This document shows, piece by piece, positions 1 to 64,000 of a stretch of DNA of 64,000 nucleotides. The position numbers were made by a program, and so were the translations under genes. The stretch's first letter is position 1. Every line of letters starts with the position of its first letter. The notes beneath the pieces were generated by a model. That model saw only the letters and a list, made by a program, of their open reading frames with translations, searched no databases and was not told the DNA's origin. The stretch comes from Pseudoalteromonas gelatinilytica (GTDB taxonomy: Bacteria; Pseudomonadota; Gammaproteobacteria; Enterobacterales; Alteromonadaceae): assembly GCF_001641615.1 (NCBI RefSeq), contig NZ_LRRU01000016.1, positions 62,001 to 126,000 of the forward strand, given 5' to 3'.

Positions 1-2802
1 ACCATAATAAGTCGGCGTAAACTCACTGTAGCTATCGGTATTAACAACGATTGATTCTGATGCACTGGCACGTGCCATATCGATATCAACCATGGTTGGT
101 AGCTCATCAATAACATTCTTAGCAACCAATGTGAAATGAGCGTCTGGTAAGTCGCCGTCAGTGTTCTTAAATAGCACTTTGCCGTTGAACCAAGCATCTT
201 TATTTAAGATGTTATCCCAAGGCGCACCCTCTTCAACGGGATCAAGTTTAGACTCGATGATATTTGGCAACTTCATAGTAACCATTACATCTTGTGTCTC
301 CCCTGCTTTCAGCGTGAAGTTACTTGGTGTTACGCTAACTTCTACACCAAAGCTTTCGTCTTCACCCTCAACAGCCCAACCATAAGCAGTTGCATCCCAA
401 GTACCATCTTTTGTTGCCTTTACAGTACGCATCCATGAACATTCAAGCTCACAGTCTTTGTTCACTAAAGAAGGTAAATTCAACCACTCAACTAAACCAC
501 CGTTACGAGGGTTAGCATTATGGTAGTTTTCAATAGTCTCATCCATGATAAGACCTGCATTTGCAGCTTGTGCTACGTCAATTGCACCGCCACCAGCCAT
601 GAAGTTGTAATATGGGTCAATTAAAGTCACGCCGTTAGAAATACGCACTTTATTTGCCGTCATCATTAGTGCTGATTGAATTTCTGCTGGCGTCCAATCT
701 GGGTGCATTTGCATCAATAGCGTCATTGCGCCGGTAACATGTGGCGTAGCCATTGAGGTACCACTCATGAAAGTCCAATCTGATGCACTTGGGTAAGCTG
801 TAAATGGTTGGTCATCAGCATTCGCAGCATAAATATCAACACCCGGTGCAGTCACGTCCGGAACAAGGTTATTGATGTAATAACTTGGCCCCATAGAACT
901 AAAGATAGCAAGCTGATTACCCGCTTCTGCATCAAATGAATAGTTATTTTCTGGCTCGCCAATCGTCGCAATAGCAGCACCACCAGGATTAGCATTCACC
1001 CAGTTACGAATTGTGTAACGAGCACTTGCTGGTAAGTGAATACCCGGGATCACGTAGTTATCAGCAACAATACTCTCTGCCGAACTAATGTTTTGTAAAA
1101 TGAAGCCACCTGCTCCACCTGCAGCAACGTTCTTGGCTTTATCAACACGCGCAATGTCACCACGTAAACATACTACAATTTGGTCAGCCGTAAACGTGCC
1201 TGCAGGGAAAGGTGCGTTACAGCTTGCAGCATCGTAACCATCACTTTCATTAGGGTCGTCGTATTTTTCAGCAAGAACAACTTCGCCAGTAATACCGCCA
1301 GAGAAACTCTTACCTGTGTACTCACCAGCATAAGGCGTGCGAGTGCCTTGGAAGTTATTAATGGTTTTAACACCTAAATCCATCACGCGGTCATGGGTTG
1401 ATGCACCAACAGTGGTTACCCAAGGTGATGTATGATCCGCTGAAATATAATAAGGACCCGAGTTACCCGCTGCCGCTGCCACTGAAATGCCCGCTTCGCG
1501 CGCACTTAAGAAAGCCATTTCCATTGGGTCTTCCCATGGGAAGCTTTCGCTACCACCAATTGAGAAGTTAATAGCATCGACACCATCTTCAATCGCATCT
1601 TCAAATGCAGATAAAATTGCTGATTCAGGACAGCCTGAGTATAGATCGCCAGAACGGCCAGCATAACAAACTTGGTACGAAATGATATGCGCACGCGGTG
1701 CCACACCGCTGGTGCTTTCAAACGTGAATGGTAAGTTTTCACCATCACTGACTTTCTCACCTGTTGCAGCTTGAAGTGGCGTGTTTTCTATGTAGTTACC
1801 CGCCGTGGTACTCGCTGTGTGAGAGCCGTGACCATTGTAATCTTCACCATTTTCAGCACGACGATCAGCTCGGGCAAATTGATAATCCGCATTCATCGCT
1901 GTGACTTCTGGATAAGAGCGAACACCAATCAGCTTGTCATTACATAGCTCAGGTTCTTCTTCACAGTCACCTAAAAAGTTACCGGCACCTAATGGATTTT
2001 TTTTGCTGTACTCTTCGTCGCTTGCAAATGCCGGGTGGTCTGTATTGATACCAGTATCAATAATACCGACAACCATACCTTCACCTTTAACACCAACCGA
2101 TGAAGCAGGTGTTGAACCCTGCCATAATTGGTCTGCGCCAATAAACTCAGGACCGCGGTCTGTGCGTAATTCAAAAATACGGTTAGGAGTAATACGCTTT
2201 ACGCCTGATTGCGTCGCAAGAAGCTCTGCATCAGCTTGTGTCATTTCAACAACAACCGCGTTATTTGCAAGGGTAAATTGCTTTTTAATCGCAATATTGG
2301 CACCCATTGCACGCGCCTTACTTAATACTGTTGATTGACGCTGTTTTAAAAAGCTTTGATACGCGCGCACGCTTTGCGAAGCTGTATCAATGCGCTCTTT
2401 TACCATTAAAGAACGTGACTCTGTAATGGCTGTAGCGCTGAAGCCTTGAATATCACCTTGATAACTTGCTACAGGTTCATCATGCATTTGTACAATGTAT
2501 GTTTGAATACCTGTCACCCCATCTTGAGGTTGAAAAACATGTTCCGGCTGCTGACTTTGGTAATGCTGATTTAAGCGCTGAGCACTCCCCTTTAATAAGC
2601 TTGGATGATCTTCGATTTGTTTTTCTTGTTGATAATTCGCGATATCTTCCGCTGTAAATGTTGGCTGATAAAAGCCTTTATCTGACACTTTGTTAAAGCC
2701 TGGCTCTGCCGCAGCATAGCCTGTAGCACCGACGTACAATGCTGTAAGTACGGCAACTGAGCTTTTCTTCAAGTGTGTGATTTTCTTATTGCAAGGTTGC
2801 AT
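1..2802 (-). CDS. Secreted subtilisin-like serine protease (S8 family), C-terminus cut by the window edge
   Basis: Exported endopeptidase; 934 residues are visible and the frame is still open at base 1. Reading the minus strand from the ATG at 2802 (GGGA five bases upstream) gives a signal peptide ending near YAAAEP (about 1-32), an inhibitor-I9-like propeptide (about 100-215), and a subtilase domain. The catalytic triad is visible: Asp249 in VVGIIDTGIN, His325 in NGHGSHTA, Ser683 in MSGTSMATPHVTGAM. The roughly 350 residues between His and Ser include a probable protease-associated (PA) insertion (about 430-560). After the catalytic domain the chain continues into a beta-rich region that resembles the fibronectin-like tail of large marine subtilases. 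The substrate cannot be told from sequence. Extracellular nutrient proteolysis is the likely role. The stop codon lies outside the window. Confidence 0.93.
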   Translation of the reverse strand, partial: MQPCNKKITHLKKSSVAVLTALYVGATGYAAAEPGFNKVSDKGFYQPTFTAEDIANYQQEKQIEDHPSLLKGSAQRLNQHYQSQQPEHVFQPQDGVTGIQTYIVQMHDEPVASYQGDIQGFSATAITESRSLMVKERIDTASQSVRAYQSFLKQRQSTVLSKARAMGANIAIKKQFTLANNAVVVEMTQADAELLATQSGVKRITPNRIFELRTDRGPEFIGADQLWQGSTPASSVGVKGEGMVVGIIDTGINTDHPAFASDEEYSKKNPLGAGNFLGDCEEEPELCNDKLIGVRSYPEVTAMNADYQFARADRRAENGEDYNGHGSHTASTTAGNYIENTPLQAATGEKVSDGENLPFTFESTSGVAPRAHIISYQVCYAGRSGDLYSGCPESAILSAFEDAIEDGVDAINFSIGGSESFPWEDPMEMAFLSAREAGISVAAAAGNSGPYYISADHTSPWVTTVGASTHDRVMDLGVKTINNFQGTRTPYAGEYTGKSFSGGITGEVVLAEKYDDPNESDGYDAASCNAPFPAGTFTADQIVVCLRGDIARVDKAKNVAAGGAGGFILQNISSAESIVADNYVIPGIHLPASARYTIRNWVNANPGGAAIATIGEPENNYSFDAEAGNQLAIFSSMGPSYYINNLVPDVTAPGVDIYAANADDQPFTAYPSASDWTFMSGTSMATPHVTGAMTLLMQMHPDWTPAEIQSALMMTANKVRISNGVTLIDPYYNFMAGGGAIDVAQAANAGLIMDETIENYHNANPRNGGLVEWLNLPSLVNKDCELECSWMRTVKATKDGTWDATAYGWAVEGEDESFGVEVSVTPSNFTLKAGETQDVMVTMKLPNIIESKLDPVEEGAPWDNILNKDAWFNGKVLFKNTDGDLPDAHFTLVAKNVIDELPTMVDIDMARASASESIVVNTDSYSEFTPTYYG

Positions 2803-2990
2803 ATGATTCCCACTGATTTAATTCTAAACAGCTCATAAATTACTTGAGCTGACACACTAAATTATTTAGCAGGCAAACATATACAGAGGGGGTTTTGCAT
2901 GGTCAAACCGAGTCGTACACAGTTAGGATACAAAGTTAACAGCAAATAAACATAAGAGTGTTAATAATAAACGCTTTGCGGGATATTTAT

Positions 2991-3009
2991 ACAAAATGTA
3001 GCATTTTGT
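2991..3009. repeat. Short perfect inverted repeat upstream of the subtilase gene
   Basis: ACAAAATG and CATTTTGT face each other across the 3-base spacer TAG, and one further flanking T/A pair also matches. It lies about 190 bases upstream of the protease start codon, in the spacer behind the outer-membrane protein gene. It could be an operator for the protease or only a small hairpin; nothing in the sequence identifies a regulator. Confidence 0.35.
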
Positions 3010-3051
3010 AGAGAATGCGATTACAGAAACAAAAATGGGGAAGGGAAAGCA

Positions 3052-3073
3052 GCTAGAGAAAAACTTCTCTAGC
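3052..3073 (-). terminator. Hairpin after the outer-membrane barrel gene
   Basis: GCTAGAGAA and TTCTCTAGC form a perfect 9-bp stem around a 4-base loop, 10 bases beyond the stop codon of the minus-strand barrel gene. On the minus strand it is followed by TGCTTTCCC, a weak U tract, so this is probably a transcription terminator of moderate strength. Confidence 0.6.
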
Positions 3074-3083
3074 CGCTAACTAG

Positions 3084-3815
3084 TTAGAAATTGTAACGAA
3101 CTGCCAGTGAGATATCTGAGTAATCATTTGCATCACGATAGCTTGCGCTGACAAGCCAAGCTGGCGTGAAGGCATAGTTTGCACCTACATGAAATACTGC
3201 ATTATTTTCGCTCTCTTCATCATGTAAACGCTCGTAGCCAACGCCTCCATTGATCTCAAATGAATCAGTTAATAAGTGCCTGATTTGTACGTTAGCAGAT
3301 AAAATATCTGCAGTTTCTGAATCTGAGTAGCTATCTGAGTAACTTTCAAGTACATAATCTTGATATGTTTCTTCCACTGAAAAACTTGAATCCACCTCAA
3401 ATTTAAGCTGACCAATTTTTGCTGAGAAATCAAGGTTAGTGCGATCAGAAAGAGAGTAGATATAGCCTAGGCCTAGCTCAAAGCGAGTAATATCAAGGTC
3501 GACTTTGCCTAAATATGAAATTTGAGATTCACCAATCAAATTGCCAAATGAATCATAGACGTTATAGCCATCGTAGTAGCTTGATTCTTTATCGTCATCC
3601 GAAGCTGTTGAGTAGTGTCCTAATACAAACCAATTCTCAGCAAATTGCTTACTAAAATTAATACCAATACCTGAAAGAGAAAAATCGTTTAGCTCATCAA
3701 TTTCTGTCTTTTTATATCCGGCTTCAACATAGTCATAGCTTAATGGTGAAGTGTTTTCAGCCATTACTGTTGTCGAGGCAAGTGATAATGCGCAAGCAAG
3801 AAGAGTGTATTTCAT
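3084..3815 (-). CDS. Outer-membrane beta-barrel protein
   Basis: A 243-residue exported protein of unknown specific function. It has a signal peptide ending at VMAEN (about residue 20), alternating hydrophobic/polar strands throughout, many Asp/Ser/Tyr residues in presumed outer loops, and a C-terminal phenylalanine (RYNF) as expected for BAM-assembled barrels. Repeated strand-like segments such as FELGLGYIYSLSDRTNLDFSA suggest an eight-stranded OmpA/OmpW-type barrel, but I cannot assign a family with certainty. It is a single gene with its own hairpin terminator. AGGAT lies just upstream of the ATG. Confidence 0.75.
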   Translation of the reverse strand: MKYTLLACALSLASTTVMAENTSPLSYDYVEAGYKKTEIDELNDFSLSGIGINFSKQFAENWFVLGHYSTASDDDKESSYYDGYNVYDSFGNLIGESQISYLGKVDLDITRFELGLGYIYSLSDRTNLDFSAKIGQLKFEVDSSFSVEETYQDYVLESYSDSYSDSETADILSANVQIRHLLTDSFEINGGVGYERLHDEESENNAVFHVGANYAFTPAWLVSASYRDANDYSDISLAVRYNF

Positions 3816-4033
3816 TGTTTAATCATCCTAATTATAAATCGGGCACAATTTACCAAAGCGAAGACAAACCCACAATAGAAACAACATTCGTTTTTGTAGG
3901 CTAAATGTAAGAAACTGTTATAAAAGTTCGATTAAACATTTAATAAATTGAGCTATTTTGAGGCAATAAAACCTCGTTAAGGACAGGTTTAATCCCACTA
4001 AATGATGAATTATTAATGTGAATTAGTATGGGC

Positions 4034-4900
4034 TTAAATAAAAGCAGAGAACTGATTTTGATTAGCTGGAGAGGTTGCTGCTTGATAAAAATTAGCAATA
4101 CGTGTGGCGCGCTCATCGACTTCTACATCACGCTTTGCTGTTTTTGTTTCGCTACTTTGAGCTACGCTATCTTCAGCATACTCATTATGAATTTTAAATG
4201 TTGATTTGCCTGAATCAGCATCGTCATCATCAGATTGATTGGCTAGCTCAGCCTGCGCTGCAACGAGTTTTTGTGTGGCATCTGCGGCAATAGAACGATC
4301 TGCACCTGATGGTTCTTCAGGGGCGAGCGCTGCTGCACGCACTGTTTTCATTTTTTCGATTGTGGCTTGCGGGTCACCGTTGATTTCAGCAACATCAATT
4401 TGTACCTCGCCGCCCACAGCATAGTTTGTACCATCAGGGCCGCGCTGATACTCATAGCTTGGTGAGCCTGCATATTGCCCCCCGACTGTTGCATGCGCTT
4501 GTTCATGAATACGCACTTCGGTATCACGGGCTTTTAGCTCTTTAATTTGCTCAGCGTCTTGTTGCTCTTGCTCTGCAACCTTTTGCTCTTTTTGCTGTTC
4601 TTGCTTAGCTTCTTGTTGCTCTTGTTCTGATTGCTCAGGCTCGCCTTGCTCGCTACCTTGTTGGCGTTCTTCAATCACTTTGTCTTCAGCAAGACGACCT
4701 TTAGCATCATAAGTACCCGCATCAGTACCTGGTTGTTTTGCTTTATCACCATCACTAAGCGTTTTATTTTCAGCGTTACTTGGCTTAGCAGCAGCAGGTG
4801 GCGGGATCACTTCACGTAACTGATTATCACGGCGAGCACTTTCGGTGTGCACATTCGCCGTGTTGATATTAATCGAAGGAAACGGAGTGACGATATTCAT
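4034..4900 (-). CDS. SprA-related putative metalloprotease with HExxH motif
   Basis: A 288-residue protein resembling the SprA-related family of putative metalloproteases (CJM1_0395-like). The conserved core (about 121-200) holds the zincin motif HEQAH at 132-136, followed by GGQYAGSPSYEYQRGPDG and an AVGGEVQIDV segment. Residues 70-120 are an extreme Gln/Glu-rich, probably helical stretch. Residues 1-60 are polar and disordered. No signal peptide is visible. It starts 5 bases after the stop codon of the upstream small gene, so the two are probably translated together. The substrate is unknown. A third zinc ligand cannot be named from sequence alone. Confidence 0.7.
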   Translation of the reverse strand: MNIVTPFPSININTANVHTESARRDNQLREVIPPPAAAKPSNAENKTLSDGDKAKQPGTDAGTYDAKGRLAEDKVIEERQQGSEQGEPEQSEQEQQEAKQEQQKEQKVAEQEQQDAEQIKELKARDTEVRIHEQAHATVGGQYAGSPSYEYQRGPDGTNYAVGGEVQIDVAEINGDPQATIEKMKTVRAAALAPEEPSGADRSIAADATQKLVAAQAELANQSDDDDADSGKSTFKIHNEYAEDSVAQSSETKTAKRDVEVDERATRIANFYQAATSPANQNQFSAFI

Positions 4901-4905
4901 AAGTA

Positions 4906-5214
4906 CTAAACTTTGATATCAATTAAGGTACCGAGCACTTCATCAGCAGTCTGAATCGTGTTGATATTAGCTTTGGCATTAAACTCTTCAACTTTTAAAT
5001 TAACAAGCGACTCATCGATTGGGGCAGGTTGTGAAACTGGCGGAGTTACAGCTTCATTTGGTGTTGCCGCTTGTAATTGGCGTTGTTGAGCTAATTGGGC
5101 ATCATCTTGCTGATCAATTGAGGCACGGCTAATCTCAGCGCTTGCCTTTTCGATACCTTGGCTTGCACGGTTATAACCTTCTACCGCATTATTAAAAACA
5201 GAACTGATTGGCAT
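4906..5214 (-). CDS. Small hypothetical protein, partner of the SprA-related gene
   Basis: A 102-residue protein that I do not recognise. I start it at the ATG at 5214 (MPISSVFNNAV) because GGAGGG sits about five bases upstream; a longer reading from a TTG at 5226 would absorb that ribosome site. The N-terminal third (AVEGYNRASQGIEKASAEISRAS) looks like one amphipathic helix, then a Gln-rich linker and a Pro-rich segment follow. The C-terminus TADEVLGTLIDIKV resembles the end of small flagellar-rod-like or secreted helical proteins, but that is only a resemblance. No signal peptide or membrane segment is present. It is tightly coupled to the downstream metalloprotease-like gene. Confidence 0.6.
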   Translation of the reverse strand: MPISSVFNNAVEGYNRASQGIEKASAEISRASIDQQDDAQLAQQRQLQAATPNEAVTPPVSQPAPIDESLVNLKVEEFNAKANINTIQTADEVLGTLIDIKV

Positions 5215-5296
5215 AACACCCTCCAACAGTGAGATCTACTCGTTAAGTATCGCTCATAAAACGAGCAAAATAAAGCTAAATCCCACGATTTTTCTG

Positions 5297-5311
5297 GCCT
5301 CTCAGAGAGGC
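5297..5311 (-). terminator. Possible terminator hairpin after bioH
   Basis: GCCTCTC and GAGAGGC form a 7-bp GC-rich stem, 4 bases past the bioH stop codon on the minus strand. It is followed by CAGAAAAATC rather than a U run, so it may be only a 3'-end hairpin. Confidence 0.4.
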
Positions 5312-5315
5312 AGGC

Positions 5316-6086
5316 TTAACACATTGATTTCAGTGCTGATATAAATGCCGCTTTATGAGAAATAAAAGGCGCATGTGACGCCTTATCTAAAACCTCATAT
5401 TCAAACTGAGGCTGTAAGGCATGCATTTTTTCAATCGCACGATAAGGAACTAATGAATCTAAGCGCCCAAAAATACCTCTTACTGGCACGGTAAGTTTCG
5501 CGAAAAGCTCACGTAAATCATCTTGCTGTAAAATATCTAAACCTGCACTTAGAGCTTGCTCTTGTGGTGCAGGGTATTGGTTTAAAAGTGCTTTAAGTTG
5601 CTTAATATCATCCCGAGCTGATTCACTGCCCATTGCTTGTATCGCCAAAAACCGTTCTATCGTTTTTTCTCTATGGCTAACCAGCTGATCTTTAAATGCG
5701 TTCAATACGTCAGGTTTGATACCCGGCCATTCGTTGGTTTGGGCAAAAAATGGGGTTGAGGCGACCAACACAACCTTTGCTACTTTGTCAGGCCAATGTG
5801 CTGCAATATACAAGGCAAAAAGCCCCCCTAACGACCAGCCAACAAGAATAGACTGATCATTGAGCTGTGTACTTAGTTGCTCAGCTGCAGCATGCAAAGT
5901 GTAAGGTGTGGGAATTGACTGCGCATTACCAAAACCAGGTAAATCAAGGCAACGGACTTCACCATCATGAAAAAACTCAAGCTCAGGTTTGATCACTTGC
6001 CAAACCCCTTGGTTCATTCCCCAGCCATGTAATAACACCATATCATTTTGCATATTTTGTATTTCCCAACCACACTTAGCGCTCAT
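5316..6086 (-). CDS. bioH: Pimeloyl-[acyl-carrier protein] methyl ester esterase BioH
   Basis: An alpha/beta hydrolase that removes the methyl group from pimeloyl-ACP methyl ester, ending the BioC/BioH stage of biotin synthesis in the cytoplasm. At 256 residues it matches the family length. The oxyanion segment LLHGWGMN is at 18-25, the nucleophile Ser85 lies in GWSLGG, and the other triad members fit Asp210 in FGRLDSLVP and His238 in SHAPF. The gene is divergent from comF, a common arrangement in gammaproteobacteria, and the two start codons are about 26 bases apart, so their promoters overlap. No other biotin gene is in this window. Confidence 0.92.
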   Translation of the reverse strand: MSAKCGWEIQNMQNDMVLLHGWGMNQGVWQVIKPELEFFHDGEVRCLDLPGFGNAQSIPTPYTLHAAAEQLSTQLNDQSILVGWSLGGLFALYIAAHWPDKVAKVVLVASTPFFAQTNEWPGIKPDVLNAFKDQLVSHREKTIERFLAIQAMGSESARDDIKQLKALLNQYPAPQEQALSAGLDILQQDDLRELFAKLTVPVRGIFGRLDSLVPYRAIEKMHALQPQFEYEVLDKASHAPFISHKAAFISALKSMC

Positions 6087-6111
6087 AATAGCGTTTAAAG
6101 GAATGAATGCA

Positions 6112-6828
6112 ATGTCTCGCTTCTCTCATGCCTTAAAACTAGGACTTGAGGCACTATTCCCCAACTTTTGCATTAGCTGCCAAAATCACATACAAGCTAA
6201 TCAAGCTTTGTGTCAGCATTGTTTAGATGACCTTAATTTATTTGACCTTACACGCCACCCAAACCTGTTACACAGGCCAGATATCTGTGATGCATTTCCT
6301 GATAGCCAATTTGATCATTTAATTGCCTGTGCGTGGTATCAAGCACCTTTTAAACTTTGGCTCAAGCAATTGAAATTTAACGACCAGCAGTTTTTTCGTG
6401 TGGCACTTACACAAGTGATAGACAAACAGTTGCAAATAGCTCGTCAGGTTAATGTAACTTGGCCCGATCTTTTTATTGTGCTGCCACTTCATAATCAGCG
6501 CTTTTTAGCACGCGGCTTTAATCAGGTCAGTCAAACTTGGTTACCTGTTTTAAAAAGCCAGCAATGTAGTGTTAGCGCTGCTCTTTTCAAGCAAAAAGCA
6601 ACCAAAGCGCAATCACAGTTAAGTAAAGCGAAAAGAGTTAAAAACCTACAAAATGCGTTTGTTTGTCAGCAAGATTTAACGGGAAAAACGGTGGCAATTA
6701 TTGATGATGTGATGACCTCTGGCGCAACCATAAATGCTGCGACAGAAGCCATAAAAAATGCAGGAGCTAAGCAAGTATGGGCTATGCTCACTTGCCTAAC
6801 AGGATTAGGTAACCTGCATTATGATTAA
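6112..6828 (+). CDS. ComF family phosphoribosyltransferase-like protein
   Basis: A 238-residue ComF/GntX-type protein, linked in other bacteria to use of external DNA. The start is the ATG at 6112 (MSRFSHALKLG): AAGGA lies 9 bases before it, whereas the in-frame ATG at 6103 directly abuts AAGGA and a longer reading from 5989 would run inside bioH. The N-terminus carries a zinc-finger-like CISC...CQHC arrangement (about 17-38). The C-terminus has the phosphoribosyltransferase PRPP loop VAIIDDVMTSGAT. Its exact biochemical role is not established in the family. Confidence 0.88.
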   Translation: MSRFSHALKLGLEALFPNFCISCQNHIQANQALCQHCLDDLNLFDLTRHPNLLHRPDICDAFPDSQFDHLIACAWYQAPFKLWLKQLKFNDQQFFRVALTQVIDKQLQIARQVNVTWPDLFIVLPLHNQRFLARGFNQVSQTWLPVLKSQQCSVSAALFKQKATKAQSQLSKAKRVKNLQNAFVCQQDLTGKTVAIIDDVMTSGATINAATEAIKNAGAKQVWAMLTCLTGLGNLHYD

Positions 6829-6834
6829 TTATTA

Positions 6835-9387
6835 TTATTTATCACCAGAGGCATGAAACGCATTACCAAAAAATAAGGCATTGCTCAGTAATCGGCTCGT
6901 GCCATACCAGTAACCACGGAACACTGGGTTATCAGTCATACCTATCACGCTGCCTTTGCCATATGAATGCGCAATGAGACCTGCCGCACCGGCGACTTGC
7001 TCTACGTTTACGTCATCAGTAAAGCCAGCTAAAAGCGGTTTATCTGTGTAAGTAAGTACGTTAACAAATGGGGCATCTGACTTCTCAAGTAGCCAAGTGC
7101 TATTCTTAAACACAGGTAATGTATTACGATTCAGCGAATAGGTAAGTGGATGAGATAAATCCACTGAGGTATTAAAAATAGCCCCTGCAATACGCTGACG
7201 GCCTGCTAAGTCATCTTTATCGGCATAGCTAAGCCCTGTTGTATCAAAGGCACTGGCTACATCACGGCGAGATAAGTAATTAGCTTTTAGTAGCTGCTGA
7301 TCAGCTAAGAACTTCGCCCCCCCTTTGTGCCCCCAAATAACGCCGCCTTTACGAACCCACGACTTAATAGCCACTTTCGTTGCATCATCAAGACGGTTGT
7401 AATTACCGTGCGCAAGAATGATATGACTATAGTTTTCAAGGTCGATACCATCTAAGCGGTTCATTTCGATAATGCTTGGCGCTGTACCAACAAAGCGATC
7501 TAAGTAGTACCATACCTCACCAAGCTCATACTGGCTGGTACCTTCACCACCCACGAGTAACACTTTTGGTGCTTTTACTACGGCCATTGAACGAGAACCT
7601 AAATCGGCACCTTTCACCGTTAAGCCTGAGCTAATGGGTGTAATTTCAATACCAAATTCATTTTGTGCTTGGTTTAAATAACTCACCCAGTTGCTGTCAG
7701 TTTGCAGACCCGCAGGAAGCAAAATACTGCCAGCTGCAAAAGCAATCTCACCTGATGGTGTTTTTGCTGTGAGTGGGCTTAACGCCACGCGCGCTTTTAC
7801 ACCTTGTTCGAGTAAACTATTTAGCATTTTTGGCGCGAGATAATCATCCCACTTAAATGCGTACGCATAGCTTTGCGGTAATGCTGCAAAGCTTGATTTA
7901 ACACTTTGCTGCCAAGGCATTTTGGCAAGATTTAAGCCCCAATTGCTGCTTACTTTTGCAAATTCTAGATTGAAGGCATGAGCTAGTGTCCAGCCCGATA
8001 CATCATAAAACGTGTTATCAACAAAGCGCTGTTGCTCACTGAAAATCGCTTTAATTAAACGAAATTGTGGCTGTGCTAATGGCACATAATAGCTCTGTTC
8101 AGAAAAGCTTTGACCGTTTACTTTTAACGGCTCTTCTAACATGTATGCATTGATTTGATGTTGTCTAAGTAAATCAAGGAAGTATTGCATGCGGCTGTGA
8201 TCCGCGCCGCCTTTAATAACATAACCTTTAAAGTCTTCATCACCAGCAAGATCAACTGCTTTGTTGTAAAATTTTGCTTGATAATCAAGTAAGTCTGTAC
8301 GGTTATCAATCGCCGCTTGGAACGTTGATAGGCTAGTTAATAACTGATTTTTAATCGTAAACGGGAAGCTTAGCGGTCCGTTGATCGTTTCTTGTAAGTG
8401 ACCACGCGAGCTCGCTTGTTCAAATAAGATGCCTACACCACCATTTACGTCTGGGTAAGTTGAGCCCTTACCATAGTAAAAGTCATCGAAGCTTTCTTCA
8501 GTAAAATAAAGCGCATTGTGCTCATCAAGTGTTTTCGCATGATAGTTTGCAATTGCTTTGGTTAGCGTGACATTTTCTTCAGGTGTGATTGGGTGCTTGC
8601 GAGTTGGGATCCCCGGCTGGAAGAAAAACGTGCTATTAGGGCCCATTTCATGGAAGTCTGTTAGGATATTTGGCTTCCATTGATGAAATTGAGCAATACG
8701 TGCGCGTGATTCAGGGTGCTGTAACAACAACCAGTCACGGTTTAAGTCAAACAAATAATGGTTAGTACGGCTGCTCGGCCAACTTTCAATATGCTCGCGA
8801 GTTTCTGGATCTGACGATAACTTCATACCACGGTTGCTGTTAGCCCAATTAGCAAAACGCGCTAACCCGTCTGGGTTTAGTGATGGGTCGAGTAAAATAA
8901 CCGTATTATTAAGTAACGCATCGATTTCTGGTCCCTGTGCTGCTGCAAGGTAATAAGCAACGAGTAATGATGCATTGCTGCCTGATGATTCATTACCATG
9001 CACACTATAGCCCATCCATACAACCGCAGGCTGTTTGCTTGAGTCACTCGCCCCACCATTTAAGCGAGCTAAGTGCGCCTTGCGAATTTGCTCCACTTGA
9101 CCCAGCTTATCTGGCGCTGTGATAGTTAACATCACCAGTGGGCGCTGCTCATGAGTACGACCAATCACTTTAAAGTTCATTCGGTCGCTTTTTTCGGCCA
9201 AAATTTGCATATATTGCACAAGCTGATCGTGACGTACATGCCACTCACCGACTTCGTAACCTAACACCTGTTCAGGGGTTGGAATACTTGGGTCAAATTT
9301 CACATCTTGTTCAAAGTAATAAGAAAGAGGTTTTGCTAATGCGCTAACGCTCACTAGCATGGTTAATATTGTTATTATTAAACGCAT
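6835..9387 (-). CDS. Exported M14 family zinc carboxypeptidase
   Basis: An 850-residue secreted metallopeptidase. I prefer the ATG at 9387 (MRLIITILTML), since GGGTG lies 6 bases upstream; a GTG three codons earlier is the alternative. A signal peptide ends at ALAKP. The M14 domain (about 30-340) shows the zinc motif H130-x2-E133 in SVHGNESSG and a third ligand candidate in LTDFHEMGPN, with IDLNRDW-like and FEQASSRG segments also present. The C-terminal half (about 400-850) includes a class-I-glutamine-amidotransferase-like fold (VLLVGGEGTSQYELGEVWYYLDR, IILAHGNYN, HKGGAKFL), as in other long bacterial M14 proteins. Probable role: periplasmic or extracellular peptide degradation. Confidence 0.88.
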   Translation of the reverse strand: MRLIITILTMLVSVSALAKPLSYYFEQDVKFDPSIPTPEQVLGYEVGEWHVRHDQLVQYMQILAEKSDRMNFKVIGRTHEQRPLVMLTITAPDKLGQVEQIRKAHLARLNGGASDSSKQPAVVWMGYSVHGNESSGSNASLLVAYYLAAAQGPEIDALLNNTVILLDPSLNPDGLARFANWANSNRGMKLSSDPETREHIESWPSSRTNHYLFDLNRDWLLLQHPESRARIAQFHQWKPNILTDFHEMGPNSTFFFQPGIPTRKHPITPEENVTLTKAIANYHAKTLDEHNALYFTEESFDDFYYGKGSTYPDVNGGVGILFEQASSRGHLQETINGPLSFPFTIKNQLLTSLSTFQAAIDNRTDLLDYQAKFYNKAVDLAGDEDFKGYVIKGGADHSRMQYFLDLLRQHQINAYMLEEPLKVNGQSFSEQSYYVPLAQPQFRLIKAIFSEQQRFVDNTFYDVSGWTLAHAFNLEFAKVSSNWGLNLAKMPWQQSVKSSFAALPQSYAYAFKWDDYLAPKMLNSLLEQGVKARVALSPLTAKTPSGEIAFAAGSILLPAGLQTDSNWVSYLNQAQNEFGIEITPISSGLTVKGADLGSRSMAVVKAPKVLLVGGEGTSQYELGEVWYYLDRFVGTAPSIIEMNRLDGIDLENYSHIILAHGNYNRLDDATKVAIKSWVRKGGVIWGHKGGAKFLADQQLLKANYLSRRDVASAFDTTGLSYADKDDLAGRQRIAGAIFNTSVDLSHPLTYSLNRNTLPVFKNSTWLLEKSDAPFVNVLTYTDKPLLAGFTDDVNVEQVAGAAGLIAHSYGKGSVIGMTDNPVFRGYWYGTSRLLSNALFFGNAFHASGDK

Positions 9388-9496
9388 AGATAGCACCCGT
9401 AATTATTTGATGTTTTAACGCTACCATTCGATAAAATAGATGCAACTTTTTACGCTCAACACTGGCGACAACACGATGAGCGGAGTATGATAGGCA

Positions 9497-9521
9497 GTAT
9501 CCGAGTAATTTAGTCAAGTAT
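9497..9521 (+). promoter_or_regulatory. Probable IscR type-1 binding site upstream of nfuA
   Basis: By my count this 25-base site matches the IscR type-1 consensus (ATASYYGACTRWWWYAGTCRRSTAT) at 22 positions. The right half TAGTCAAGTAT is perfect and the left half GTATCCGAGT has three mismatches. It ends 10 bases before the nfuA start codon. IscR represses Fe-S biogenesis genes through such sites when its own cluster is present, so nfuA would be induced under iron or oxidative stress. Confidence 0.7.
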
Positions 9522-9531
9522 AGTCCGTTTT

Positions 9532-10107
9532 ATGATCTCTATTTCTGAATCTGCACAATCTCATTTTGCTAAACTTTTAGCAGACCAAGCTGAACAAACG
9601 AACATCCGTGTGTTTGTAGTAAACCCAGGTACTTCGCAGGCTGAGTGTGGTGTTTCTTACTGCCCAGAAGACGCCGTTGAAGCGACTGATATTCGTCTAC
9701 CATTTAATGGTTTTGATGCCATTGTTGATGCAGAAAGCGCCCCTTTCTTAGAAGAAGCTGAAATCGATTTTGTAACAGACAAAATGGGTACTCAGTTAAC
9801 GCTTAAAGCGCCAAACGCAAAAGCACGCAAATTAAGCGACGATGCATCACTACAAGAGCGTGTACAACACATGCTTGAAACAGAAGTGAACCCACAGCTT
9901 GCAAACCACGGCGGCCAAGTTAGCCTAGTAGAAATTACAGCTGACGGTATCGCGGTACTGCAATTTGGTGGTGGTTGTAACGGTTGTTCAATGATTGATG
10001 TCACGCTTAAAGAAGGCATCGAAAAAGAAATGATCGCCAAGTTTGATGAAATCAATGGTGTAAGAGACATTACTGATCACCAATCTGGTGAGCACTCTTA
10101 CTACTAA
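9532..10107 (+). CDS. nfuA: Fe-S cluster carrier protein NfuA
   Basis: A cytoplasmic carrier that binds a [4Fe-4S] cluster and delivers it to apo-proteins. At 191 residues it matches NfuA. The N-terminal A-type-like degenerate domain (1-95) is followed by the Nfu domain (about 105-185) with cluster ligands Cys149 and Cys152 in GGGCNGCSM. Cys39 and Cys44 lie in the N-terminal domain. It is preceded by a probable IscR site and followed after 12 bases by a small membrane protein gene in the same direction. Confidence 0.96.
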
Positions 10108-10119
10108 CGGTATCTAAGC

Positions 10120-10389
10120 ATGCTTAAAAAGTGGGTATTTCGCTTAGGTAGCGACCCCAAATTAAGCTTAAAACGCTTTCTTCGCGGCCTAGCACTGTTT
10201 GTGCTGGCCGTGATTTTTATTGCCATAGGTTACTATGGGCCTGCACTATTTCAGTTAATTGGCCTGATTATTTTAGCTCTCGCTTTATTCTTGGCAGGTT
10301 GGGGCTATTTAGGTATTTTTGCCAACCGTTTTGCACAGGTTTTAGAGCGCTCATCCCCAAAAGATCACGACCCCGATCTTTGGAAATAA
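10120..10389 (+). CDS. Small inner-membrane protein of unknown function
   Basis: An 89-residue protein with a basic N-terminus (MLKKWVFRLGSDPKLSLKRFLRG) and two closely spaced hydrophobic segments (about 24-42 and 47-65), ending in a polar tail SSPKDHDPDLWK. It follows nfuA by 12 bases and is probably co-transcribed. No conserved family is recognised. Confidence 0.75.
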   Translation: MLKKWVFRLGSDPKLSLKRFLRGLALFVLAVIFIAIGYYGPALFQLIGLIILALALFLAGWGYLGIFANRFAQVLERSSPKDHDPDLWK

Positions 10390-10404
10390 ATCTTCAGCGA
10401 TAAT

Positions 10405-11739
10405 TTACTCTAATAATTGCTGGTTGTTGACGATTCTACGGTAGCGAAACCACAGCGTTAATCCACGCATCAGCATAAAGCTCGTCATCGCAAACCATAA
10501 ACCATGATTTTGCCAACTACTCACTAGCCAAAACAGCCCAAAAAAGCCCACCACAGCACTAAATAGCATGGTGTTACGCATGTCTTTAGCACGGGTTAAA
10601 CCGACAAATACGCCATCAAATAAGAAACAACCCATCGCCGCAATAGGCAATATAATCACCCAAGGCAAGTAAACCGTTGCAAGGCTAATAACTTCGGGCA
10701 CATCGGTCAGTAAGCGAATAATTGCCTCGCCAAATAATAAAAATATAAGGCTATAAAACAGCGCAAATAACCCACCCCAAAACAGGCTTAATTTCACCCA
10801 TAACTGTATGTGTTGGCTACTGTGTTCACCTTTGGCCTTTCCAACCTTTGCCTCACTCGCATAAGCAATACCATCAAGTGCAAAGCTCACCAACATTAAA
10901 AAGTTTAGCAATACCGCATTAGCCGCTAAGGTTGTTTCACCGATACGCGCGCCATAAAAAGTCATAAAGCTAAAACACAGTTGGAGTGCCAGTGAGCGAA
11001 TAAAAATGTCGCGATTTAAGCTCACTAAATCAAGCAACTTAGCAACACTCAACCAGGCTTTCACGGCAAGGTTAACACCTTGTTTTTTCGCAAGTTGAGT
11101 AACGAGCATAAGTGCAAAACCGAGGGCGATATAATCAGCAATTAAAGACGCCCACGCAGCTCCAGCCACACCCCAATCAAGAAACACCACAAAATAAATA
11201 TCGAGTACAATATTGGTTATATTGGTGATAAGTAATAAATAAAACGGCCCTCGACCATAATGCACCCCCAACATCCAACCAAGTAAAACCAAATTACATA
11301 AAGCAGCAGGTGCACTAAAAATACGAATCGAAAAATAGCTATTTGCTTGTTCTAAAACAGCTTCATTGGCATTTGATAAATATGCCATTAAGGATTGAAT
11401 AGGTATACTCAGCGCAATTAAGAGCAGCGCAACCGCTGTCGCTAGTAACAAGCTGCGCTTTAATAGCTCGGCAAGTAAGGTGTGATCGTGTTTACCATAA
11501 GCCTGTGCAACCAAGCCTGTGGTACTCATGCGCAAAAAGCCCGCTAGCCAAAATAATAACGAGATAACTGCTGAACCGAGCGCTATACCAGCCAAATAGT
11601 GAGCGCTTCCTAAGTGGCCGATTACAGCAGTATCAACTAAACCTAACATTGGCACGGTAATATTTGATAAAATCATCGGACCGGCTAATAACAGTAAACT
11701 TTTATGGTGTGCCTTATGACGTTTAAGAAAATGTTTCAT
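10405..11739 (-). CDS. MATE family efflux transporter (DinF-like)
   Basis: A 444-residue inner-membrane antiporter of the multidrug and toxin extrusion family. About twelve hydrophobic segments are visible. The N-terminal LLLLAGPMILSNITVPMLGLVDTAVIGHLG is typical of the DinF branch. No other ATG is available before residue 22, so the start at 11739 is probably right; it lies inside the 5' end of the divergent deacetylase gene. The gene converges with nfuA and its small partner. Its substrate is unknown. Confidence 0.9.
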   Translation of the reverse strand: MKHFLKRHKAHHKSLLLLAGPMILSNITVPMLGLVDTAVIGHLGSAHYLAGIALGSAVISLLFWLAGFLRMSTTGLVAQAYGKHDHTLLAELLKRSLLLATAVALLLIALSIPIQSLMAYLSNANEAVLEQANSYFSIRIFSAPAALCNLVLLGWMLGVHYGRGPFYLLLITNITNIVLDIYFVVFLDWGVAGAAWASLIADYIALGFALMLVTQLAKKQGVNLAVKAWLSVAKLLDLVSLNRDIFIRSLALQLCFSFMTFYGARIGETTLAANAVLLNFLMLVSFALDGIAYASEAKVGKAKGEHSSQHIQLWVKLSLFWGGLFALFYSLIFLLFGEAIIRLLTDVPEVISLATVYLPWVIILPIAAMGCFLFDGVFVGLTRAKDMRNTMLFSAVVGFFGLFWLVSSWQNHGLWFAMTSFMLMRGLTLWFRYRRIVNNQQLLE

Positions 11740-12747
11740 GTAGTATTTGCAGTCCTGTTAGGTTTATCTTTGCGTGCCCATGGCGCAGTCATTCTACAGT
11801 ATCATCACGTCAGTGAAACCCTTCCAGCGGTAACCAGCGTCAGCAGCGAAACATTCACTGAGCACATGCAATATTTACACGATCACAAGTTTACGGTTAT
11901 TCCATTAAACGAGCTTATTGCCTCACTACAAGCAGGCCAACCGCTAACAGATAAAACGGTCGCAATTACCTTCGACGATGGCTACAAAAACAATTATGAA
12001 GAAGCAGCGCCTATCTTAGAAAAGTTTGGCTACCCGTATACTATTTTCGTAAATCCTGAGCTTATTGATGAAGGCAAAAGCTATGTGATGACGTGGCAGC
12101 AATTAAAAGAGCTAGCAAATAAAGGGGCGTTAATTAGCAACCACACGCAAATTCATAATTACTTGCATCGCAAACAGCCGGGCGAGAGTGAAGAAGCATG
12201 GCTTGCTCGTACTAAGGAAGACATTTTATCTGCCCAGCAGCGCATTAAAGAAGAAATTGGCCATGATTACAAATACCTTGCTTACCCTTATGGCGAATTT
12301 AATAATGCATTGCAGCAGTTAGTTAAATCACTTGGATATGTTGGCATCGGACAGCATTCAGGTGCTGTAGGTATCCACTCTGACTTTACTCGATTACCAC
12401 GCTTTCCGGCATCAGGGTTTTACTCAAAGCTTGATACGCTTGCTACTAAACTCGACTCTCAAGCCTTCACTATCAAACAGCTTACCTACTCAGACAGCGT
12501 GACAGACGAAAACCCACCTAGTTTAACGATGCAATTTGATATGCAGGACTTCCATAAAAGTCAGTTTGCTTGTTATGTCTCAGGCATTGGTCAAGCTGAT
12601 TTAACCTGGCTTAGTAAAGATACGGTGAAGATCACCTCACCTGAAAAACTGAAAAAAGGCCGCTCTCGCTTTAACTGCACGGCCCCTTCTATTGCGATGA
12701 AAGGCAGTTATTACTGGTTCTCACAACCTTGGGTTATTGTACCTTAA
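11716..12747 (+). CDS. Exported polysaccharide deacetylase (NodB-type)
   Basis: A 343-residue exported carbohydrate de-N-acetylase. From the ATG at 11716 it has a signal peptide MTFKKMFHVVFAVLLGLSLRAHG; ATGs at 11704 and 11731 are alternatives. The NodB domain (about 15-230) shows the catalytic/metal motif ITFDDGYKNNYEEA, the metal histidines in SNHTQIHNYLH, and LAYPYGEFN. A C-terminal beta-rich domain of about 105 residues with two cysteines follows. The substrate may be a poly-N-acetylglucosamine-type surface polysaccharide or peptidoglycan, but no pathway genes are adjacent. Its 3' end overlaps cheB by 14 bases tail to tail. Confidence 0.85.
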   Translation: MTFKKMFHVVFAVLLGLSLRAHGAVILQYHHVSETLPAVTSVSSETFTEHMQYLHDHKFTVIPLNELIASLQAGQPLTDKTVAITFDDGYKNNYEEAAPILEKFGYPYTIFVNPELIDEGKSYVMTWQQLKELANKGALISNHTQIHNYLHRKQPGESEEAWLARTKEDILSAQQRIKEEIGHDYKYLAYPYGEFNNALQQLVKSLGYVGIGQHSGAVGIHSDFTRLPRFPASGFYSKLDTLATKLDSQAFTIKQLTYSDSVTDENPPSLTMQFDMQDFHKSQFACYVSGIGQADLTWLSKDTVKITSPEKLKKGRSRFNCTAPSIAMKGSYYWFSQPWVIVP

Positions 12748-13768
12748 CCGCTTGTTTTAGCATTTGTGCTGTCACTTTATCAAGGCGAACCACTTCATTA
12801 GCCGCATTGAGTTCTACTGCGGCTTTTGGCATTCCCCACACCACCGACGATAATTCATCTTGCGCGATGGTGTAAGCTCCTGCTTGATTTAATGCCAATA
12901 AGCCTTGTGCGCCATCACTGCCCATACCGGTCAATAACGCCGCTACTGTCGCTTTAGGGCAAGCAACAACGAGGGAGTTAAATAGCACATCGACTGCTGG
13001 GCGATGGCGATTAACCAACTCACTCGAATCAAGCTGGCAAAACAGGCCTCCGGCTTTTTTCACCACACTTAAATGCTGATCCCCCGGTGCAATATACGCC
13101 CATCCCGGTTGCAGCTTATCGCCATGTTCAGCTTCTTTAACGTTTATTTTGCACGTTCTATCCATGCGCATCGCAAACGAGGTACTAAAAACCGGCGGAA
13201 TATGCTGAGTAATCACAATCGGTGGGCAATTTTCTGGCATGCGCACGAGTACTTCTTTAATTGCCTCGGTGCCACCCGTCGAAGCCCCAATGGCTAGTAC
13301 GCTATTGGCCTTAAATTGCAATGTAGCTAAGGCGCTGTCGTCTTCAACTTTTAATTCTTTAAAGGCGCGTATTCTGGCACCTGCGGCAGTGCGAACTTTT
13401 TGATGAAGTAAATGCGCATAGCGTTGCAGGTTTTCTGTGACATTGATGGTTGGCTTAGCAATAAAATCAACAGCACCAATTTCAAGGGCTTCCAATGTGA
13501 TGGGTGAGCCTTTTTGAGTCAGTGTTGAAATCATTACCACTGGCATAGGTCGCAGGCGCATCAAGTTTTTTAAAAAGCTTAATCCATCCATTTTTGGCAT
13601 TTCGATATCCAGTGTTAAGACATCGGGATTAAGGCGCTTAATTAAATCTCGGGCTTGATAAGGGTCTTCTGCCGCACCAACGACTTGAATGTCTTGCGCT
13701 TGCTCGAGAACTTCCTTGAGTAAACCACGGATCAAAGCAGAATCATCAACTATGAGTACTTTGATCAT
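12734..13768 (-). CDS. cheB: Chemotaxis protein-glutamate methylesterase/deamidase CheB
   Basis: Removes methyl groups from receptor glutamates for adaptation. The 344-residue chain has an N-terminal receiver (1-120) with phosphorylatable Asp54 in LTLDIEMPKMDG. The C-terminal esterase domain (about 150-340) shows the catalytic Ser163 in GASTGG, His189 in ITQHIPP and Asp285 in MGSDGAQG. It is the last gene of the chemosensory operon, 8 bases after cheD. Confidence 0.96.
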   Translation of the reverse strand: MIKVLIVDDSALIRGLLKEVLEQAQDIQVVGAAEDPYQARDLIKRLNPDVLTLDIEMPKMDGLSFLKNLMRLRPMPVVMISTLTQKGSPITLEALEIGAVDFIAKPTINVTENLQRYAHLLHQKVRTAAGARIRAFKELKVEDDSALATLQFKANSVLAIGASTGGTEAIKEVLVRMPENCPPIVITQHIPPVFSTSFAMRMDRTCKINVKEAEHGDKLQPGWAYIAPGDQHLSVVKKAGGLFCQLDSSELVNRHRPAVDVLFNSLVVACPKATVAALLTGMGSDGAQGLLALNQAGAYTIAQDELSSVVWGMPKAAVELNAANEVVRLDKVTAQMLKQAVKVQ

Positions 13769-13776
13769 ATGCTCTC

Positions 13777-14394
13777 CTAAAATAATTCAATATCCGTTTC
13801 TGCATCTTGCTGCTCAATATCGTGTAAGTATTTAATTTCACGTTTTTCGAGTTTATCAGAGTGCAATTCACGCATTTTTTTGACCTGAGCCTTGCCTGTT
13901 TGCGGATCAAACATCACCTTACGTGGCCAAGGTCCGCCAACATCATGGGATACTAAATCTAAACCCTCTTCAAGTACATAGGCATTTGCAAAACGAATGT
14001 TGCCAACACCAATATCTGTCATTGAACGGATAATCTTCCCTCCGCCAAACAGTTTCACTTTGAGATTGCGTCTAGAAGCACCATTTTTTAGGATTTCATT
14101 GATCAAGTATTCCATTGCCCAGTTACCATAACGGCAATTAAGGCTATGTGCGTTGCTAGGATCAACGCCTTTTTCTGCTGGCAGCATAAAGTGATTCATA
14201 CCACCAATGCCTAAACCTTCATCGTAAATGCACGCAGCAATACATGAACCTAGCACCGTTGTAATTAGTTCATCAGACTTGGAAACATAAAACTCACCCG
14301 GCAATACTTTGGCAACCACTTTGTGGCGCTTGCCATCCCAAAACCGCTTAACGTGATCAAAACCGGGAAGTACAGGTTTAAAATGACTACTCAT
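13777..14394 (-). CDS. cheD: Chemoreceptor glutamine deamidase CheD
   Basis: Deamidates specific receptor glutamines and in some systems binds CheC. At 205 residues it carries the catalytic cysteine in TVLGSCIAACIYD and the histidine in GGMNHFMLP, with the conserved LKVKLFGGGKI. The C-terminal 40 residues (KKMRELHSDKLEKREIKYLHDIEQQDAETDIELF) are a charged extension beyond the core. It overlaps cheR by 4 bases (ATGA), implying coupled translation. No cheC gene is nearby. Confidence 0.95.
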   Translation of the reverse strand: MSSHFKPVLPGFDHVKRFWDGKRHKVVAKVLPGEFYVSKSDELITTVLGSCIAACIYDEGLGIGGMNHFMLPAEKGVDPSNAHSLNCRYGNWAMEYLINEILKNGASRRNLKVKLFGGGKIIRSMTDIGVGNIRFANAYVLEEGLDLVSHDVGGPWPRKVMFDPQTGKAQVKKMRELHSDKLEKREIKYLHDIEQQDAETDIELF

Positions 14395-15209
14395 AGACCA
14401 CCTTTTTGATAGATAGTTTGGCCTAAATTCTTAAACTCTTTGTGATCCTTACCGAGGGTTTCTGAATGCCCTAAAAATAAGTGACCAGACTCGGTCAGTA
14501 TGTCGTAATAACGTTTAAACAAAGTATCTTTTGTCGGTTTATCAAAATAGATCACTACATTGCGGCAAAAAATAACATCAAATGGCCCTTGCATTGGCCA
14601 GTTCTGTAATAAGTTTAGACGTTTAAAGAAAATATTCTTTTGCAGCTCAGGTTTTACTTTATACAACTGACCATCGTGACTTTTTAAAAACCAGCGTTTC
14701 AGATGACTTTGGTCTAAACCATTCACATTGGCAGCGGTATAGGTGCCGCCTTGTGCTTTAGCAAGTACATTTGAATCTAAGTCGGTCGCTAAAATTTTCA
14801 CATCCCAATCAGATGGAAATAAACCGCTTAAGGTCATGGCAATGGTATAAGGCTCTTCGCCCGTTGAGCAACCGGCAGACCACACCCGCACGCGCTTTTG
14901 CTTGGCATTACTAACCAATAGCTTTGGCACTATGGTATTTTTTAGATAACTAAAATGATGTGGCTCGCGAAAAAAAGAAGTCAAGTTAGTGGTGATAGCA
15001 TTGATAAACTCACTAAACTCTTGCTCTTTGTGCTCTTCAAGAAAGTCTAAATATTCTTTAAAGTTCTTCAGTTTATGGTGGCGTATTCGCCTTGCTAAAC
15101 GCGAGTAAACCATCTCGCGTTTATGCTCAGCTAAAACAATGCCGCAAGCATCGTATACTTGTGAGGAAATAGCTTTAAAGTCACTATCCGTTAGTAGAAA
15201 CTCTTTCAT
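14391..15209 (-). CDS. cheR: Chemotaxis protein methyltransferase CheR
   Basis: Methylates receptor glutamates using S-adenosylmethionine. The 272 residues include the all-alpha N-terminal domain (about 1-75) and the SAM-binding domain, with VWSAGCSTGEEPYTIAM, DVKILATDLDSNVL and FDVIFCRNVVIYF. The receptor encoded just upstream ends in a WEEF tail of the kind that tethers CheR, so the two are likely partners. Confidence 0.96.
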   Translation of the reverse strand: MKEFLLTDSDFKAISSQVYDACGIVLAEHKREMVYSRLARRIRHHKLKNFKEYLDFLEEHKEQEFSEFINAITTNLTSFFREPHHFSYLKNTIVPKLLVSNAKQKRVRVWSAGCSTGEEPYTIAMTLSGLFPSDWDVKILATDLDSNVLAKAQGGTYTAANVNGLDQSHLKRWFLKSHDGQLYKVKPELQKNIFFKRLNLLQNWPMQGPFDVIFCRNVVIYFDKPTKDTLFKRYYDILTESGHLFLGHSETLGKDHKEFKNLGQTIYQKGGL

Positions 15210-15273
15210 GTGCCTGACCCTGCAGCTTTAGCATTAGATGCAATTAACTAGTTAGAATTAAATTGGGAAGAGT

Positions 15274-17610
15274 TTAAAACTCTTCCCACTCATCACTAGG
15301 GTCAACAAAGTTATTGCCTTTTGGTGCTGAGCGCACTGGTGAGCTCGGCTTTTTAGCTGCTGGCGCCGAACTTGCGCGGCTAGTAATATCCATCTCGTTA
15401 TTTGACAACGAGAAGAAGTTTAACAAGCGACGCATATCATTAGCTTGCTCAGCCATTGATTCGCCTGCAGCAGAGGCTTCTTCAACCAAAGCAGCATTTT
15501 GCTGGGTCATTTCATCCATTTGAGCAATGGCTTTATTAACCTGCTCAATACCAGAGCTTTGCTCTTCAGAAGCTTGGGCAATATCAGAAATCATTGCTGT
15601 TACTTTTTGTACAGCAGTGACAATCTCTTGTAATGTTGAACCTGATTCATTAACTAGTAATGTACCATCTTCAACTTTGCCAACACTGTCTCGGATCAAT
15701 TCTTTGATTTCTTTTGCTGCGGCTGCTGAACGTTGCGCTAAGTTACGAACCTCACCTGCAACAACTGCGAATCCACGACCTTGCTCACCAGCTCGTGCAG
15801 CTTCGACTGCCGCATTCAGCGCAAGTAGATTTGTTTGGAAGGCAATTTCATCAATAACACTGATGATGTCTGCAATCTTCTTACTTGATTCATTAATTGC
15901 CGACATACTGGTTACAGCGCGATTTACAACTTCACCACCTTTTTGTGCTTTAGTACGTGTTTCTTCAGCTAGTTCATTCACTTCTTTTGCGTTATCAGCA
16001 TTTTGACGAACCGTACTGGTCATCTCTTCCATGCTTGATGCTGTTTCTTCAAGTGATGAAGCCTGCTCTTCAGTACGTTGACTTAAATCAGCATTACCTT
16101 GTGAGATTTCTTCTGCACCACTGGCCACCAACGTTGCTGAGGTATTAATACGATTAATCACTTCAGTAAGCTTATCAGCCGTGGCATTTGCATCACGTTT
16201 TAGCTTATCGAATGAACCTTGATAGTCTTGCTCAATACGTTTTGATAAGTCACCGTTCGCCATAGCATCAAGCATATTGCCTGTGTCTTTTACTGCATCA
16301 TCAACGATGCTGACAAGGCTATTTAAGCCCTGCGCTAGACGTAAGAAGAAACCTTGTTTACCCGCTTCTTCAACACGGGCTTCTAAGTCACCACTCCCCG
16401 CAGCAGCAACAAGGCCAGCAATTTCTTTTTCAATCGCCACTTCAGCCGTTCTGTCTTCCCATTCAACGACCGTACCAATACGTTCGTTCTCAGGGGTAAA
16501 AATAGGGTTTGCGACCAAACCAAAAGTACGACCGCCAACTTGAATTTCAGTGCTGTAAGTACTGCTTAGCTTAGCAAGCATATTGCGTTGATGAGCTGGA
16601 TTCTTGTGGAATACATCGATATTTTGACCCACTAGATTATTACTGTTGAAGTTAGGTAAATCTTTGCGTAGATCACTTTCAGCAATCTTCATCATATTCA
16701 GAACCGCTTCGTTCATGTAAATGATGTTGTTCTCAGCGTCAGCAATCATGGTATTGGTTGCCACACGGTCTAACGCGCGTCGAACACGAAGATTTTCTTC
16801 TGCTTCACGTTTTTCCGCTTCAGCTTTATTTACGCTATCAGTAATATCTTGCCACTCAACAATAGTACCTAATCGCTTACCAGATGCGCTCACCCAAGGT
16901 GTCGCAATCAAGCTAAAAATAAGCCCTGCCAAACGCAATGTGGTTTTGTATGGTTCAGATAATGTTTTTAGTAATTCACGTTGATGCGATGGCTGTTTAT
17001 GAAAATCATCAACGCACGTGCCCACTAAATTTGCCACAGAAAAGCTAGGTAGCACTTTTTGTAGCGTTGATTCACGAGCTTGCAGCATTTGCTTTACTTG
17101 CTCATTAACGAAAATAATTTTTAAATCGTTATCGGCAATCATCACATTTGCTTGGCATACGCGCAGCGCATTTGATAAATCAGCATCACGTTTTGACTGA
17201 CGTTCAAGTTCTTTTTGAGGTGTGATGTCTGTAGCAAATTTGATAACTTTAGTGACATTACCATTGCTATCAATAATTGGGTTATAGGTGCCTTGGATCC
17301 AAACTTGTTTGCCATTTTTACCGACACGCTTGAATTCATCAGTGAAGAACTCTCCGCTGCGTAATCGCTGCCAAAACTGTTGATATTCTGGGCTTTGCGA
17401 CTCTTTTTCAGCAACAAACATAGAGTGGTGTTGCCCTTGAATTTCTTCGAGTCGGTAACCCATGGTGTTTAAGAAATTAGCATTGGCAGTAATGATCTGC
17501 CCCGACGGTTGAAACTCAATCATCGCTTGTGACTTTTTAAGCGCCGCAATAACTAAATCATTTTCCGACTCAACATTTTTAGGACTGCTAAACCATCCCA
17601 TACCCTTCAC
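15274..17610 (-). CDS. Soluble PAS-containing methyl-accepting chemotaxis protein
   Basis: A 778-residue chemoreceptor without any transmembrane segment, so it should signal from the cytoplasm. PAS1 (about 20-140, [21 protein letters not shown]) is followed by PAS2 (about 145-265) and PAS3 (about 280-390). PAS2 and PAS3 share the pattern NLVG-x3-D-x-FHK-xP-x-HQR and look like a tandem duplication. A HAMP-like region (about 400-490) and the signalling coiled coil follow, with hairpin tip [35 protein letters not shown] split here by family convention. The chain ends in EWEEF, matching the NWETF-type pentapeptide that binds CheR or CheB. Ligands may be a flavin, heme or redox signal; none can be assigned. 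Confidence 0.93.
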
Positions 17611-17630
17611 CTTCTTGTTAATCTACCCAG

Positions 17631-18116
17631 TTAAATGTCCATTGTTTTTTGTAGGTCAAGTAATGCGACCATTTTCTCACCCACATTGACTAAACCCGCA
17701 ACAAATTGCGCGTTGTCTGAGTCAGACAAATGTGGCACCGCCTTCGCTTCATGCTCAGCAATGCTATAGACATCCGAGACGGCATCAACTGCGATGCCCA
17801 TAATTTTACATGCGTTTTCAAGTTTTACTTTTAGTACGATGACAACGGTTAACGGTCCGTATTCGATGGCTGAAATACCAAAACGAAGTCTTAAATCAAT
17901 AATCGGCACTATGGTGCCGCGCAGATTGATAACCCCTTTGACGAAATCCGGTGAGTTAGGGATCACCGTAATTTCTTCCCAACTGCGAATTTCTTGCACC
18001 GTTAAAATATCAACACCGTACTCTTCTTCAGCCATGAAGAAGGTTAAAAACTGTTTTACATCTTGATCTTGTTCAAGATTGAGCTTGTGATGCAGGTCGT
18101 CGTGCTGTGCAATCAT
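17631..18116 (-). CDS. cheW: Chemotaxis coupling protein CheW
   Basis: An adaptor joining receptors to CheA. The 161 residues are a single CheW domain with the hallmark FVKGVINLRGTIVPIIDLRLRFG and a C-terminal FVAGLVNVGEKMVALLDLQK. It overlaps the cheA stop by 4 bases, so it is probably translationally coupled. It is the only CheW in the cluster. Confidence 0.96.
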   Translation of the reverse strand: MIAQHDDLHHKLNLEQDQDVKQFLTFFMAEEEYGVDILTVQEIRSWEEITVIPNSPDFVKGVINLRGTIVPIIDLRLRFGISAIEYGPLTVVIVLKVKLENACKIMGIAVDAVSDVYSIAEHEAKAVPHLSDSDNAQFVAGLVNVGEKMVALLDLQKTMDI

Positions 18117-20194
18117 GACGCCTCCAAATTTGCTTTTGATTCAATAATCAATTCCTGGCTCCCAGGCTTTCTAAGTCCAGATAATTTGATCAAACCGCTA
18201 ATATCTACAATCAATGAGACACGACCATCACCTAAAATTGTCGCCCCTGAGACACCATCAACTTTTTGATAATTGGCCTCTAAGCTTTTGATTACTACTT
18301 GCTGTTGCGACAATAAGTCATCAACTAATAAACCTACTTTTTGATTGTCACTTTCAACGACAACCAACAAGGTTTTATCAAGCGTTTCAATCGCCCCTTT
18401 ATGATTGAAAATATTGTAAAGCCTTAAGATAGGGATATATTCATCACGTAAGCGCAGCACATCTAAGTCTTTGCCCACTCGACTCACTTTACTAATATCG
18501 ATTTGCAATGACTCAATTATCGAAATCAGCGGAATGATATAAGTGTGCTCAGCAATCCGGACTAATTGCCCATCTAAGATAGCCAGCGTTAGCGGGAGAC
18601 GAATGGTAAATGTCGAACCCACGCCTGGTGCAGAAGCCACTTCAACAGAGCCGCTTAGTGCTTCGATATTGCGCCTTACAACATCCATACCAACGCCACG
18701 ACCCGATAAGTCGCTTACTTGATCGGCTGTAGAAAATCCTGGTAAGAAAATAAGCTCATTGATTTCGTTATCAGACAAATCATCGGTTTCTGAAATTAGG
18801 CCGTTTTTAATCGCCTTTTCACGGATCTTAGTGGTATTCAGGCCCTGACCGTCATCCATAATCTCGATAACAATATTGCCGCCTTGATGGAACGCATTCA
18901 AAGTCACAGTACCAACCGGGTTTTTACCCGCTGCAACGCGTTTATCAACGGTTTCTAAGCCATGGTCTAGGGAATTTCTCACTAGATGCACCATAGGATC
19001 AGACAGTTTCTCCATCACGGTTTTATCTAATTCGGTTTGTTCACCAAGTAACTTTAGCTCGACTTGTTTATCAAGCTTTTGTGAGATATCGCGTACTAAG
19101 CGTGGAAAGCGACTAAACACAAAGCTGATTGGCAACATACGGATACGCATGACATTTTCTTGTAAGTCACGGGTATTATGTGCCAGTTGTGCTAAGCCTT
19201 CTTGTAACGAGGCGATAGTTGCTTCAGTGATCTCTTGCTCACCCAATTGACTTAACATCGCTTGGGTGATCACTAATTCACCTACCATGTTGATCAATGA
19301 ATCAACTTTGTCGATACCAACCCTAATTGAAGTTGATTCGGCATTTGCCGTGGCAGCTTTAACTGGCGCTGGCTTTTTAGGATCTATCGCAGCTTTAACT
19401 ACAGCAGGCTCAGCCTCTTGCGCTGGCGCAGCCTCTTCAGCAACAGTTTCAACAGCTACATCCTCTTCATCACCAAACAAACCACCGCATAGGGTGATAG
19501 TGATATCAGCGTCATCTTCAACCCATTCGAAAATTTCTTCGATGCAGCTTTGTTCTTTATCAGTGGTTAAGAAAAAGCGCCACGACAGAAAACAATCTTC
19601 AGGGGCAAGGTTCGTAATATCTGGCACATCATCTTGAAAGGCTTGTGTTTCAAGTTCTCCCAATTCTGCTAATTCACTGATCATGTACAGTGGTTCATTA
19701 CCGGTTTTAAATAAATGGTGGTGTGGTTTGAAATCGATTTGGTAGGTATTAAAACTGCTTTCGCGAACAGTTTCTGGTGCTTGCTCTGGTGCTTTACTTG
19801 CAGCACGCATACCGAGAATTTCTTCGAACTTAACGCGCAGTTCATCCGCTTCTGTTAGGTCAGGTTGCTGCTCAGCTTGTAAAGCTCTAAGCAGCGCACG
19901 TAAACAGTCGACTGATTTTAGGAGTAAATTAACATGCTCAGCAGTAAGATCGCGGGAGCCTTCACGGATTTGATCTAACAGCGTTTCGAGAACATGAGTA
20001 AAATCTGCAACAGAACTAAAACCAAAAGTACCGCTACCCCCTTTAATTGAATGCGCGGCGCGAAAAATTGTATTTATGGTCTCTAAGTCTTCTTCGCCAG
20101 GCACTAAGTTTAATAACTCAGCCTCCATAGCATCGAGTCCTTCGAAGCTTTCTTCAAAGAATACTTCAAAAAATTGGCTTAGATCTATACTCAT
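18113..20194 (-). CDS. cheA: Chemotaxis histidine kinase CheA
   Basis: The central kinase that phosphorylates CheY and CheB. The 693 residues begin with an HPt domain with phospho-acceptor His48 in FRAAHSIKGGSGTFGF. A P2-like region (about 150-260, acidic/Ala-Pro-rich linker 245-285) follows. Then come a dimerization domain, an HATPase domain with N box HLVRNSLDHGLE, G1 DDGQGL and G2 GRGVGMDVVRRNI, and a C-terminal CheW-like domain. A single start at 20194 fits, 15 bases after the cheY-like gene. Confidence 0.97.
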   Translation of the reverse strand: MSIDLSQFFEVFFEESFEGLDAMEAELLNLVPGEEDLETINTIFRAAHSIKGGSGTFGFSSVADFTHVLETLLDQIREGSRDLTAEHVNLLLKSVDCLRALLRALQAEQQPDLTEADELRVKFEEILGMRAASKAPEQAPETVRESSFNTYQIDFKPHHHLFKTGNEPLYMISELAELGELETQAFQDDVPDITNLAPEDCFLSWRFFLTTDKEQSCIEEIFEWVEDDADITITLCGGLFGDEEDVAVETVAEEAAPAQEAEPAVVKAAIDPKKPAPVKAATANAESTSIRVGIDKVDSLINMVGELVITQAMLSQLGEQEITEATIASLQEGLAQLAHNTRDLQENVMRIRMLPISFVFSRFPRLVRDISQKLDKQVELKLLGEQTELDKTVMEKLSDPMVHLVRNSLDHGLETVDKRVAAGKNPVGTVTLNAFHQGGNIVIEIMDDGQGLNTTKIREKAIKNGLISETDDLSDNEINELIFLPGFSTADQVSDLSGRGVGMDVVRRNIEALSGSVEVASAPGVGSTFTIRLPLTLAILDGQLVRIAEHTYIIPLISIIESLQIDISKVSRVGKDLDVLRLRDEYIPILRLYNIFNHKGAIETLDKTLLVVVESDNQKVGLLVDDLLSQQQVVIKSLEANYQKVDGVSGATILGDGRVSLIVDISGLIKLSGLRKPGSQELIIESKANLEAS

Positions 20195-20209
20195 GCCCCG
20201 CTCCTATTA

Positions 20210-20572
20210 TTAGCGAATCACTTTTTTCAATACCGCTAACAATTGCTCAGGATTAAATGGCTTAACAATCCAGCCCGTAGCCCCAGCAGCTTTACCTTCA
20301 GACTTTTTATCTAATCCTGATTCTGTGGTCAGCATTAGTAAAGGTGTGAACTTATAATTAGGTAAGCTACGTAATTCACGAATAAGGGTAATGCCATCCA
20401 TTACCGGCATATTCACATCAGAAATAACAGCATCAAAGCTTTGTTGTTTTGCAATATTTAATGCTTCACTGCCGTCTTTCGCTTCTGTCACATCAAAACC
20501 TGCTTTTTTAAGCGTAAAACCAACCATTTGGCGCATAGATGCAGAATCATCTACTGCTAAAATTCTTTTCAT
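20210..20572 (-). CDS. cheY: CheY-like single-domain response regulator
   Basis: A 120-residue receiver with the acidic pair in VDDS (Asp8, Asp9), phospho-acceptor Asp52 in ISDVNMPVMDG, Thr82-Thr83 in MLTTES and Lys104 in VKPF. It is likely phosphorylated by the adjacent CheA. Whether it contacts a flagellar motor or another output cannot be told; no flagellar genes or cheZ are present here. Confidence 0.94.
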   Translation of the reverse strand: MKRILAVDDSASMRQMVGFTLKKAGFDVTEAKDGSEALNIAKQQSFDAVISDVNMPVMDGITLIRELRSLPNYKFTPLLMLTTESGLDKKSEGKAAGATGWIVKPFNPEQLLAVLKKVIR

Positions 20573-20581
20573 AAAAACCTC

Positions 20582-20854
20582 TTAATTGGCATTCTCAAGC
20601 ACAAGATAATGGCTCAAGCCCAAACTATTAATTGCCTGTTGCAACGGCTTGCTTTCGCCAACCCAAATAATTTTGTGTTGCACCGAAAGCAAATGCTTCT
20701 GTAATGCACATAAAAGCTGAATTGATGCTGTGTCAGCACGGGTCACTTCACTGATATCCAGACAGATATCATCATTTGCTGACAACTCTTGGAGCAAATC
20801 TTGATGGAGTGTTTCGACCTGAGTAATAGCTAATTCAGTAGGGAGCTTTAACAT
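20582..20854 (-). CDS. STAS-domain protein, first gene of the chemosensory operon
   Basis: A 90-residue STAS (anti-sigma-factor-antagonist type) protein: the loop CLDISEVTRADTASIQLLCAL holds the usual Asp-x-Ser/Thr region where SpoIIAA-like proteins are phosphorylated, here with Thr at the candidate position. It lies 9 bases upstream of cheY. STAS proteins of this size head several non-flagellar-type chemosensory operons, but their role there is poorly known. Confidence 0.85.
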   Translation of the reverse strand: MLKLPTELAITQVETLHQDLLQELSANDDICLDISEVTRADTASIQLLCALQKHLLSVQHKIIWVGESKPLQQAINSLGLSHYLVLENAN

Positions 20855-21023
20855 TACTTATACTTTCCCTGCTTTAAACAATTCATAACAAAAGCTTAGA
20901 CTGACTAAATAAAAATGCCATAATTTGAATCAAAAAATAGTAAAATTTTTTAGTAGCTTAGCCATTTATATCAAAAAAGGAAGCATTTCTTTTATTGAAA
21001 ATGAGTCCTCTTACCAAGAAAAA

Positions 21024-21641
21024 TTACTTAGTGTAATAATCTGCTATTTTTTTGAACTCTTCAGTCAAAGTTGTGGCATTGATTAATGGCACACTGCCTT
21101 GTTTAAATTCAGGCTTAAAAATCGCACGAACCGCACCTTCGCCATCAACCATAACCACAGATGCACTGTGATCAACGGCATATTCCTGCTCATCACTGTC
21201 GTTAATCGCATAAATTAAGCCAAGCTCTCTAACAAATGGAAAAAGCTGTTTATGTGGACCTGATACCGCAAGAAACGCTGGGTTAAAGTAATCAATGTAA
21301 GCTTTTCGCTTTTCGGTTGTATCACGCTTTGGATCTACTGCAACAAACCACACTTGCACTTTATAGTCTTGGCTCAGCTGCTTTTGCACCGCAGTTAGCT
21401 TAGCCAACGTCATCGGGCAAATATCTGGACAACTGGTGTAGCCTAAAAAGACTAAATTCCAATGCCCCATAAATTGGCTGTTATCAGCAGGCTCACCATG
21501 TTGATCGGTTAACAAAAACGGGCTAATCGGCTTTGCTTGCTCATAAACCAGCGCCTCAACTTCAGGAGCGGTATTACTTTTGCCACATCCTGCTGCAAAC
21601 AACACCGCACTAAAACATAAAAAAGCGACGATTCGCGTCAT
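21024..21641 (-). CDS. SCO1/SenC family copper chaperone lipoprotein
   Basis: Delivers copper to the CuA site of cytochrome oxidase subunit II or keeps its cysteines reduced. The ATG at 21641 overlaps the cyoE stop as ATGA, so I prefer it to an ATG four codons upstream. A lipobox FAAGC puts the lipid on Cys19. The thioredoxin-fold domain carries the copper motif CPDIC (Cys71, Cys75) and the distal histidine in AVDHSAS. It is the last gene of the oxidase assembly series. No terminator hairpin is obvious behind it. Confidence 0.93.
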   Translation of the reverse strand: MTRIVAFLCFSAVLFAAGCGKSNTAPEVEALVYEQAKPISPFLLTDQHGEPADNSQFMGHWNLVFLGYTSCPDICPMTLAKLTAVQKQLSQDYKVQVWFVAVDPKRDTTEKRKAYIDYFNPAFLAVSGPHKQLFPFVRELGLIYAINDSDEQEYAVDHSASVVMVDGEGAVRAIFKPEFKQGSVPLINATTLTEEFKKIADYYTK

Positions 21642-22546
21642 AAAACTAACCATTTATCAATAAATAAGGCGATAAAGAGTAGCATTAAATGCACGATTGA
21701 AAAACGAAATAAATCCATTGCAGTATCATCTTTTGGGGCAATTTTTAGTTTTAACGCTTTATATATAAATATCGCATTTAAAACACTCGCACCAAGCAAG
21801 TAAATCAGCCCTGACATGCCAATTAAATAAGGCAGCACACACACTAGGGCAAGTAAAATGCTATAGCCAACGACGCACGTTTTACAAAACTCAATACCAT
21901 GAGTAACAGGCAACATTGGAATTTTGGCACGCTCGTAATCACTTTTACGCGCTATCGCTAAAGCCCAAAAATGCGGCGGGGTCCAAGTAAATATAATCAT
22001 CACTAATAACCAGGGCGCGGCAGCCATGTGGCCTGTTTCAGACACCCACCCTAACAGCGGCGGCATCGCACCCGCTAAGCCCCCAATCACAATATTTTGT
22101 GGAGTAGCACGCTTTAAAAACGACGTGTATATAAAGGCATAGCCGACGAGTGCAAATAAAGTCAGAATTGCCGTGAGTGTATTAGCCCACACCATAAGCA
22201 TAATGAAACCTAGCACGCCAATAACAGCTGCAAAGCTCAATGCATGCTGTTTACTGAGCCGACCTTTAGCCACAGGACGGTGTCGAGTACGTGCCATTTT
22301 GCTGTCGATTTCACTATCTACTACATGATTGATCACGGCAGCAGCGGCCGATAACAAACCAATACCCAACAAACTTGCAAGCTGCACAAACACGCCTCGT
22401 CCAACATCAGGCGCCAAAGCTAATCCAACCCATGCCGTTAGCACGAGCATCGCCACCACTTTAAATTTACTGATCGCTAAATAATCTTTCAGTAATTCTG
22501 AACTTTGGCTCAAAAAAGACTTTTCTGTACTTAATAATAGTGCCAT
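21638..22546 (-). CDS. cyoE: Protoheme IX farnesyltransferase (heme O synthase)
   Basis: Adds a farnesyl group to heme B, giving heme O for heme-copper oxidases. The 302-residue inner-membrane prenyltransferase shows the Asp-rich motif NHVVDSEIDSKMARTRHRPVAKG and a second conserved loop with KSDYERAKIPMLPV. The ATG at 22546 is 5 bases after AGGAGG; a GTG one codon upstream is too close to that site. It follows ctaA by 9 bases and overlaps the SCO gene. Confidence 0.95.
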   Translation of the reverse strand: MALLLSTEKSFLSQSSELLKDYLAISKFKVVAMLVLTAWVGLALAPDVGRGVFVQLASLLGIGLLSAAAAVINHVVDSEIDSKMARTRHRPVAKGRLSKQHALSFAAVIGVLGFIMLMVWANTLTAILTLFALVGYAFIYTSFLKRATPQNIVIGGLAGAMPPLLGWVSETGHMAAAPWLLVMIIFTWTPPHFWALAIARKSDYERAKIPMLPVTHGIEFCKTCVVGYSILLALVCVLPYLIGMSGLIYLLGASVLNAIFIYKALKLKIAPKDDTAMDLFRFSIVHLMLLFIALFIDKWLVL

Positions 22547-22555
22547 CACAGCCTC

Positions 22556-23545
22556 CTAGGTTCTTACTTTTAAGTGGAAGCATAGTCGTACCATGCTAAG
22601 CAGTAATAGTGCTGCCATTAAATTATGTGCAAGCGCAACACCTAACGGGAAATGCCAATGCACAACGGCAAGGCCTAAACAAATTTGGCATAGCAAAGCG
22701 ACTAAGACCGTTACCGTGCAGTGCTTAATTTTTCGTGAGTAACATCGTGAATAAATGCGCCACATGATTAACGCTAATACTACACAGGTAACCAGTGCCC
22801 AAATACGGTGTAGAAGATGAATAGACATACGCGCTTGCTGCGATAACACACCATATTCATAGGTACTATGCTCAAGCGGTAATTGAAACACGCTCTTTAA
22901 AGAAAACGGTTGCCCGTAGCTACACAGCGGTAAACCATTACAGTGTGGAGCGGCATAATTTGCAGCAAGCCAACCACCCAAGGCGATTTGCAGCACAAGT
23001 ACCACCAACCCCACCAGAGCTAAACGATAATAGGGCTTTGCACCACTATCACGACTTGCAATAGGCTCTGTAGTGAGGCGTAAATACAGCAGAAACACCA
23101 AAGATAAAATACTAAAGCCGCCAAGCAAGTGCCCCATAACAACCAAGGGCTGAAGGTTCATGGTTACTGTCCACATACCTAGAGCAGCCTGAAACACAAC
23201 CAACAATAAAAGTGCTAAAGGCAGTTTAACCGGTGTTGCTGGGTATTGGCGTTTTAACCAGGCAAAAACAAACAAAGCTAAAATAAGTAAACCGAGGGCA
23301 CCGGCAAAATAGCGATGGATCATTTCTTTCCACGCTTTTGCGGCTTCAAACATCATATCAGGGTAGTTTTGTTCAACATGTAATAAAGCACTTTCATGTT
23401 TTGGTACAGTCAAAAAACCGTAGCAACCTGGCCAATCAGGACAACCAAGCCCTGCATCACTGAGACGAGTGTAAGCACCAAGCCCCACAACCAGAATTGA
23501 GAAGAAACACGTAATTAAGACAAGGTATTTATAATTTTTATACAT
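22556..23545 (-). CDS. ctaA: Heme A synthase (COX15/CtaA family)
   Basis: Oxidizes the C8 methyl of heme O to the formyl of heme A. The 329-residue, roughly eight-helix membrane protein shows conserved heme-ligand histidine regions (EMIHRYFAGALGL, VMGHLLGG, SIHLLHRIWA, ALAHNLMAALL) and a cysteine pair in HCNGLPLC. Together with cyoE it implies that the oxidase encoded here uses heme A. Confidence 0.94.
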   Translation of the reverse strand: MYKNYKYLVLITCFFSILVVGLGAYTRLSDAGLGCPDWPGCYGFLTVPKHESALLHVEQNYPDMMFEAAKAWKEMIHRYFAGALGLLILALFVFAWLKRQYPATPVKLPLALLLLVVFQAALGMWTVTMNLQPLVVMGHLLGGFSILSLVFLLYLRLTTEPIASRDSGAKPYYRLALVGLVVLVLQIALGGWLAANYAAPHCNGLPLCSYGQPFSLKSVFQLPLEHSTYEYGVLSQQARMSIHLLHRIWALVTCVVLALIMWRIYSRCYSRKIKHCTVTVLVALLCQICLGLAVVHWHFPLGVALAHNLMAALLLLSMVRLCFHLKVRT

Positions 23546-23565
23546 CTTTATCCCCTTACTGAGGT

Positions 23566-24060
23566 TTAGCTCGAACGCGCATAGTTAAGTAATTTTTTTA
23601 AATCTTTCAGTAAGCCTTTTTGAATGAGTCTGTTTTGTTCGGGCTCAGCAGTGTAAGGGTAATGCAGCACCACCAATCCCATGTGATCAACCAAGTATAA
23701 GTCTCCCGCTTTCAGTTCAGGATTTGCCGCTAAAAGACGCCAACTTGCTGATACTTGCTGTTGATTTGTCAGTACAGCAACATCCACTTTTTGCTGATTT
23801 TTACCTAACGCGACATACAAGTTATCGAGACTCGCTAGCTGGCTTTCACACACAGCTCGGCACTCTTTGGGGTAGTTGAGCGCTATAGTCCATTGTTTGG
23901 GCTCACCGTGTTGCCAATCTGCTAATTTCACTTCTTCACTTAAAAGCTCACCGTAATTACTTGAACCACTCGGTAACCAGTCGAGTTTTAGTGCTGCATA
24001 TGCCAGTGCCAGCGGCACAAAACAACAAAGTGCAAATAAACTAAGTGGGTTTATTTTCAT
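23566..24060 (-). CDS. Membrane-anchored hypothetical protein of the oxidase assembly cluster
   Basis: A 164-residue protein with one N-terminal membrane segment (about 5-24) and a periplasmic domain. Residues 68-76 include CRAVC, in the position where a SCO/thioredoxin-like fold would carry its metal or redox cysteines, and the C-terminal half (YLVDHMGLVVLHYP) resembles the end of a thioredoxin-like domain. Similar proteins sit between SURF1 and CtaA in related marine bacteria. It may be a divergent redox or copper helper for oxidase assembly; this is inference from context and the CxxxC-like pair. It overlaps the end of the SURF1 gene by 20 bases. Confidence 0.65.
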   Translation of the reverse strand: MKINPLSLFALCCFVPLALAYAALKLDWLPSGSSNYGELLSEEVKLADWQHGEPKQWTIALNYPKECRAVCESQLASLDNLYVALGKNQQKVDVAVLTNQQQVSASWRLLAANPELKAGDLYLVDHMGLVVLHYPYTAEPEQNRLIQKGLLKDLKKLLNYARSS

Positions 24061-24790
24061 AACCTCTCCTTCTCATCGCAAAATAAGCAATTACGACACA
24101 CGCTAAACCAATTAACAGCCATTGCACGGCATAGGCGTAGTGTTTATCAGGCCCCATCACGACACTTTTATAATGCGGGGTTGCGATACCATCTGCTTCA
24201 TTACGATAACCAATAAAACCTTGTACTGGCTCTGCCAACTGAGCACTAAAAATCGCTAAATCAATACCTTGAATACGCTTTGGCCAGCCTTGTTCTGCAC
24301 CAATTTGATCTGCTAGCGTAAAGCCTTTTAAGTTGCCTTGCTTTAATTGCACAGTAGCAGCAAACGTGGCTGTGCTTGGCCATGCAACTACAGGTAACTG
24401 GTTTCGATCTTGAGGGGCTTTAAGCCAGCCAAAATTAACGATTAATGGTGCTTTTTCACCTGCAATTGTTACCGCTGCCAGTAAGTCATAGCCCACTTGC
24501 CCTTGATAAATTTGATTATCTAGCAACCAGTAATGCTGTTTATTTACTTCCCCAGAAACCTTTACTTGCAAGCCCGTTTTATTCAAATCTGCTGGCAAGC
24601 TTTGCAGTGCTTGCCAGTTCATAACTCCTTGCTCTTTAGAAACGGCTAACTGACTTAATTGCTGCTGCTTTTGTTCGCCTCGCTGGTATTGCCAAACACT
24701 GAGTCGTAAACAAATAAGCACTGCAAGTACCACAACGCAAATTGCGATAATTGAGCTAAGCTTTTGTTTACGCCACAAAATCAACTGCAT
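24041..24790 (-). CDS. SURF1 family cytochrome oxidase assembly protein
   Basis: Helps insert heme A into oxidase subunit I. The 249 residues have an N-terminal membrane segment (about 12-30), a periplasmic domain with the conserved VNFGW and GYRNEADGIATPHY segments, and a C-terminal membrane helix (HYAYAVQWLLIGLACVVIAYF). It lies divergent from a DUF2909-like gene, with only 14 bases between the start codons. Confidence 0.92.
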   Translation of the reverse strand: MQLILWRKQKLSSIIAICVVVLAVLICLRLSVWQYQRGEQKQQQLSQLAVSKEQGVMNWQALQSLPADLNKTGLQVKVSGEVNKQHYWLLDNQIYQGQVGYDLLAAVTIAGEKAPLIVNFGWLKAPQDRNQLPVVAWPSTATFAATVQLKQGNLKGFTLADQIGAEQGWPKRIQGIDLAIFSAQLAEPVQGFIGYRNEADGIATPHYKSVVMGPDKHYAYAVQWLLIGLACVVIAYFAMRRRGYENKPT

Positions 24791-24804
24791 TTGGAAGACC
24801 TAAC

Positions 24805-25116
24805 ATGATTAAAATCATCATTGTGTTGTTATTGTTATATATCGTGTTCAACCTATTCAGAGCCTTGTTTGTGATGATTTCATCAAAAGAGCACTCAAAG
24901 CCCATGTCTCATTATTTAGGTCGTCGAGTGCTGTTTTCGGGTGTTGTACTGATCATCATCATTGCAGCCTTAAAACTGGGTTTAATTCAAACCAATCCGT
25001 CACCCATTCACAAAGCTACAGCACGTACACAAATACAAATAAACACAGCCACACCACATCTACAAAGTGCCAATACCAAGCAGCTGCCTGAAAAGCAAAG
25101 TGCTTATCACTCGTGA
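24805..25116 (+). CDS. DUF2909-like small membrane protein with an antisense C-terminal extension
   Basis: The first 69 residues (MIKIIIVLLLLYIVFNLFRALFVMI, the GRRVLFSGVVLII segment, then TNPSP) match the DUF2909 type of two-helix membrane protein found within cox clusters. Family members, as I know them, end soon after this point. Here the frame continues for about 33 polar residues that lie entirely antisense to the 3' end of coxC, overlapping it by 101 bases. The extension has no recognisable domain and probably reflects loss of an original stop codon. Function unknown; context suggests oxidase assembly. Confidence 0.7.
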   Translation: MIKIIIVLLLLYIVFNLFRALFVMISSKEHSKPMSHYLGRRVLFSGVVLIIIIAALKLGLIQTNPSPIHKATARTQIQINTATPHLQSANTKQLPEKQSAYHS

Positions 25117-25891
25117 AGTGGCCTTTAAAAATTCGCAGTAATACAACTAACAGTATGATGGTACCCAAGGTCACGTGCATTCCGTGGAAACCGGTTAACA
25201 AGAAGAAGGTATTACCATAAACCCCCGCATCTAAGGTCAAACCTAGATCTTGATAGGCATGCATATATTCATAGGCTTGCAGGCCTAAGAAAATGGCTCC
25301 CAGAACGACCGTCATCGATAAAAATACCTTTAGAGCGCCGCGCTTATTGTTTTCCATAGCAACATGGGCAAAATGAATTGTGACCGATGAGGTAAGTAGA
25401 ATCAGCGTATTGATCAGGGGTAGACCTTGCCAGCCCATAGCCTGTGTGGTCTCGCCCGCTGGCGTAGTTAATAGCGGCCATACGGCTTCAAAGGTTGGCC
25501 AGAGCACTTCGTTGGTCATGGCATTATTGCCAGCGCCACCAAGCCAAGGCACTGAAATCATACGGGCATAAAAGAGAGCGCCAAAAAACGCCATGAAAAA
25601 CATCACTTCAGAAAAAATAAACCAGCTCATACCCTGTCTAAATGAACGGTCCATTTGTGCTGAGTAAAGCCCTTGGTGAGACTCTTCAATAACATTTTTA
25701 AACCAGCTAAATAGCATATAAAACAAGATAGCTAGGCCCAGATATAAAACATACTGCGCACCACTGGCCTCACTGCTTGCTTGCATCACAGTTAAACCGG
25801 CACCAACAGCAATTAAAAACATTGCGATGGCGCCAACTATTGGCCAAGGGCTTTGTGCTGGAACATAATATTTTTCGTAATTTTGATTCAT
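25016..25891 (-). CDS. coxC: Cytochrome c oxidase subunit III
   Basis: A 291-residue, seven-helix membrane subunit of the aa3-type oxidase. The ATG at 25891 (MNQNYEKYYVPAQSPWP) has GGGAG 8 bases upstream; an earlier TTG would absorb this site. Conserved segments include WFIFSEVMFFMAFFGALFYAR, LTGFHGMHVTLGTI and AAWYWHFVDVVWLCLFV. Its 3' end is overlapped on the other strand by the DUF2909-like gene. Confidence 0.96.
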   Translation of the reverse strand: MNQNYEKYYVPAQSPWPIVGAIAMFLIAVGAGLTVMQASSEASGAQYVLYLGLAILFYMLFSWFKNVIEESHQGLYSAQMDRSFRQGMSWFIFSEVMFFMAFFGALFYARMISVPWLGGAGNNAMTNEVLWPTFEAVWPLLTTPAGETTQAMGWQGLPLINTLILLTSSVTIHFAHVAMENNKRGALKVFLSMTVVLGAIFLGLQAYEYMHAYQDLGLTLDAGVYGNTFFLLTGFHGMHVTLGTIILLVVLLRIFKGHFTSDKHFAFQAAAWYWHFVDVVWLCLFVFVYVL

Positions 25892-25928
25892 TTTGTTTGC
25901 TCCCAATTAGCAATTAGCTTGGCGGCTT

Positions 25929-26459
25929 TTAATCGTTTTTAGCCACAATCTGCCCGCTAATATCAAACATGGTGTACGACAATGTCAGTTCCTCAACATC
26001 GTCGGGTAATTCAGTATCAACATAAAACAGCAAGGTAAATTCAACTTCTTCACCTGCCTTTAAAGGTTGTTGATCAAAACAAAAACAGGCAATTTTATGT
26101 AAGTACTTGGCCGCTTTTCCCGGTGATACTGATGGAATTGCTTGCATGACTTTGTCTTCATTACTGGTGTTTTTTGCTGAGAACTTAACTTCTCGCATTG
26201 CGCCTGGTTGCACCGATACGCTGTACTGCTCAGACTGCACCTTAAATGGAGCGCCACTTTGAGCATGCGTCGTAAAACTGACATCAACTTGGCGTTGTGT
26301 ATTTATTGTTTCACTTGCGCTCGCTTGCTCAAGAGATGGCTTACCGTTTAATCCTGTAACATCACAAAACACGTCATAAAGCGGCACCAGAGCGAAAGCA
26401 AATGCGAACATGAGTAAGCATGTGATCAGCAATTTCTTTAGCAAAGGTGCATGGTTCAT
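25929..26459 (-). CDS. ctaG: Cytochrome c oxidase assembly protein CtaG/Cox11
   Basis: Copper chaperone for the CuB site of subunit I. The 176 residues have a single N-terminal membrane anchor (about 9-30) with VPLYDVFCDVTG, and a periplasmic immunoglobulin-like domain with the copper motif CFCFDQQPL. The start overlaps the ctaD stop by one base (TAATG). Confidence 0.96.
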   Translation of the reverse strand: MNHAPLLKKLLITCLLMFAFAFALVPLYDVFCDVTGLNGKPSLEQASASETINTQRQVDVSFTTHAQSGAPFKVQSEQYSVSVQPGAMREVKFSAKNTSNEDKVMQAIPSVSPGKAAKYLHKIACFCFDQQPLKAGEEVEFTLLFYVDTELPDDVEELTLSYTMFDISGQIVAKND

Positions 26460-28054
26460 TACTTGATCTCCGGCGGTGTTTCAAAGGTATGATAAGGCGC
26501 AGGAGAATCAACCTCCCATTCCAGACCTTCGGCACCTTCCCATACTTTGGCAGGTGCTTTTTCGCCCCCTCTGGCGCACTTGAATACCACCAGCACAAAC
26601 AACAGTTGCGATAGCCCAAATGCAAAGCCACCAATACTGATAATGGCGTTAAAATCAGCAAACTGCAGAGCATAGTCAGGGATACGACGTGGCATACCCG
26701 CAAGGCCAACAAAATGCATAGGGAAGAACAATACGTTGACACTAATTAGCGATAGCCAGAAATGCCATTTCGCTAGTGTTTCGTTGTACATGTTGCCTGT
26801 CCATTTTGGTAGCCAGTAATAAGCTCCCGCCATAATTGAGAACACGGCGCCTGTTACTAACACATAATGGAAATGTGCCACCACAAAGTAGGTATCGTGA
26901 TACTGGAAGTCAGCCGGAGTAATCGCGAGCATCAAGCCAGAGAAACCACCCAAAGTGAACAACACGATAAAGGCGATGGCAAACATCATCGGAATTTCAA
27001 AACTAATTGAGCCGCGCCACATAGTAGCCACCCAATTAAACACCTTAACCCCTGTGGGTACCGAAATGAGCATAGTTGCGTACATGAAGAACAGCTCACC
27101 GGCTACAGGCATCCCGGTAGTAAACATATGGTGTGCCCACACAATAAAACTCAAAAGAGCAATCGATGAGGTTGCATACACCATAGAAGCGTAGCCAAAT
27201 AACTTTTTGCGTGAAAAGGTTGGCACAATAGTCGAAATAATACCAAAGGCCGGCAAAATCATGATGTACACTTCAGGGTGACCGAAGAACCAGAAGATAT
27301 GCTGGAACATCACGGGGTCGCCCCCTCCTGCGGCATCAAAAAAGCTCGTTGCAAAGTATTTATCGGTCAACACCATTGTGACCGCCCCTGCTAAAACAGG
27401 CATTACAGCAATTAACAAAAATGCGGTGATTAACCAAGTCCAGACAAACAGTGGCAGTTTCATCCACGTCATACCGGGCGCTCTTAGATTGACGATAGTC
27501 ACGATAACGTTAATCGCCCCCATAATTGAGCTGATACCCATGATATGTACGGCAAATACAAATAGTGCAGTGTTATCGTTACTGTAAGTGGTGGAAAGTG
27601 GTGCGTAGAATGTCCAGCCAAATGCAGGACCGCCCCCCGGCATGAGTAAAGAAGCTAGCAGGATTAAAAATGCGAAAGGTAATATCCAAAAGCTCCAGTT
27701 GTTCATGCGCGGCAGCGCCATATCAGGTGCACCAATCATCATAGGCACCATCCAGTTAGCAAGCCCAGTAAATGCGGGCATAACAGCACCAAACACCATG
27801 ATCAAACCATGTACCGTGGTCATTTGGTTAAAAAAGTGCGGATCGACTAACTGTAATCCTGGCTGAAATAATTCAGCGCGGATCACCATAGCCATCGCTC
27901 CACCAATCAAGAACATGGTAAGAGAAAAGATCAGGTATAAACTCCCAATGTCTTTATGATTGGTGGTGTAAAGCCAACGCTTAAACCCTTTCGCAGGATG
28001 ATGATGGTCGTGATGCGCATGCCCTGTTGCTTGCTCATTAATAACGTTACTCAT
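26459..28054 (-). CDS. ctaD: Cytochrome c oxidase subunit I
   Basis: The catalytic subunit holding heme a, heme a3 and CuB. The 531-residue, twelve-helix protein shows the CuB/heme motifs: [17 protein letters not shown] (His-Pro-Glu-Val-Tyr, with the cross-linked His-Tyr pair), [12 protein letters not shown], and [17 protein letters not shown] with the heme histidines. A His-rich N-terminus (HAHHDHHH) is noticeable. It overlaps coxB and ctaG by one base on each side, implying strict co-translation. Confidence 0.98.
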
Positions 28055-29196
28055 TATTTCGCCTCCGCTGCTGCATCAATCGCGGCTTGAATTTGACTCG
28101 GTTGGATCACATCGCCTGTATCATTACCCCATGCATTTCGCTTATAGGTAATAACCGCAGCAAGTTGCTTAATTGAAAGCTGCTTATCAAACGCTTGCAT
28201 CGCCGTACCAGGGCGGCCATGTAACACAACATCAATGTGGTCTTTCACATCACCTAACACGATTGGGCTGCCTTTCAACGCAGGAAACACGCCTGGCAAC
28301 CCCATACCTGTTGGCTGATGACAAGCGGCACAACTAGCCATGTAGACTTGCTCACCCAAGGTCATGAGCTCTTCTTTTGGTAATGTTTGATCGAGTAAAG
28401 CTGCATCAGCGGCTGCTGCATTGGCTTTTTCTTGTTTGGCATCAGCAAGCCAATTAGCAAACTCATCTTCAGGAAGGGCTTTCACTACAACGGGCATAAA
28501 GCCATGATCTTTACCGCATAACTCTGCGCATTGACCACGATACACACCCGGCTCGTTAATACGAGTCCACGCTTCATTAATAAACCCTGGGTTTGCGTCC
28601 TTTTTAACCGCAAAGTCAGGCACCCACCACGAATGAATCACATCGTCAGAGGTCATTAAAAAGCGAACTTTTTTATTGATAGGCAGTACCAAGGGTTTAT
28701 CAACTTCAAGCAAATAATGCTCAGTTTTTTCTGCTTGGTTGTCTATTTGATCTTTCGGTGTAGCTAGAATTGAGTAGTAGGCAATATCTTCACCCATGTA
28801 CTCGTAATGCCATTTCCATTGCGAGCCAGTCACTTTAATTGTGATATCGGCTTTAGAGGCATCTTCCATAGCAATGAGGGTTTTTGTTGCAGGCACAGCC
28901 ATCGCGATTAGTATAACAAACGGAATGGCAGTCCAAAGTATTTCAACTTTTGTACTTTCATGAAATTGGGCTGGCTTAGCCCCTTTAGATTTACGGTGGT
29001 GTATTAAAGCCCAAAACATCACCGCAAAAACGATGATGCCAATCACACAACAGATAATAAATATCGTCATGTGTAACTCATAAACATTATTACTTATATC
29101 AGTCACCCCTTTACGCATATTGAATTGGCTGTTTGCCAATGCAAATTGCACAGGTGCGAGTAATATAAGCCACAAGGCGTAACGCAGTTTACCCAT
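28054..29196 (-). CDS. coxB: Cytochrome c oxidase subunit II fused to cytochrome c
   Basis: Carries the CuA electron entry site. After a signal peptide (about 1-21) come two membrane helices, then the cupredoxin domain with CuA ligands His188, Cys223, Cys227 and His231 ([15 protein letters not shown]). A C-terminal cytochrome c domain with heme motif CAACH at 289-293 is fused on, a form found in caa3-type enzymes. It heads the oxidase operon and AAAGGAG lies just upstream of the ATG. Confidence 0.97.
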
Positions 29197-29637
29197 GTGA
29201 CGGCTCCTTTAAATGCTATTGCAAGACGCAAAGCGAAAAGGCGTTACAGCAAGGTGCCCATTCGTATTTTTATTGTTTAGAGCGAATTCGTATCATCACG
29301 ACGCAATGAAATGATACAAGCCCGTTGTATAACTCCCTGACACGTTTAGGTGTGTCAATTTCGTAAATAGGTGTTAATACAATGTACTAACCAATTAGTT
29401 AAAAAATGAGCAATAAGCAAGTTTTAGTGATAATAAATGTTTATTTTGGTGCAAAAATAACAACTATAATCAGCGCGTTATTTAATGTTTAGGCGTACAA
29501 ACAAAATACAAAAAGAGAGGGAAACTGCGCCATATAAGGCTTTAAATGATGAGTAAGGATTCACAAATCCTAATTAAGTAGCAAAATTTCGATGGTGCAC
29601 CAAATTAAGTCAATTTAATGCACCAAGTTGGGAACAC
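29197..29637. other. Intergenic region between coxB and lexA
   Basis: 441 bases without a gene. It should hold the cox operon promoter (minus strand) but I could not fix one: a TTGACA-like box on the minus strand has its best -10 candidate at poor spacing. Two inverted repeats stand near the coxB end: GTATCAT/ATGATAC (29290-29317) and TGACAC/GTGTCA (29338-29357). Near the lexA end is a long hairpin (listed separately). The middle is AT-rich and featureless. Confidence 0.5.
29594..29624 (-). other. Long hairpin downstream of lexA
   Basis: On the minus strand this 31-base element folds into a continuous 13-bp stem around the loop GACTT, using two G-U pairs in the middle (stem outer part GGTGCA/TGCACC). 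It begins 13 bases past the lexA stop codon. There is no U run behind it, so it is unlikely to be an ordinary intrinsic terminator; it may protect the lexA mRNA 3' end or act with a termination factor. Confidence 0.5.
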
Positions 29638-30255
29638 TTACATCCAGTCAGCGTTTCGAATAACCCCTACCGCTAATCCTTCGATATTGAACGATTCGTG
29701 CTCTAGGTCAACTTCAATAGGTGAAAACTCTTCGTTCTCAGCGTGTAAAAATACTTTTCGGCCAGCTTTTTCTAAACGCTTAACAGTCACGTCTTCATCA
29801 ACTCGTGCAACAACAACTTGGCCATTTTCAGCAACTTGTGTTCTATGTACTGCAAGTAAATCACCGTCCATGATGCCAATGTCTTTCATACTCATGCCAT
29901 TTACACGCAGTAAGAAATCAGCGGCAGGCTTAAATAACGACGGATCAACTTGGCAATGGCTTTCAACATGCTCTTGGGCCAAAATAGGTTCGCCCGCTGC
30001 AACACGGCCAATTAAAGGTAAACCTAATTGCTCTGGTTCATCTTCTTCGATTAATTGAATACCACGACTCGCCCCAGGCTTCATTTTGATCATGCCTTTT
30101 TTTGCCAGTGCTTTTAGGTGCTCTTCAGCGGCATTGGCACTTTTAAAACCCAATGTTTGAGCTATTTCAGCACGCGTTGGTGGCATGCCTGTATCTTTAA
30201 TAAAGACTTTAATGAGTTCTAAAATTTGCGATTGGCGTTTAGTTAATGGGCGCAT
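29638..30255 (-). CDS. lexA: SOS repressor LexA
   Basis: Represses DNA-damage genes and cleaves itself when RecA is active. The 205 residues have an N-terminal winged helix (1-70), the autocleavage bond Ala87-Gly88 in GRVAAGEP, and the catalytic pair Ser122 (NGMSMKD) and Lys159 (VTVKRLE). Two SOS boxes lie directly upstream, as expected for self-repression. Confidence 0.98.
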
Positions 30256-30259
30256 ACAA

Positions 30260-30275
30260 CTGGTTTTCCATACAG
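30260..30275 (-). promoter_or_regulatory. Second SOS box (LexA operator) of lexA
   Basis: On the minus strand CTGTATGGAAAACCAG fits CTG-N10-CAG, weaker than the neighbouring box. It ends 4 bases before the lexA start codon. Its centre lies 25 bp from that of the first box, as in the tandem lexA operators of enteric bacteria. Confidence 0.7.
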
Positions 30276-30284
30276 TACATTTAA

Positions 30285-30300
30285 CTGTGAGTATATACAG
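30285..30300 (-). promoter_or_regulatory. First SOS box (LexA operator) of lexA
   Basis: On the minus strand CTGTATATACTCACAG matches the gammaproteobacterial SOS consensus CTGT-N8-ACAG fully and, from memory, equals one of the two E. coli lexA boxes. It lies 30 bases upstream of the lexA start and would also lie upstream of the divergent thioesterase gene. Confidence 0.92.
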
Positions 30301-30415
30301 TTATCTGAAAATCGCAAATTTAATTAACACTGTCATATTGCTACAAAACTTACATTGAACCTCACTCTAAGATGCCATAAGGTATTAGCTTTAATTAGCA
30401 GGCTAAGGAAACACA

Positions 30416-30853
30416 ATGAGCATTTGGCACCACCCAATCACGCTAGAGCTATGTAAAGAATTGGAGCAAGGGATCACCGGGCAAGGCACTTTAATGAAAA
30501 CCATGGGTATTGAAGTGACAGAAATTGGCGATGACTATTTAGTGGCGACGATGCCTGCCATCCCAGAACATCATAACCCTATGGGCATGGTACATGGCGG
30601 AGCAAACGTTGTGTTAGCCGAGACAGTGGCAAGCTATGCAGCCAACTTTGTTGTTGATTTCAATAAATTCTACGCTGTTGGCCAAGAGATTAATGCCAAC
30701 CATATGAAAGCATCACGTAAGGGAGTTTTAACTGCAACGGCTAGACCGCTGCATTTAGGAAAGCGCACCTCTGTTTGGGATATTAAAATTACCAATGCCG
30801 CAGGAGAGCTATGCTGCGTATCAAGAATGACCGCAGCGGTAGTAGAGCGCTAA
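30416..30853 (+). CDS. Hotdog-fold acyl-CoA thioesterase (PaaI/YdiI type)
   Basis: A 145-residue hotdog thioesterase. The conserved HHNPMGMVHGGANVVLAETVAS includes the catalytic-loop His and the Glu of the YdiI/PaaI branch, followed by the nucleotide-binding-like strand pattern VGQEINANHMKASRKGVLTA. It may hydrolyse 1,4-dihydroxy-2-naphthoyl-CoA or other acyl-CoAs; the exact substrate cannot be told. AGGAAA lies 6 bases before the start. It is divergent from lexA. Confidence 0.87.
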   Translation: MSIWHHPITLELCKELEQGITGQGTLMKTMGIEVTEIGDDYLVATMPAIPEHHNPMGMVHGGANVVLAETVASYAANFVVDFNKFYAVGQEINANHMKASRKGVLTATARPLHLGKRTSVWDIKITNAAGELCCVSRMTAAVVER

Positions 30854-30860
30854 ATTCGAC

Positions 30861-31241
30861 CTATTTTTCAACAGGATAAATAGTAATTTCAATCCCTGCG
30901 CCAATTGCTGAGATACGTAACAAGGTATCGGCATGCAGGGGTTGATTAAAGCATTTTGGCGAATTACCTGATTCAAAACCTATATCAAATGTTCGTTTTG
31001 AGCACGATAACCACTGTTTTAATGCATTGCGCGAGCAAGACTCAATAAGCTCGCAAAGCTGGTTAATCGCTTTATCTGGAGAGCTGATATCTGCGGTTGC
31101 TTCAATCCGTGCTAGTTGGCGGTATTCATCTTGGTCATAATGTAAAACCATGGCGTTTTTCTTCAAATCAGCAACAAGCGCACTAATATCGTGCTTTGAT
31201 TCAAGCTCCAGATCTACATTTAAAAATTGAATTTCCGACAT
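30861..31241 (-). CDS. Hypothetical cytoplasmic protein
   Basis: A 126-residue protein that I do not recognise. It has no signal peptide or membrane segment. The alternating pattern (MSEIQFLNVDLELES, LLRISAIGAGIEITIYPVE) suggests an alpha/beta fold with edge strands at both ends and a central helical part (DKAINQLCELIESC). It converges with the thioesterase gene, 7 bases apart, and stands alone. Confidence 0.65.
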   Translation of the reverse strand: MSEIQFLNVDLELESKHDISALVADLKKNAMVLHYDQDEYRQLARIEATADISSPDKAINQLCELIESCSRNALKQWLSCSKRTFDIGFESGNSPKCFNQPLHADTLLRISAIGAGIEITIYPVEK

Positions 31242-31399
31242 ACTCTCGTTTTTACCCTCTATTGATATCGACTGAAACTTTAACTCAGTTTTGTATATAT
31301 ACCAAATCTAGAATACAGTTAATGCGACATTATGCCGCATTGGCAATACAGTTAAACAACTTAAAATAGCACCCATACAACAATAATAACGGGGTAATA

Positions 31400-32125
31400 A
31401 TGAATAAACGCATGTTCAAGTATGCTCGTAAAGGGCATAAATGGCTTGGCTACTTGCTCGCTTTACAGATCTTCTTTTGGCTCTTAGGTGGGCTGGTAAT
31501 GAGCTCATTACCGCTTGAAAAAGTGCATGGTAAACATTTGGCTAATCGCAGTTTAAGTAGCCCATTTATAGTGTCAGACTACCCTGCTTCGATTGATAAA
31601 ATAACCGCGCAATTTGAGCAAATCGAAGGTATTAAATATAGCCATTTTTTAAACACCCCGATTATAGAAGTCACCACCCCTCGCGGTGTCTTCAATTTTG
31701 ATGGTAGAACGGGTGATAAAATGCCTACTCCAAATGAAGCTCAAATCATTGAAAATGCACAAGCTCATCTGCTTATTGATGCTAACATGACTCAAGCGCA
31801 GCTATTACCAAATGGGCCAAGAGAAGTCGGTCACAAAGCCAATGTTTGGCAAGTAAGCTTTGATGATTGGCTAACAACCACCTTATATCTAGATAGCCAA
31901 ACCGGTAACGTTATTACTGTGCGCAGCACCCTGTGGCGCATTTTCGACTTTTTCTGGATGCTGCACATTATGGATTATGATGAGCGAGAAAACTTTAACA
32001 ATCCATTGCTTATCAGCTTCTCAGCCACCAGCGTGCTGTTTTGTATAACTGGGATTATTTTGTTACTGCAAAACATTCGTTTAAAGCGTAAAAAACCAGC
32101 TATACGTGCTGGTCAATCAAAATAG
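31400..32125 (+). CDS. PepSY domain membrane protein
   Basis: A 241-residue inner-membrane protein with two membrane helices (about 15-34 and 205-227) flanking a periplasmic PepSY-type domain (WQVSFDDWLTTTLYLDSQTGNVITVRS). The N-terminal RKGHKWLGYLLALQIFFWLLGGLVMS is typical of PepSY-associated helices found in iron-related reductases and sensors. Function unknown. Its 3' end overlaps the convergent VOC gene by 26 bases. Confidence 0.85.
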   Translation: MNKRMFKYARKGHKWLGYLLALQIFFWLLGGLVMSSLPLEKVHGKHLANRSLSSPFIVSDYPASIDKITAQFEQIEGIKYSHFLNTPIIEVTTPRGVFNFDGRTGDKMPTPNEAQIIENAQAHLLIDANMTQAQLLPNGPREVGHKANVWQVSFDDWLTTTLYLDSQTGNVITVRSTLWRIFDFFWMLHIMDYDERENFNNPLLISFSATSVLFCITGIILLLQNIRLKRKKPAIRAGQSK

Positions 32126-32453
32126 GATTGCCGTCTGGGTCGGTGATAATAAAACTCGCGTCACCGGCCTTTTGTATCTCTAACCCCTGTTGCTGAAAAC
32201 GTGTCGCTAATTGCTCAAAAGTAGCAAACTCAGTCAGCGCCTCAGCGTTTTGATCCCATCCGGGGTTAAATGTCAGCATGGTTTTATCAAACATGCCTTG
32301 GAACAAACCAATTAAATGTTCACCGTTTTTCATGATCAACCAATGTTGTTCAATCTCCCCAGCAAACTCTTTAAATCCTAGCTTTTCATAAAACTGCTTT
32401 GAAGCATGGATATCTTTTACATTTAAACTCACAGAAAAGGCACCTAATAACAT
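32100..32453 (-). CDS. VOC (glyoxalase/bleomycin-resistance) family protein
   Basis: A 117-residue protein with the paired beta-alpha-beta-beta-beta units of the vicinal oxygen chelate superfamily (AFSVSLNVKDIHASKQFYEKLGF ... FIITDPDGNPILIDQHV). The C-terminal DPDGNPILI is typical; metal ligands are not obvious, so it may be a non-catalytic or still unassigned member. Confidence 0.85.
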   Translation of the reverse strand: MLLGAFSVSLNVKDIHASKQFYEKLGFKEFAGEIEQHWLIMKNGEHLIGLFQGMFDKTMLTFNPGWDQNAEALTEFATFEQLATRFQQQGLEIQKAGDASFIITDPDGNPILIDQHV

Positions 32454-32563
32454 AGTTGTAATTCCTTTAATAAAAACGGCCTAACAACTATAGCTGAGTT
32501 GAAATACTTTTCCTTTTTAGAATAGTCACTCTAAAATAACCGTTCCTGTAGTTCACTCATGTG

Positions 32564-33223
32564 ATGGATATGCGTTTAATTTCTTTTGCTGTACTGTGCT
32601 TTTTAATCAACTTTTCTGCTTCTGCTGAGCAATTTTCTAGCTTTTCGAGCGCCAAAAAACACCTTATAAAATCGCTGCCTGAAAATAGCAAAAGCTTATA
32701 TTGTGGCTGCGACATAAAGCGACAAGGTAAAAAGCTGGTACCCGATCCAGATTCATGTGGCTATATTCCACGCAATGCCATCACCCGAGCCGGTAACGAA
32801 AATGCCCGAGCAAAAAGAATAGAATGGGAGCATATTGTGCCAGCCTGGGAATTTGGCCATCAATTACAATGCTGGCAAGATGGCGGTCGTAAAAACTGCG
32901 TAAAGGTCAGTGAAAAATTTCGTCAAATGGAGGCCGACATAAATAACCTCGCCCCCGCAATTGGCGAGATAAATGCAGACCGTTCAAACTTTCGCTATGG
33001 GATGGTGACAACATCAAGCGCAAGTTACGGTGCTTGCCCAGTAAAAATCGATTTTAAACAACGTGTATTTGAGCCGCCAATTTATGCAAGAAAGCAAATA
33101 GCCGATACCTATTTCTATATGCAAAAAACCTATGGCTTAAAGATATCTGACAAACAACACAAACTGTTTGAATCATGGCAAAAGCTTGAAATAGCTGAAA
33201 TAAGCAACCGTAAGTCCCTGTAA
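32564..33223 (+). CDS. Endonuclease I (EndA/Dns family), exported
   Basis: A periplasmic or secreted nonspecific nuclease of 219 residues. The signal peptide ends at FSASAEQ. The nuclease core shows the catalytic region RIEWEHIVPAWEFGHQLQCW and NLAPAIGEINADRSNFRY, with several cysteines for disulfides. Starts at 32564 or 32570 are both possible; no strong ribosome site separates them. In relatives such nucleases recycle extracellular DNA. Confidence 0.92.
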   Translation: MDMRLISFAVLCFLINFSASAEQFSSFSSAKKHLIKSLPENSKSLYCGCDIKRQGKKLVPDPDSCGYIPRNAITRAGNENARAKRIEWEHIVPAWEFGHQLQCWQDGGRKNCVKVSEKFRQMEADINNLAPAIGEINADRSNFRYGMVTTSSASYGACPVKIDFKQRVFEPPIYARKQIADTYFYMQKTYGLKISDKQHKLFESWQKLEIAEISNRKSL

Positions 33224-33322
33224 TTATTTGCACATTTTTTTACATGCAGGGTTAAACAACTGGTTGCTTTAAAAGTAAGTAATTGTTAGTTTTTAAACAA
33301 TTCATACAAGAAAGGAAGCACC

Positions 33323-34945
33323 ATGTTTAAAAATACCAAACTCGCTTTAGCTGTCTTCTTAGCGGCTTCAGGCATGTCTTTATCTGGCTGTGGCGGCGGT
33401 GGCTCATCAAGCAATACCGATACGACTAATCCGCCACCAACAACGACAGAACCCACTTGGACAGCTGGCACCTTTGCCGCATCAAGTGAATTTAAAGATC
33501 AGTGCGCCGTACCGCGTACTGGTAATGATCCGTATAACGATAATCAACCTTACCCAGATACCGCTGGCTCTGAGTTTACTGAGAAGATGTGGCTACGTTC
33601 ATGGAGTGATGAAACCTATCTTTGGTACGATGAAATAGAAGATAACGACCCAGATAACTTCAGCTCTGTCGCCGCTTATTTTGATCAATTAAAAACCTTC
33701 GAAACAACAGACTCAGGAGCTTATAAAGACAATTTTCACTTTAGTGTGCCAACTGAAGACTATTTTCAAGAGTCTCAATCAGGCGTAGTTTCAGGCTATG
33801 GAATCAACTGGGCTTTAATTAGTGGCACACCTCCTCGTGACTTACGAGTTGCTTATTTAGAAGATGACTCCCCTGCCGCTAATGCAGGCTTACAACGAGG
33901 CGATCGCGTTATTTTAGTGGATGGTGTCAGTATTGATACAAATACGGAATCAGGTATTGATACATTAAATGAAGCTTTATTTGGGCCAACCGCTGGCGAT
34001 ACACATACCTTCAAGGTAATTAGTAATGATGAGACAGAAAAAACATTCTCTTTAGTGGCTGGTAATATCACCCAAACACCGGTACAGAATGTCGATACTA
34101 TTACCACAGAAGGTGGCAATAAAGTTGGCTACATGCAGTTTAACAGCCATATAAGTATTGCCCAGCCTGAGCTGATAAGTGCTGTGAAAAAGTTCAAAGC
34201 CGACAACATTGACGAGCTTGTCATCGACCTTAGATACAATGGCGGTGGCTTATTAGCGCTTTCATCACAACTTGCCTATATGATTGCAGGTCCTGCCAAT
34301 ACGAGTGACTATTTTTACTATCAAATCATTGAAAATGACAAACAGACCGAGAGCGATCCATACCCGTTTATTGATGTTGAAATCGATTATTCTACTTTCG
34401 AGGGAACGAATAACACGCTCCCTGACTTAAACTTATCGAAAGTCTATGTACTCAGTACAGCAAACACTTGTTCGGCATCAGAAGCCCTAATCAATGGCTT
34501 AAATGGTATTGATGCTGAAGTTATTTTAATTGGCGGGACAACGTGTGGTAAACCATATGGTTTTACCCCAACACATAACTGTGCGACGACTTACTATACA
34601 ATTCAGTTTACTGGTACCAATTACAAGGGCTTTGGTGAATACTCAGACGGCTTAGTACCGACTCCTACACCACAATTTGCTGCCGATGTAAAAGGCTGTG
34701 AGCTTGATGACGACTTTAATCACCAGTTAGGTGATAGTGACGAAACACTATTGAGTGCAGCACTTTATCATATCGAAAATGGTAGTTGTCCAGTGGTAGC
34801 GCAAAGTGTCACAGCTAAGCAAGCGACAACCTCATCTTATAAAGCTGATGAAACAGGTATTGCACTTAAAGCCAATACCACACTTTACAAAAATAATATG
34901 GATTTAACCCGTCCACTGCTAGCTAAGGAAGGTGATAATGAATAA
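33323..34945 (+). CDS. S41 family peptidase lipoprotein with PDZ domain
   Basis: A 540-residue lipoprotein protease of the C-terminal-processing (S41) family. The lipobox LSGC lipidates Cys23, followed by a Gly/Ser/Thr-rich linker. A PDZ domain (about 155-245, with NAGLQRGDRVILVDGVSI) precedes the S41 core. The likely nucleophile is Ser384 in TANTCSASEALING, preceded by DELVIDLRYNGGG (about 297-309). Pairs of cysteines in the core suggest an oxidizing compartment. AAGGAAG lies upstream of the ATG. A small lipoprotein gene overlaps its 3' end. Confidence 0.88.
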   Translation: MFKNTKLALAVFLAASGMSLSGCGGGGSSSNTDTTNPPPTTTEPTWTAGTFAASSEFKDQCAVPRTGNDPYNDNQPYPDTAGSEFTEKMWLRSWSDETYLWYDEIEDNDPDNFSSVAAYFDQLKTFETTDSGAYKDNFHFSVPTEDYFQESQSGVVSGYGINWALISGTPPRDLRVAYLEDDSPAANAGLQRGDRVILVDGVSIDTNTESGIDTLNEALFGPTAGDTHTFKVISNDETEKTFSLVAGNITQTPVQNVDTITTEGGNKVGYMQFNSHISIAQPELISAVKKFKADNIDELVIDLRYNGGGLLALSSQLAYMIAGPANTSDYFYYQIIENDKQTESDPYPFIDVEIDYSTFEGTNNTLPDLNLSKVYVLSTANTCSASEALINGLNGIDAEVILIGGTTCGKPYGFTPTHNCATTYYTIQFTGTNYKGFGEYSDGLVPTPTPQFAADVKGCELDDDFNHQLGDSDETLLSAALYHIENGSCPVVAQSVTAKQATTSSYKADETGIALKANTTLYKNNMDLTRPLLAKEGDNE

Positions 34946-35312
34946 AGCACTGTTATTAACCTGCACCTTACTGGCAAGCATAGCTGGCTGTAAAAGTACT
35001 CAAGCGGAGCAACCGCAAAATGCCACGCTTGTTCGGGTAAACCCGGGAGTGATTACTGAGCTACAGCAGGCTATTCAATCAGCTAAAGGCGGTGCACTGG
35101 TCACCTTAGCCGATGATGTGTTTACTAAGAGCGCAGAGTTACTGATTGATCACGGCACCAACAAAGGACCTGATGGTCTGCCAATTATGGGCGCCCATTC
35201 AATTCCTTCTGAGAAGTTTGTGTTGCAAAAAGCAGGTGAGCAATGCCTGCTTTACTACCCCAAAAAAGAGCTCCGTATTCCACTTCCTAATGTAGAGTGC
35301 GAAGTTAACTAA
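34938..35312 (+). CDS. Small hypothetical lipoprotein coupled to the S41 peptidase
   Basis: A 124-residue lipoprotein with the lipobox SIAGC. The ATG at 34938 has AAGGAAGG just upstream; it overlaps the peptidase stop by 8 bases, so translation is coupled. Central pattern VITELQQAIQSAKGGALVTLADDVFTKSAELLID and two C-terminal cysteines are the only features. It may be a partner, inhibitor or substrate of the peptidase; this is inference from the overlap. Confidence 0.7.
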   Translation: MNKALLLTCTLLASIAGCKSTQAEQPQNATLVRVNPGVITELQQAIQSAKGGALVTLADDVFTKSAELLIDHGTNKGPDGLPIMGAHSIPSEKFVLQKAGEQCLLYYPKKELRIPLPNVECEVN

Positions 35313-35314
35313 CA

Positions 35315-35342
35315 AAAAGGCGCAGCTCAAGCTGCGCCTTTT
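35315..35342. terminator. Bidirectional intrinsic terminator
   Basis: AAAAGGCGCAGC and GCTGCGCCTTTT form a GC-rich stem with loop TCAA and A/T tracts on both sides. It can stop transcripts of the S41 operon (plus strand) and of hmp (minus strand), whose stop codons lie a few bases away on either side. Confidence 0.92.
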
Positions 35343-35345
35343 ACA

Positions 35346-36509
35346 TCATAGGCTTTGGTGAGGGCCAAATACCTCATAATGAATACGCTCACTTGCAACC
35401 CCAATACTTAGCAGTTGCTCTTTTATCATTGCCATAAAGGCGATTGGGCCACACAGGTAAAAGTCACCTTTACTAATTGGTAAGCTGTCAGCAATGTCGT
35501 TTACATCCATCAAGCCCGCAAAATCACCCCCTTTGCCATCTTTAAACCAGGTAACACAATGTAATGAAGCGTGCGCGTTTTGTTGCTTTATTAAGTACTC
35601 TTTAAAGGCAAACTGCGTCTCACTGTCGCAAGCATGTAGGTAATGGATTGACTGGTTAGGGTGATTACTTAATAGTGTTTCTAGCATCGCCATCATTGGG
35701 GTTTGACCAACTCCCGCTGAAATCAATACAACAGGCGAGTCAATTTCGCGAAGCACAAAGTCGCCTGCGGGTGGGTAAATTTCTACCTCTTCCCCCTCAG
35801 TTAAGCTGTGTAGGTAGTTAGATACCAAGCCTTCTTTTTTCACGCTAATACGGTAATTACAACCATTACTTTGCTGCGATAAAGAGTATTGCCTCACTTG
35901 CGTTAAATCACTGTTTGCAGGCGTTACTTTAATCCCTAAATATTGGCCAGGTAAATACGCCACTACAGGTTTTGCATCAGCAGGCGTTAATGTGAAACTA
36001 CAAATTTGCGATGATTCCATACGTTTTTCTGTAATAGTGAAAGTACGGGTACCAAACCATCCTCCCGGCGCCTTTTTGGTTTTTTGATATAACGACATCT
36101 CCTCGTTGATACACACATCCGCTAATAATGAATAGGCTTCACGCCATGCATACTCGACCTCAGGGGTAAATTGTTCTGGCAATAACTCTTTTAAAGTCGC
36201 AATCAAATGTCCACCAACAATGGGATAATGCTCTGGCAAAATATGGTAACTGGTGTGTTTATGATTAATGCGCGCAAGCGCACCTTTTAACACTGCCAAG
36301 TTATCAATATTTGCCGCGTAAGCAGCTAAGGCATTAAACAGCGCAAATTGCTGAGAGCCCGATTGCTGATGTGTCATATTAAAAATATTTTTAAGCTCAG
36401 GGTTGTAGCTAAACATACGATCATAAAAATACTCAGTCACTTGAGGGCCTGCTTGTGCAAGTAAAGGCAAAGTACTTTTAACAATCTGGATCGTTTTTTC
36501 AGATAACAT
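35346..36509 (-). CDS. hmp: Nitric oxide dioxygenase (flavohemoglobin)
   Basis: Converts NO and O2 to nitrate. The 387 residues have an N-terminal globin (about 1-135, with proximal-heme region ALARINHKHTSYHILPEHYPIVGGHLI) followed by FAD-binding (about 150-255, RQYSLS) and NAD-binding (about 260-387, PVVLISAGVGQTPMMAMLE, FYLCGPIAFM) domains. It lies 20 bases after nnrS and is probably expressed from the same NorR-dependent promoter. Confidence 0.97.
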   Translation of the reverse strand: MLSEKTIQIVKSTLPLLAQAGPQVTEYFYDRMFSYNPELKNIFNMTHQQSGSQQFALFNALAAYAANIDNLAVLKGALARINHKHTSYHILPEHYPIVGGHLIATLKELLPEQFTPEVEYAWREAYSLLADVCINEEMSLYQKTKKAPGGWFGTRTFTITEKRMESSQICSFTLTPADAKPVVAYLPGQYLGIKVTPANSDLTQVRQYSLSQQSNGCNYRISVKKEGLVSNYLHSLTEGEEVEIYPPAGDFVLREIDSPVVLISAGVGQTPMMAMLETLLSNHPNQSIHYLHACDSETQFAFKEYLIKQQNAHASLHCVTWFKDGKGGDFAGLMDVNDIADSLPISKGDFYLCGPIAFMAMIKEQLLSIGVASERIHYEVFGPHQSL

Positions 36510-36529
36510 AGTTTTTCCTATTGGAGAGA

Positions 36530-37762
36530 TTAACCGCGGCGACCATCAACACGACGATTCACTAAGATGGGCGCACAATGAAATAAAAATAAGCTAAAGC
36601 CAGCAACCCACAGCAACGCACTTAACTGCCATGCAAGGTGATGACCTAAATAAACGGGAAGTAACGAGCGTACAATGGCAGCTAACGCAATGAGTATAAA
36701 TGCCAAACTAATGTACGCAGGGGCTTGTAATGCACGCCCTGTATGACCGTGAGAGACACGAACCATCATGGCGATGATCATCACACCTATGGTGCCAACA
36801 GTGATCAGATGAAGCGCGTCTTTGAATAAGATAATAGGGCTGAAATAACTCAGCGCGATGAGTATTAAACCAACCGATAAAGCCCAATAAGCCACGTGTA
36901 ATGACCATAGCAAAGGTACTTTTAAAATCCCTTTATGCCACCACAAAACACACCGAGCCCCATGTAAACAAGCAAGCCAAGCAAAGATCCAACCAGTACT
37001 CATTGCACTAAAAAATAGCTGACTCATAAAGAACCACGCAATGGCGAAAAATGAGCTAACAACGACTAATTTATCGAGTTTGGGGGTGCTAACTTGTTCA
37101 CTTAAATTAAGACCGCGTGCGGTAAAAAATGGCACAACTCGCCCAGCCACAACACCAACTAGCAGTGTCATGATAAGTACAGCGGTATCAACAACCCCCA
37201 GTGCCAGCGACATTTTATTAAGTACAACTAAGCTCAAAAAAATCACATTGAGCGCACAGAGCAAAGATGCGATGACAACAAATAAGTAGTTATGGCTGCT
37301 TTTTGCCTGTATTAGCATGTCAGCTAGAATAATAATTCCAGCTAGCCACCAAACGAGTTGTAGCGCACTAACAAGATAAAGGTTCAGCTGCTCGAACCCT
37401 GCAATCTCAATAAAAAAACTAAGCCTTGCAGCAAGCCAAATCATGCTAAGCAAACAAAGCTTAATACCACTTACACTCGCCACACCTGTCCATGTTTGTG
37501 CGGCGGTTAGCAAAAAGCCCATGGCAACCACGCCTGCAAAGCCAAACAGCATTTCGTGAGCATGCCAAAGCGTTGCGGGCATTGTTAGGTGCCACTGTGC
37601 ATAGCCCGCCAAGATTAAAAACCAGTAACTCATAGCAAATACAGCTAAGGCACCTGCCGCCAAGAAAAAAGGCCGAAATGCTAATGCCCATAACGGCCAC
37701 TGGCTGAGTTGATAAAATTTGATCTTAGTTGGCATAGGTTCAGTTAAATTAATGACTTTCAT
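36530..37762 (-). CDS. nnrS: NnrS family heme-copper membrane protein
   Basis: A 410-residue protein with about twelve membrane helices. NnrS proteins protect against nitrosative stress. Conserved histidine-containing segments are visible (PATLWHAHEMLFGFAGVVAMGFLLTAAQTWTG, DALHLITVGTIGVMIIAMMVRVSHGHTGR). It is the first gene of the nnrS-hmp operon. Confidence 0.94.
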   Translation of the reverse strand: MKVINLTEPMPTKIKFYQLSQWPLWALAFRPFFLAAGALAVFAMSYWFLILAGYAQWHLTMPATLWHAHEMLFGFAGVVAMGFLLTAAQTWTGVASVSGIKLCLLSMIWLAARLSFFIEIAGFEQLNLYLVSALQLVWWLAGIIILADMLIQAKSSHNYLFVVIASLLCALNVIFLSLVVLNKMSLALGVVDTAVLIMTLLVGVVAGRVVPFFTARGLNLSEQVSTPKLDKLVVVSSFFAIAWFFMSQLFFSAMSTGWIFAWLACLHGARCVLWWHKGILKVPLLWSLHVAYWALSVGLILIALSYFSPIILFKDALHLITVGTIGVMIIAMMVRVSHGHTGRALQAPAYISLAFILIALAAIVRSLLPVYLGHHLAWQLSALLWVAGFSLFLFHCAPILVNRRVDGRRG

Positions 37763-37793
37763 TCGTGCTCTCAGCGTTTAATTTCCCCAGCTA

Positions 37794-37811
37794 TTGCACA
37801 GTTCAAGCCAA
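37794..37811 (-). promoter_or_regulatory. Sigma-54 promoter of nnrS-hmp
   Basis: On the minus strand TTGGCTTGAACTGTGCAA has the invariant GG and GC separated by exactly 10 bases, as in -24/-12 promoters. It points to nnrS, with the expected start of transcription near 37783. The divergent gene encodes NorR, a sigma-54 activator. Confidence 0.82.
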
Positions 37812-37863
37812 AAATAAAAACCATTAAATATCAATCTATTAAATTTTGACACTTGATAAATAA

Positions 37864-37874
37864 GTCAAAATGAC
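37864..37874. promoter_or_regulatory. NorR binding site 1
   Basis: GTCAAAATGAC fits GT-N7-AC, the enhancer core used by NorR. It is about 80 bases upstream of the predicted nnrS transcript start, a typical enhancer distance. A near copy lies at 37908-37918. Confidence 0.7.
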
Positions 37875-37907
37875 ACATCATTAAAAACATCAATAAAACA
37901 CATTCAG

Positions 37908-37918
37908 GTCAAATTGAC
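37908..37918. promoter_or_regulatory. NorR binding site 2, abutting the norR start
   Basis: GTCAAATTGAC fits GT-N7-AC and ends one base before the norR ATG, overlapping its AGGT ribosome site. Besides serving the nnrS-hmp promoter it could let NorR limit its own expression. Confidence 0.68.
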
Positions 37919-39481
37919 ATGGTACTCAAAAAATCCCTTCTTGATGTTGCACTTGCACTTACCAAAGCAAGCTGTGTTGATCATAATTTCAGTTATCTGT
38001 TGAGTTGCATTAATGATTGGCTTGAATGTGATGCAGTTGCCTTATTATTGAAACAAGGCGATGTGTTAAAGCCCGTAGCCCTACATGGATTGTCGGACGA
38101 TACGTTAGGAAGACGCTTTAAAATAGCGGAGCATCCGCGCTTATTTGAAATATGCCGTGGCAGTGAACCGCTAAAATTTGCCAAAGATTGTGGCCTACCC
38201 GATCCCTACGATGGTTTATTACAAAGCCAACATGGAGACTTTCCTGTTCATGCCTGCATGGGCGTGCCGCTGCTGAGCAGCAAAGACAACAACGAACTAT
38301 TGGGTGTTTTGACCTTTGATAGTTTAGATGAACATGCCTTTGACGCTTTAGCAATGAACGAGCTCAATCAACTAAAACAGCTAGCTGCAGGCTATGTTGA
38401 GCATGCCCTAACCTTGCAGCATTTTATGCAACACGCACAGCACAGCCATCAAGTTGCACAGCAGCTTAACCTTGAGGCACTAACACGAGAAGGTGTCGAA
38501 ATTATTGGTAATAGCCAAGCAATGCAGACCCTTAAAAATGATATCCAGCTCGTAGCTGCCTCAGAATTTAGTGTATTAATACAAGGTGATACAGGCGTCG
38601 GTAAAGAACTCGTTGCGCGCAATATCCATTTAAACTCAAAACGCCGTGACATGCCGTTGATCCACTTAAACTGCGCATCGTTACCAGAGAACTTAGCCGA
38701 AAGTGAATTTTTTGGTCACAGTAAAGGCGCATTTACTGGCGCACATACTGCGCGTCAAGGTAAGTTTCAACTCGCCGATGGCGGCACGCTATTTTTAGAT
38801 GAAATCGGCGAACTTCCGCTTGCCATGCAAAGTAAGTTATTGCGCGTTTTACAAAGTGGTGAAGTACAAACGGTGGGGGAAGATCAAAGCCGTTATGTTG
38901 ATGTCAGAGTGATTGCAGCAACCAATCGCGATTTAAAACAAGAAGTCGCTGCGGGGCGCTTTCGTGCAGATCTTTATCACCGATTAAGCGTTTACCCATT
39001 GCATGTTGCACCACTAAAAGAGCGCGATAACGATGTTATTTTATTGGCAGGTTTTTTTATTGAGCAAACATCTAAAAAACTGGCAATTAAGCAACTTAAA
39101 CTTAGTAGCGATACACAGTTACTGCTGCGTCAATATGATTGGCCAGGCAATGTGAGAGAGCTTGAACATGTGATCAGTCGCGCAGCACTCAAAGCCAAAC
39201 AACAGCAATGGCAACAAAGCATTGTCACAATCGAGCCTGAGCATTGTGATATTGCTAAAACGGCCGTTGCTGCACCAAGCCCTGTTGCAGTTAACGAACA
39301 AAAAACCACTCGCTTATCGCTGAAAGAGGCTACTGATGCTTTTAGTTATCAATTGATTATGCAACAACTTGAACTGCACAACCTAAACTGGGCAGCCACA
39401 GCACGCAGCTTAAGTGTTGATAGAGCCAACCTTGTGCGCCTAGCCAAACGGCTAGGCATTAGTGTTAAAAAATCTGTTTAA
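37919..39481 (+). CDS. norR: Nitric-oxide-responsive sigma-54 activator NorR
   Basis: A 520-residue activator. An N-terminal GAF domain (about 1-175) would hold the NO-sensing iron. The AAA+ domain (about 190-425) shows Walker A GDTGVGKE, the sigma-54 loop GAFTGA and LFLDEIGELP. The C-terminus is a Fis-type helix-turn-helix (NLNWAATARSLSVDRANLVRLAKRLG). It is divergent from nnrS-hmp and probably controls it. Confidence 0.96.
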   Translation: MVLKKSLLDVALALTKASCVDHNFSYLLSCINDWLECDAVALLLKQGDVLKPVALHGLSDDTLGRRFKIAEHPRLFEICRGSEPLKFAKDCGLPDPYDGLLQSQHGDFPVHACMGVPLLSSKDNNELLGVLTFDSLDEHAFDALAMNELNQLKQLAAGYVEHALTLQHFMQHAQHSHQVAQQLNLEALTREGVEIIGNSQAMQTLKNDIQLVAASEFSVLIQGDTGVGKELVARNIHLNSKRRDMPLIHLNCASLPENLAESEFFGHSKGAFTGAHTARQGKFQLADGGTLFLDEIGELPLAMQSKLLRVLQSGEVQTVGEDQSRYVDVRVIAATNRDLKQEVAAGRFRADLYHRLSVYPLHVAPLKERDNDVILLAGFFIEQTSKKLAIKQLKLSSDTQLLLRQYDWPGNVRELEHVISRAALKAKQQQWQQSIVTIEPEHCDIAKTAVAAPSPVAVNEQKTTRLSLKEATDAFSYQLIMQQLELHNLNWAATARSLSVDRANLVRLAKRLGISVKKSV

Positions 39482-40371
39482 GCTTTTAAATCTTTAAAAT
39501 ACGCTTTTAAAAGCTGACTAAATGCTTGTACTTTGGCTGTGCGATGCACCAAGTGATGCGTCACCAGCCAAAGATCTGTTGGCCAGTTTAGCTCTTTAGG
39601 AAGCACTGGCAGCAGATCAGGGTATTGGCTTGCCACTTCATGCTGTAAACCACCAATTCCTAAGCCTCTCACAATCGCCCGTGTAGCTTCTGATGTTTCA
39701 GACACCCGTAACTTAATTTGCGAAGGTTCAATGTGTTGATCAACCCATGCAAAATAAGGCACTTTACCGTTGTAGCCAGCCACCCCAGAAACAAAACTAT
39801 GCTGCTGCAACTGCTCAATGTTTTTTGGCATGCCATACTTTTCAATATAACTTTTAGAGGCATAAAACCCTGACGAAAGTTCAGCTAAATGCTGGGCAAT
39901 ATAGTCGCCTTCATCAGGCCGAGGGCCCGCTCGAACGGCAATATGCGCCTGACCGTGATCAAGACGTAAGCGGTTTTGATCAAGAATAACTTCGAGTTGC
40001 ACTTGCGGGTGCAGGTTTTGAAACTGCTCGCAGACATCACTAAGCACATCAATAAAACCACTGACCGTGGTTAATAATAAACTGCCTCGCAATTGGCTAT
40101 CAGCGGCAATAATATCGTTGTGAAGTTTTTCAAGTTCAGCGTTAATCGATTTTGCAGCCGCAAACAACTTAGCGCCAATTTCTGTCACTGTATAGCCACG
40201 GGCATGACGGTGGAATAACCGCGCATCAAGGTTATCTTCTAAATTGTTGATTCTTCTAAGCACTGTGCTGTGATGAACACCTAACGATTCGGCAGCAGCG
40301 GTTAACGTACCGAGTCTTGCCACTTCAAAAGCAACTTTTACATCTTGCCAATCATCAAATTGAATCGCCAT
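39478..40371 (-). CDS. LysR family transcriptional regulator
   Basis: A 297-residue LysR regulator. The ATG at 40371 (MAIQFDDWQDV) has AAGGAG five bases upstream; an earlier ATG would extend past this. The N-terminal helix-turn-helix (RLGTLTAAAESLGVHHSTVLRRINNLED) is followed by a ligand-binding domain. It is divergent from an FMN reductase gene, which is its likely target. Its last 4 bases overlap the end of norR. Confidence 0.9.
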   Translation of the reverse strand: MAIQFDDWQDVKVAFEVARLGTLTAAAESLGVHHSTVLRRINNLEDNLDARLFHRHARGYTVTEIGAKLFAAAKSINAELEKLHNDIIAADSQLRGSLLLTTVSGFIDVLSDVCEQFQNLHPQVQLEVILDQNRLRLDHGQAHIAVRAGPRPDEGDYIAQHLAELSSGFYASKSYIEKYGMPKNIEQLQQHSFVSGVAGYNGKVPYFAWVDQHIEPSQIKLRVSETSEATRAIVRGLGIGGLQHEVASQYPDLLPVLPKELNWPTDLWLVTHHLVHRTAKVQAFSQLLKAYFKDLKA

Positions 40372-40487
40372 AACGGCTCCTTGTGTGCATATACGCACAT
40401 AAGTTTTGCGTTTATTTGGCTTTTCTGCAAGCTGTTTTTTGCTACAGTGAATATATCAACAGTGAAGCTTAAAAAAAGGAAGCCATC

Positions 40488-41057
40488 ATGACAGCACCTA
40501 AAATTATTGCCCTAGCAGGCAGCCTACGTAAAGACAGCTTTAATCAAAAATTGATTAATGAAGCTGCGCGCTTCGCCCTCGAAAGTGGTGCTGAAGTAGA
40601 AGTGATTAAATTAAGCGATTTAAACTTACCTTTATTTGACGAAGATATTGAAGCGCAAGGTACACCTGCTGGCGCACAATTATTGAAAGATAAGCTTCGC
40701 GCAGCTGACGGTATTTTATTAGCAAGCCCAGAATATAATGGCTCAATTACAGCACCACTTAAAAACGCAATCGATTGGGCATCTCGTACAGAGCAAGGTG
40801 CAGTGCCTGCTTTTCGAAATAAAGTTACTGCTCTTTATGCATCATCACCGGGTGGTTTAGGTGGCTTACGTGGTTTAAATCACGTACGTGATATTTTATC
40901 GGGTATTGGTAGCTTAGTACTTGCAGATCAACTAGCAGTGCCTGCTATCCACACTAAATTAGATGAACAAGGCCGCATCAGCGATGCTGATACAGCCGAT
41001 AAAGTTGCCAGCCTTGCCCAGCAACTTGTGAGCGTAGCAAGCAAATTAAATAAGTAA
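40488..41057 (+). CDS. NADPH-dependent FMN reductase family protein
   Basis: A 189-residue flavodoxin-fold reductase. The FMN phosphate loop is AGSLRKDSFNQKL and the second flavin loop is SPEYNGSITAPLKNAIDWASR, as in ChrR/azoreductase-like quinone reductases. AGGAAG lies upstream of the ATG. Likely electron acceptors are quinones, azo compounds or metals; none is fixed by sequence. A LysR gene is divergent. Confidence 0.92.
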   Translation: MTAPKIIALAGSLRKDSFNQKLINEAARFALESGAEVEVIKLSDLNLPLFDEDIEAQGTPAGAQLLKDKLRAADGILLASPEYNGSITAPLKNAIDWASRTEQGAVPAFRNKVTALYASSPGGLGGLRGLNHVRDILSGIGSLVLADQLAVPAIHTKLDEQGRISDADTADKVASLAQQLVSVASKLNK

Positions 41058-41061
41058 TATA

Positions 41062-41327
41062 AGGGCGTGTTGACCTTTTATGATTAATTTTGCAGCAGTG
41101 TGTTTGGTATTTAGGCAAGGCAGAGCCTATGTAGTGTGGTTGTTCCACATAAATAGGCGATAACGCAGTATCAATGCCACACACGCGCTGCCCTTCGGGT
41201 TCTTCCTAGGGACGATTAACTCTTTGTTGCTCGATTTTTACTTAGCCCACTAGGTTACAAATCTCGCGCCGCGATTAAATCGCCCCTAGAGTGAACAAAT
41301 TTTAATCCACAAAGGTCAACACGCCCT
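41062..41327. mobile_element. MITE-like element with 17-bp terminal inverted repeats
   Basis: A 266-base noncoding element bounded by perfect inverted repeats, AGGGCGTGTTGACCTTT at 41062-41078 and its complement at 41311-41327. Internal inverted segments include the stretch at 41092-41105 against 41177-41191, and short hairpins TAGGC/GCCTA, TGTGG/CCACA and GCCCTTCGGGT. It encodes no transposase. I recall similar repeats in Pseudoalteromonas genomes, so it is probably a dispersed family moved by a partner element. No exact target duplication is visible. The right end supplies the TAG stop codon of the adjacent TerB-like gene. Confidence 0.75.
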
Positions 41328-41772
41328 AGCTTAGCTTTGTCGCTGCTAGCTTAGCAGCGATAAAATCTTCATGGGTTACATACAATAAACTTGCGACGCG
41401 GCGAATAACCATTTCTTCATGCTTATCTAAATTGCCATCTGCGTAGGCTAATCGCCACAACAGTTCGATGATATCAATACGCTGCTCGGCGCTGCACTGG
41501 GCATTAATTTGCTTTGAAAACTGAAAATAATCTATTGCATCATCTAGACTTTGCGATGCACTTGCAACTAACTCTTGAACCTCTTCTTCGTTAAGCGAGA
41601 AATACTTCTTTAAGGTCTCATTCAGGGTCTGTTGCTCATCATCTTGTAACTCATTATCTGCACGCATAACCTCAATTAATAACGCAGCAACGGCGGTTTT
41701 TAGGTCATGCTCAGTAATGCTAGATTGGGTATCATTCAGCGCTGAAAACAGCTGTTTTATTTTATTGAGCAT
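41326..41772 (-). CDS. TerB-like (tellurite-resistance fold) protein
   Basis: A 148-residue helical protein of the TerB/DjlA-N-terminal type (LKTAVAALLIEVMRADNELQDDEQQTLNETLKKYF ... LLWRLAYADGNLDKHEEMVIRRVASLLYV), with repeated acidic AD(G/N)xLxxxE segments that could bind metal. The ATG at 41772 follows AGGG; a GTG one codon earlier is possible. Its last codons and stop lie at the end of the MITE-like element, so the original C-terminus may have been altered by the insertion. Function unknown. Confidence 0.82.
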   Translation of the reverse strand: MLNKIKQLFSALNDTQSSITEHDLKTAVAALLIEVMRADNELQDDEQQTLNETLKKYFSLNEEEVQELVASASQSLDDAIDYFQFSKQINAQCSAEQRIDIIELLWRLAYADGNLDKHEEMVIRRVASLLYVTHEDFIAAKLAATKLS

Positions 41773-41899
41773 CACATTTTCCCTTTTTGGGTGTTAGACT
41801 ACATGTAAGACATAACGTTACCTTAGTTTGACTATGGATGCTAATTCAGGTTCAACATCACGATGAAACAAGGTATTAATCACATGGAGTTAAGTGTTT

Positions 41900-42265
41900 A
41901 TGAGTGAAGTGAGAAGTACACAAGCACTATTAATCAGCGCCGTTTTAATGTTAGCGGGGTGCAGTAATGCGCAGGCAGCAAAAGGCGAAACCGAAAAACT
42001 CTATGACTTTGACGAAAAAGTCCATTACTACCAAACTAAGTTGGCCGACGGCCGCTACCATCTCGAAATTCAGTCTGACGACTACAAGCACTTTCGCAAT
42101 CAAAGCGTATTTTTACTGCGCCATGCAAACCGCTTATGTAGAGACAAACCATTTATGCTAAGAGTGACTGATGGGGTGCAGGAGTACGAACGTTTTCCAA
42201 CTAAACCACGCGCCTATCAGCCACCTTTAACGGTTGTTCTACAGTGTGAAGACGAAGCTAAATAA
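41900..42265 (+). CDS. Small hypothetical lipoprotein
   Basis: A 121-residue exported protein with lipobox MLAGC (about 20). The mature part (YQTKLADGRYHLEIQSDDYKHFRNQSVFLLRHANRLC) has two cysteines likely to pair. The ATG at 41900 follows GGAG by 10 bases; a GTG two codons upstream is the alternative. It resembles small CC0125/CC1285-like lipoproteins in general build, but I cannot confirm a family. It converges with the next gene, 2 bases apart. Confidence 0.7.
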   Translation: MSEVRSTQALLISAVLMLAGCSNAQAAKGETEKLYDFDEKVHYYQTKLADGRYHLEIQSDDYKHFRNQSVFLLRHANRLCRDKPFMLRVTDGVQEYERFPTKPRAYQPPLTVVLQCEDEAK

Positions 42266-42267
42266 TA

Positions 42268-42861
42268 TTAGTCTTCATATCCCCACGGCGCGCTTGGCGG
42301 CGTGATAGGTTTTGTTAAGTCAAAATCAACGCGAAACTCACGTCCTTCACGCACTAAGCGATACGTAAATTGCTTTGGATAAATATACATTTGCCACGTG
42401 TTACCCATTGATTGGGGAATACCTTGGCTCACAAACAACTCTTTTGAGTATTGATCAGCCGGGAACGACTGTGCGTTAGCAAAACCCGCATCAAGGGTAT
42501 GACCACCATACATGGTTGATTTATCATCGCTGCCATCTTTATGGCGATGATCATGCTTTAAACTAAGTCCACTGCCTGTTTTTGTGATGATCCAAGTACG
42601 AGATGCATCATCACCTACATGAAATGGCACTTGTAACTCACGCTCGTTACAACGACGTACATGCATTACTAACTTTTTGCCTGCAAACGAACTCGGGCCA
42701 GCAGCGTTATCAACGCTCACTTTACCTTCGTAAGCTTTACCGCAATGGGCAGCAATATTATCAAAAAAGCCATCATGGCTTGGAATTGACACTAACGGTG
42801 CAGGTCGCGCAGCCGCTACTGATGATGCAGCTACGAGCATCGATGCCACTAAATATTTCAT
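42268..42861 (-). CDS. Exported hypothetical protein
   Basis: A 197-residue periplasmic protein with a signal peptide cut near VAAARP. Visible segments are FFDNIAAHCGKAYEGKVSVDNA, HVRRCNERELQVPFHVGDDASRTWIITKTGSGLSLKHDHRHKDGSDD, and YRLVREGREFRVDFDLTKP. Two cysteines and a lipocalin-like strand pattern suggest a beta-barrel-type ligand-binding fold. No known function. Confidence 0.75.
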   Translation of the reverse strand: MKYLVASMLVAASSVAAARPAPLVSIPSHDGFFDNIAAHCGKAYEGKVSVDNAAGPSSFAGKKLVMHVRRCNERELQVPFHVGDDASRTWIITKTGSGLSLKHDHRHKDGSDDKSTMYGGHTLDAGFANAQSFPADQYSKELFVSQGIPQSMGNTWQMYIYPKQFTYRLVREGREFRVDFDLTKPITPPSAPWGYED

Positions 42862-42969
42862 GGTGTGTTCCCTAAATAAAATTTCAGCCTAGCCTAATTG
42901 CTTAATAGCCATAAAGAAAACAATTACGATAAGCTGCTAGACAGCGAGTGGTCATCCTGCTTTTACAAC

Positions 42970-43938
42970 TCATTTGTTGTCATTTTCAGCGCGAACTTTC
43001 ATTAGCTTGAGAAGTGCTCGGTGAAAGTCCTGAAAGATCACCTCCCCCCATACTCGCGAATAAATGCCAAAGTTAGTGTTATCAAGTACCGTCGTTTTAA
43101 GGCTTAACAGCGTTTGATTATTACCACTTGTAACTAACTCATAACCGCCATGCAGCGGCGAAAAATATTCACCACCTAATTTCACATGCTGATCAAGTGC
43201 ATGATCAGGAATTAATTGTGGGTCAATCTCAAAGTTATATAGCATTTTCTCATTCGGCAGCCACTCGGTTATCACTTCTTTAAATACAACATTTTTCTGC
43301 CACTGGCTGGTTCTAATTGCACCGACTCCATCACCACTCATATCAGCTCGAATTGGTCTAGGAATACCAATTAATTGCGAAAATGAACTTGGATATTCGC
43401 CCTCATGAATTTGGCTAACATTAGCCAATTGTTGCCACACAACATCAACAGGCGCATTGATAACAATCGTATTTTTAACTTCGTAAGTTTTCGATAAGTG
43501 TAAAAAGTTGAGCTCTAAAGGAGAAAAGATTAAAGGCAACAAAGCTACCGACATCACCGCTTTGTTGCTTTTCTTTTCCCAAAGGCGGTGGCATAGCCCT
43601 GCTAACATACCGCCAATACTAGCAAAAAACATAAATGCAGGGAGAGCCATTGCAACGCAGATACTCCCTTCTAATAGCGTTACTACACTGACAAATAAGA
43701 ACACAAAAATAGGTTGCCAAGCGACTACCGCCATTCTTCCATATGTCATCGGCGATAGTTGATTGTACTCAAAATGTACCCGTATAAACCCAATAGCCAC
43801 AGGCACTAAAAACATAAACGAAATAGTAACAAGACTACCGAAATTAAAGGTTCCGCTAACTTCAAGAAAGATGCGCATGCTGATGCCATAAAGCACACCC
43901 ATCAAGATGCCGATAGATTTAGGAGAAAGAGGCCACAT
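42970..43938 (-). CDS. Membrane protein with C-terminal SRPBCC (START-like) domain
   Basis: A 322-residue protein: the N-terminal half has four or five hydrophobic segments (about 7-160). The C-terminal half (about 165-320) is a polyketide-cyclase/START-like domain beginning VKNTIVINAPVDVVWQQLANVSQIHEGEYPSS, with TSQWQKNVVFKEVITEWLPNEKMLYNFEI and a closing amphipathic helix. The fusion suggests binding of a hydrophobic ligand at the membrane. A role is not established. Confidence 0.8.
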   Translation of the reverse strand: MWPLSPKSIGILMGVLYGISMRIFLEVSGTFNFGSLVTISFMFLVPVAIGFIRVHFEYNQLSPMTYGRMAVVAWQPIFVFLFVSVVTLLEGSICVAMALPAFMFFASIGGMLAGLCHRLWEKKSNKAVMSVALLPLIFSPLELNFLHLSKTYEVKNTIVINAPVDVVWQQLANVSQIHEGEYPSSFSQLIGIPRPIRADMSGDGVGAIRTSQWQKNVVFKEVITEWLPNEKMLYNFEIDPQLIPDHALDQHVKLGGEYFSPLHGGYELVTSGNNQTLLSLKTTVLDNTNFGIYSRVWGEVIFQDFHRALLKLMKVRAENDNK

Positions 43939-43995
43939 AGTTATTTGTTGTTTTCGTTATTTTACCAACCAAATTAGCAACTTTCTTTTTTAGAA

Positions 43996-44025
43996 ACAAA
44001 TAAAAACGCGGCCTTGGCCGCGTTT
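43996..44025. terminator. Intrinsic terminator, left copy of a duplicated 30-bp element
   Basis: AAACGCGGCC and GGCCGCGTTT form a 10-bp GC-rich stem, with A/T-rich flanks. On the minus strand it ends transcripts of the 44-46 kb lipoprotein gene, 12 bases past its stop. The whole 30 bases are identical to 46382-46411, on the other side of that gene. Confidence 0.9.
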
Positions 44026-44037
44026 CAATATCTATAG

Positions 44038-46287
44038 TTATTGATTTAATGGTACTGCTGAATTAAATCGAATATAAGCTTTTAACTCTGGGGATTCTCC
44101 ACTTCCACATATCTGTGTAAGATTTACAGCTAATTTTTGAATTTCATCATTAGAACTTTCTTCTAATTCAAATATTTCAAAATGTCCATAAAGCGTATTG
44201 CACCCTCTATGCATACCAGAAAGCTCTAATCCTGCTGACGATTCATCTTGAAAAGGGTAGCGAGTAGCATTTAAATATTCGCCAACAGACAAGCTTGAAT
44301 CACGAGGGGCTTTCAGGTTTATATTCCAATAACTTTCATCATTATAAAAAGAAAACTGCAAATGGGATTGATCATTTGAATCACGAGATACAGAAAAATC
44401 CCCCGTTGTCAGCGTCTCTACTATCTTCTCACCTTGGCTAACGTAATCACCTTCAATACCATCAATAAAAATATATGTTCCTGAGTAAGGTAAGTACTGC
44501 AAAATTATCCTTTCTTTTGCAACATCACCTAGATCATTAGTCATCACCACTTCAATGGTTATATCTGACTCAACTCCTTCTGGTAAGCTAAAACTTGTAG
44601 AAACTGCATTTTCGTCATCAAATTCTATACCAGCATTATATAAATCAACCCATTTATAAGATTGAGCTTGGCCTTCATTGAAAGTACTACCTACAACACT
44701 CAGCGTAGGATAATGATTGTCTTGATAAAAATAGCTAGAACTTGTTAGATTAGGAATAATACTATCAGTAGTTTTTATATCCAAATCTATCCAGCTATAC
44801 TCTTGTCCTGTAATACTTGTAATACCCGAAACATGTAACTCATAGTTTGTATCAGCTTTTAAAGGCTGTTCTGGATAAATATTAATTAATGCACCATTAA
44901 CCTCAACTCTAGCTGGAATATTAATATACTTATACCCTAATGGAGTTTGAAAATATGCACTGGCAGAGGTATCAGCAGCTACAGGTCTTGAAAAAATTAA
45001 CGTTACTGGACCATCTAACTGAACAGAATTATTATTAACACTTCCAGTATCAAGCACATGCTCAAAGTTATCTGCCCGAAATGTTTTTATATTGTTAAAT
45101 ATATTAAACGAAGACATAGCTGAAACGAGGTAGCTGGACCAATATATTTGACGCTGCTCTTCACTATAGCTAACGTTTAGCTTTTCAGAATCTGAAACAA
45201 AATTACTAGCAAGTAGAACTGACTCTTTTGCTGAGCTAATTTTGATAGAGCCTTTATGCGGATACTCCATAAAGTACCCATACCATGCATCTTCTTGAGA
45301 GAAACTATACTCACCATTTAAATTTGTATCATTAACAGTACCATTGATATCTATAGTGTAAGTCGCTGTATTAAAGTCGATTACTTTTTCAATGTTTAAT
45401 TCTTTAATATTGACGTAATAAAAAGCTTCTTCGTAGCTAAATGGCTTTAAAGATATACCTTGGAGTTTTTCATCTGCTGCTATAGCTATAGTTCGAACGC
45501 TAGGTGAATATGAAAAGTGAGTAGAGTAGCTCCCCTTAAACGTCATCAACTCATTATATGAGTAAACACTTTCCAGTATTTCAATATCACTGTTGTTGAC
45601 GTTAAACTCAATAATACCGTTTTGCAGGTCAGCCTCTAAAATCGTAACTATTCTGAGACCACTTAAGGTATTCCGGTAATAATCAGAACAATCCTGGAAA
45701 GATTCCTGTAATACATCCCCTACAGAAATAGTGCTAGAATCATCATTATCCAAAAATGAAAGAGTATATAACCCTCCATTTTCACATACTTTATCGAGGT
45801 CGATATTTTTTCGTTCAAGCTTTGCTAACAAGTGATTACTAATAGTTTGTGCTTCATCGAGAAGTACGTTTTGCAATAGCAAAACTGTTTTAGCTGCATC
45901 TAAAGGTTGTTTCCAAACATTAATGCGATGCTTTACATTAATTGTATGCTCAGCCTTAAACTCTTTACCTTCATAGTATACGTATAACCTGTATTTAAAA
46001 GCAGTATCTTCAACCACATCAAATGATTCTACTTTTAATGTCGCCTTATCACTTACGATGCTGTTTTCTGAATCAAGCCATTGAAATGAGACATCGGTAT
46101 CACTTTTGTTTATATTTGCTTGCAGCGTAAACCCGTCATCCTCTGATACACTTACAGGGCCATCTATTGAAACTGTTAATGGCTGCTCATTGGGAGCTTC
46201 TGAGTCACTTCCACCACCGCCACATCCAACCATCATTAAAGCAGCGACTAGAAGCGCTCCAAAATTCCTTTTTAACTTGTAACTCAC
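44038..46287 (-). CDS. Large AT-rich lipoprotein with Ig-like domains, unknown function
   Basis: A 749-residue surface lipoprotein. The GTG at 46287 has AAGG 8 bases upstream; a GTG at 46296 overlaps that site. The lipobox MMVGC is followed by GGGGSDS. The next 90 residues form an immunoglobulin-like strand pattern (VSEDDGFTLQANINKSDTDVSFQWLD). A region near 420-520 resembles a bacterial Ig-like (Big_5) domain (GPVTLIFSRPVAADTSASAYF, ADTNYELHVSGITS). It is visibly AT-richer than neighbouring genes and bracketed by identical terminators, so it was probably acquired. Function unknown. Confidence 0.75.
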   Translation of the reverse strand: MSYKLKRNFGALLVAALMMVGCGGGGSDSEAPNEQPLTVSIDGPVSVSEDDGFTLQANINKSDTDVSFQWLDSENSIVSDKATLKVESFDVVEDTAFKYRLYVYYEGKEFKAEHTINVKHRINVWKQPLDAAKTVLLLQNVLLDEAQTISNHLLAKLERKNIDLDKVCENGGLYTLSFLDNDDSSTISVGDVLQESFQDCSDYYRNTLSGLRIVTILEADLQNGIIEFNVNNSDIEILESVYSYNELMTFKGSYSTHFSYSPSVRTIAIAADEKLQGISLKPFSYEEAFYYVNIKELNIEKVIDFNTATYTIDINGTVNDTNLNGEYSFSQEDAWYGYFMEYPHKGSIKISSAKESVLLASNFVSDSEKLNVSYSEEQRQIYWSSYLVSAMSSFNIFNNIKTFRADNFEHVLDTGSVNNNSVQLDGPVTLIFSRPVAADTSASAYFQTPLGYKYINIPARVEVNGALINIYPEQPLKADTNYELHVSGITSITGQEYSWIDLDIKTTDSIIPNLTSSSYFYQDNHYPTLSVVGSTFNEGQAQSYKWVDLYNAGIEFDDENAVSTSFSLPEGVESDITIEVVMTNDLGDVAKERIILQYLPYSGTYIFIDGIEGDYVSQGEKIVETLTTGDFSVSRDSNDQSHLQFSFYNDESYWNINLKAPRDSSLSVGEYLNATRYPFQDESSAGLELSGMHRGCNTLYGHFEIFELEESSNDEIQKLAVNLTQICGSGESPELKAYIRFNSAVPLNQ

Positions 46288-46313
46288 GCAATTCACCTTA
46301 CTTTTATTGTTTG

Positions 46314-46341
46314 TAGATTGTAGATTGTAGATTGTAGATTG
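46314..46341. repeat. Heptanucleotide tandem repeat, (TAGATTG)4
   Basis: Four perfect copies of TAGATTG, 27 bases upstream of the lipoprotein start codon and so within its promoter or leader. A 7-bp unit can expand or contract by slippage and alter promoter spacing or leader structure; phase variation is an inference. Confidence 0.9.
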
Positions 46342-46381
46342 TACCCATAAAACTAAATATTGTAAGTTTAATTAATGCACC

Positions 46382-46411
46382 ACAAATAAAAACGCGGCCT
46401 TGGCCGCGTTT
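46382..46411. terminator. Intrinsic terminator of the leu operon, right copy of the 30-bp element
   Basis: The stem AAACGCGGCC/GGCCGCGTTT is followed on the minus strand by TTATTTG, 23 bases after the leuD stop. The 30 bases equal those at 43996-44025. The sequences beyond them differ. Confidence 0.92.
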
Positions 46412-46433
46412 AGGTTCACATGGAAAAAACAGG

Positions 46434-47033
46434 TTATTGCCAAGGGCGTTCTGCTGCAAGTTGCTGCTCAAAGGCATCAATTTGGCTGTTAAGTGTTTCA
46501 GTCACACCGATAAAGTCTAAGCCGCTTAATAAACGCTCTTTAATGTCATGGCGAATATCAAAGTGAATAGTGTCAAACTTATCGCTACGAAGTTGTTGGT
46601 TTTCTAAATCAACTTCGATATGAATATCATCATGCTGTTCACTCAGCACAAATAATTGCTCAAGTGTTTCTGCAGGTAATGCGATAGCAAGCATTTGGTT
46701 ATTGCCACAGTTATTAAAGAAAATATCAGCAAAGCTTTCCGCTAAGATCACTTCAAAACCATATTGCTTTAATGCCCATGGCGCGTGCTCACGCGATGAA
46801 CCACAACCAAAATTGTCGCGAGTTAAAAGAATTTGCGCACCTTGGTAACAAGGGCGGTTCAAAATAAACTCAGGGTTTGGCTCGCCGTTATCTAAATAAC
46901 GCCAATCGTAGAAAAGCGCCGCATCAAAGCCATCACGGCTGGTCGACGTTAAAAACTGCTTTGGAATAATTTGGTCAGTATCAACATTGTTTTTATCTAA
47001 CGGGGCCATTAAGCCACTAAAAAATACGCTCAT
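46434..47033 (-). CDS. leuD: 3-isopropylmalate dehydratase small subunit
   Basis: Pairs with LeuC to isomerize 2-isopropylmalate to 3-isopropylmalate. At 199 residues it shows the family segments VDTDQIIPKQFL, NFGCGSSREHAPWAL and SFADIFFNNCGNNQML. It overlaps leuC by one base and closes the operon. Confidence 0.98.
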   Translation of the reverse strand: MSVFFSGLMAPLDKNNVDTDQIIPKQFLTSTSRDGFDAALFYDWRYLDNGEPNPEFILNRPCYQGAQILLTRDNFGCGSSREHAPWALKQYGFEVILAESFADIFFNNCGNNQMLAIALPAETLEQLFVLSEQHDDIHIEVDLENQQLRSDKFDTIHFDIRHDIKERLLSGLDFIGVTETLNSQIDAFEQQLAAERPWQ

Positions 47034-48433
47034 TAGGCTTCTCCTCTGATATCAACAAAACGACCATGAATTGCCGCTGCCGCAGCCATTGCTGGGCTCA
47101 CTAAGTGAGTGCGTCCACCACGACCTTGGCGTCCTTCAAAGTTACGATTTGATGTCGACGCACAGCGTTTGCCGGCTTCTAATCTGTCGTCATTCATTGC
47201 TAAGCACATTGAACAACCTGGCTCACGCCATTCAAAGCCAGCTGCTTTGAAGATATCTGCAAGACCTTCGTCTTCGGCTTGTTTTTTTACAAGGCCAGAA
47301 CCAGGAACAATCAGCGCTTCAACACCCGCTGCAACCTGCTTACCTTCAACAATTTGCGCAGCAGCACGTAAATCTTCAATTCGGCTATTTGTACATGAGC
47401 CAATAAATACGGTATCTACAGTCGCAGAAGACAATTTATCACCGGCTTTTAAACCCATATATTTTAGTGCACTACGAATCGCATCAGCTTTGATTAAATC
47501 TGGTTCTTGCTCAGGATCAGGAATACATTCATCTACGCCAATCACTTGCTCAGGGCTGGTACCCCAAGTAATTTGCGGTTGAATATCAGCGGCCTCTAAT
47601 TCAACAACATGATCAAACTCTGCGCCTTCATCAGTTTTTAGTGTTTGCCAGTAGGCAACGGCACTATCAAAGTCAGCACCTTGTGGTGCAAATGGGCGAC
47701 CTTTTAAATAATCATAAGTTGTTTGATCTGGTGCGATTAAACCCGCTTTTGCGCCCATTTCAATACTCATATTACAAAGCGTCATACGCGCTTCCATAGA
47801 CAGCGCTTCGATCCCTTCGCCACAAAACTCAGCAACATAGCCAGTACCACCCGCAGTGCCTAATTTACCGATCACCGCCATGATTAAATCTTTTGCAGTA
47901 ACAGTTGGGCGCAGGCGACCATTAATTTGAATTTTTAATGACTTGGCTTTTTTCTGCTGTAGCGTTTGAGTGGCTAGAACATGCTCAACTTCTGAAGTAC
48001 CAATACCGTGCGCTAGTGCGCCAAATGCACCGTGGGTAGAGGTATGGCTGTCACCACACACTATGGTTGTGCCCGGTAAGGTAATACCCTGTTCAGGCCC
48101 CATTACATGCACAATACCTTGATTAATCGAATTTAAATCATAAAGTTGAATACCAAACTCTTTACAGTTTGCATCCAGTGCCATTAATTGATTTTTCGAC
48201 ACTTCACTCGCAGCATCTAATGAGCGACTTTTTGTTGAAACGTTATGGTCCATGGTCGCAAAGGTTTTTTCTGGGCAACGTACTTTGCGGTTTTTCTCAC
48301 GTAAACCCGCAAAGGCTTGCGGCGATGTAACTTCATGAACTAGGTGACGGTCGATATAAAGTAAATCGGTTTGATCATTTATGCTGGCGACTACATGAGC
48401 TTGCCAAATTTTATCGTATAAGGTTTGGGCCAC
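47033..48433 (-). CDS. leuC: 3-isopropylmalate dehydratase large subunit
   Basis: The 466-residue Fe-S aconitase-family subunit. The cluster cysteines fit [17 protein letters not shown] and CSMCLAMN, and the active-site segment [30 protein letters not shown] is intact. It lies 58 bases after leuB. Confidence 0.98.
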
Positions 48434-48491
48434 TTGCTATTCCCTCATTTTAGTTACGCTGAGTGACGAGCTCAGCGCAAACAATTTTTAA

Positions 48492-51112
<2,621 letters not shown>

Positions 51113-51150
51113 AAACTGTCCTCGTTCCCAATGACCCATTAGCGAGATAA

Positions 51151-51178
51151 AAAAAACCCCGCGGTTGCGGGGTTTTTT
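51151..51178 (-). terminator. Leucine attenuator (intrinsic terminator) before leuA
   Basis: On the minus strand CCCCGC-AACC-GCGGGG is followed by eight T residues, an ideal intrinsic terminator 38 bases before leuA. The upstream segment GCGGGG within the end of leuL can pair with the CCCCGC arm instead, giving the alternative antiterminator. Confidence 0.93.
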
Positions 51179-51201
51179 AATGTTCTACAAATGCAAATAC
51201 A

Positions 51202-51270
51202 CTAAGCCCCGCTCACTGATTTAAGCAGTAAGAGGTTTAGTTTTAATGTAATTGAATGTGTAATTTGCAT
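51202..51270 (-). CDS. leuL: leu operon leader peptide
   Basis: A 22-residue peptide read as MQITHSITLKLNLLLLKSVSGA. It holds six leucine codons, four of them consecutive (CTC TTA CTG CTT, residues 13-16), two more at 9 and 11. The GCGGGG able to block the attenuator lies in codons 20-22, just before the TAG stop. A ribosome stalled at the leucine codons would leave this segment free to pair with the terminator arm, while a ribosome at the stop would cover it. This is classical transcription attenuation by leucyl-tRNA supply. Confidence 0.93.
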   Translation of the reverse strand: MQITHSITLKLNLLLLKSVSGA

Positions 51271-51563
51271 CTTAATTTACTAAATGTGTGTTCAGTGGCT
51301 GTATTTTTAACATTCAAAAAACCAGCTTGCAAGCATAATTTTTCCACAAAATCGATTTTTAAATCGCCTTACTGAAATTAAAAATCCACAAAAGCACACT
51401 TTAAAGGTTAATTAAACCTAATTGAATGCATTGAACGTTTAAAGTTTCGGAAGGTAAAGCTTCTATTGCTTAGATTAACTTTTAAATGTGATAGTTATCA
51501 CATACACATAAAGTAACAGTACGAGGAAAAAATCTAATTATTTAGTGAGGTGATCTAAAAACA
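51271..51563. other. Region upstream of leuL
   Basis: About 290 AT-rich bases without a gene, between the last lipoprotein gene and leuL. It should contain the leu promoter, but I cannot place -35/-10 boxes with confidence. The one clear element is the CRP-like palindrome at 51487-51502. Nothing that looks like a terminator stands behind the lipoprotein operon. Confidence 0.5.
51487..51502. promoter_or_regulatory. CRP-like palindrome
   Basis: TGTGATAGTTATCACA is a perfect TGTGA-N6-TCACA match, also palindromic in its flanking A/T pair. It lies 217 bases upstream of leuL and 61 bases past the end of the last lipoprotein gene. A start for leu transcription near here would imply a long leader; the target is unsure. 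Confidence 0.5.
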
Positions 51564-52082
51564 TCATTGATTCTCACGCCATTGCGCTTGACCAGAGCCA
51601 AGTTCATGTAATACACGATCAGTTCTATTTCTTCCCGAGGGCGCATTGGATAGCCAAACGTTAATTTCGCCTGTCTCGCTCATTCCTATTATTAAATAAG
51701 GTATGATTTCTTTTGCTTTGCGCCCAGTGCTCACAACGGTGTATCTAGGTAAGTTTTTAGCTAATTTATATCCCGCTTTATCTATGGCCACTTCACCGTA
51801 ATAAATTCTATTTTCTGATTTATCGAGCCATTCAATCGCCACTTTTTCGGGGAACTTTTGGTCGTACAAACTGACTGTACCGCCAGCCTCAGCATAACAA
51901 CACTCAACTGCCCCTGATGGTATGCCCCATGTATCATCAAATACCACTGAGCGCCCCCAAATAGCATTTCCACTCTCAGTGCCTACGCCTGCTACCATGT
52001 AATCTATTTTTCCCGTTGACGAGCAACCAGCTATGAGCAAAGCACATGCAATTGAGATGAGTGGTTTTATAAACTTATCCAT
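51564..52082 (-). CDS. DUF2931-like lipoprotein 5 (probable Tle1 immunity paralogue, distal copy)
   Basis: 172 residues. The N-terminus MDKFIKPLISIACALLIAGC has the lipobox IAGC with lipidated Cys20 and Ser at +2, which favours the outer membrane. The first variable block (about 31-62) is the VGTESGNAIWGRS type shared with the gene at 53150; the second variable block (about 89-118, RYTVVSTGRKAKEIIPY) is found only here. Conserved middle segment: SENRIYYGEVAIDKAGYKLAK; conserved end: LHELGSGQAQWREN. It lies 9 bases after the next copy and is the most divergent 3'-end type. Predicted to protect the cell against the phospholipase encoded at 54169-55881; this is inference from position and family. 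Confidence 0.8.
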   Translation of the reverse strand: MDKFIKPLISIACALLIAGCSSTGKIDYMVAGVGTESGNAIWGRSVVFDDTWGIPSGAVECCYAEAGGTVSLYDQKFPEKVAIEWLDKSENRIYYGEVAIDKAGYKLAKNLPRYTVVSTGRKAKEIIPYLIIGMSETGEINVWLSNAPSGRNRTDRVLHELGSGQAQWRENQ

Positions 52083-52091
52083 AGTCGGTTT

Positions 52092-52604
52092 TTATTTATT
52101 CTCGCGCCATTGCGCTTGCCCAGAGCCAAGTTCATGTAATACACGGCCTGTGAATCCTGCTGAAGGTGTATTTGATATCCACACTTTTATTTCACCTGTC
52201 TCACCCATGCCAATAATTAGGTAGGGAAAAATCTCGTCCTCAACTTCACCTGTGTAATAACTAAAATTAGGTAAGTTTTTAGCTAATTTATACCCCACCT
52301 TATCTATGGCCACTTCACCGTAGTAAATTCTATTTTCTGATTTATCGAGCCACTCAACTACCACTTTTTCTGGGAATTTTTGGTCGTATACACCACTTGT
52401 TTTGCCTGCACTTTCCCAACAACAACCGAGGCTTCCCATAGGAACCCCCCAACTATCATCAAAAGTAATTGCCTGCACCCAAATTTGGTTACCTTTTTGT
52501 GTCGCACCTCCTGCAACCATGTAATCTATTTTTCCCGTTGACGAGCAACCGGCTAAAAACAAAGCACATACAATTGAGATGAGTGGTTTTATAAACTTGT
52601 CCAT
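52092..52604 (-). CDS. DUF2931-like lipoprotein 4 (chimeric immunity paralogue)
   Basis: 170 residues with the same lipoprotein leader (LAGC, Cys20). The first variable block (GATQKGNQIWVQA ... CCWESAGKTSG) is identical to that of the gene at 52614; the second (NFSYYTGEVEDEIFPY) is identical to that of the gene at 53672. The DNA shows the switch between base 52323 (GTAG as in 53672) and 52353 (CACTC as in 52614). This is a natural hybrid of two neighbours, formed by recombination in the conserved ENRIYYGEVAIDK segment. Probably co-expressed with the phospholipase. Confidence 0.8.
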   Translation of the reverse strand: MDKFIKPLISIVCALFLAGCSSTGKIDYMVAGGATQKGNQIWVQAITFDDSWGVPMGSLGCCWESAGKTSGVYDQKFPEKVVVEWLDKSENRIYYGEVAIDKVGYKLAKNLPNFSYYTGEVEDEIFPYLIIGMGETGEIKVWISNTPSAGFTGRVLHELGSGQAQWRENK

Positions 52605-52613
52605 AGTCGGTTT

Positions 52614-53132
52614 TTATTTATTCTCGCGCCATTGCGCTTGCCCAGAGCCAAGTTCATGTAATACACGACCAACCCTATTCATTTCTGAGCTTGTATTTGA
52701 TAACCAAACCTTAATCTCGCCAGTTTCTCCCATACCAATAATCAAGTAAGGGGTTATATTTGTTTCTATCTCTCCTGTGCTTACCCATGTATAAGCAGGT
52801 AAGGTTTTAGCTAATTTATACCCAGCCTTATCTATGGCTACTTCACCGTAATAAATTCTATTTTCTGATTTATCGAGCCACTCAACTACCACTTTTTCTG
52901 GGAATTTTTGGTCGTATACACCACTTGTTTTGCCTGCACTTTCCCAACAACAACCGAGGCTTCCCATAGGAACCCCCCAACTATCATCAAAAGTAATTGC
53001 CTGCACCCAAATTTGGTTACCTTTTTGTGTCGCACCTCCTGCAACCATGTAATCTATTTTTCCCGTTGACGAACAACCGGCCAAAAACAAAGCACATGCA
53101 ATTGAGATGAGTGGTTTTATAAACTTGTCCAT
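52614..53132 (-). CDS. DUF2931-like lipoprotein 3 (immunity paralogue)
   Basis: 172 residues, start at the ATG at 53132 to match the shared MDKFIKPLISIA leader; an ATG five codons earlier is not used by the other copies. The first variable block equals that of the chimeric neighbour; the second (AYTWVSTGEIETNITPY ... SEMNRVGRV) is its own. Long DNA tracts are identical to the neighbour at 52331-52604. Only 9 bases separate the two genes, and the gap keeps frame, with no clear ribosome site. Confidence 0.8.
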   Translation of the reverse strand: MDKFIKPLISIACALFLAGCSSTGKIDYMVAGGATQKGNQIWVQAITFDDSWGVPMGSLGCCWESAGKTSGVYDQKFPEKVVVEWLDKSENRIYYGEVAIDKAGYKLAKTLPAYTWVSTGEIETNITPYLIIGMGETGEIKVWLSNTSSEMNRVGRVLHELGSGQAQWRENK

Positions 53133-53149
53133 AGTAACTAAATGCATTT

Positions 53150-53662
53150 TTAATTATTCTCGCGCCATTGCGCTTGCCCTGAGCCAAGTTCATGTAATAC
53201 ACGGCCTGTGAACCCTGCTGAAGGTGTATTTGATATCCACACTTTTATTTCACCGGTCTCACCCATACCAATAATTAAATAAGGTTTTACATCGTTAAAA
53301 ACTTTACCTGTGTGCGCAGTGAATGGGGGTAAGTTTTTAGCTAATTTATATCCCGCCTTATCTATGGCCACTTCACCGTAATAAATTCTATTTTCTGATT
53401 TATCGAGCCATTCAACCGCCACTTTTTCCGGGAATTTTTGGTCGTACAAACTGACTGTACCACCAGCCTCAGCATAACAACACTCAATTGCTCCTGATGG
53501 TATGCCCCATGTATCATCAAATACCACTGAGCGCCCCCAAATAGCATTCCCATTCTCAGTGCCTACGCCTGCTACCATGTAATCTATTTTTCCCGTTGAC
53601 GAGCAACCGGCTAAAAACAAAGCACATGCAATTGAGATGAGTGGTTTTATAAACTTGTCCAT
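53150..53662 (-). CDS. DUF2931-like lipoprotein 2 (immunity paralogue)
   Basis: 170 residues. The first variable block (VGTENGNAIWGRS ... CCYAEAGGTVS) is nearly the same as in the distal copy at 51564. The second block (PFTAHTGKVFNDVKPY) is unique, while the end (SNTPSAGFTGRV) is shared with the copies at 52092 and 53672. This again shows shuffling of blocks between paralogues. Lipobox LAGC, Cys20. Confidence 0.8.
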   Translation of the reverse strand: MDKFIKPLISIACALFLAGCSSTGKIDYMVAGVGTENGNAIWGRSVVFDDTWGIPSGAIECCYAEAGGTVSLYDQKFPEKVAVEWLDKSENRIYYGEVAIDKAGYKLAKNLPPFTAHTGKVFNDVKPYLIIGMGETGEIKVWISNTPSAGFTGRVLHELGSGQAQWRENN

Positions 53663-53671
53663 AGTCGGTTT

Positions 53672-54184
53672 TTATTTATTCTCGCGCCATTGCGCTTGCC
53701 CAGAGCCAAGTTCATGTAATACACGGCCTGTGAATCCTGCTGAAGGTGTATTTGATATCCACACTTTTATTTCACCTGTCTCACCCATGCCAATAATTAG
53801 GTAGGGAAAAATCTCGTCCTCAACTTCACCTGTGTAATAACTAAAATTAGGTAAGTTTTTAGCTAATTTATACCCCACCTTATCTATGGCCACTTCACCG
53901 TAGTAAATTCTATTTTCTGATTTATCGAGCCATTCAACTTCAACTTTTTCCGGGAATTTTTGCTCATAAACTCCGGCCATTGCACCTGCCGTAGCTCGGC
54001 AACACGACATTGCACCTGCAGGGACACTCCACCGCTCATCAAATTTTACTAATGTAGCAAAAATATCATTACCTTCATCAGTTGAGCCAGATACGACCAT
54101 ATAATCTATTTTTCCCGTTGACGAGCAACCGGCTAAAAACAAAGCATATACAATTGAGATGAGTGGTTTTATAAACTTGTCCAT
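53672..54184 (-). CDS. DUF2931-like lipoprotein 1 (immunity paralogue next to the effector)
   Basis: 170 residues. The ATG at 54184 gives the shared MDKFIKP leader and overlaps the phospholipase stop by 16 bases, so it is translated together with the effector. The first variable block (SGSTDEGNDIFATLVKFDERW ... CCRATAGAMAG) is unique to this copy; the second (NFSYYTGEVEDEIFPY) recurs exactly in the copy at 52092. As the copy coupled to the effector, it is the best candidate for the cognate immunity protein. Confidence 0.82.
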   Translation of the reverse strand: MDKFIKPLISIVYALFLAGCSSTGKIDYMVVSGSTDEGNDIFATLVKFDERWSVPAGAMSCCRATAGAMAGVYEQKFPEKVEVEWLDKSENRIYYGEVAIDKVGYKLAKNLPNFSYYTGEVEDEIFPYLIIGMGETGEIKVWISNTPSAGFTGRVLHELGSGQAQWRENK

Positions 54185-55881
54185 AGTCGGTATCCATTTA
54201 TTAGTTGTGATTGCCATTGTGAGCTTGTTTCAGCTTGACTTGGCTGGTTATAAAAAAGCTCGCGCTGTTGGTTTTTGGTGGTAAATTCTGCTTCTTCTTC
54301 GGGGCCGTGAGCTATCGCATCAATCGTTGCCGCGTATTTAACACTATGGTGAATGTAGTCTTTGTATAAAGCATGCCAGGCATCACTTTGCGGGCCAAAA
54401 CTGCGCGCTGTATCTACAAGCGATTTAAGCTCGCTTGGTAAAACATAAGGAAAAGCCTGACCATCGGCTTGCTTGCGGTTGGCAAGCTCTGCTAGGTTTT
54501 GCAACGGCACCCCTTGATTTACAGCCGTTTCGTGCATTAGCGCTAAACTATAATGCGGTAGAATATTACTTAATTTACGGCGCCAATACGGCCTGTAGCT
54601 GGTGTAAATTGTATTTTCTGATTTATTCCAAATTCGCTTTGGTTGTCGGTTTATTCTTGGCCGGCTTGCTTTAAATTGAATATTAATTGTTGGCCAATAA
54701 TATTTTTGTTCAAGTGACTGTTTAAGCTGTACGAGTTCTTTGTCGTGCTCTGGCTCACCGGCTTGGCCCGCAATATACTGCCGAGGGTAAAGAATGCTCG
54801 TTTCAACGGGGCCATAACCGCCACCTATATCTGAGTGCACGCCAGGCAGCTCAATTTCTTTGTGGTTTTCTGATAGCTGCTTATTACTATTGAGTAATGA
54901 GCTAAGAGGGAATTTATCGCGCTTTTCATCAAACGCAGCTAAGTGCATCACATACCCGGCACTGCTGCTCGCTAAATTTAAATTAACGGGGTAGTCAAGT
55001 TCGTCATCGGCGTAAAACTCACTGTGGTTGTTATCGCCATCGCCGCCAATAGATGCAACACTATCAAATAAGCCCACAAAACGAATAACAGGCTTAATGC
55101 CGCCCCAATAATTTGGCTTATGTTGATAAATTGCATTGACCTGATTAACAAACGCTCGGGCTTGGGCTGCACCTCGGCTAAAGCCAAATACATCAATTAA
55201 AGCGATGCTAATGTGCTCAAAATTACTGTTCCTTATAAAACGGTTCAATGATATTAAAGATTTTTTTATGCGCTCATCAAAACTAAACGCCAAGCCCATA
55301 TCTAGTGTTGAGTCTTTTTTATTCGCTTTAGTGCCTATCCCTTCGGCATAATACCGAGATTTATAGGTTTGAAATGGATATAACTCAAACAACTTAACAA
55401 CATTCGTGGGCTCTTTGCTGTCTGTTGAGTCTTGTATGTCGTTAAAACGGTTATTACCTGTGCCATCAAAAAACACCCCAAAGCAAGGCGGTTCGGCAAG
55501 TAAGGTGAGTTCTACATGGCCTTTCGGTAAAATTTTATGTTGAAGTAGTTGCGGGCCGCCCTTACTACCAATATTGAATGACTTTACCATGTTTGAATTA
55601 AAATAGTCTGCAAATTGCTGCTCATTAACAAGAGTAAACTCGGCCTTACCAGCAACAATTGCTTTGAGTGTATAAGGTGTATCTTGCGACAGGTTATTAA
55701 AACGGTAGTGCTGCGCTGCTTGTTTTTCAACTACGACCTTGTTGCCTTGTGAAAATAGCTGTATTTCTACATCAACATCGCCCAGTACTTTTACAATAAT
55801 ATGCTTTGTTGTTGCACCCGCACCGGTATTAATAACAAGTGTATTAACAAGGTTTACTGCCATTGGCATTGCTTGGCTCAT
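54169..55881 (-). CDS. Tle1-type phospholipase (DUF2235), probable type VI secretion effector
   Basis: A 570-residue alpha/beta hydrolase. An N-terminal beta-rich region (about 1-125) precedes the DUF2235 domain: CFGVFFDGTGNNRFND at 133-148, the lipase nucleophile Ser235 in VFGFSRGAAQARAF, GLFDSVASIGG at 270-280, and the acid residue Asp351 in HSDIGGGYGP. Family members are antibacterial phospholipases of the Tle1 group, delivered into the periplasm of rivals. No signal peptide is present, as usual for such effectors. Neighbours upstream are LysM/peptidoglycan-binding proteins; downstream are five lipoproteins of immunity type. No vgrG, hcp or paar gene lies in the window. Confidence 0.85.
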   Translation of the reverse strand: MSQAMPMAVNLVNTLVINTGAGATTKHIIVKVLGDVDVEIQLFSQGNKVVVEKQAAQHYRFNNLSQDTPYTLKAIVAGKAEFTLVNEQQFADYFNSNMVKSFNIGSKGGPQLLQHKILPKGHVELTLLAEPPCFGVFFDGTGNNRFNDIQDSTDSKEPTNVVKLFELYPFQTYKSRYYAEGIGTKANKKDSTLDMGLAFSFDERIKKSLISLNRFIRNSNFEHISIALIDVFGFSRGAAQARAFVNQVNAIYQHKPNYWGGIKPVIRFVGLFDSVASIGGDGDNNHSEFYADDELDYPVNLNLASSSAGYVMHLAAFDEKRDKFPLSSLLNSNKQLSENHKEIELPGVHSDIGGGYGPVETSILYPRQYIAGQAGEPEHDKELVQLKQSLEQKYYWPTINIQFKASRPRINRQPKRIWNKSENTIYTSYRPYWRRKLSNILPHYSLALMHETAVNQGVPLQNLAELANRKQADGQAFPYVLPSELKSLVDTARSFGPQSDAWHALYKDYIHHSVKYAATIDAIAHGPEEEAEFTTKNQQRELFYNQPSQAETSSQWQSQLINGYRLWTSL

Positions 55882-55884
55882 TAC

Positions 55885-56541
55885 TTATGCTCCGTATACG
55901 TCAACAAGACGACGTTTAGTAATAGGCCCTGCTATGCCATCAACTTGCAACTGCTGTGCAAGCTGAAAAGCTTTAACACCTGTTTGTGTTTTTGATCCAT
56001 TAATTCCATCAACCTTCCCACAATCAAACCCAAGTAAATTGCAACGCCCTTGCACTCCTGACAAGGTTTCAATAGGGTCTAAGTGCCCAACTTGAATAGC
56101 AAAACTCTTTGTTGGTGTGGTGTCTTCGTCATTGAGATATAAATCTACTTGCCCTGTAAGCGTTTCATTTTCGGTGAGCTCTACTTCAATTAAGCCATCT
56201 TCTGCTATGACGGTATCAATTGTTTGCCCTGCGATATTCAGTACAATGCGCTTTCCCGTAATTTGCTCGCCATTTTCGTAAGCTAGTTTTAAACGAAAGA
56301 ATTCTTTTTCATCACGCACCATAAAAGAGTTTTTACTACCTGTTTTCAGTGGCATGAATTTTTCAACTTTTGCTGGAATAGCAATTACGTCGCCGGGGTA
56401 AATTTGGTTAGGTTCAGGCCTTAATGAACGAAACTCAGCATTAAGCGGATGCAAGTAAAGACCATTAGAGGTTCTAAACCCATATTGACGAGCAATGCGT
56501 AGCAAGGTTTCGCCTTGCGACACAGTATGTTGTAAGGTCAT
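55885..56541 (-). CDS. LysM and peptidoglycan-binding domain protein
   Basis: 218 residues: an N-terminal LysM (about 3-50, HTVSQGETLLRIARQYG ... GDVIAIPA), a middle beta-rich segment, and a C-terminal peptidoglycan-binding domain of the PG_binding_1 type (about 150-216, CGKVDGINGSKTQTGVKAFQLAQQLQVDGIAGPITKRRL). No signal peptide, so it may be carried with the effector or act at the secretion apparatus. It ends 3 bases before the phospholipase gene, implying one operon. Confidence 0.85.
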   Translation of the reverse strand: MTLQHTVSQGETLLRIARQYGFRTSNGLYLHPLNAEFRSLRPEPNQIYPGDVIAIPAKVEKFMPLKTGSKNSFMVRDEKEFFRLKLAYENGEQITGKRIVLNIAGQTIDTVIAEDGLIEVELTENETLTGQVDLYLNDEDTTPTKSFAIQVGHLDPIETLSGVQGRCNLLGFDCGKVDGINGSKTQTGVKAFQLAQQLQVDGIAGPITKRRLVDVYGA

Positions 56542-56560
56542 AAATTATATCCTTATAAAT

Positions 56561-57709
56561 TTATTCATTACGGGAAGGGCTGGCCACCTGCCAGTCTTTG
56601 TCATCTAACTCATGAAAACTTATTTTAGCATTTTCAAAGTCAGGACCTGATACGTGGGCATAACCCTTACTATCTAATACTCCACTGACTACATGCCCAT
56701 TACGCAAGCGAATTTTATAGCCCATGTTTGCCTGTGGGTTACCTGCTTGATCAAGCAATTCAATTTCATATTCTTGTGTTGGTTGAAGCACTGTAAAAGA
56801 GGTGGTTTCCACAAGACCTGACGCACTCACAGTGACAGCATAAACACCTGGCTTCACAACAAAATAATGCTGCCAAAACGATATTTCATCTGGGCGCTTT
56901 TTTTCTAATTGCAATGTAATTTGACCATTTGTAGGCCCTTGCCAAACTATATCTATACTGCGGCAATTACTGCAGGAGCCTTCTATATTTAATTTCCAAC
57001 CATTGGGAACTATCAATCCAGTACCTACCGGTGCGGGCTTAGCACGACTAAACCCCAAATTGTAATCATAAATAAGGTTCGCATTTTTATAGCCTGTATA
57101 TTGTTGAGCTAACATTTCTACCGTTTCAGATGCTTGGAGCACATGGGTTGTAAAATTTTGCCGAACTTGGTGAGATGCTTTTAACTCTACCTTACTATTT
57201 GCAACAGGCTTATAAAGAGCTAACGTAGGTTGAAATTGCTGAGTTGCTGTTGGGCGGATAACACGACGAGTATAAGTTATGTGTTGATCTATCCTGTTGG
57301 GTTGTCCCTCACAGCCATTGCTTTGTAATAGCCTAGCTTGTTGATCTCTTAAATCAGCTGATGTTGCATTGCTAGCAGCCTCTGAGCTATGGTTCTTTGA
57401 AATAGTGGCGCTTTTTGGGTATAGCGCAATTCGGCTATAGACATGGCGAAACTGACTGTAGGGAACTCGCTTCCAACCATTTTGGTTAATCCAAAACTGG
57501 CAGCGTTTGTCATCTCGAAATTGTGAGACCTGATGAGCGTCTAATACGCCAAACAAGTTATCTTGAATTTTCTTTTGCACATGTTTCGGTAACGAGTATA
57601 ACAAACTGCGGCTCAGCTCCCGAAAGCTTGGGCTGTTTTTTACCGTTGTTTCTTCACTCTGTTCTAAAAAATGGGCATGAGTATCATTCACCGGATCCTT
57701 GGTGAGCAT
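56561..57709 (-). CDS. LysM-like protein, first gene of the Tle1 operon
   Basis: 382 residues without a signal peptide. The N-terminal 120 residues are unusual and charged (LLYSLPKHVQKKIQDNLFGVLDAHQVSQFRDDKRCQFWINQNGWKRVPYSQF). A LysM-like segment (about 190-235, HVLQASETVEMLAQQYTGYKNANLIYDYN ... GLIVPNGW) lies in the middle. The C-terminal 100 residues form beta strands (ITLQLEKKRPDEISFWQHYFVVKPGVYAVTVSASG, YEIELLDQAGNPQANMGYKIRLRNGHVVSGVLDSKGYA) like the carboxypeptidase-regulatory or Ig-like parts of effector adaptors. It probably helps deliver the phospholipase; this is inference from context. Confidence 0.7.
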   Translation of the reverse strand: MLTKDPVNDTHAHFLEQSEETTVKNSPSFRELSRSLLYSLPKHVQKKIQDNLFGVLDAHQVSQFRDDKRCQFWINQNGWKRVPYSQFRHVYSRIALYPKSATISKNHSSEAASNATSADLRDQQARLLQSNGCEGQPNRIDQHITYTRRVIRPTATQQFQPTLALYKPVANSKVELKASHQVRQNFTTHVLQASETVEMLAQQYTGYKNANLIYDYNLGFSRAKPAPVGTGLIVPNGWKLNIEGSCSNCRSIDIVWQGPTNGQITLQLEKKRPDEISFWQHYFVVKPGVYAVTVSASGLVETTSFTVLQPTQEYEIELLDQAGNPQANMGYKIRLRNGHVVSGVLDSKGYAHVSGPDFENAKISFHELDDKDWQVASPSRNE

Positions 57710-57818
57710 ATGCGTCCTCGCTATTTATTCATTTTGTGGCGTAACTGACTATTTAGAATTCAGTTACTGATTTAAACAAAAAACGATACACAAAATGGGA
57801 ACAAAAATCCACCATGCT

Positions 57819-58451
57819 TTAGGCTGTTTTTTCTACACTACCTTTACTATCACGGCCATACAAAGTGGCACCGCGAGCAATATAGCGTAATTGCCAGATC
57901 AAGCGTTCAACCAGTTCTTCACGTTGTGTCCCTTCAATATCGAGGGCTTCGGCACCGGCGTTAAATACTAAAGTCACCATGGCTTCGGCTTGAATATATG
58001 CATGAGTTGGGTCGCACGGAGTTTCGCTTTCAAGGTAATGCGCAAGCTCTAAAATGAAATGTTTAATTTCACGAGCAACCGCAGCGCGAAATGCTTTTGA
58101 AGTTCCTGAGCGCTCACGCAATAACAATCTAAATTGGTTGCTCGAGTTATCGATAAACTCCATAAAGGTCACGATTGATGTCGTGATCACACTACCGCCG
58201 CTCTCAATACGGCGACGCGCTTGGCGCATAAGTTGGCGAAGTGTCAAACCGGCTTCATCAACCATGGTCAAACCGAGCTCATTCATGTCTTTAAAGTGGC
58301 GGTAAAAAGAGGTGGGGGCAATCCCTGCTTCACGGGCAACTTCACGCAAACTTAAATTAGAAAAACTATGATCGGCACTCAATTGATTGAATGCAGCTTC
58401 GATTAGTGCTTGTCGTGTTTTTTGTTTCTGTTGCGCTCTAACACCCGACAT
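57819..58451 (-). CDS. fabR: TetR-family repressor FabR
   Basis: Controls unsaturated fatty acid synthesis. The 210 residues show the N-terminal helix-turn-helix ([48 protein letters not shown]) typical of FabR. A perfect operator palindrome lies in the divergent promoter of the desaturase. Neighbourhood with sthA is shared with enteric bacteria. Confidence 0.95.
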
Positions 58452-58536
58452 GGAAACTCCCAGCGTGAACTTTTAATGATTTTTCGGTTAATGAGACAGT
58501 CTAATACTTGACGCGGAGAGAATGAAACACTATTTT

Positions 58537-58554
58537 AGCGTACAACTGTACGCC
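58537..58554. promoter_or_regulatory. FabR-type operator upstream of the desaturase gene
   Basis: AGCGTACAACTGTACGCC contains the perfect palindrome GCGTACA-AC-TGTACGC, matching the FabR/FadR-region operator consensus of gammaproteobacteria. It ends 14 bases before the desaturase start, so bound repressor would block its transcription. Confidence 0.8.
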
Positions 58555-58567
58555 GAGATTTATTCAG

Positions 58568-59701
58568 ATGAAAAAACCACCGATTATTTGGACCAATGTG
58601 CTATTTTTTAGCCTTACATTTTTGGCCGCGATCACCCTTGTTCCTTGGTATGGCTTTAGCTACGGATACACCAGTACACAGTGGATAGCCTTTGTTGGCT
58701 GTATGTTCTACGCCGGACTTTCTATTACTGCAGGTTATCACCGCTTGTGGGCACACAAAGCCTATGATGTGCATCCTGTTATTGAAGTGATTTTTGCCTT
58801 AGGTGGTGCTTTTGCATTACAAAATAGCGCCTTGCACTGGAGTAGCGATCACCGTATTCACCATGGTCAAGTTGATGATCCAATCAAAGACCCTTACGCC
58901 GCTACTAATGGCTTTTGGTATAGCCACATCGGTTGGATGCTGCGCGATTATCAAGGCGAGCAATACGGTAACTACAGTAACTGCCGTGACTTACAAAAAA
59001 ACAAAGTCGTTATGTGGCAACACCGTCACTATATGAAGTTAGTCGTCGCGACTAATTTTGGTATTCCTTTACTACTTGGTTTAATGCTTGGCGATGTATG
59101 GGGCATGTTATTATTGGTTGGTTTACTGCGCTTAGTATTGAGCCAGCACTTTACCTTTTTTATCAACTCGCTGGCGCATATCTGGGGCTCACGTCCATAC
59201 ACAGAAAAAAACACTGCCCGTGATAATGGCTTTTTAGCGCTATTCACATACGGTGAAGGCTATCATAACTTCCACCACATTTTTGCTAGCGACTATCGCA
59301 ATGGCATTAAGTGGTATCACTATGATCCAACTAAATGGATGATCCGCTCTTTAGCGGCAATCGGTCTTGCTTCAAAATTAAAGCGCACACCGATTGAGCG
59401 AATCGAAAAAGCCAAAGCAGAAACCTTGATGAGTAAGACCCAAGGTCGCCTTGCAAAATTGCCTTTAGCGCAAGATAAGCTTACATTATTACAATCTGAG
59501 TACGATTTACTGCTGAAAAAACTGCAACACTTCTGTGCCTTGCAAAGGCGCGTGTTAGAAATCAAACGTAATAAAATGATGAAACAGTGTGAAAAATCAG
59601 CATTAATGACACAATATCACGAGCTTGAAGCCGCTTGGGAAAACCAAAAGCAGGCTTGGCTTGCACTAAATGCGAGGTTGTTAAAAGCCTCTTTTAGTTA
59701 A
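58568..59701 (+). CDS. Acyl-lipid/acyl-CoA delta-9 fatty acid desaturase
   Basis: A membrane di-iron desaturase that introduces the first double bond in saturated acyl chains, useful at low temperature. The three histidine boxes are intact: HRLWAH at 58-63, HRIHH at 95-99 and HNFHH further on, with SLAHIWG and membrane helices between. The C-terminal 100 residues are a charged helical extension ([32 protein letters not shown]). Total 377 residues. It is under a FabR operator. Confidence 0.94.
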
Positions 59702-59714
59702 CATAGGAGCGGCT

Positions 59715-61145
59715 GTGGCCAAACAACAAGTAAAGCAAAAAGATACTCCATCTTATCAATATGATGCGATCATCATAGGTACAGGTCCTGGCGGTGAAGG
59801 TACCGCCATGAACCTATCTAAAAGTAACAAAAAAGTCGCTGTTATTGAGCGTCAAGAAGCAGTAGGTGGCGGTTGTGTGCACTGGGGTACTATCCCGTCA
59901 AAAGCATTACGTCACTCTGTAAGTCGTTATATTGAATATAAAGCAAACCCGCTATTTAATATTAGTGAGCGCCCTAACCGCTTAACTTTCCCAGATATTT
60001 TGCGCCACGCAAGTAACGTCATCTCAAAGCAATCTAATTTACGTAGCAGCTTTTATGAACGTAACCGCATTCATATGTATCAAGGTGATGCTGAGTTTAT
60101 TGATAAACACACCATTAAAGTAACGCACCTAGACGGTTCATTTGAAACGCTTACTGCACAAACAATCGTTATTGCTACTGGCTCGCGCCCTTATCGTCCA
60201 CCGGGTGTAGACTTTAAACATCCACGTATTTACGACAGCGATACCATTTTAGGCCTTGAAGATGACCCTCATCGTGTGCTGATTTATGGTGCTGGTGTAA
60301 TTGGTTGTGAGTATGCCTCTATTTTTAAAGGTTTAGGCGCCAAGGTTGACCTAGTGAATACCCGTGACCGCTTACTTGCCTTTATGGATGCAGAAATTTC
60401 AGATGCTCTGAGCTATCACTTTTGGAATAGCGGCATTGTTATTCGTCATAATGAAGAGTTTGATCGCGTAGAAACTCGCGATGATTGTGTGGTAATGCAC
60501 TTAAAATCAGGTAAGCGCGTAAAAGCTGACTGTATTTTATTTGCCAATGGCCGTACGGGTAACACAGACACATTAAACCTTGAAGCCGTGGGCTTAAAAG
60601 CAGATGGTCGTGGCCAGCTTAAGGTGAACGAAACATACCAAACAGAAGTCGACAACATTTATGCTGTGGGTGATGTCATTGGTTACCCAAGCCTTGCCAG
60701 TGCGGCATTTGACCAAGGCCGTATTGCAGCCGATGCGATTGCATGTGGTAACTGTGATGAAAAGCTGATCATTGATATCCCAGCAGGTATTTATACAATC
60801 CCTGAAATGAGCTCAGTGGGTAAAACCGAGCAAGAGTTAACTGCTGCAAAAGTCCCTTACGAGGTAGGCCGTGCTCAATTTAAGCATTTAGCGCGTGCGC
60901 AAATTGCTGGCACTGAGGTGGGTAGCTTAAAGATTTTATTCCATGTTGATACCAAAGAAGTACTGGGTGTGCACTGCTTCGGTGAGCGTGCCTCTGAAAT
61001 CGTTCACATCGGTCAAGCTATTATGGAACAAAAGAACGGCGGTAATAACATTGATTACTTTGTAAATACCACGTTCAACTACCCGACTATGGCTGAAGCC
61101 TATCGCGTAGCTGCATTAAATGGTTTAAATCGTTTGTTTAAGTAA
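59715..61145 (+). CDS. sthA: Soluble NAD(P)+ transhydrogenase
   Basis: A 476-residue flavoprotein that transfers electrons between NADPH and NAD. The FAD site is [18 protein letters not shown]; the family feature [17 protein letters not shown] replaces the disulfide pair of other dihydrolipoamide dehydrogenase relatives; the NAD site is [18 protein letters not shown] and [10 protein letters not shown] is present. The start is GTG, with GGAG five bases upstream. It follows the desaturase by 13 bases. Confidence 0.95.
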
Positions 61146-61147
61146 AT

Positions 61148-61177
61148 AAAAAAGCCCGCTTAATGCGGGCTTTTTTA
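61148..61177. terminator. Bidirectional terminator between sthA and hemE
   Basis: AAAAAAGCCCGC and GCGGGCTTTTTT form a GC-rich stem with A and T tracts on both sides, 3 bases past the sthA stop and 15 bases from the hemE stop on the other strand. Confidence 0.95.
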
Positions 61178-61191
61178 CGATTAGCTTTTGC

Positions 61192-62256
61192 TTATTTGTG
61201 GTATTTACCACTGAATTCATGAACAGCGTTGATAAATACACCTGCGTTTTCTGGGTCTACATCTGGTGTAATACCGTGACCTAGGTTGAACACATGGCCA
61301 GAACCTGTACCAAAGTCTTCTAGGATAGTGGCAACTTCTTGGCGAATGCGCTCAGGCGTACCATGCAGCATTGCTGGGTCCATGTTACCTTGCAGCGCTA
61401 CTTTATCGCCAACACGACGCTTTGCATCACCGATGTTAATAGTCCAGTCTAGACCTACTGCATCACAGCCTGTTGCTGCAATTGCTTCAATCCACTGACC
61501 ACCATTTTTAGTAAATAACGTCACTGGTACTTTACGGCCATCATGTTCGCGAATTAAGCCATCAACAATCTTGTGCATGTATTGTAATGAAAACTCATTG
61601 TAATCACGTGGGCTTAATACACCGCCCCATGAGTCAAATACCATTAACGATTGCGCGCCCGCTTTAACTTGCGCGTTTAAATAGTCGATTACTGAGTCCG
61701 CTAACTTATCAAGTAATAGGTGCAGTGTTTGTGGTTCTGCAAAGGCCATTTTCTTGATTTTACCGAATGTTTTGCTGCTACCACCTTCAACCATGTAAGT
61801 AGCAAGTGTCCAAGGTGAACCAGAGAAACCAATTAGCGGTACTTCACCTTTTAATTCGCGGCGAATCGTACTTACCGCATTCATTACATAACCAAGCTCA
61901 TCAGTTGGATCGATTTTTGGGATTTTTTTAACATCTGCTAATGAAGAAATCGGACGTTCAAATTTCGGACCTTCACCTGTTTCAAAGTAAAGACCTAAGC
62001 CCATAGCATCAGGAATAGTTAAAATATCACTGAATAGAATTGCAGCATCAAGCGGATAACGACGTAATGGCTGTAACGTTACTTCACAAGCAAGTTCAGC
62101 GTTTTTACATAAACTCATAAAGTCGCCTGCTTGGGCACGTGTAGCACGGTACTCAGGTAAATAACGGCCAGCTTGGCGCATCATCCATACCGGTGTGACA
62201 TCAACAGGTTGCTTTTGTAGTGCACGTAAATAACGATCGTTTTTTAATTCGCTCAT
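61192..62256 (-). CDS. hemE: Uroporphyrinogen decarboxylase
   Basis: Decarboxylates uroporphyrinogen III to coproporphyrinogen III in heme synthesis. At 354 residues it matches the family; the N-terminal [17 protein letters not shown] and the [15 protein letters not shown] segment with its catalytic Asp are intact, as is [16 protein letters not shown]. It is divergent from the candidate small RNA and rsd. Confidence 0.97.
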
Positions 62257-62431
62257 GCGTATAGAATCCTAGAACTGAATGAAATTGAGCAGATTGTATC
62301 ACCATATTGCGCGTCTCACTATGGATAGATAATCAAGGCTAGATATAGATCATGTTTTTTAAGCCAACCTAAGCCTATAGTGTGTTTTTTTAGCGAAAAC
62401 AAAATAAATTTAAAACTTTCTATTAATAAAT

Positions 62432-62460
62432 TTGCAACATACAAAAAAGCTTGGTATAAC
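62432..62460 (+). promoter_or_regulatory. Promoter of a candidate small RNA
   Basis: TTGCAA and TATAAC stand 17 bases apart, near the sigma-70 consensus, in the hemE-rsd gap on the plus strand. It is followed after about 110 bases by an intrinsic terminator with no coding region between, so the pair defines a short transcript. Confidence 0.65.
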
Positions 62461-62466
62461 TTATCC

Positions 62467-62592
62467 CGCGTTAACAAAAACAATAATAAAAATCTTATAA
62501 CAATAAGAACAACAATCTTCCCATAATAATAAGAACGCTTGTTTTAACAAGTCTTAGAAAAAGAATTAAACCACCAATTTTGGTGGTTTTTT
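62467..62592 (+). ncRNA. Candidate small noncoding RNA of about 126 nt
   Basis: The predicted transcript starts 7 bases after TATAAC and ends in a strong intrinsic terminator (62568-62592). The middle is A-rich with two copies of ATAAGAAC and one small hairpin CTTGT-TTTA-ACAAG at 62538-62551, leaving single-stranded stretches as in Hfq-dependent RNAs. No open frame of note exists. Alternative: a leader of rsd, ended early by attenuation, though rsd begins 277 bases after the terminator. Confidence 0.5.
62568..62592 (+). terminator. Orphan intrinsic terminator between divergent genes
   Basis: AAACCACCA and TGGTGGTTT form a 9-bp stem with loop ATTT, followed by a six-base T run. The only plus-strand gene upstream, sthA, already has its own terminator more than 1 kb away, and hemE lies on the other strand, so this terminator belongs to an unannotated transcript. 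Confidence 0.85.
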
Positions 62593-62868
62593 CTTTTCTA
62601 AATCAGCAAATTACAACTCCTCCGCTTAGATAAAAATTGCAAAATTAATACTAGTAGTTTTGAATCAATTCCCATACACTGCAATGAGAGCAAAAAAAGT
62701 CCACTCTAAAAACAAGGTTATTTTTTGGCCTATTCAGCGCTGAAAAATATGTCTTTAGAATGACTTTTACAATCTGTTGCAATTAGACACTAAGAATTTA
62801 GTTGATCTTTGTGTCATATTTCCTTTTTATATATACAAAGGAAAACCTACTCAGCGAGGAGATGAAAT
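62593..62868 (+). other. rsd upstream region
   Basis: About 275 AT-rich bases. The rsd start has a strong ribosome site (GAGGAG, about seven bases before the ATG). I could not fix a single promoter for rsd; nothing else recognisable lies here. Confidence 0.5.
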
Positions 62869-63339
62869 ATGCTGACGCGTTTGGAAAAAGCTCAACAAAA
62901 ATGGGGTGGTAGTCACTCTGTAATCGACAAATGGCTCACAGAACGTCAAGAGCTGCTTGTGTTGTTCTGCCGTATTGCAGGCTTTTCACCGTACGAAAAG
63001 AAAGATCACGCCCTTCCTGATCAACTGCAAATTCAAAACTTTTGCCAAATTCTGATGGATTACCTTTCTGCTGGCCATTTCGAAATTTACGACGACATTG
63101 CCAAAGCGTGTGAAGAAAAAGGTCCTGAAAGCCAAAAGCTGGCTAATGCCTTATACCCGCGCATTTCTGAAACCACAGATGTAGCACTCGACTTTAACGA
63201 CAAATACGCAGAAGTTGACAAAGATGACTTGCTTGATGAGTTTGATAAAGATTTATCAACATTAGGTGAAGCGCTTGAATTACGCTTTGAATTAGAAGAT
63301 GAGTTAATCGATAACCTTTATTCTAATCACACCAGCTAA
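62869..63339 (+). CDS. rsd: Anti-sigma-70 regulator Rsd/AlgQ
   Basis: Binds the housekeeping sigma factor and eases sigma exchange in stationary phase. The 156 residues show the four-helix Rsd fold: KWLTERQELLVLFCRIAG, FCQILMDYLSAGHFEIYDDI, and the end LGEALELRFELEDELIDNL, all closely similar to enteric Rsd. Location near hemE is shared with enterics. Confidence 0.93.
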   Translation: MLTRLEKAQQKWGGSHSVIDKWLTERQELLVLFCRIAGFSPYEKKDHALPDQLQIQNFCQILMDYLSAGHFEIYDDIAKACEEKGPESQKLANALYPRISETTDVALDFNDKYAEVDKDDLLDEFDKDLSTLGEALELRFELEDELIDNLYSNHTS

Positions 63340-63352
63340 CAGCTTAGTTGCA

Positions 63353-63375
63353 CAGCAGAGAAACACTCTCTGCTG
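63353..63375 (+). terminator. Probable rsd terminator
   Basis: CAGCAGAG and CTCTGCTG form an 8-bp stem with a 7-base loop, 14 bases after the rsd stop. A run of six T follows only after AAAAACACC, so the fit is imperfect. Confidence 0.5.
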
Positions 63376-63485
63376 AAAAACACCTTTTTTGCCTGCCTAA
63401 AAAGAATCATCTATTCCATTCGTAACAAATATTTGAAATATTTTCTTCAATGCGATACTCATACTATAAAAACATGAGGCTCGCT

Positions 63486-64000
63486 ATGAATAAACGGTCA
63501 TTTTTAAAGTCACTTTCAATCCTTGCTGCTGGCGCAAGTATAACATCAGCTCCTTTAATGGCTGCTCAGAATAGCAGTACCCAAACATTAATTAAGCCAA
63601 AAGCGCTGGAAAAAGGCGGCACAATTGGTGTGTGTAGCCCGTCAGCTGCCACTGCTGAACAGGCTGATATCATACTAGCAAAAGGCGTTATAGAGGCGCT
63701 GGGTTACAAGGCTAAGCTTGCACCAAACATTTTAGCAAGACGCGGTCATTTAGCTGGCACTGATGTAATGCGAGCCGGCGATTTAAACAGTTTATTCAGT
63801 GACAAAGAGGTTGATGCCATTTTGTGTTTACGTGGCGGTTCAGGCGCTGCCCGTATTTTACCTTTGCTCGACTACGCAATGATCCGTAACAACCCAAAAC
63901 CTCTGATGGGCTATTCGGACATTACCGCTCTACACAATGCACTACTCTCTCAAGCTGGGCTAATCAGCTTCCATGGCCCAAATGCATCGAGTGACTGGAA
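63486..64000 (+). CDS. LD-carboxypeptidase (S66 family), partial
   Basis: Cleaves the terminal D-Ala from the cell-wall tetrapeptide. The first 171 residues are present; the end is outside the window. An exported N-terminus MNKRSFLKSLSILAAGASIT resembles a Tat-type signal with KR in place of the twin arginine. The S66 core shows GTIGVCSPSA, VDAILCLRGGSGAARILPLLDY and the nucleophile Ser144 in MGYSDITALH. GAGG lies 6 bases before the ATG; an in-frame ATG four codons upstream is possible. Confidence 0.9.
   Translation, partial: MNKRSFLKSLSILAAGASITSAPLMAAQNSSTQTLIKPKALEKGGTIGVCSPSAATAEQADIILAKGVIEALGYKAKLAPNILARRGHLAGTDVMRAGDLNSLFSDKEVDAILCLRGGSGAARILPLLDYAMIRNNPKPLMGYSDITALHNALLSQAGLISFHGPNASSDW

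Follow-up and report, generated by a model that had tools for sequence, protein, structure and literature searches.

Gene B, one of five tandem immunity-type genes in the window (the whole 64,000-nucleotide stretch of Pseudoalteromonas gelatinilytica DNA analyzed), is a mosaic of sequences shared with two neighboring copies. The two variable modules of such genes covary, one by one, with two hypervariable patches on the adjacent Tle1-like effector. We consider it probable that the modules form a two-key recognition code, which would be reshuffled by recombination in a conserved core, with other combinations being kept in the array.

Immunity genes and the adjacent effector

The five genes, A to E, encode lipoproteins of 170-172 aa on the minus strand (Table 1). 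All five proteins carry a signal peptide with a LAGC or IAGC lipobox. Gene A matched PF11153 (DUF2931) with 22.3 bits against a cut-off of 22.2, and with 21.8 bits, just under the cut-off, in a whole-genome search. The scores of B (19.4) and C (21.4) were both under the cut-off, and the profile search did not reveal a match for D or E. The best reading of these sequences is an array of T6SS immunity lipoprotein genes behind a Tle1-like toxin gene, with neutralization as their putative function. The AF2 model of immunity protein E (pLDDT 90.9) consists mainly of beta strands, and aa 62-68 and 110-127 are mainly loops. A sequence search for solved relatives of the immunity protein yielded five weak matches, none below E 0.06, and Foldseek with the model yielded no match at E <= 0.001. 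The best VIA-align hit, 4jde (Z 9.1, rmsd 2.7, 110 aligned), was read as a common beta arrangement and was not retained as a relative.

The gene at 54169-55881 is assigned by sequence and model to a Tle1-like T6SS phospholipase effector, the secretion and phospholipase activity of which are predicted. The effector matched PF09994 at E 5.1e-26 (92.1 bits against a cut-off of 27), and its GFSRG motif, of the GxSxG nucleophile type, is invariant across a 50-row effector alignment. Foldseek with its AF2 model gave 6sjl/6ski (EAEC Tle1-VgrG) as the best matches (6sjl, E 1.3e-21, TMq 0.48). The genome of the window encodes the T6SS sheath protein VipA (E 2.2e-49). VgrG was not matched among the 8 proteins that were profile-scanned. 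Two genes upstream of the effector (55885-57709, minus strand) are also present in P. lipolytica and in G034. One encodes a LysM and a peptidoglycan-binding domain, and the other encodes a 382-aa protein without a Pfam match. In the other groups, the effector has approximately 120 additional N-terminal residues, and on visual inspection this extension appears similar to part of the 382-aa protein.

Table 1. Positions of the array genes, their parts, and the effector gene in the window
Feature	Position	Strand	Basis or remark
Immunity gene A; modules N-alpha/C3	51564..52082	-	PF11153 marginal, module comparison
Immunity gene B, reported hybrid; N-beta/C1	52092..52604	-	Module comparison; PF11153 under cut-off
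Breakpoint interval common to B, C, and E, inside conserved core	52324..52352	-	Identity tracts, C/E site pattern
Second switch in B, at the 5' end of the tract, beside signal-peptide region	52521..52545	-	C/E site pattern
Immunity gene C; N-beta/C2; upstream ATG at 53147 also open	52614..53132	-	PF11153 under cut-off
Immunity gene D; N-alpha with a C variant of its own	53150..53662	-	Module comparison
Immunity gene E, toxin-adjacent; N-gamma/C1	53672..54184	-	Overlaps effector stop by 16 nt; AF2 pLDDT 90.9
E, second recognition module (putative), aa 110-156	53717..53857	-	Tracks patch 2, r 0.86
E, first recognition loop (putative; CC loop), aa 62-74	53963..54001	-	Tracks patch 1, r 0.85
Tle1-like phospholipase effector (predicted), 570 aa, GFSRG	54169..55881	-	PF09994; AF2 pLDDT 86.5; Foldseek 6sjl/6ski
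Effector hypervariable patch 2 (p2), aa 205-228; helix and loop before nucleophile strand	55198..55269	-	Within-group divergence peak
Effector hypervariable patch 1 (p1), aa 168-180; loop plus strand preceding EGIGT	55342..55380	-	Within-group divergence peak

Distribution in the genus

Eighteen of the 108 genomes of the genus hold the effector at E 5.4e-143 or better (identity at least 42%), and the genomes with a match to immunity gene B are the same 18. These carriers form three groups (5, 5, and 8 genomes) with 1-6 immunity genes each, some of which are damaged. A limited set of N and C modules, combined in different ways, makes up the genes of all three groups. Protein alignments excluded the frameshifted G058_2frag, and short fragments in G031, G045, G071, and G104 were left out of the gene set because they were too short or broken. 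A sample of 395 genomes across the family contained four close homologues at E <= 1e-60, two of which came from other genera; these two genera contained no further members (one of seven and one of one genomes).

VipA was detected in 17 of the 18 carriers of a close effector versus 36 of the 90 other genomes of the genus (Fisher p 1.4e-5). P. shioyasakiensis JCM 18891 (G055) was the sole carrier without a VipA match. The VipA matches of the other carriers all lie at approximately 1e-48 to 1e-50, lower than those of the other VipA classes of the genus. This uniform class suggests delivery by one T6SS subtype.

Mosaic structure of gene B

A preliminary description of this locus had placed a recombination breakpoint in B between 52323 and 52353, and had reported identity of B with the copy at 53672 (E) over more than 100 bases and with the copy at 52614 (C) over approximately 250 bases. 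Comparisons within the window bore this out: B is identical to E over 275 bp (52078-52352 = 53658-53932) and to C over 221 bp (52324-52544 = 52852-53072). The two identity tracts overlap at 52324-52352, and these 29 bases are the breakpoint interval. C and E differ at 128 sites, at which B follows, from 5' to 3', E at one, C at one, E at two, C at 70, and E at 54. Runs this few (five or fewer) were obtained in none of 100,000 label shuffles. The main switch leads from the C type at 52353 to the E type at 52323, and a second one lies between 52545 (E type) and 52521 (C type). The identity tracts and site runs support the earlier view of a crossover or conversion within the conserved segment of an immunity-type gene. 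However, the second switch indicates that the C-like part of B (approximately 170-220 bp) is a bounded tract with two ends rather than half of a simple crossover, and the join reported previously is one of these ends. Given this second switch and flanks that do not follow C, we rejected the possibility that B arose from C and E by a simple unequal crossover.

The first module of B is 100% identical to that of C and its second module is 100% identical to that of E, whereas the P. lipolytica counterpart of B shows 99% in each module. This difference points to a recent exchange inside this genome, in either direction. B had been regarded as the hybrid and the genes at 53672 and 52614 as its parents. 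The mosaic is real; however, its polarity is doubtful and may be reversed because the combination of the supposed hybrid, N-beta/C1, is that of the toxin-adjacent gene of P. lipolytica UCD-48B (G058), with 13 nt differences and 98% identity at the amino acid level. Its presence in P. lipolytica also does not support B as the newest gene. A comparison with sister strains had been proposed as a means to find both parents without the hybrid. The module combination of C was found in P. shioyasakiensis, that of B itself occurs in P. lipolytica, and that of E was seen, among five close genomes, in this genome only. The P. lipolytica counterparts of A and D are damaged. In the P. lipolytica array (L065 9998-10874), the middle gene is broken by an internal deletion, and the third gene contains 25 N and lacks several second-module residues.

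Two hypervariable patches on the effector

The 40 most divergent 11-aa windows of the effector (mean of 48 within-group pairs) are all located at aa 168-180 or 205-229, against a mean divergence per window of 0.088. In the AF2 model, patch 1 lies in a loop and the strand 174-179, and patch 2 lies in the helix 201-218 and the loop before the nucleophile strand 226-234. In alpha/beta hydrolases, loops before parallel strands sit on the edge opposite the active site. If this rule holds here, both patches face away from the pocket. This would be in line with the model of the P. aeruginosa Tle1-Tli1a complex, in which the pocket stays open, although this Tli1a belongs to DUF3304 (available part of PMC13133936).

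The two patches change separately and reciprocally with the N and C modules. Between the effectors of the window and P. lipolytica, 29 of 72 nt differ in the p1 region (aa 168-190), 4 of 84 in the p2 region (aa 203-230), and 46 of 1560 elsewhere; in the adjacent immunity genes, the N module is changed and C1 is kept. Between G073 and P. shioyasakiensis, the corresponding differences are 2/72, 34/84, and 60/1560, and here the N module is kept and the C module is changed.

Covariation of patches and modules

The patches and modules were first spotted by eye in group 1 and scanned afterwards, and the sample comprises 18 genomes in three groups of one genus. Using within-group distances at the 18 loci, p1 tracked the CC loop (aa 62-74), which follows the CC pair, with r 0.85, and p2 tracked the C module (aa 110-156) with r 0.86. 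The partial values were 0.84 and 0.83, and the cross partials were 0.31 (p1 with C) and -0.01 (p2 with CC). Neither covariation was matched in 20,000 within-group permutations (0/20,000). The best 9-residue windows of the immunity protein were at aa 67 for p1 (0.91) and at aa 117 for p2 (0.80), with a scan-wide 0/5,000 each. After the removal of near-identical genomes (14 loci), the scan-wide counts were 83/5000 for p1 and 14/5000 for p2, and the p2 maximum moved to aa 147.

The values in group 1 were p1~CC 0.88, p1~C -0.02, p2~CC -0.05, and p2~C 0.92. Those in group 2 were 0.50, -0.42, -0.26, and 0.86, in the same order, and those in group 3 were 0.94, 0.81, 0.56, and 0.85, the cross terms of group 3 speaking against separate pairing. 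Immunity aa 25-60 tracked p1 at just 0.36. This first half of the N module (54005-54112 in E) is variable, and in group 1 it is swapped along with the CC loop. Patch 1 is exactly the same in G104 and G025, and their CC loops differ (0.69 identity). A leave-one-out choice of the toxin-adjacent gene, based on the other genomes, was right in 11 of 14 arrays versus 5.5 expected; it picked the wrong gene in G104, G025, and the window. This test left out four arrays of one gene, including that of P. lipolytica, which was counted as such because its other genes are damaged. In the second immunity gene of G033 (L078), GG replaces the CC pair that all other scored Pseudoalteromonas copies share, and this distal gene is perhaps a decaying copy.

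The breakpoint reported in the preliminary description is real, but the blocks being swapped are not arbitrary: each is apparently a recognition module for a separate toxin patch.

Distal array genes

Using an identity threshold of 0.85, which was chosen after the module combinations had been seen, 11 of 28 scored distal genes match the toxin-adjacent gene of another species in both modules, and 27 match such a gene in at least one. These 28 remain after the exclusion of G058_3, G031_2, G031_4, G104_4, and G071b_1, which have gaps or N in a module. One distal gene, G030_2, matches the toxin-adjacent gene of its own genome. Among the window genes, both modules of B match P. lipolytica, and D matches none.

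Loci outside the genus

At least 80 Tle1 loci were listed, with at least 45 outside Pseudoalteromonas having an adjacent immunity gene among the matches listed. We tested 28 loci in six effector-similarity groups of our choice (Stutzerimonas, Pseudomonas, Billgrantia and relatives, and Marinobacter); 17 of the 45 belong to none of the six groups and were left out. With the rest of the catalytic domain controlled, p1 and p2 were tracked best in these 28 loci by immunity windows at aa 68 and aa 123, respectively, near the positions in the genus. With regions taken from the Pseudoalteromonas loci (the second module being aa 110-130 here and aa 110-156 in the genus test), a correlation test run after the window scan of the same loci gave 0.62 for p1~CC (105/20,000) and 0.45 for p2~C (34/20,000). 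When three near-identical loci were removed (25 left), p1~CC held at 0.64 (80/20,000), whereas p2~C dropped to 0.17 (4,230/20,000). Therefore, patch 1 replicates outside the genus, whereas patch 2 does not do so robustly. The effectors outside the genus are also very variable near aa 85-95, 248-250, and 464-478. With some reserve, we lean towards a combinatorial two-site code for Tle1 and DUF2931-type lipoproteins in Gammaproteobacteria. In such a code, two toxin patches that can be swapped separately would each be read by one immunity module, recombination in the conserved core would yield new matching specificities in one step, and an array would be a library of module pairs against the toxins of relatives.

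Alternative explanations

Similar adjacent paralogues may exchange tracts by plain concerted evolution and leave a mosaic that has no functional meaning. The 275- and 221-bp identical tracts in one genome fit this explanation, and recombination of tandem immunity genes is documented in the T7SS (PMC9484751, in the part available). However, it does not predict patch-by-patch concerted changes across species in the variable blocks of another gene, the effector, and we regard it as improbable. The patches and adjacent modules may otherwise have been transferred together on the same DNA and covary without recognition. The effector gene and gene E share 16 nt, and effector aa 401-570 tracks the signal peptide (0.69), core (0.61), and tail (0.60) of the immunity protein. 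Effector aa 183-202, which separate the two patches, also gave 0.79 with the CC loop, almost like p1, and 0.52 with the second loop; these residues may belong to patch 1. In contrast, effector aa 237-570, the 1 kb that separates patch 2 from the immunity gene, gave only 0.14-0.35 with the CC loop and the second loop (aa 110-130). Moreover, the patches do not pair with the loops by proximity: p1 goes with the first loop and p2 with the second. This pairing is not explained by linkage alone, and we regard such hitchhiking as very improbable.

In the sequential displacement described for Vibrio (PMC5361080, in the part available), whole genes arrive with a new toxin and are left behind, without intragenic shuffling. 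In G034 (L068 9099-9176), 26 C-terminal effector residues (81% identical) lie between the two immunity genes and look like what is left of a toxin that was either displaced or duplicated. In the window, the 7 nt that stand before the immunity ATG within the last codons of the effector (ACCGACT) are retained at A, B, and D, as if units had moved together with the 3' end of the effector; the longer remnant occurs in G034 and not in the window. However, displacement alone cannot give the E/C/E pattern of B or the same modules re-combined across genomes. As the only process it is unlikely, but it probably acts alongside recombination. Finally, short-read misassembly may have made the hybrid: the source genome is a 23-contig draft, the array holds the exact repeats of 275 and 221 bp, and N are present in the P. 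lipolytica array. However, the two sites of the main switch (52323 and 52353) are 30 bp apart, such that a k-mer of 31 or more across both would require a real hybrid molecule. The same module combination occurs, with the 13 nt differences, in the independent assembly of P. lipolytica, and re-paired modules occur in all three genome groups. We regard misassembly as extremely improbable.

A proposed two-key model

We prefer recognition by two keys. The immunity lipoprotein has a conserved core flanked by two variable modules. Each module may recognize, presumably by physical binding, one of the hypervariable patches in the catalytic domain of the toxin. Protection would require the fit of both modules, as two keys to one lock. 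New toxin variants may arise by the replacement of one patch at a time, and matching immunity may then be obtained by one-step recombination via the conserved core, which re-pairs existing modules; the breakpoint in B would be such a join, whichever way the exchanges ran and in whatever order. Genes that fit earlier or foreign toxins would be retained downstream and may protect against sister strains.

It is a long-standing question how a toxin-antidote pair can acquire a new specificity without passing through a suicidal intermediate. If the two keys are separable, one patch may change and one existing module may be re-paired by ordinary recombination. The model, if true, also makes exact predictions of which array gene protects against the toxin of which species, and cross-immunity may perhaps be readable from sequence.

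Comparison with known systems

A literature search did not find a description of two immunity modules that each match one of two toxin patches. In V. cholerae, T6SS immunity genes are likewise retained downstream after toxin replacement, and immunity arrays and breakpoints within immunity genes have been described in Vibrio (PMC5361080). However, the available part of that paper attributes the arrays to the displacement of entire genes by foreign modules, argues against duplication, and presents no two-module code. PefE of Proteus mirabilis is also a T6SS immunity protein with modular variable regions, and chimeras were used to locate its specificity (PMC5714391). It differs in having five variable regions, a predicted propeller, and one mapped specificity element, without a one-to-one match to two toxin patches in the portion of the paper available (PMC5714391).

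A Tle1 phospholipase gene followed by DUF2931 genes is also found in Aeromonas hydrophila and V. cholerae (PMC7245790; PMC13133936). In A. hydrophila, in contrast to the recognition proposed here, both DUF2931 genes are needed together, and their number varies from zero to three across strains (PMC7245790). The available text of these two sources describes no recombination or patch matching at Tle1-DUF2931 loci (PMC7245790; PMC13133936). Two immunity proteins of V. cholerae that are 80% identical are unlike in protection (as cited in the available part of PMC13133936).

The esaG genes of S. aureus and the tipC genes of Streptococcus form strings of non-identical immunity paralogues, in which variable regions lie between conserved homology blocks and recombination via these blocks yields mosaic genes (PMC9484751). 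The present array likewise consists of tandem paralogues with conserved blocks and contains a mosaic gene. However, esaG and tipC act against Gram-positive T7SS toxins, whereas the partner here is Tle1-like and encoded in a VipA-positive genome. Furthermore, toxin specificity of the variable regions is speculated on in the part of PMC9484751 available, without matched toxin patches. Recombining tandem immunity genes are known from these T7SS loci, and what appears to be new in the present array, as judged against the literature searched, is the matching of two modules with two toxin patches.
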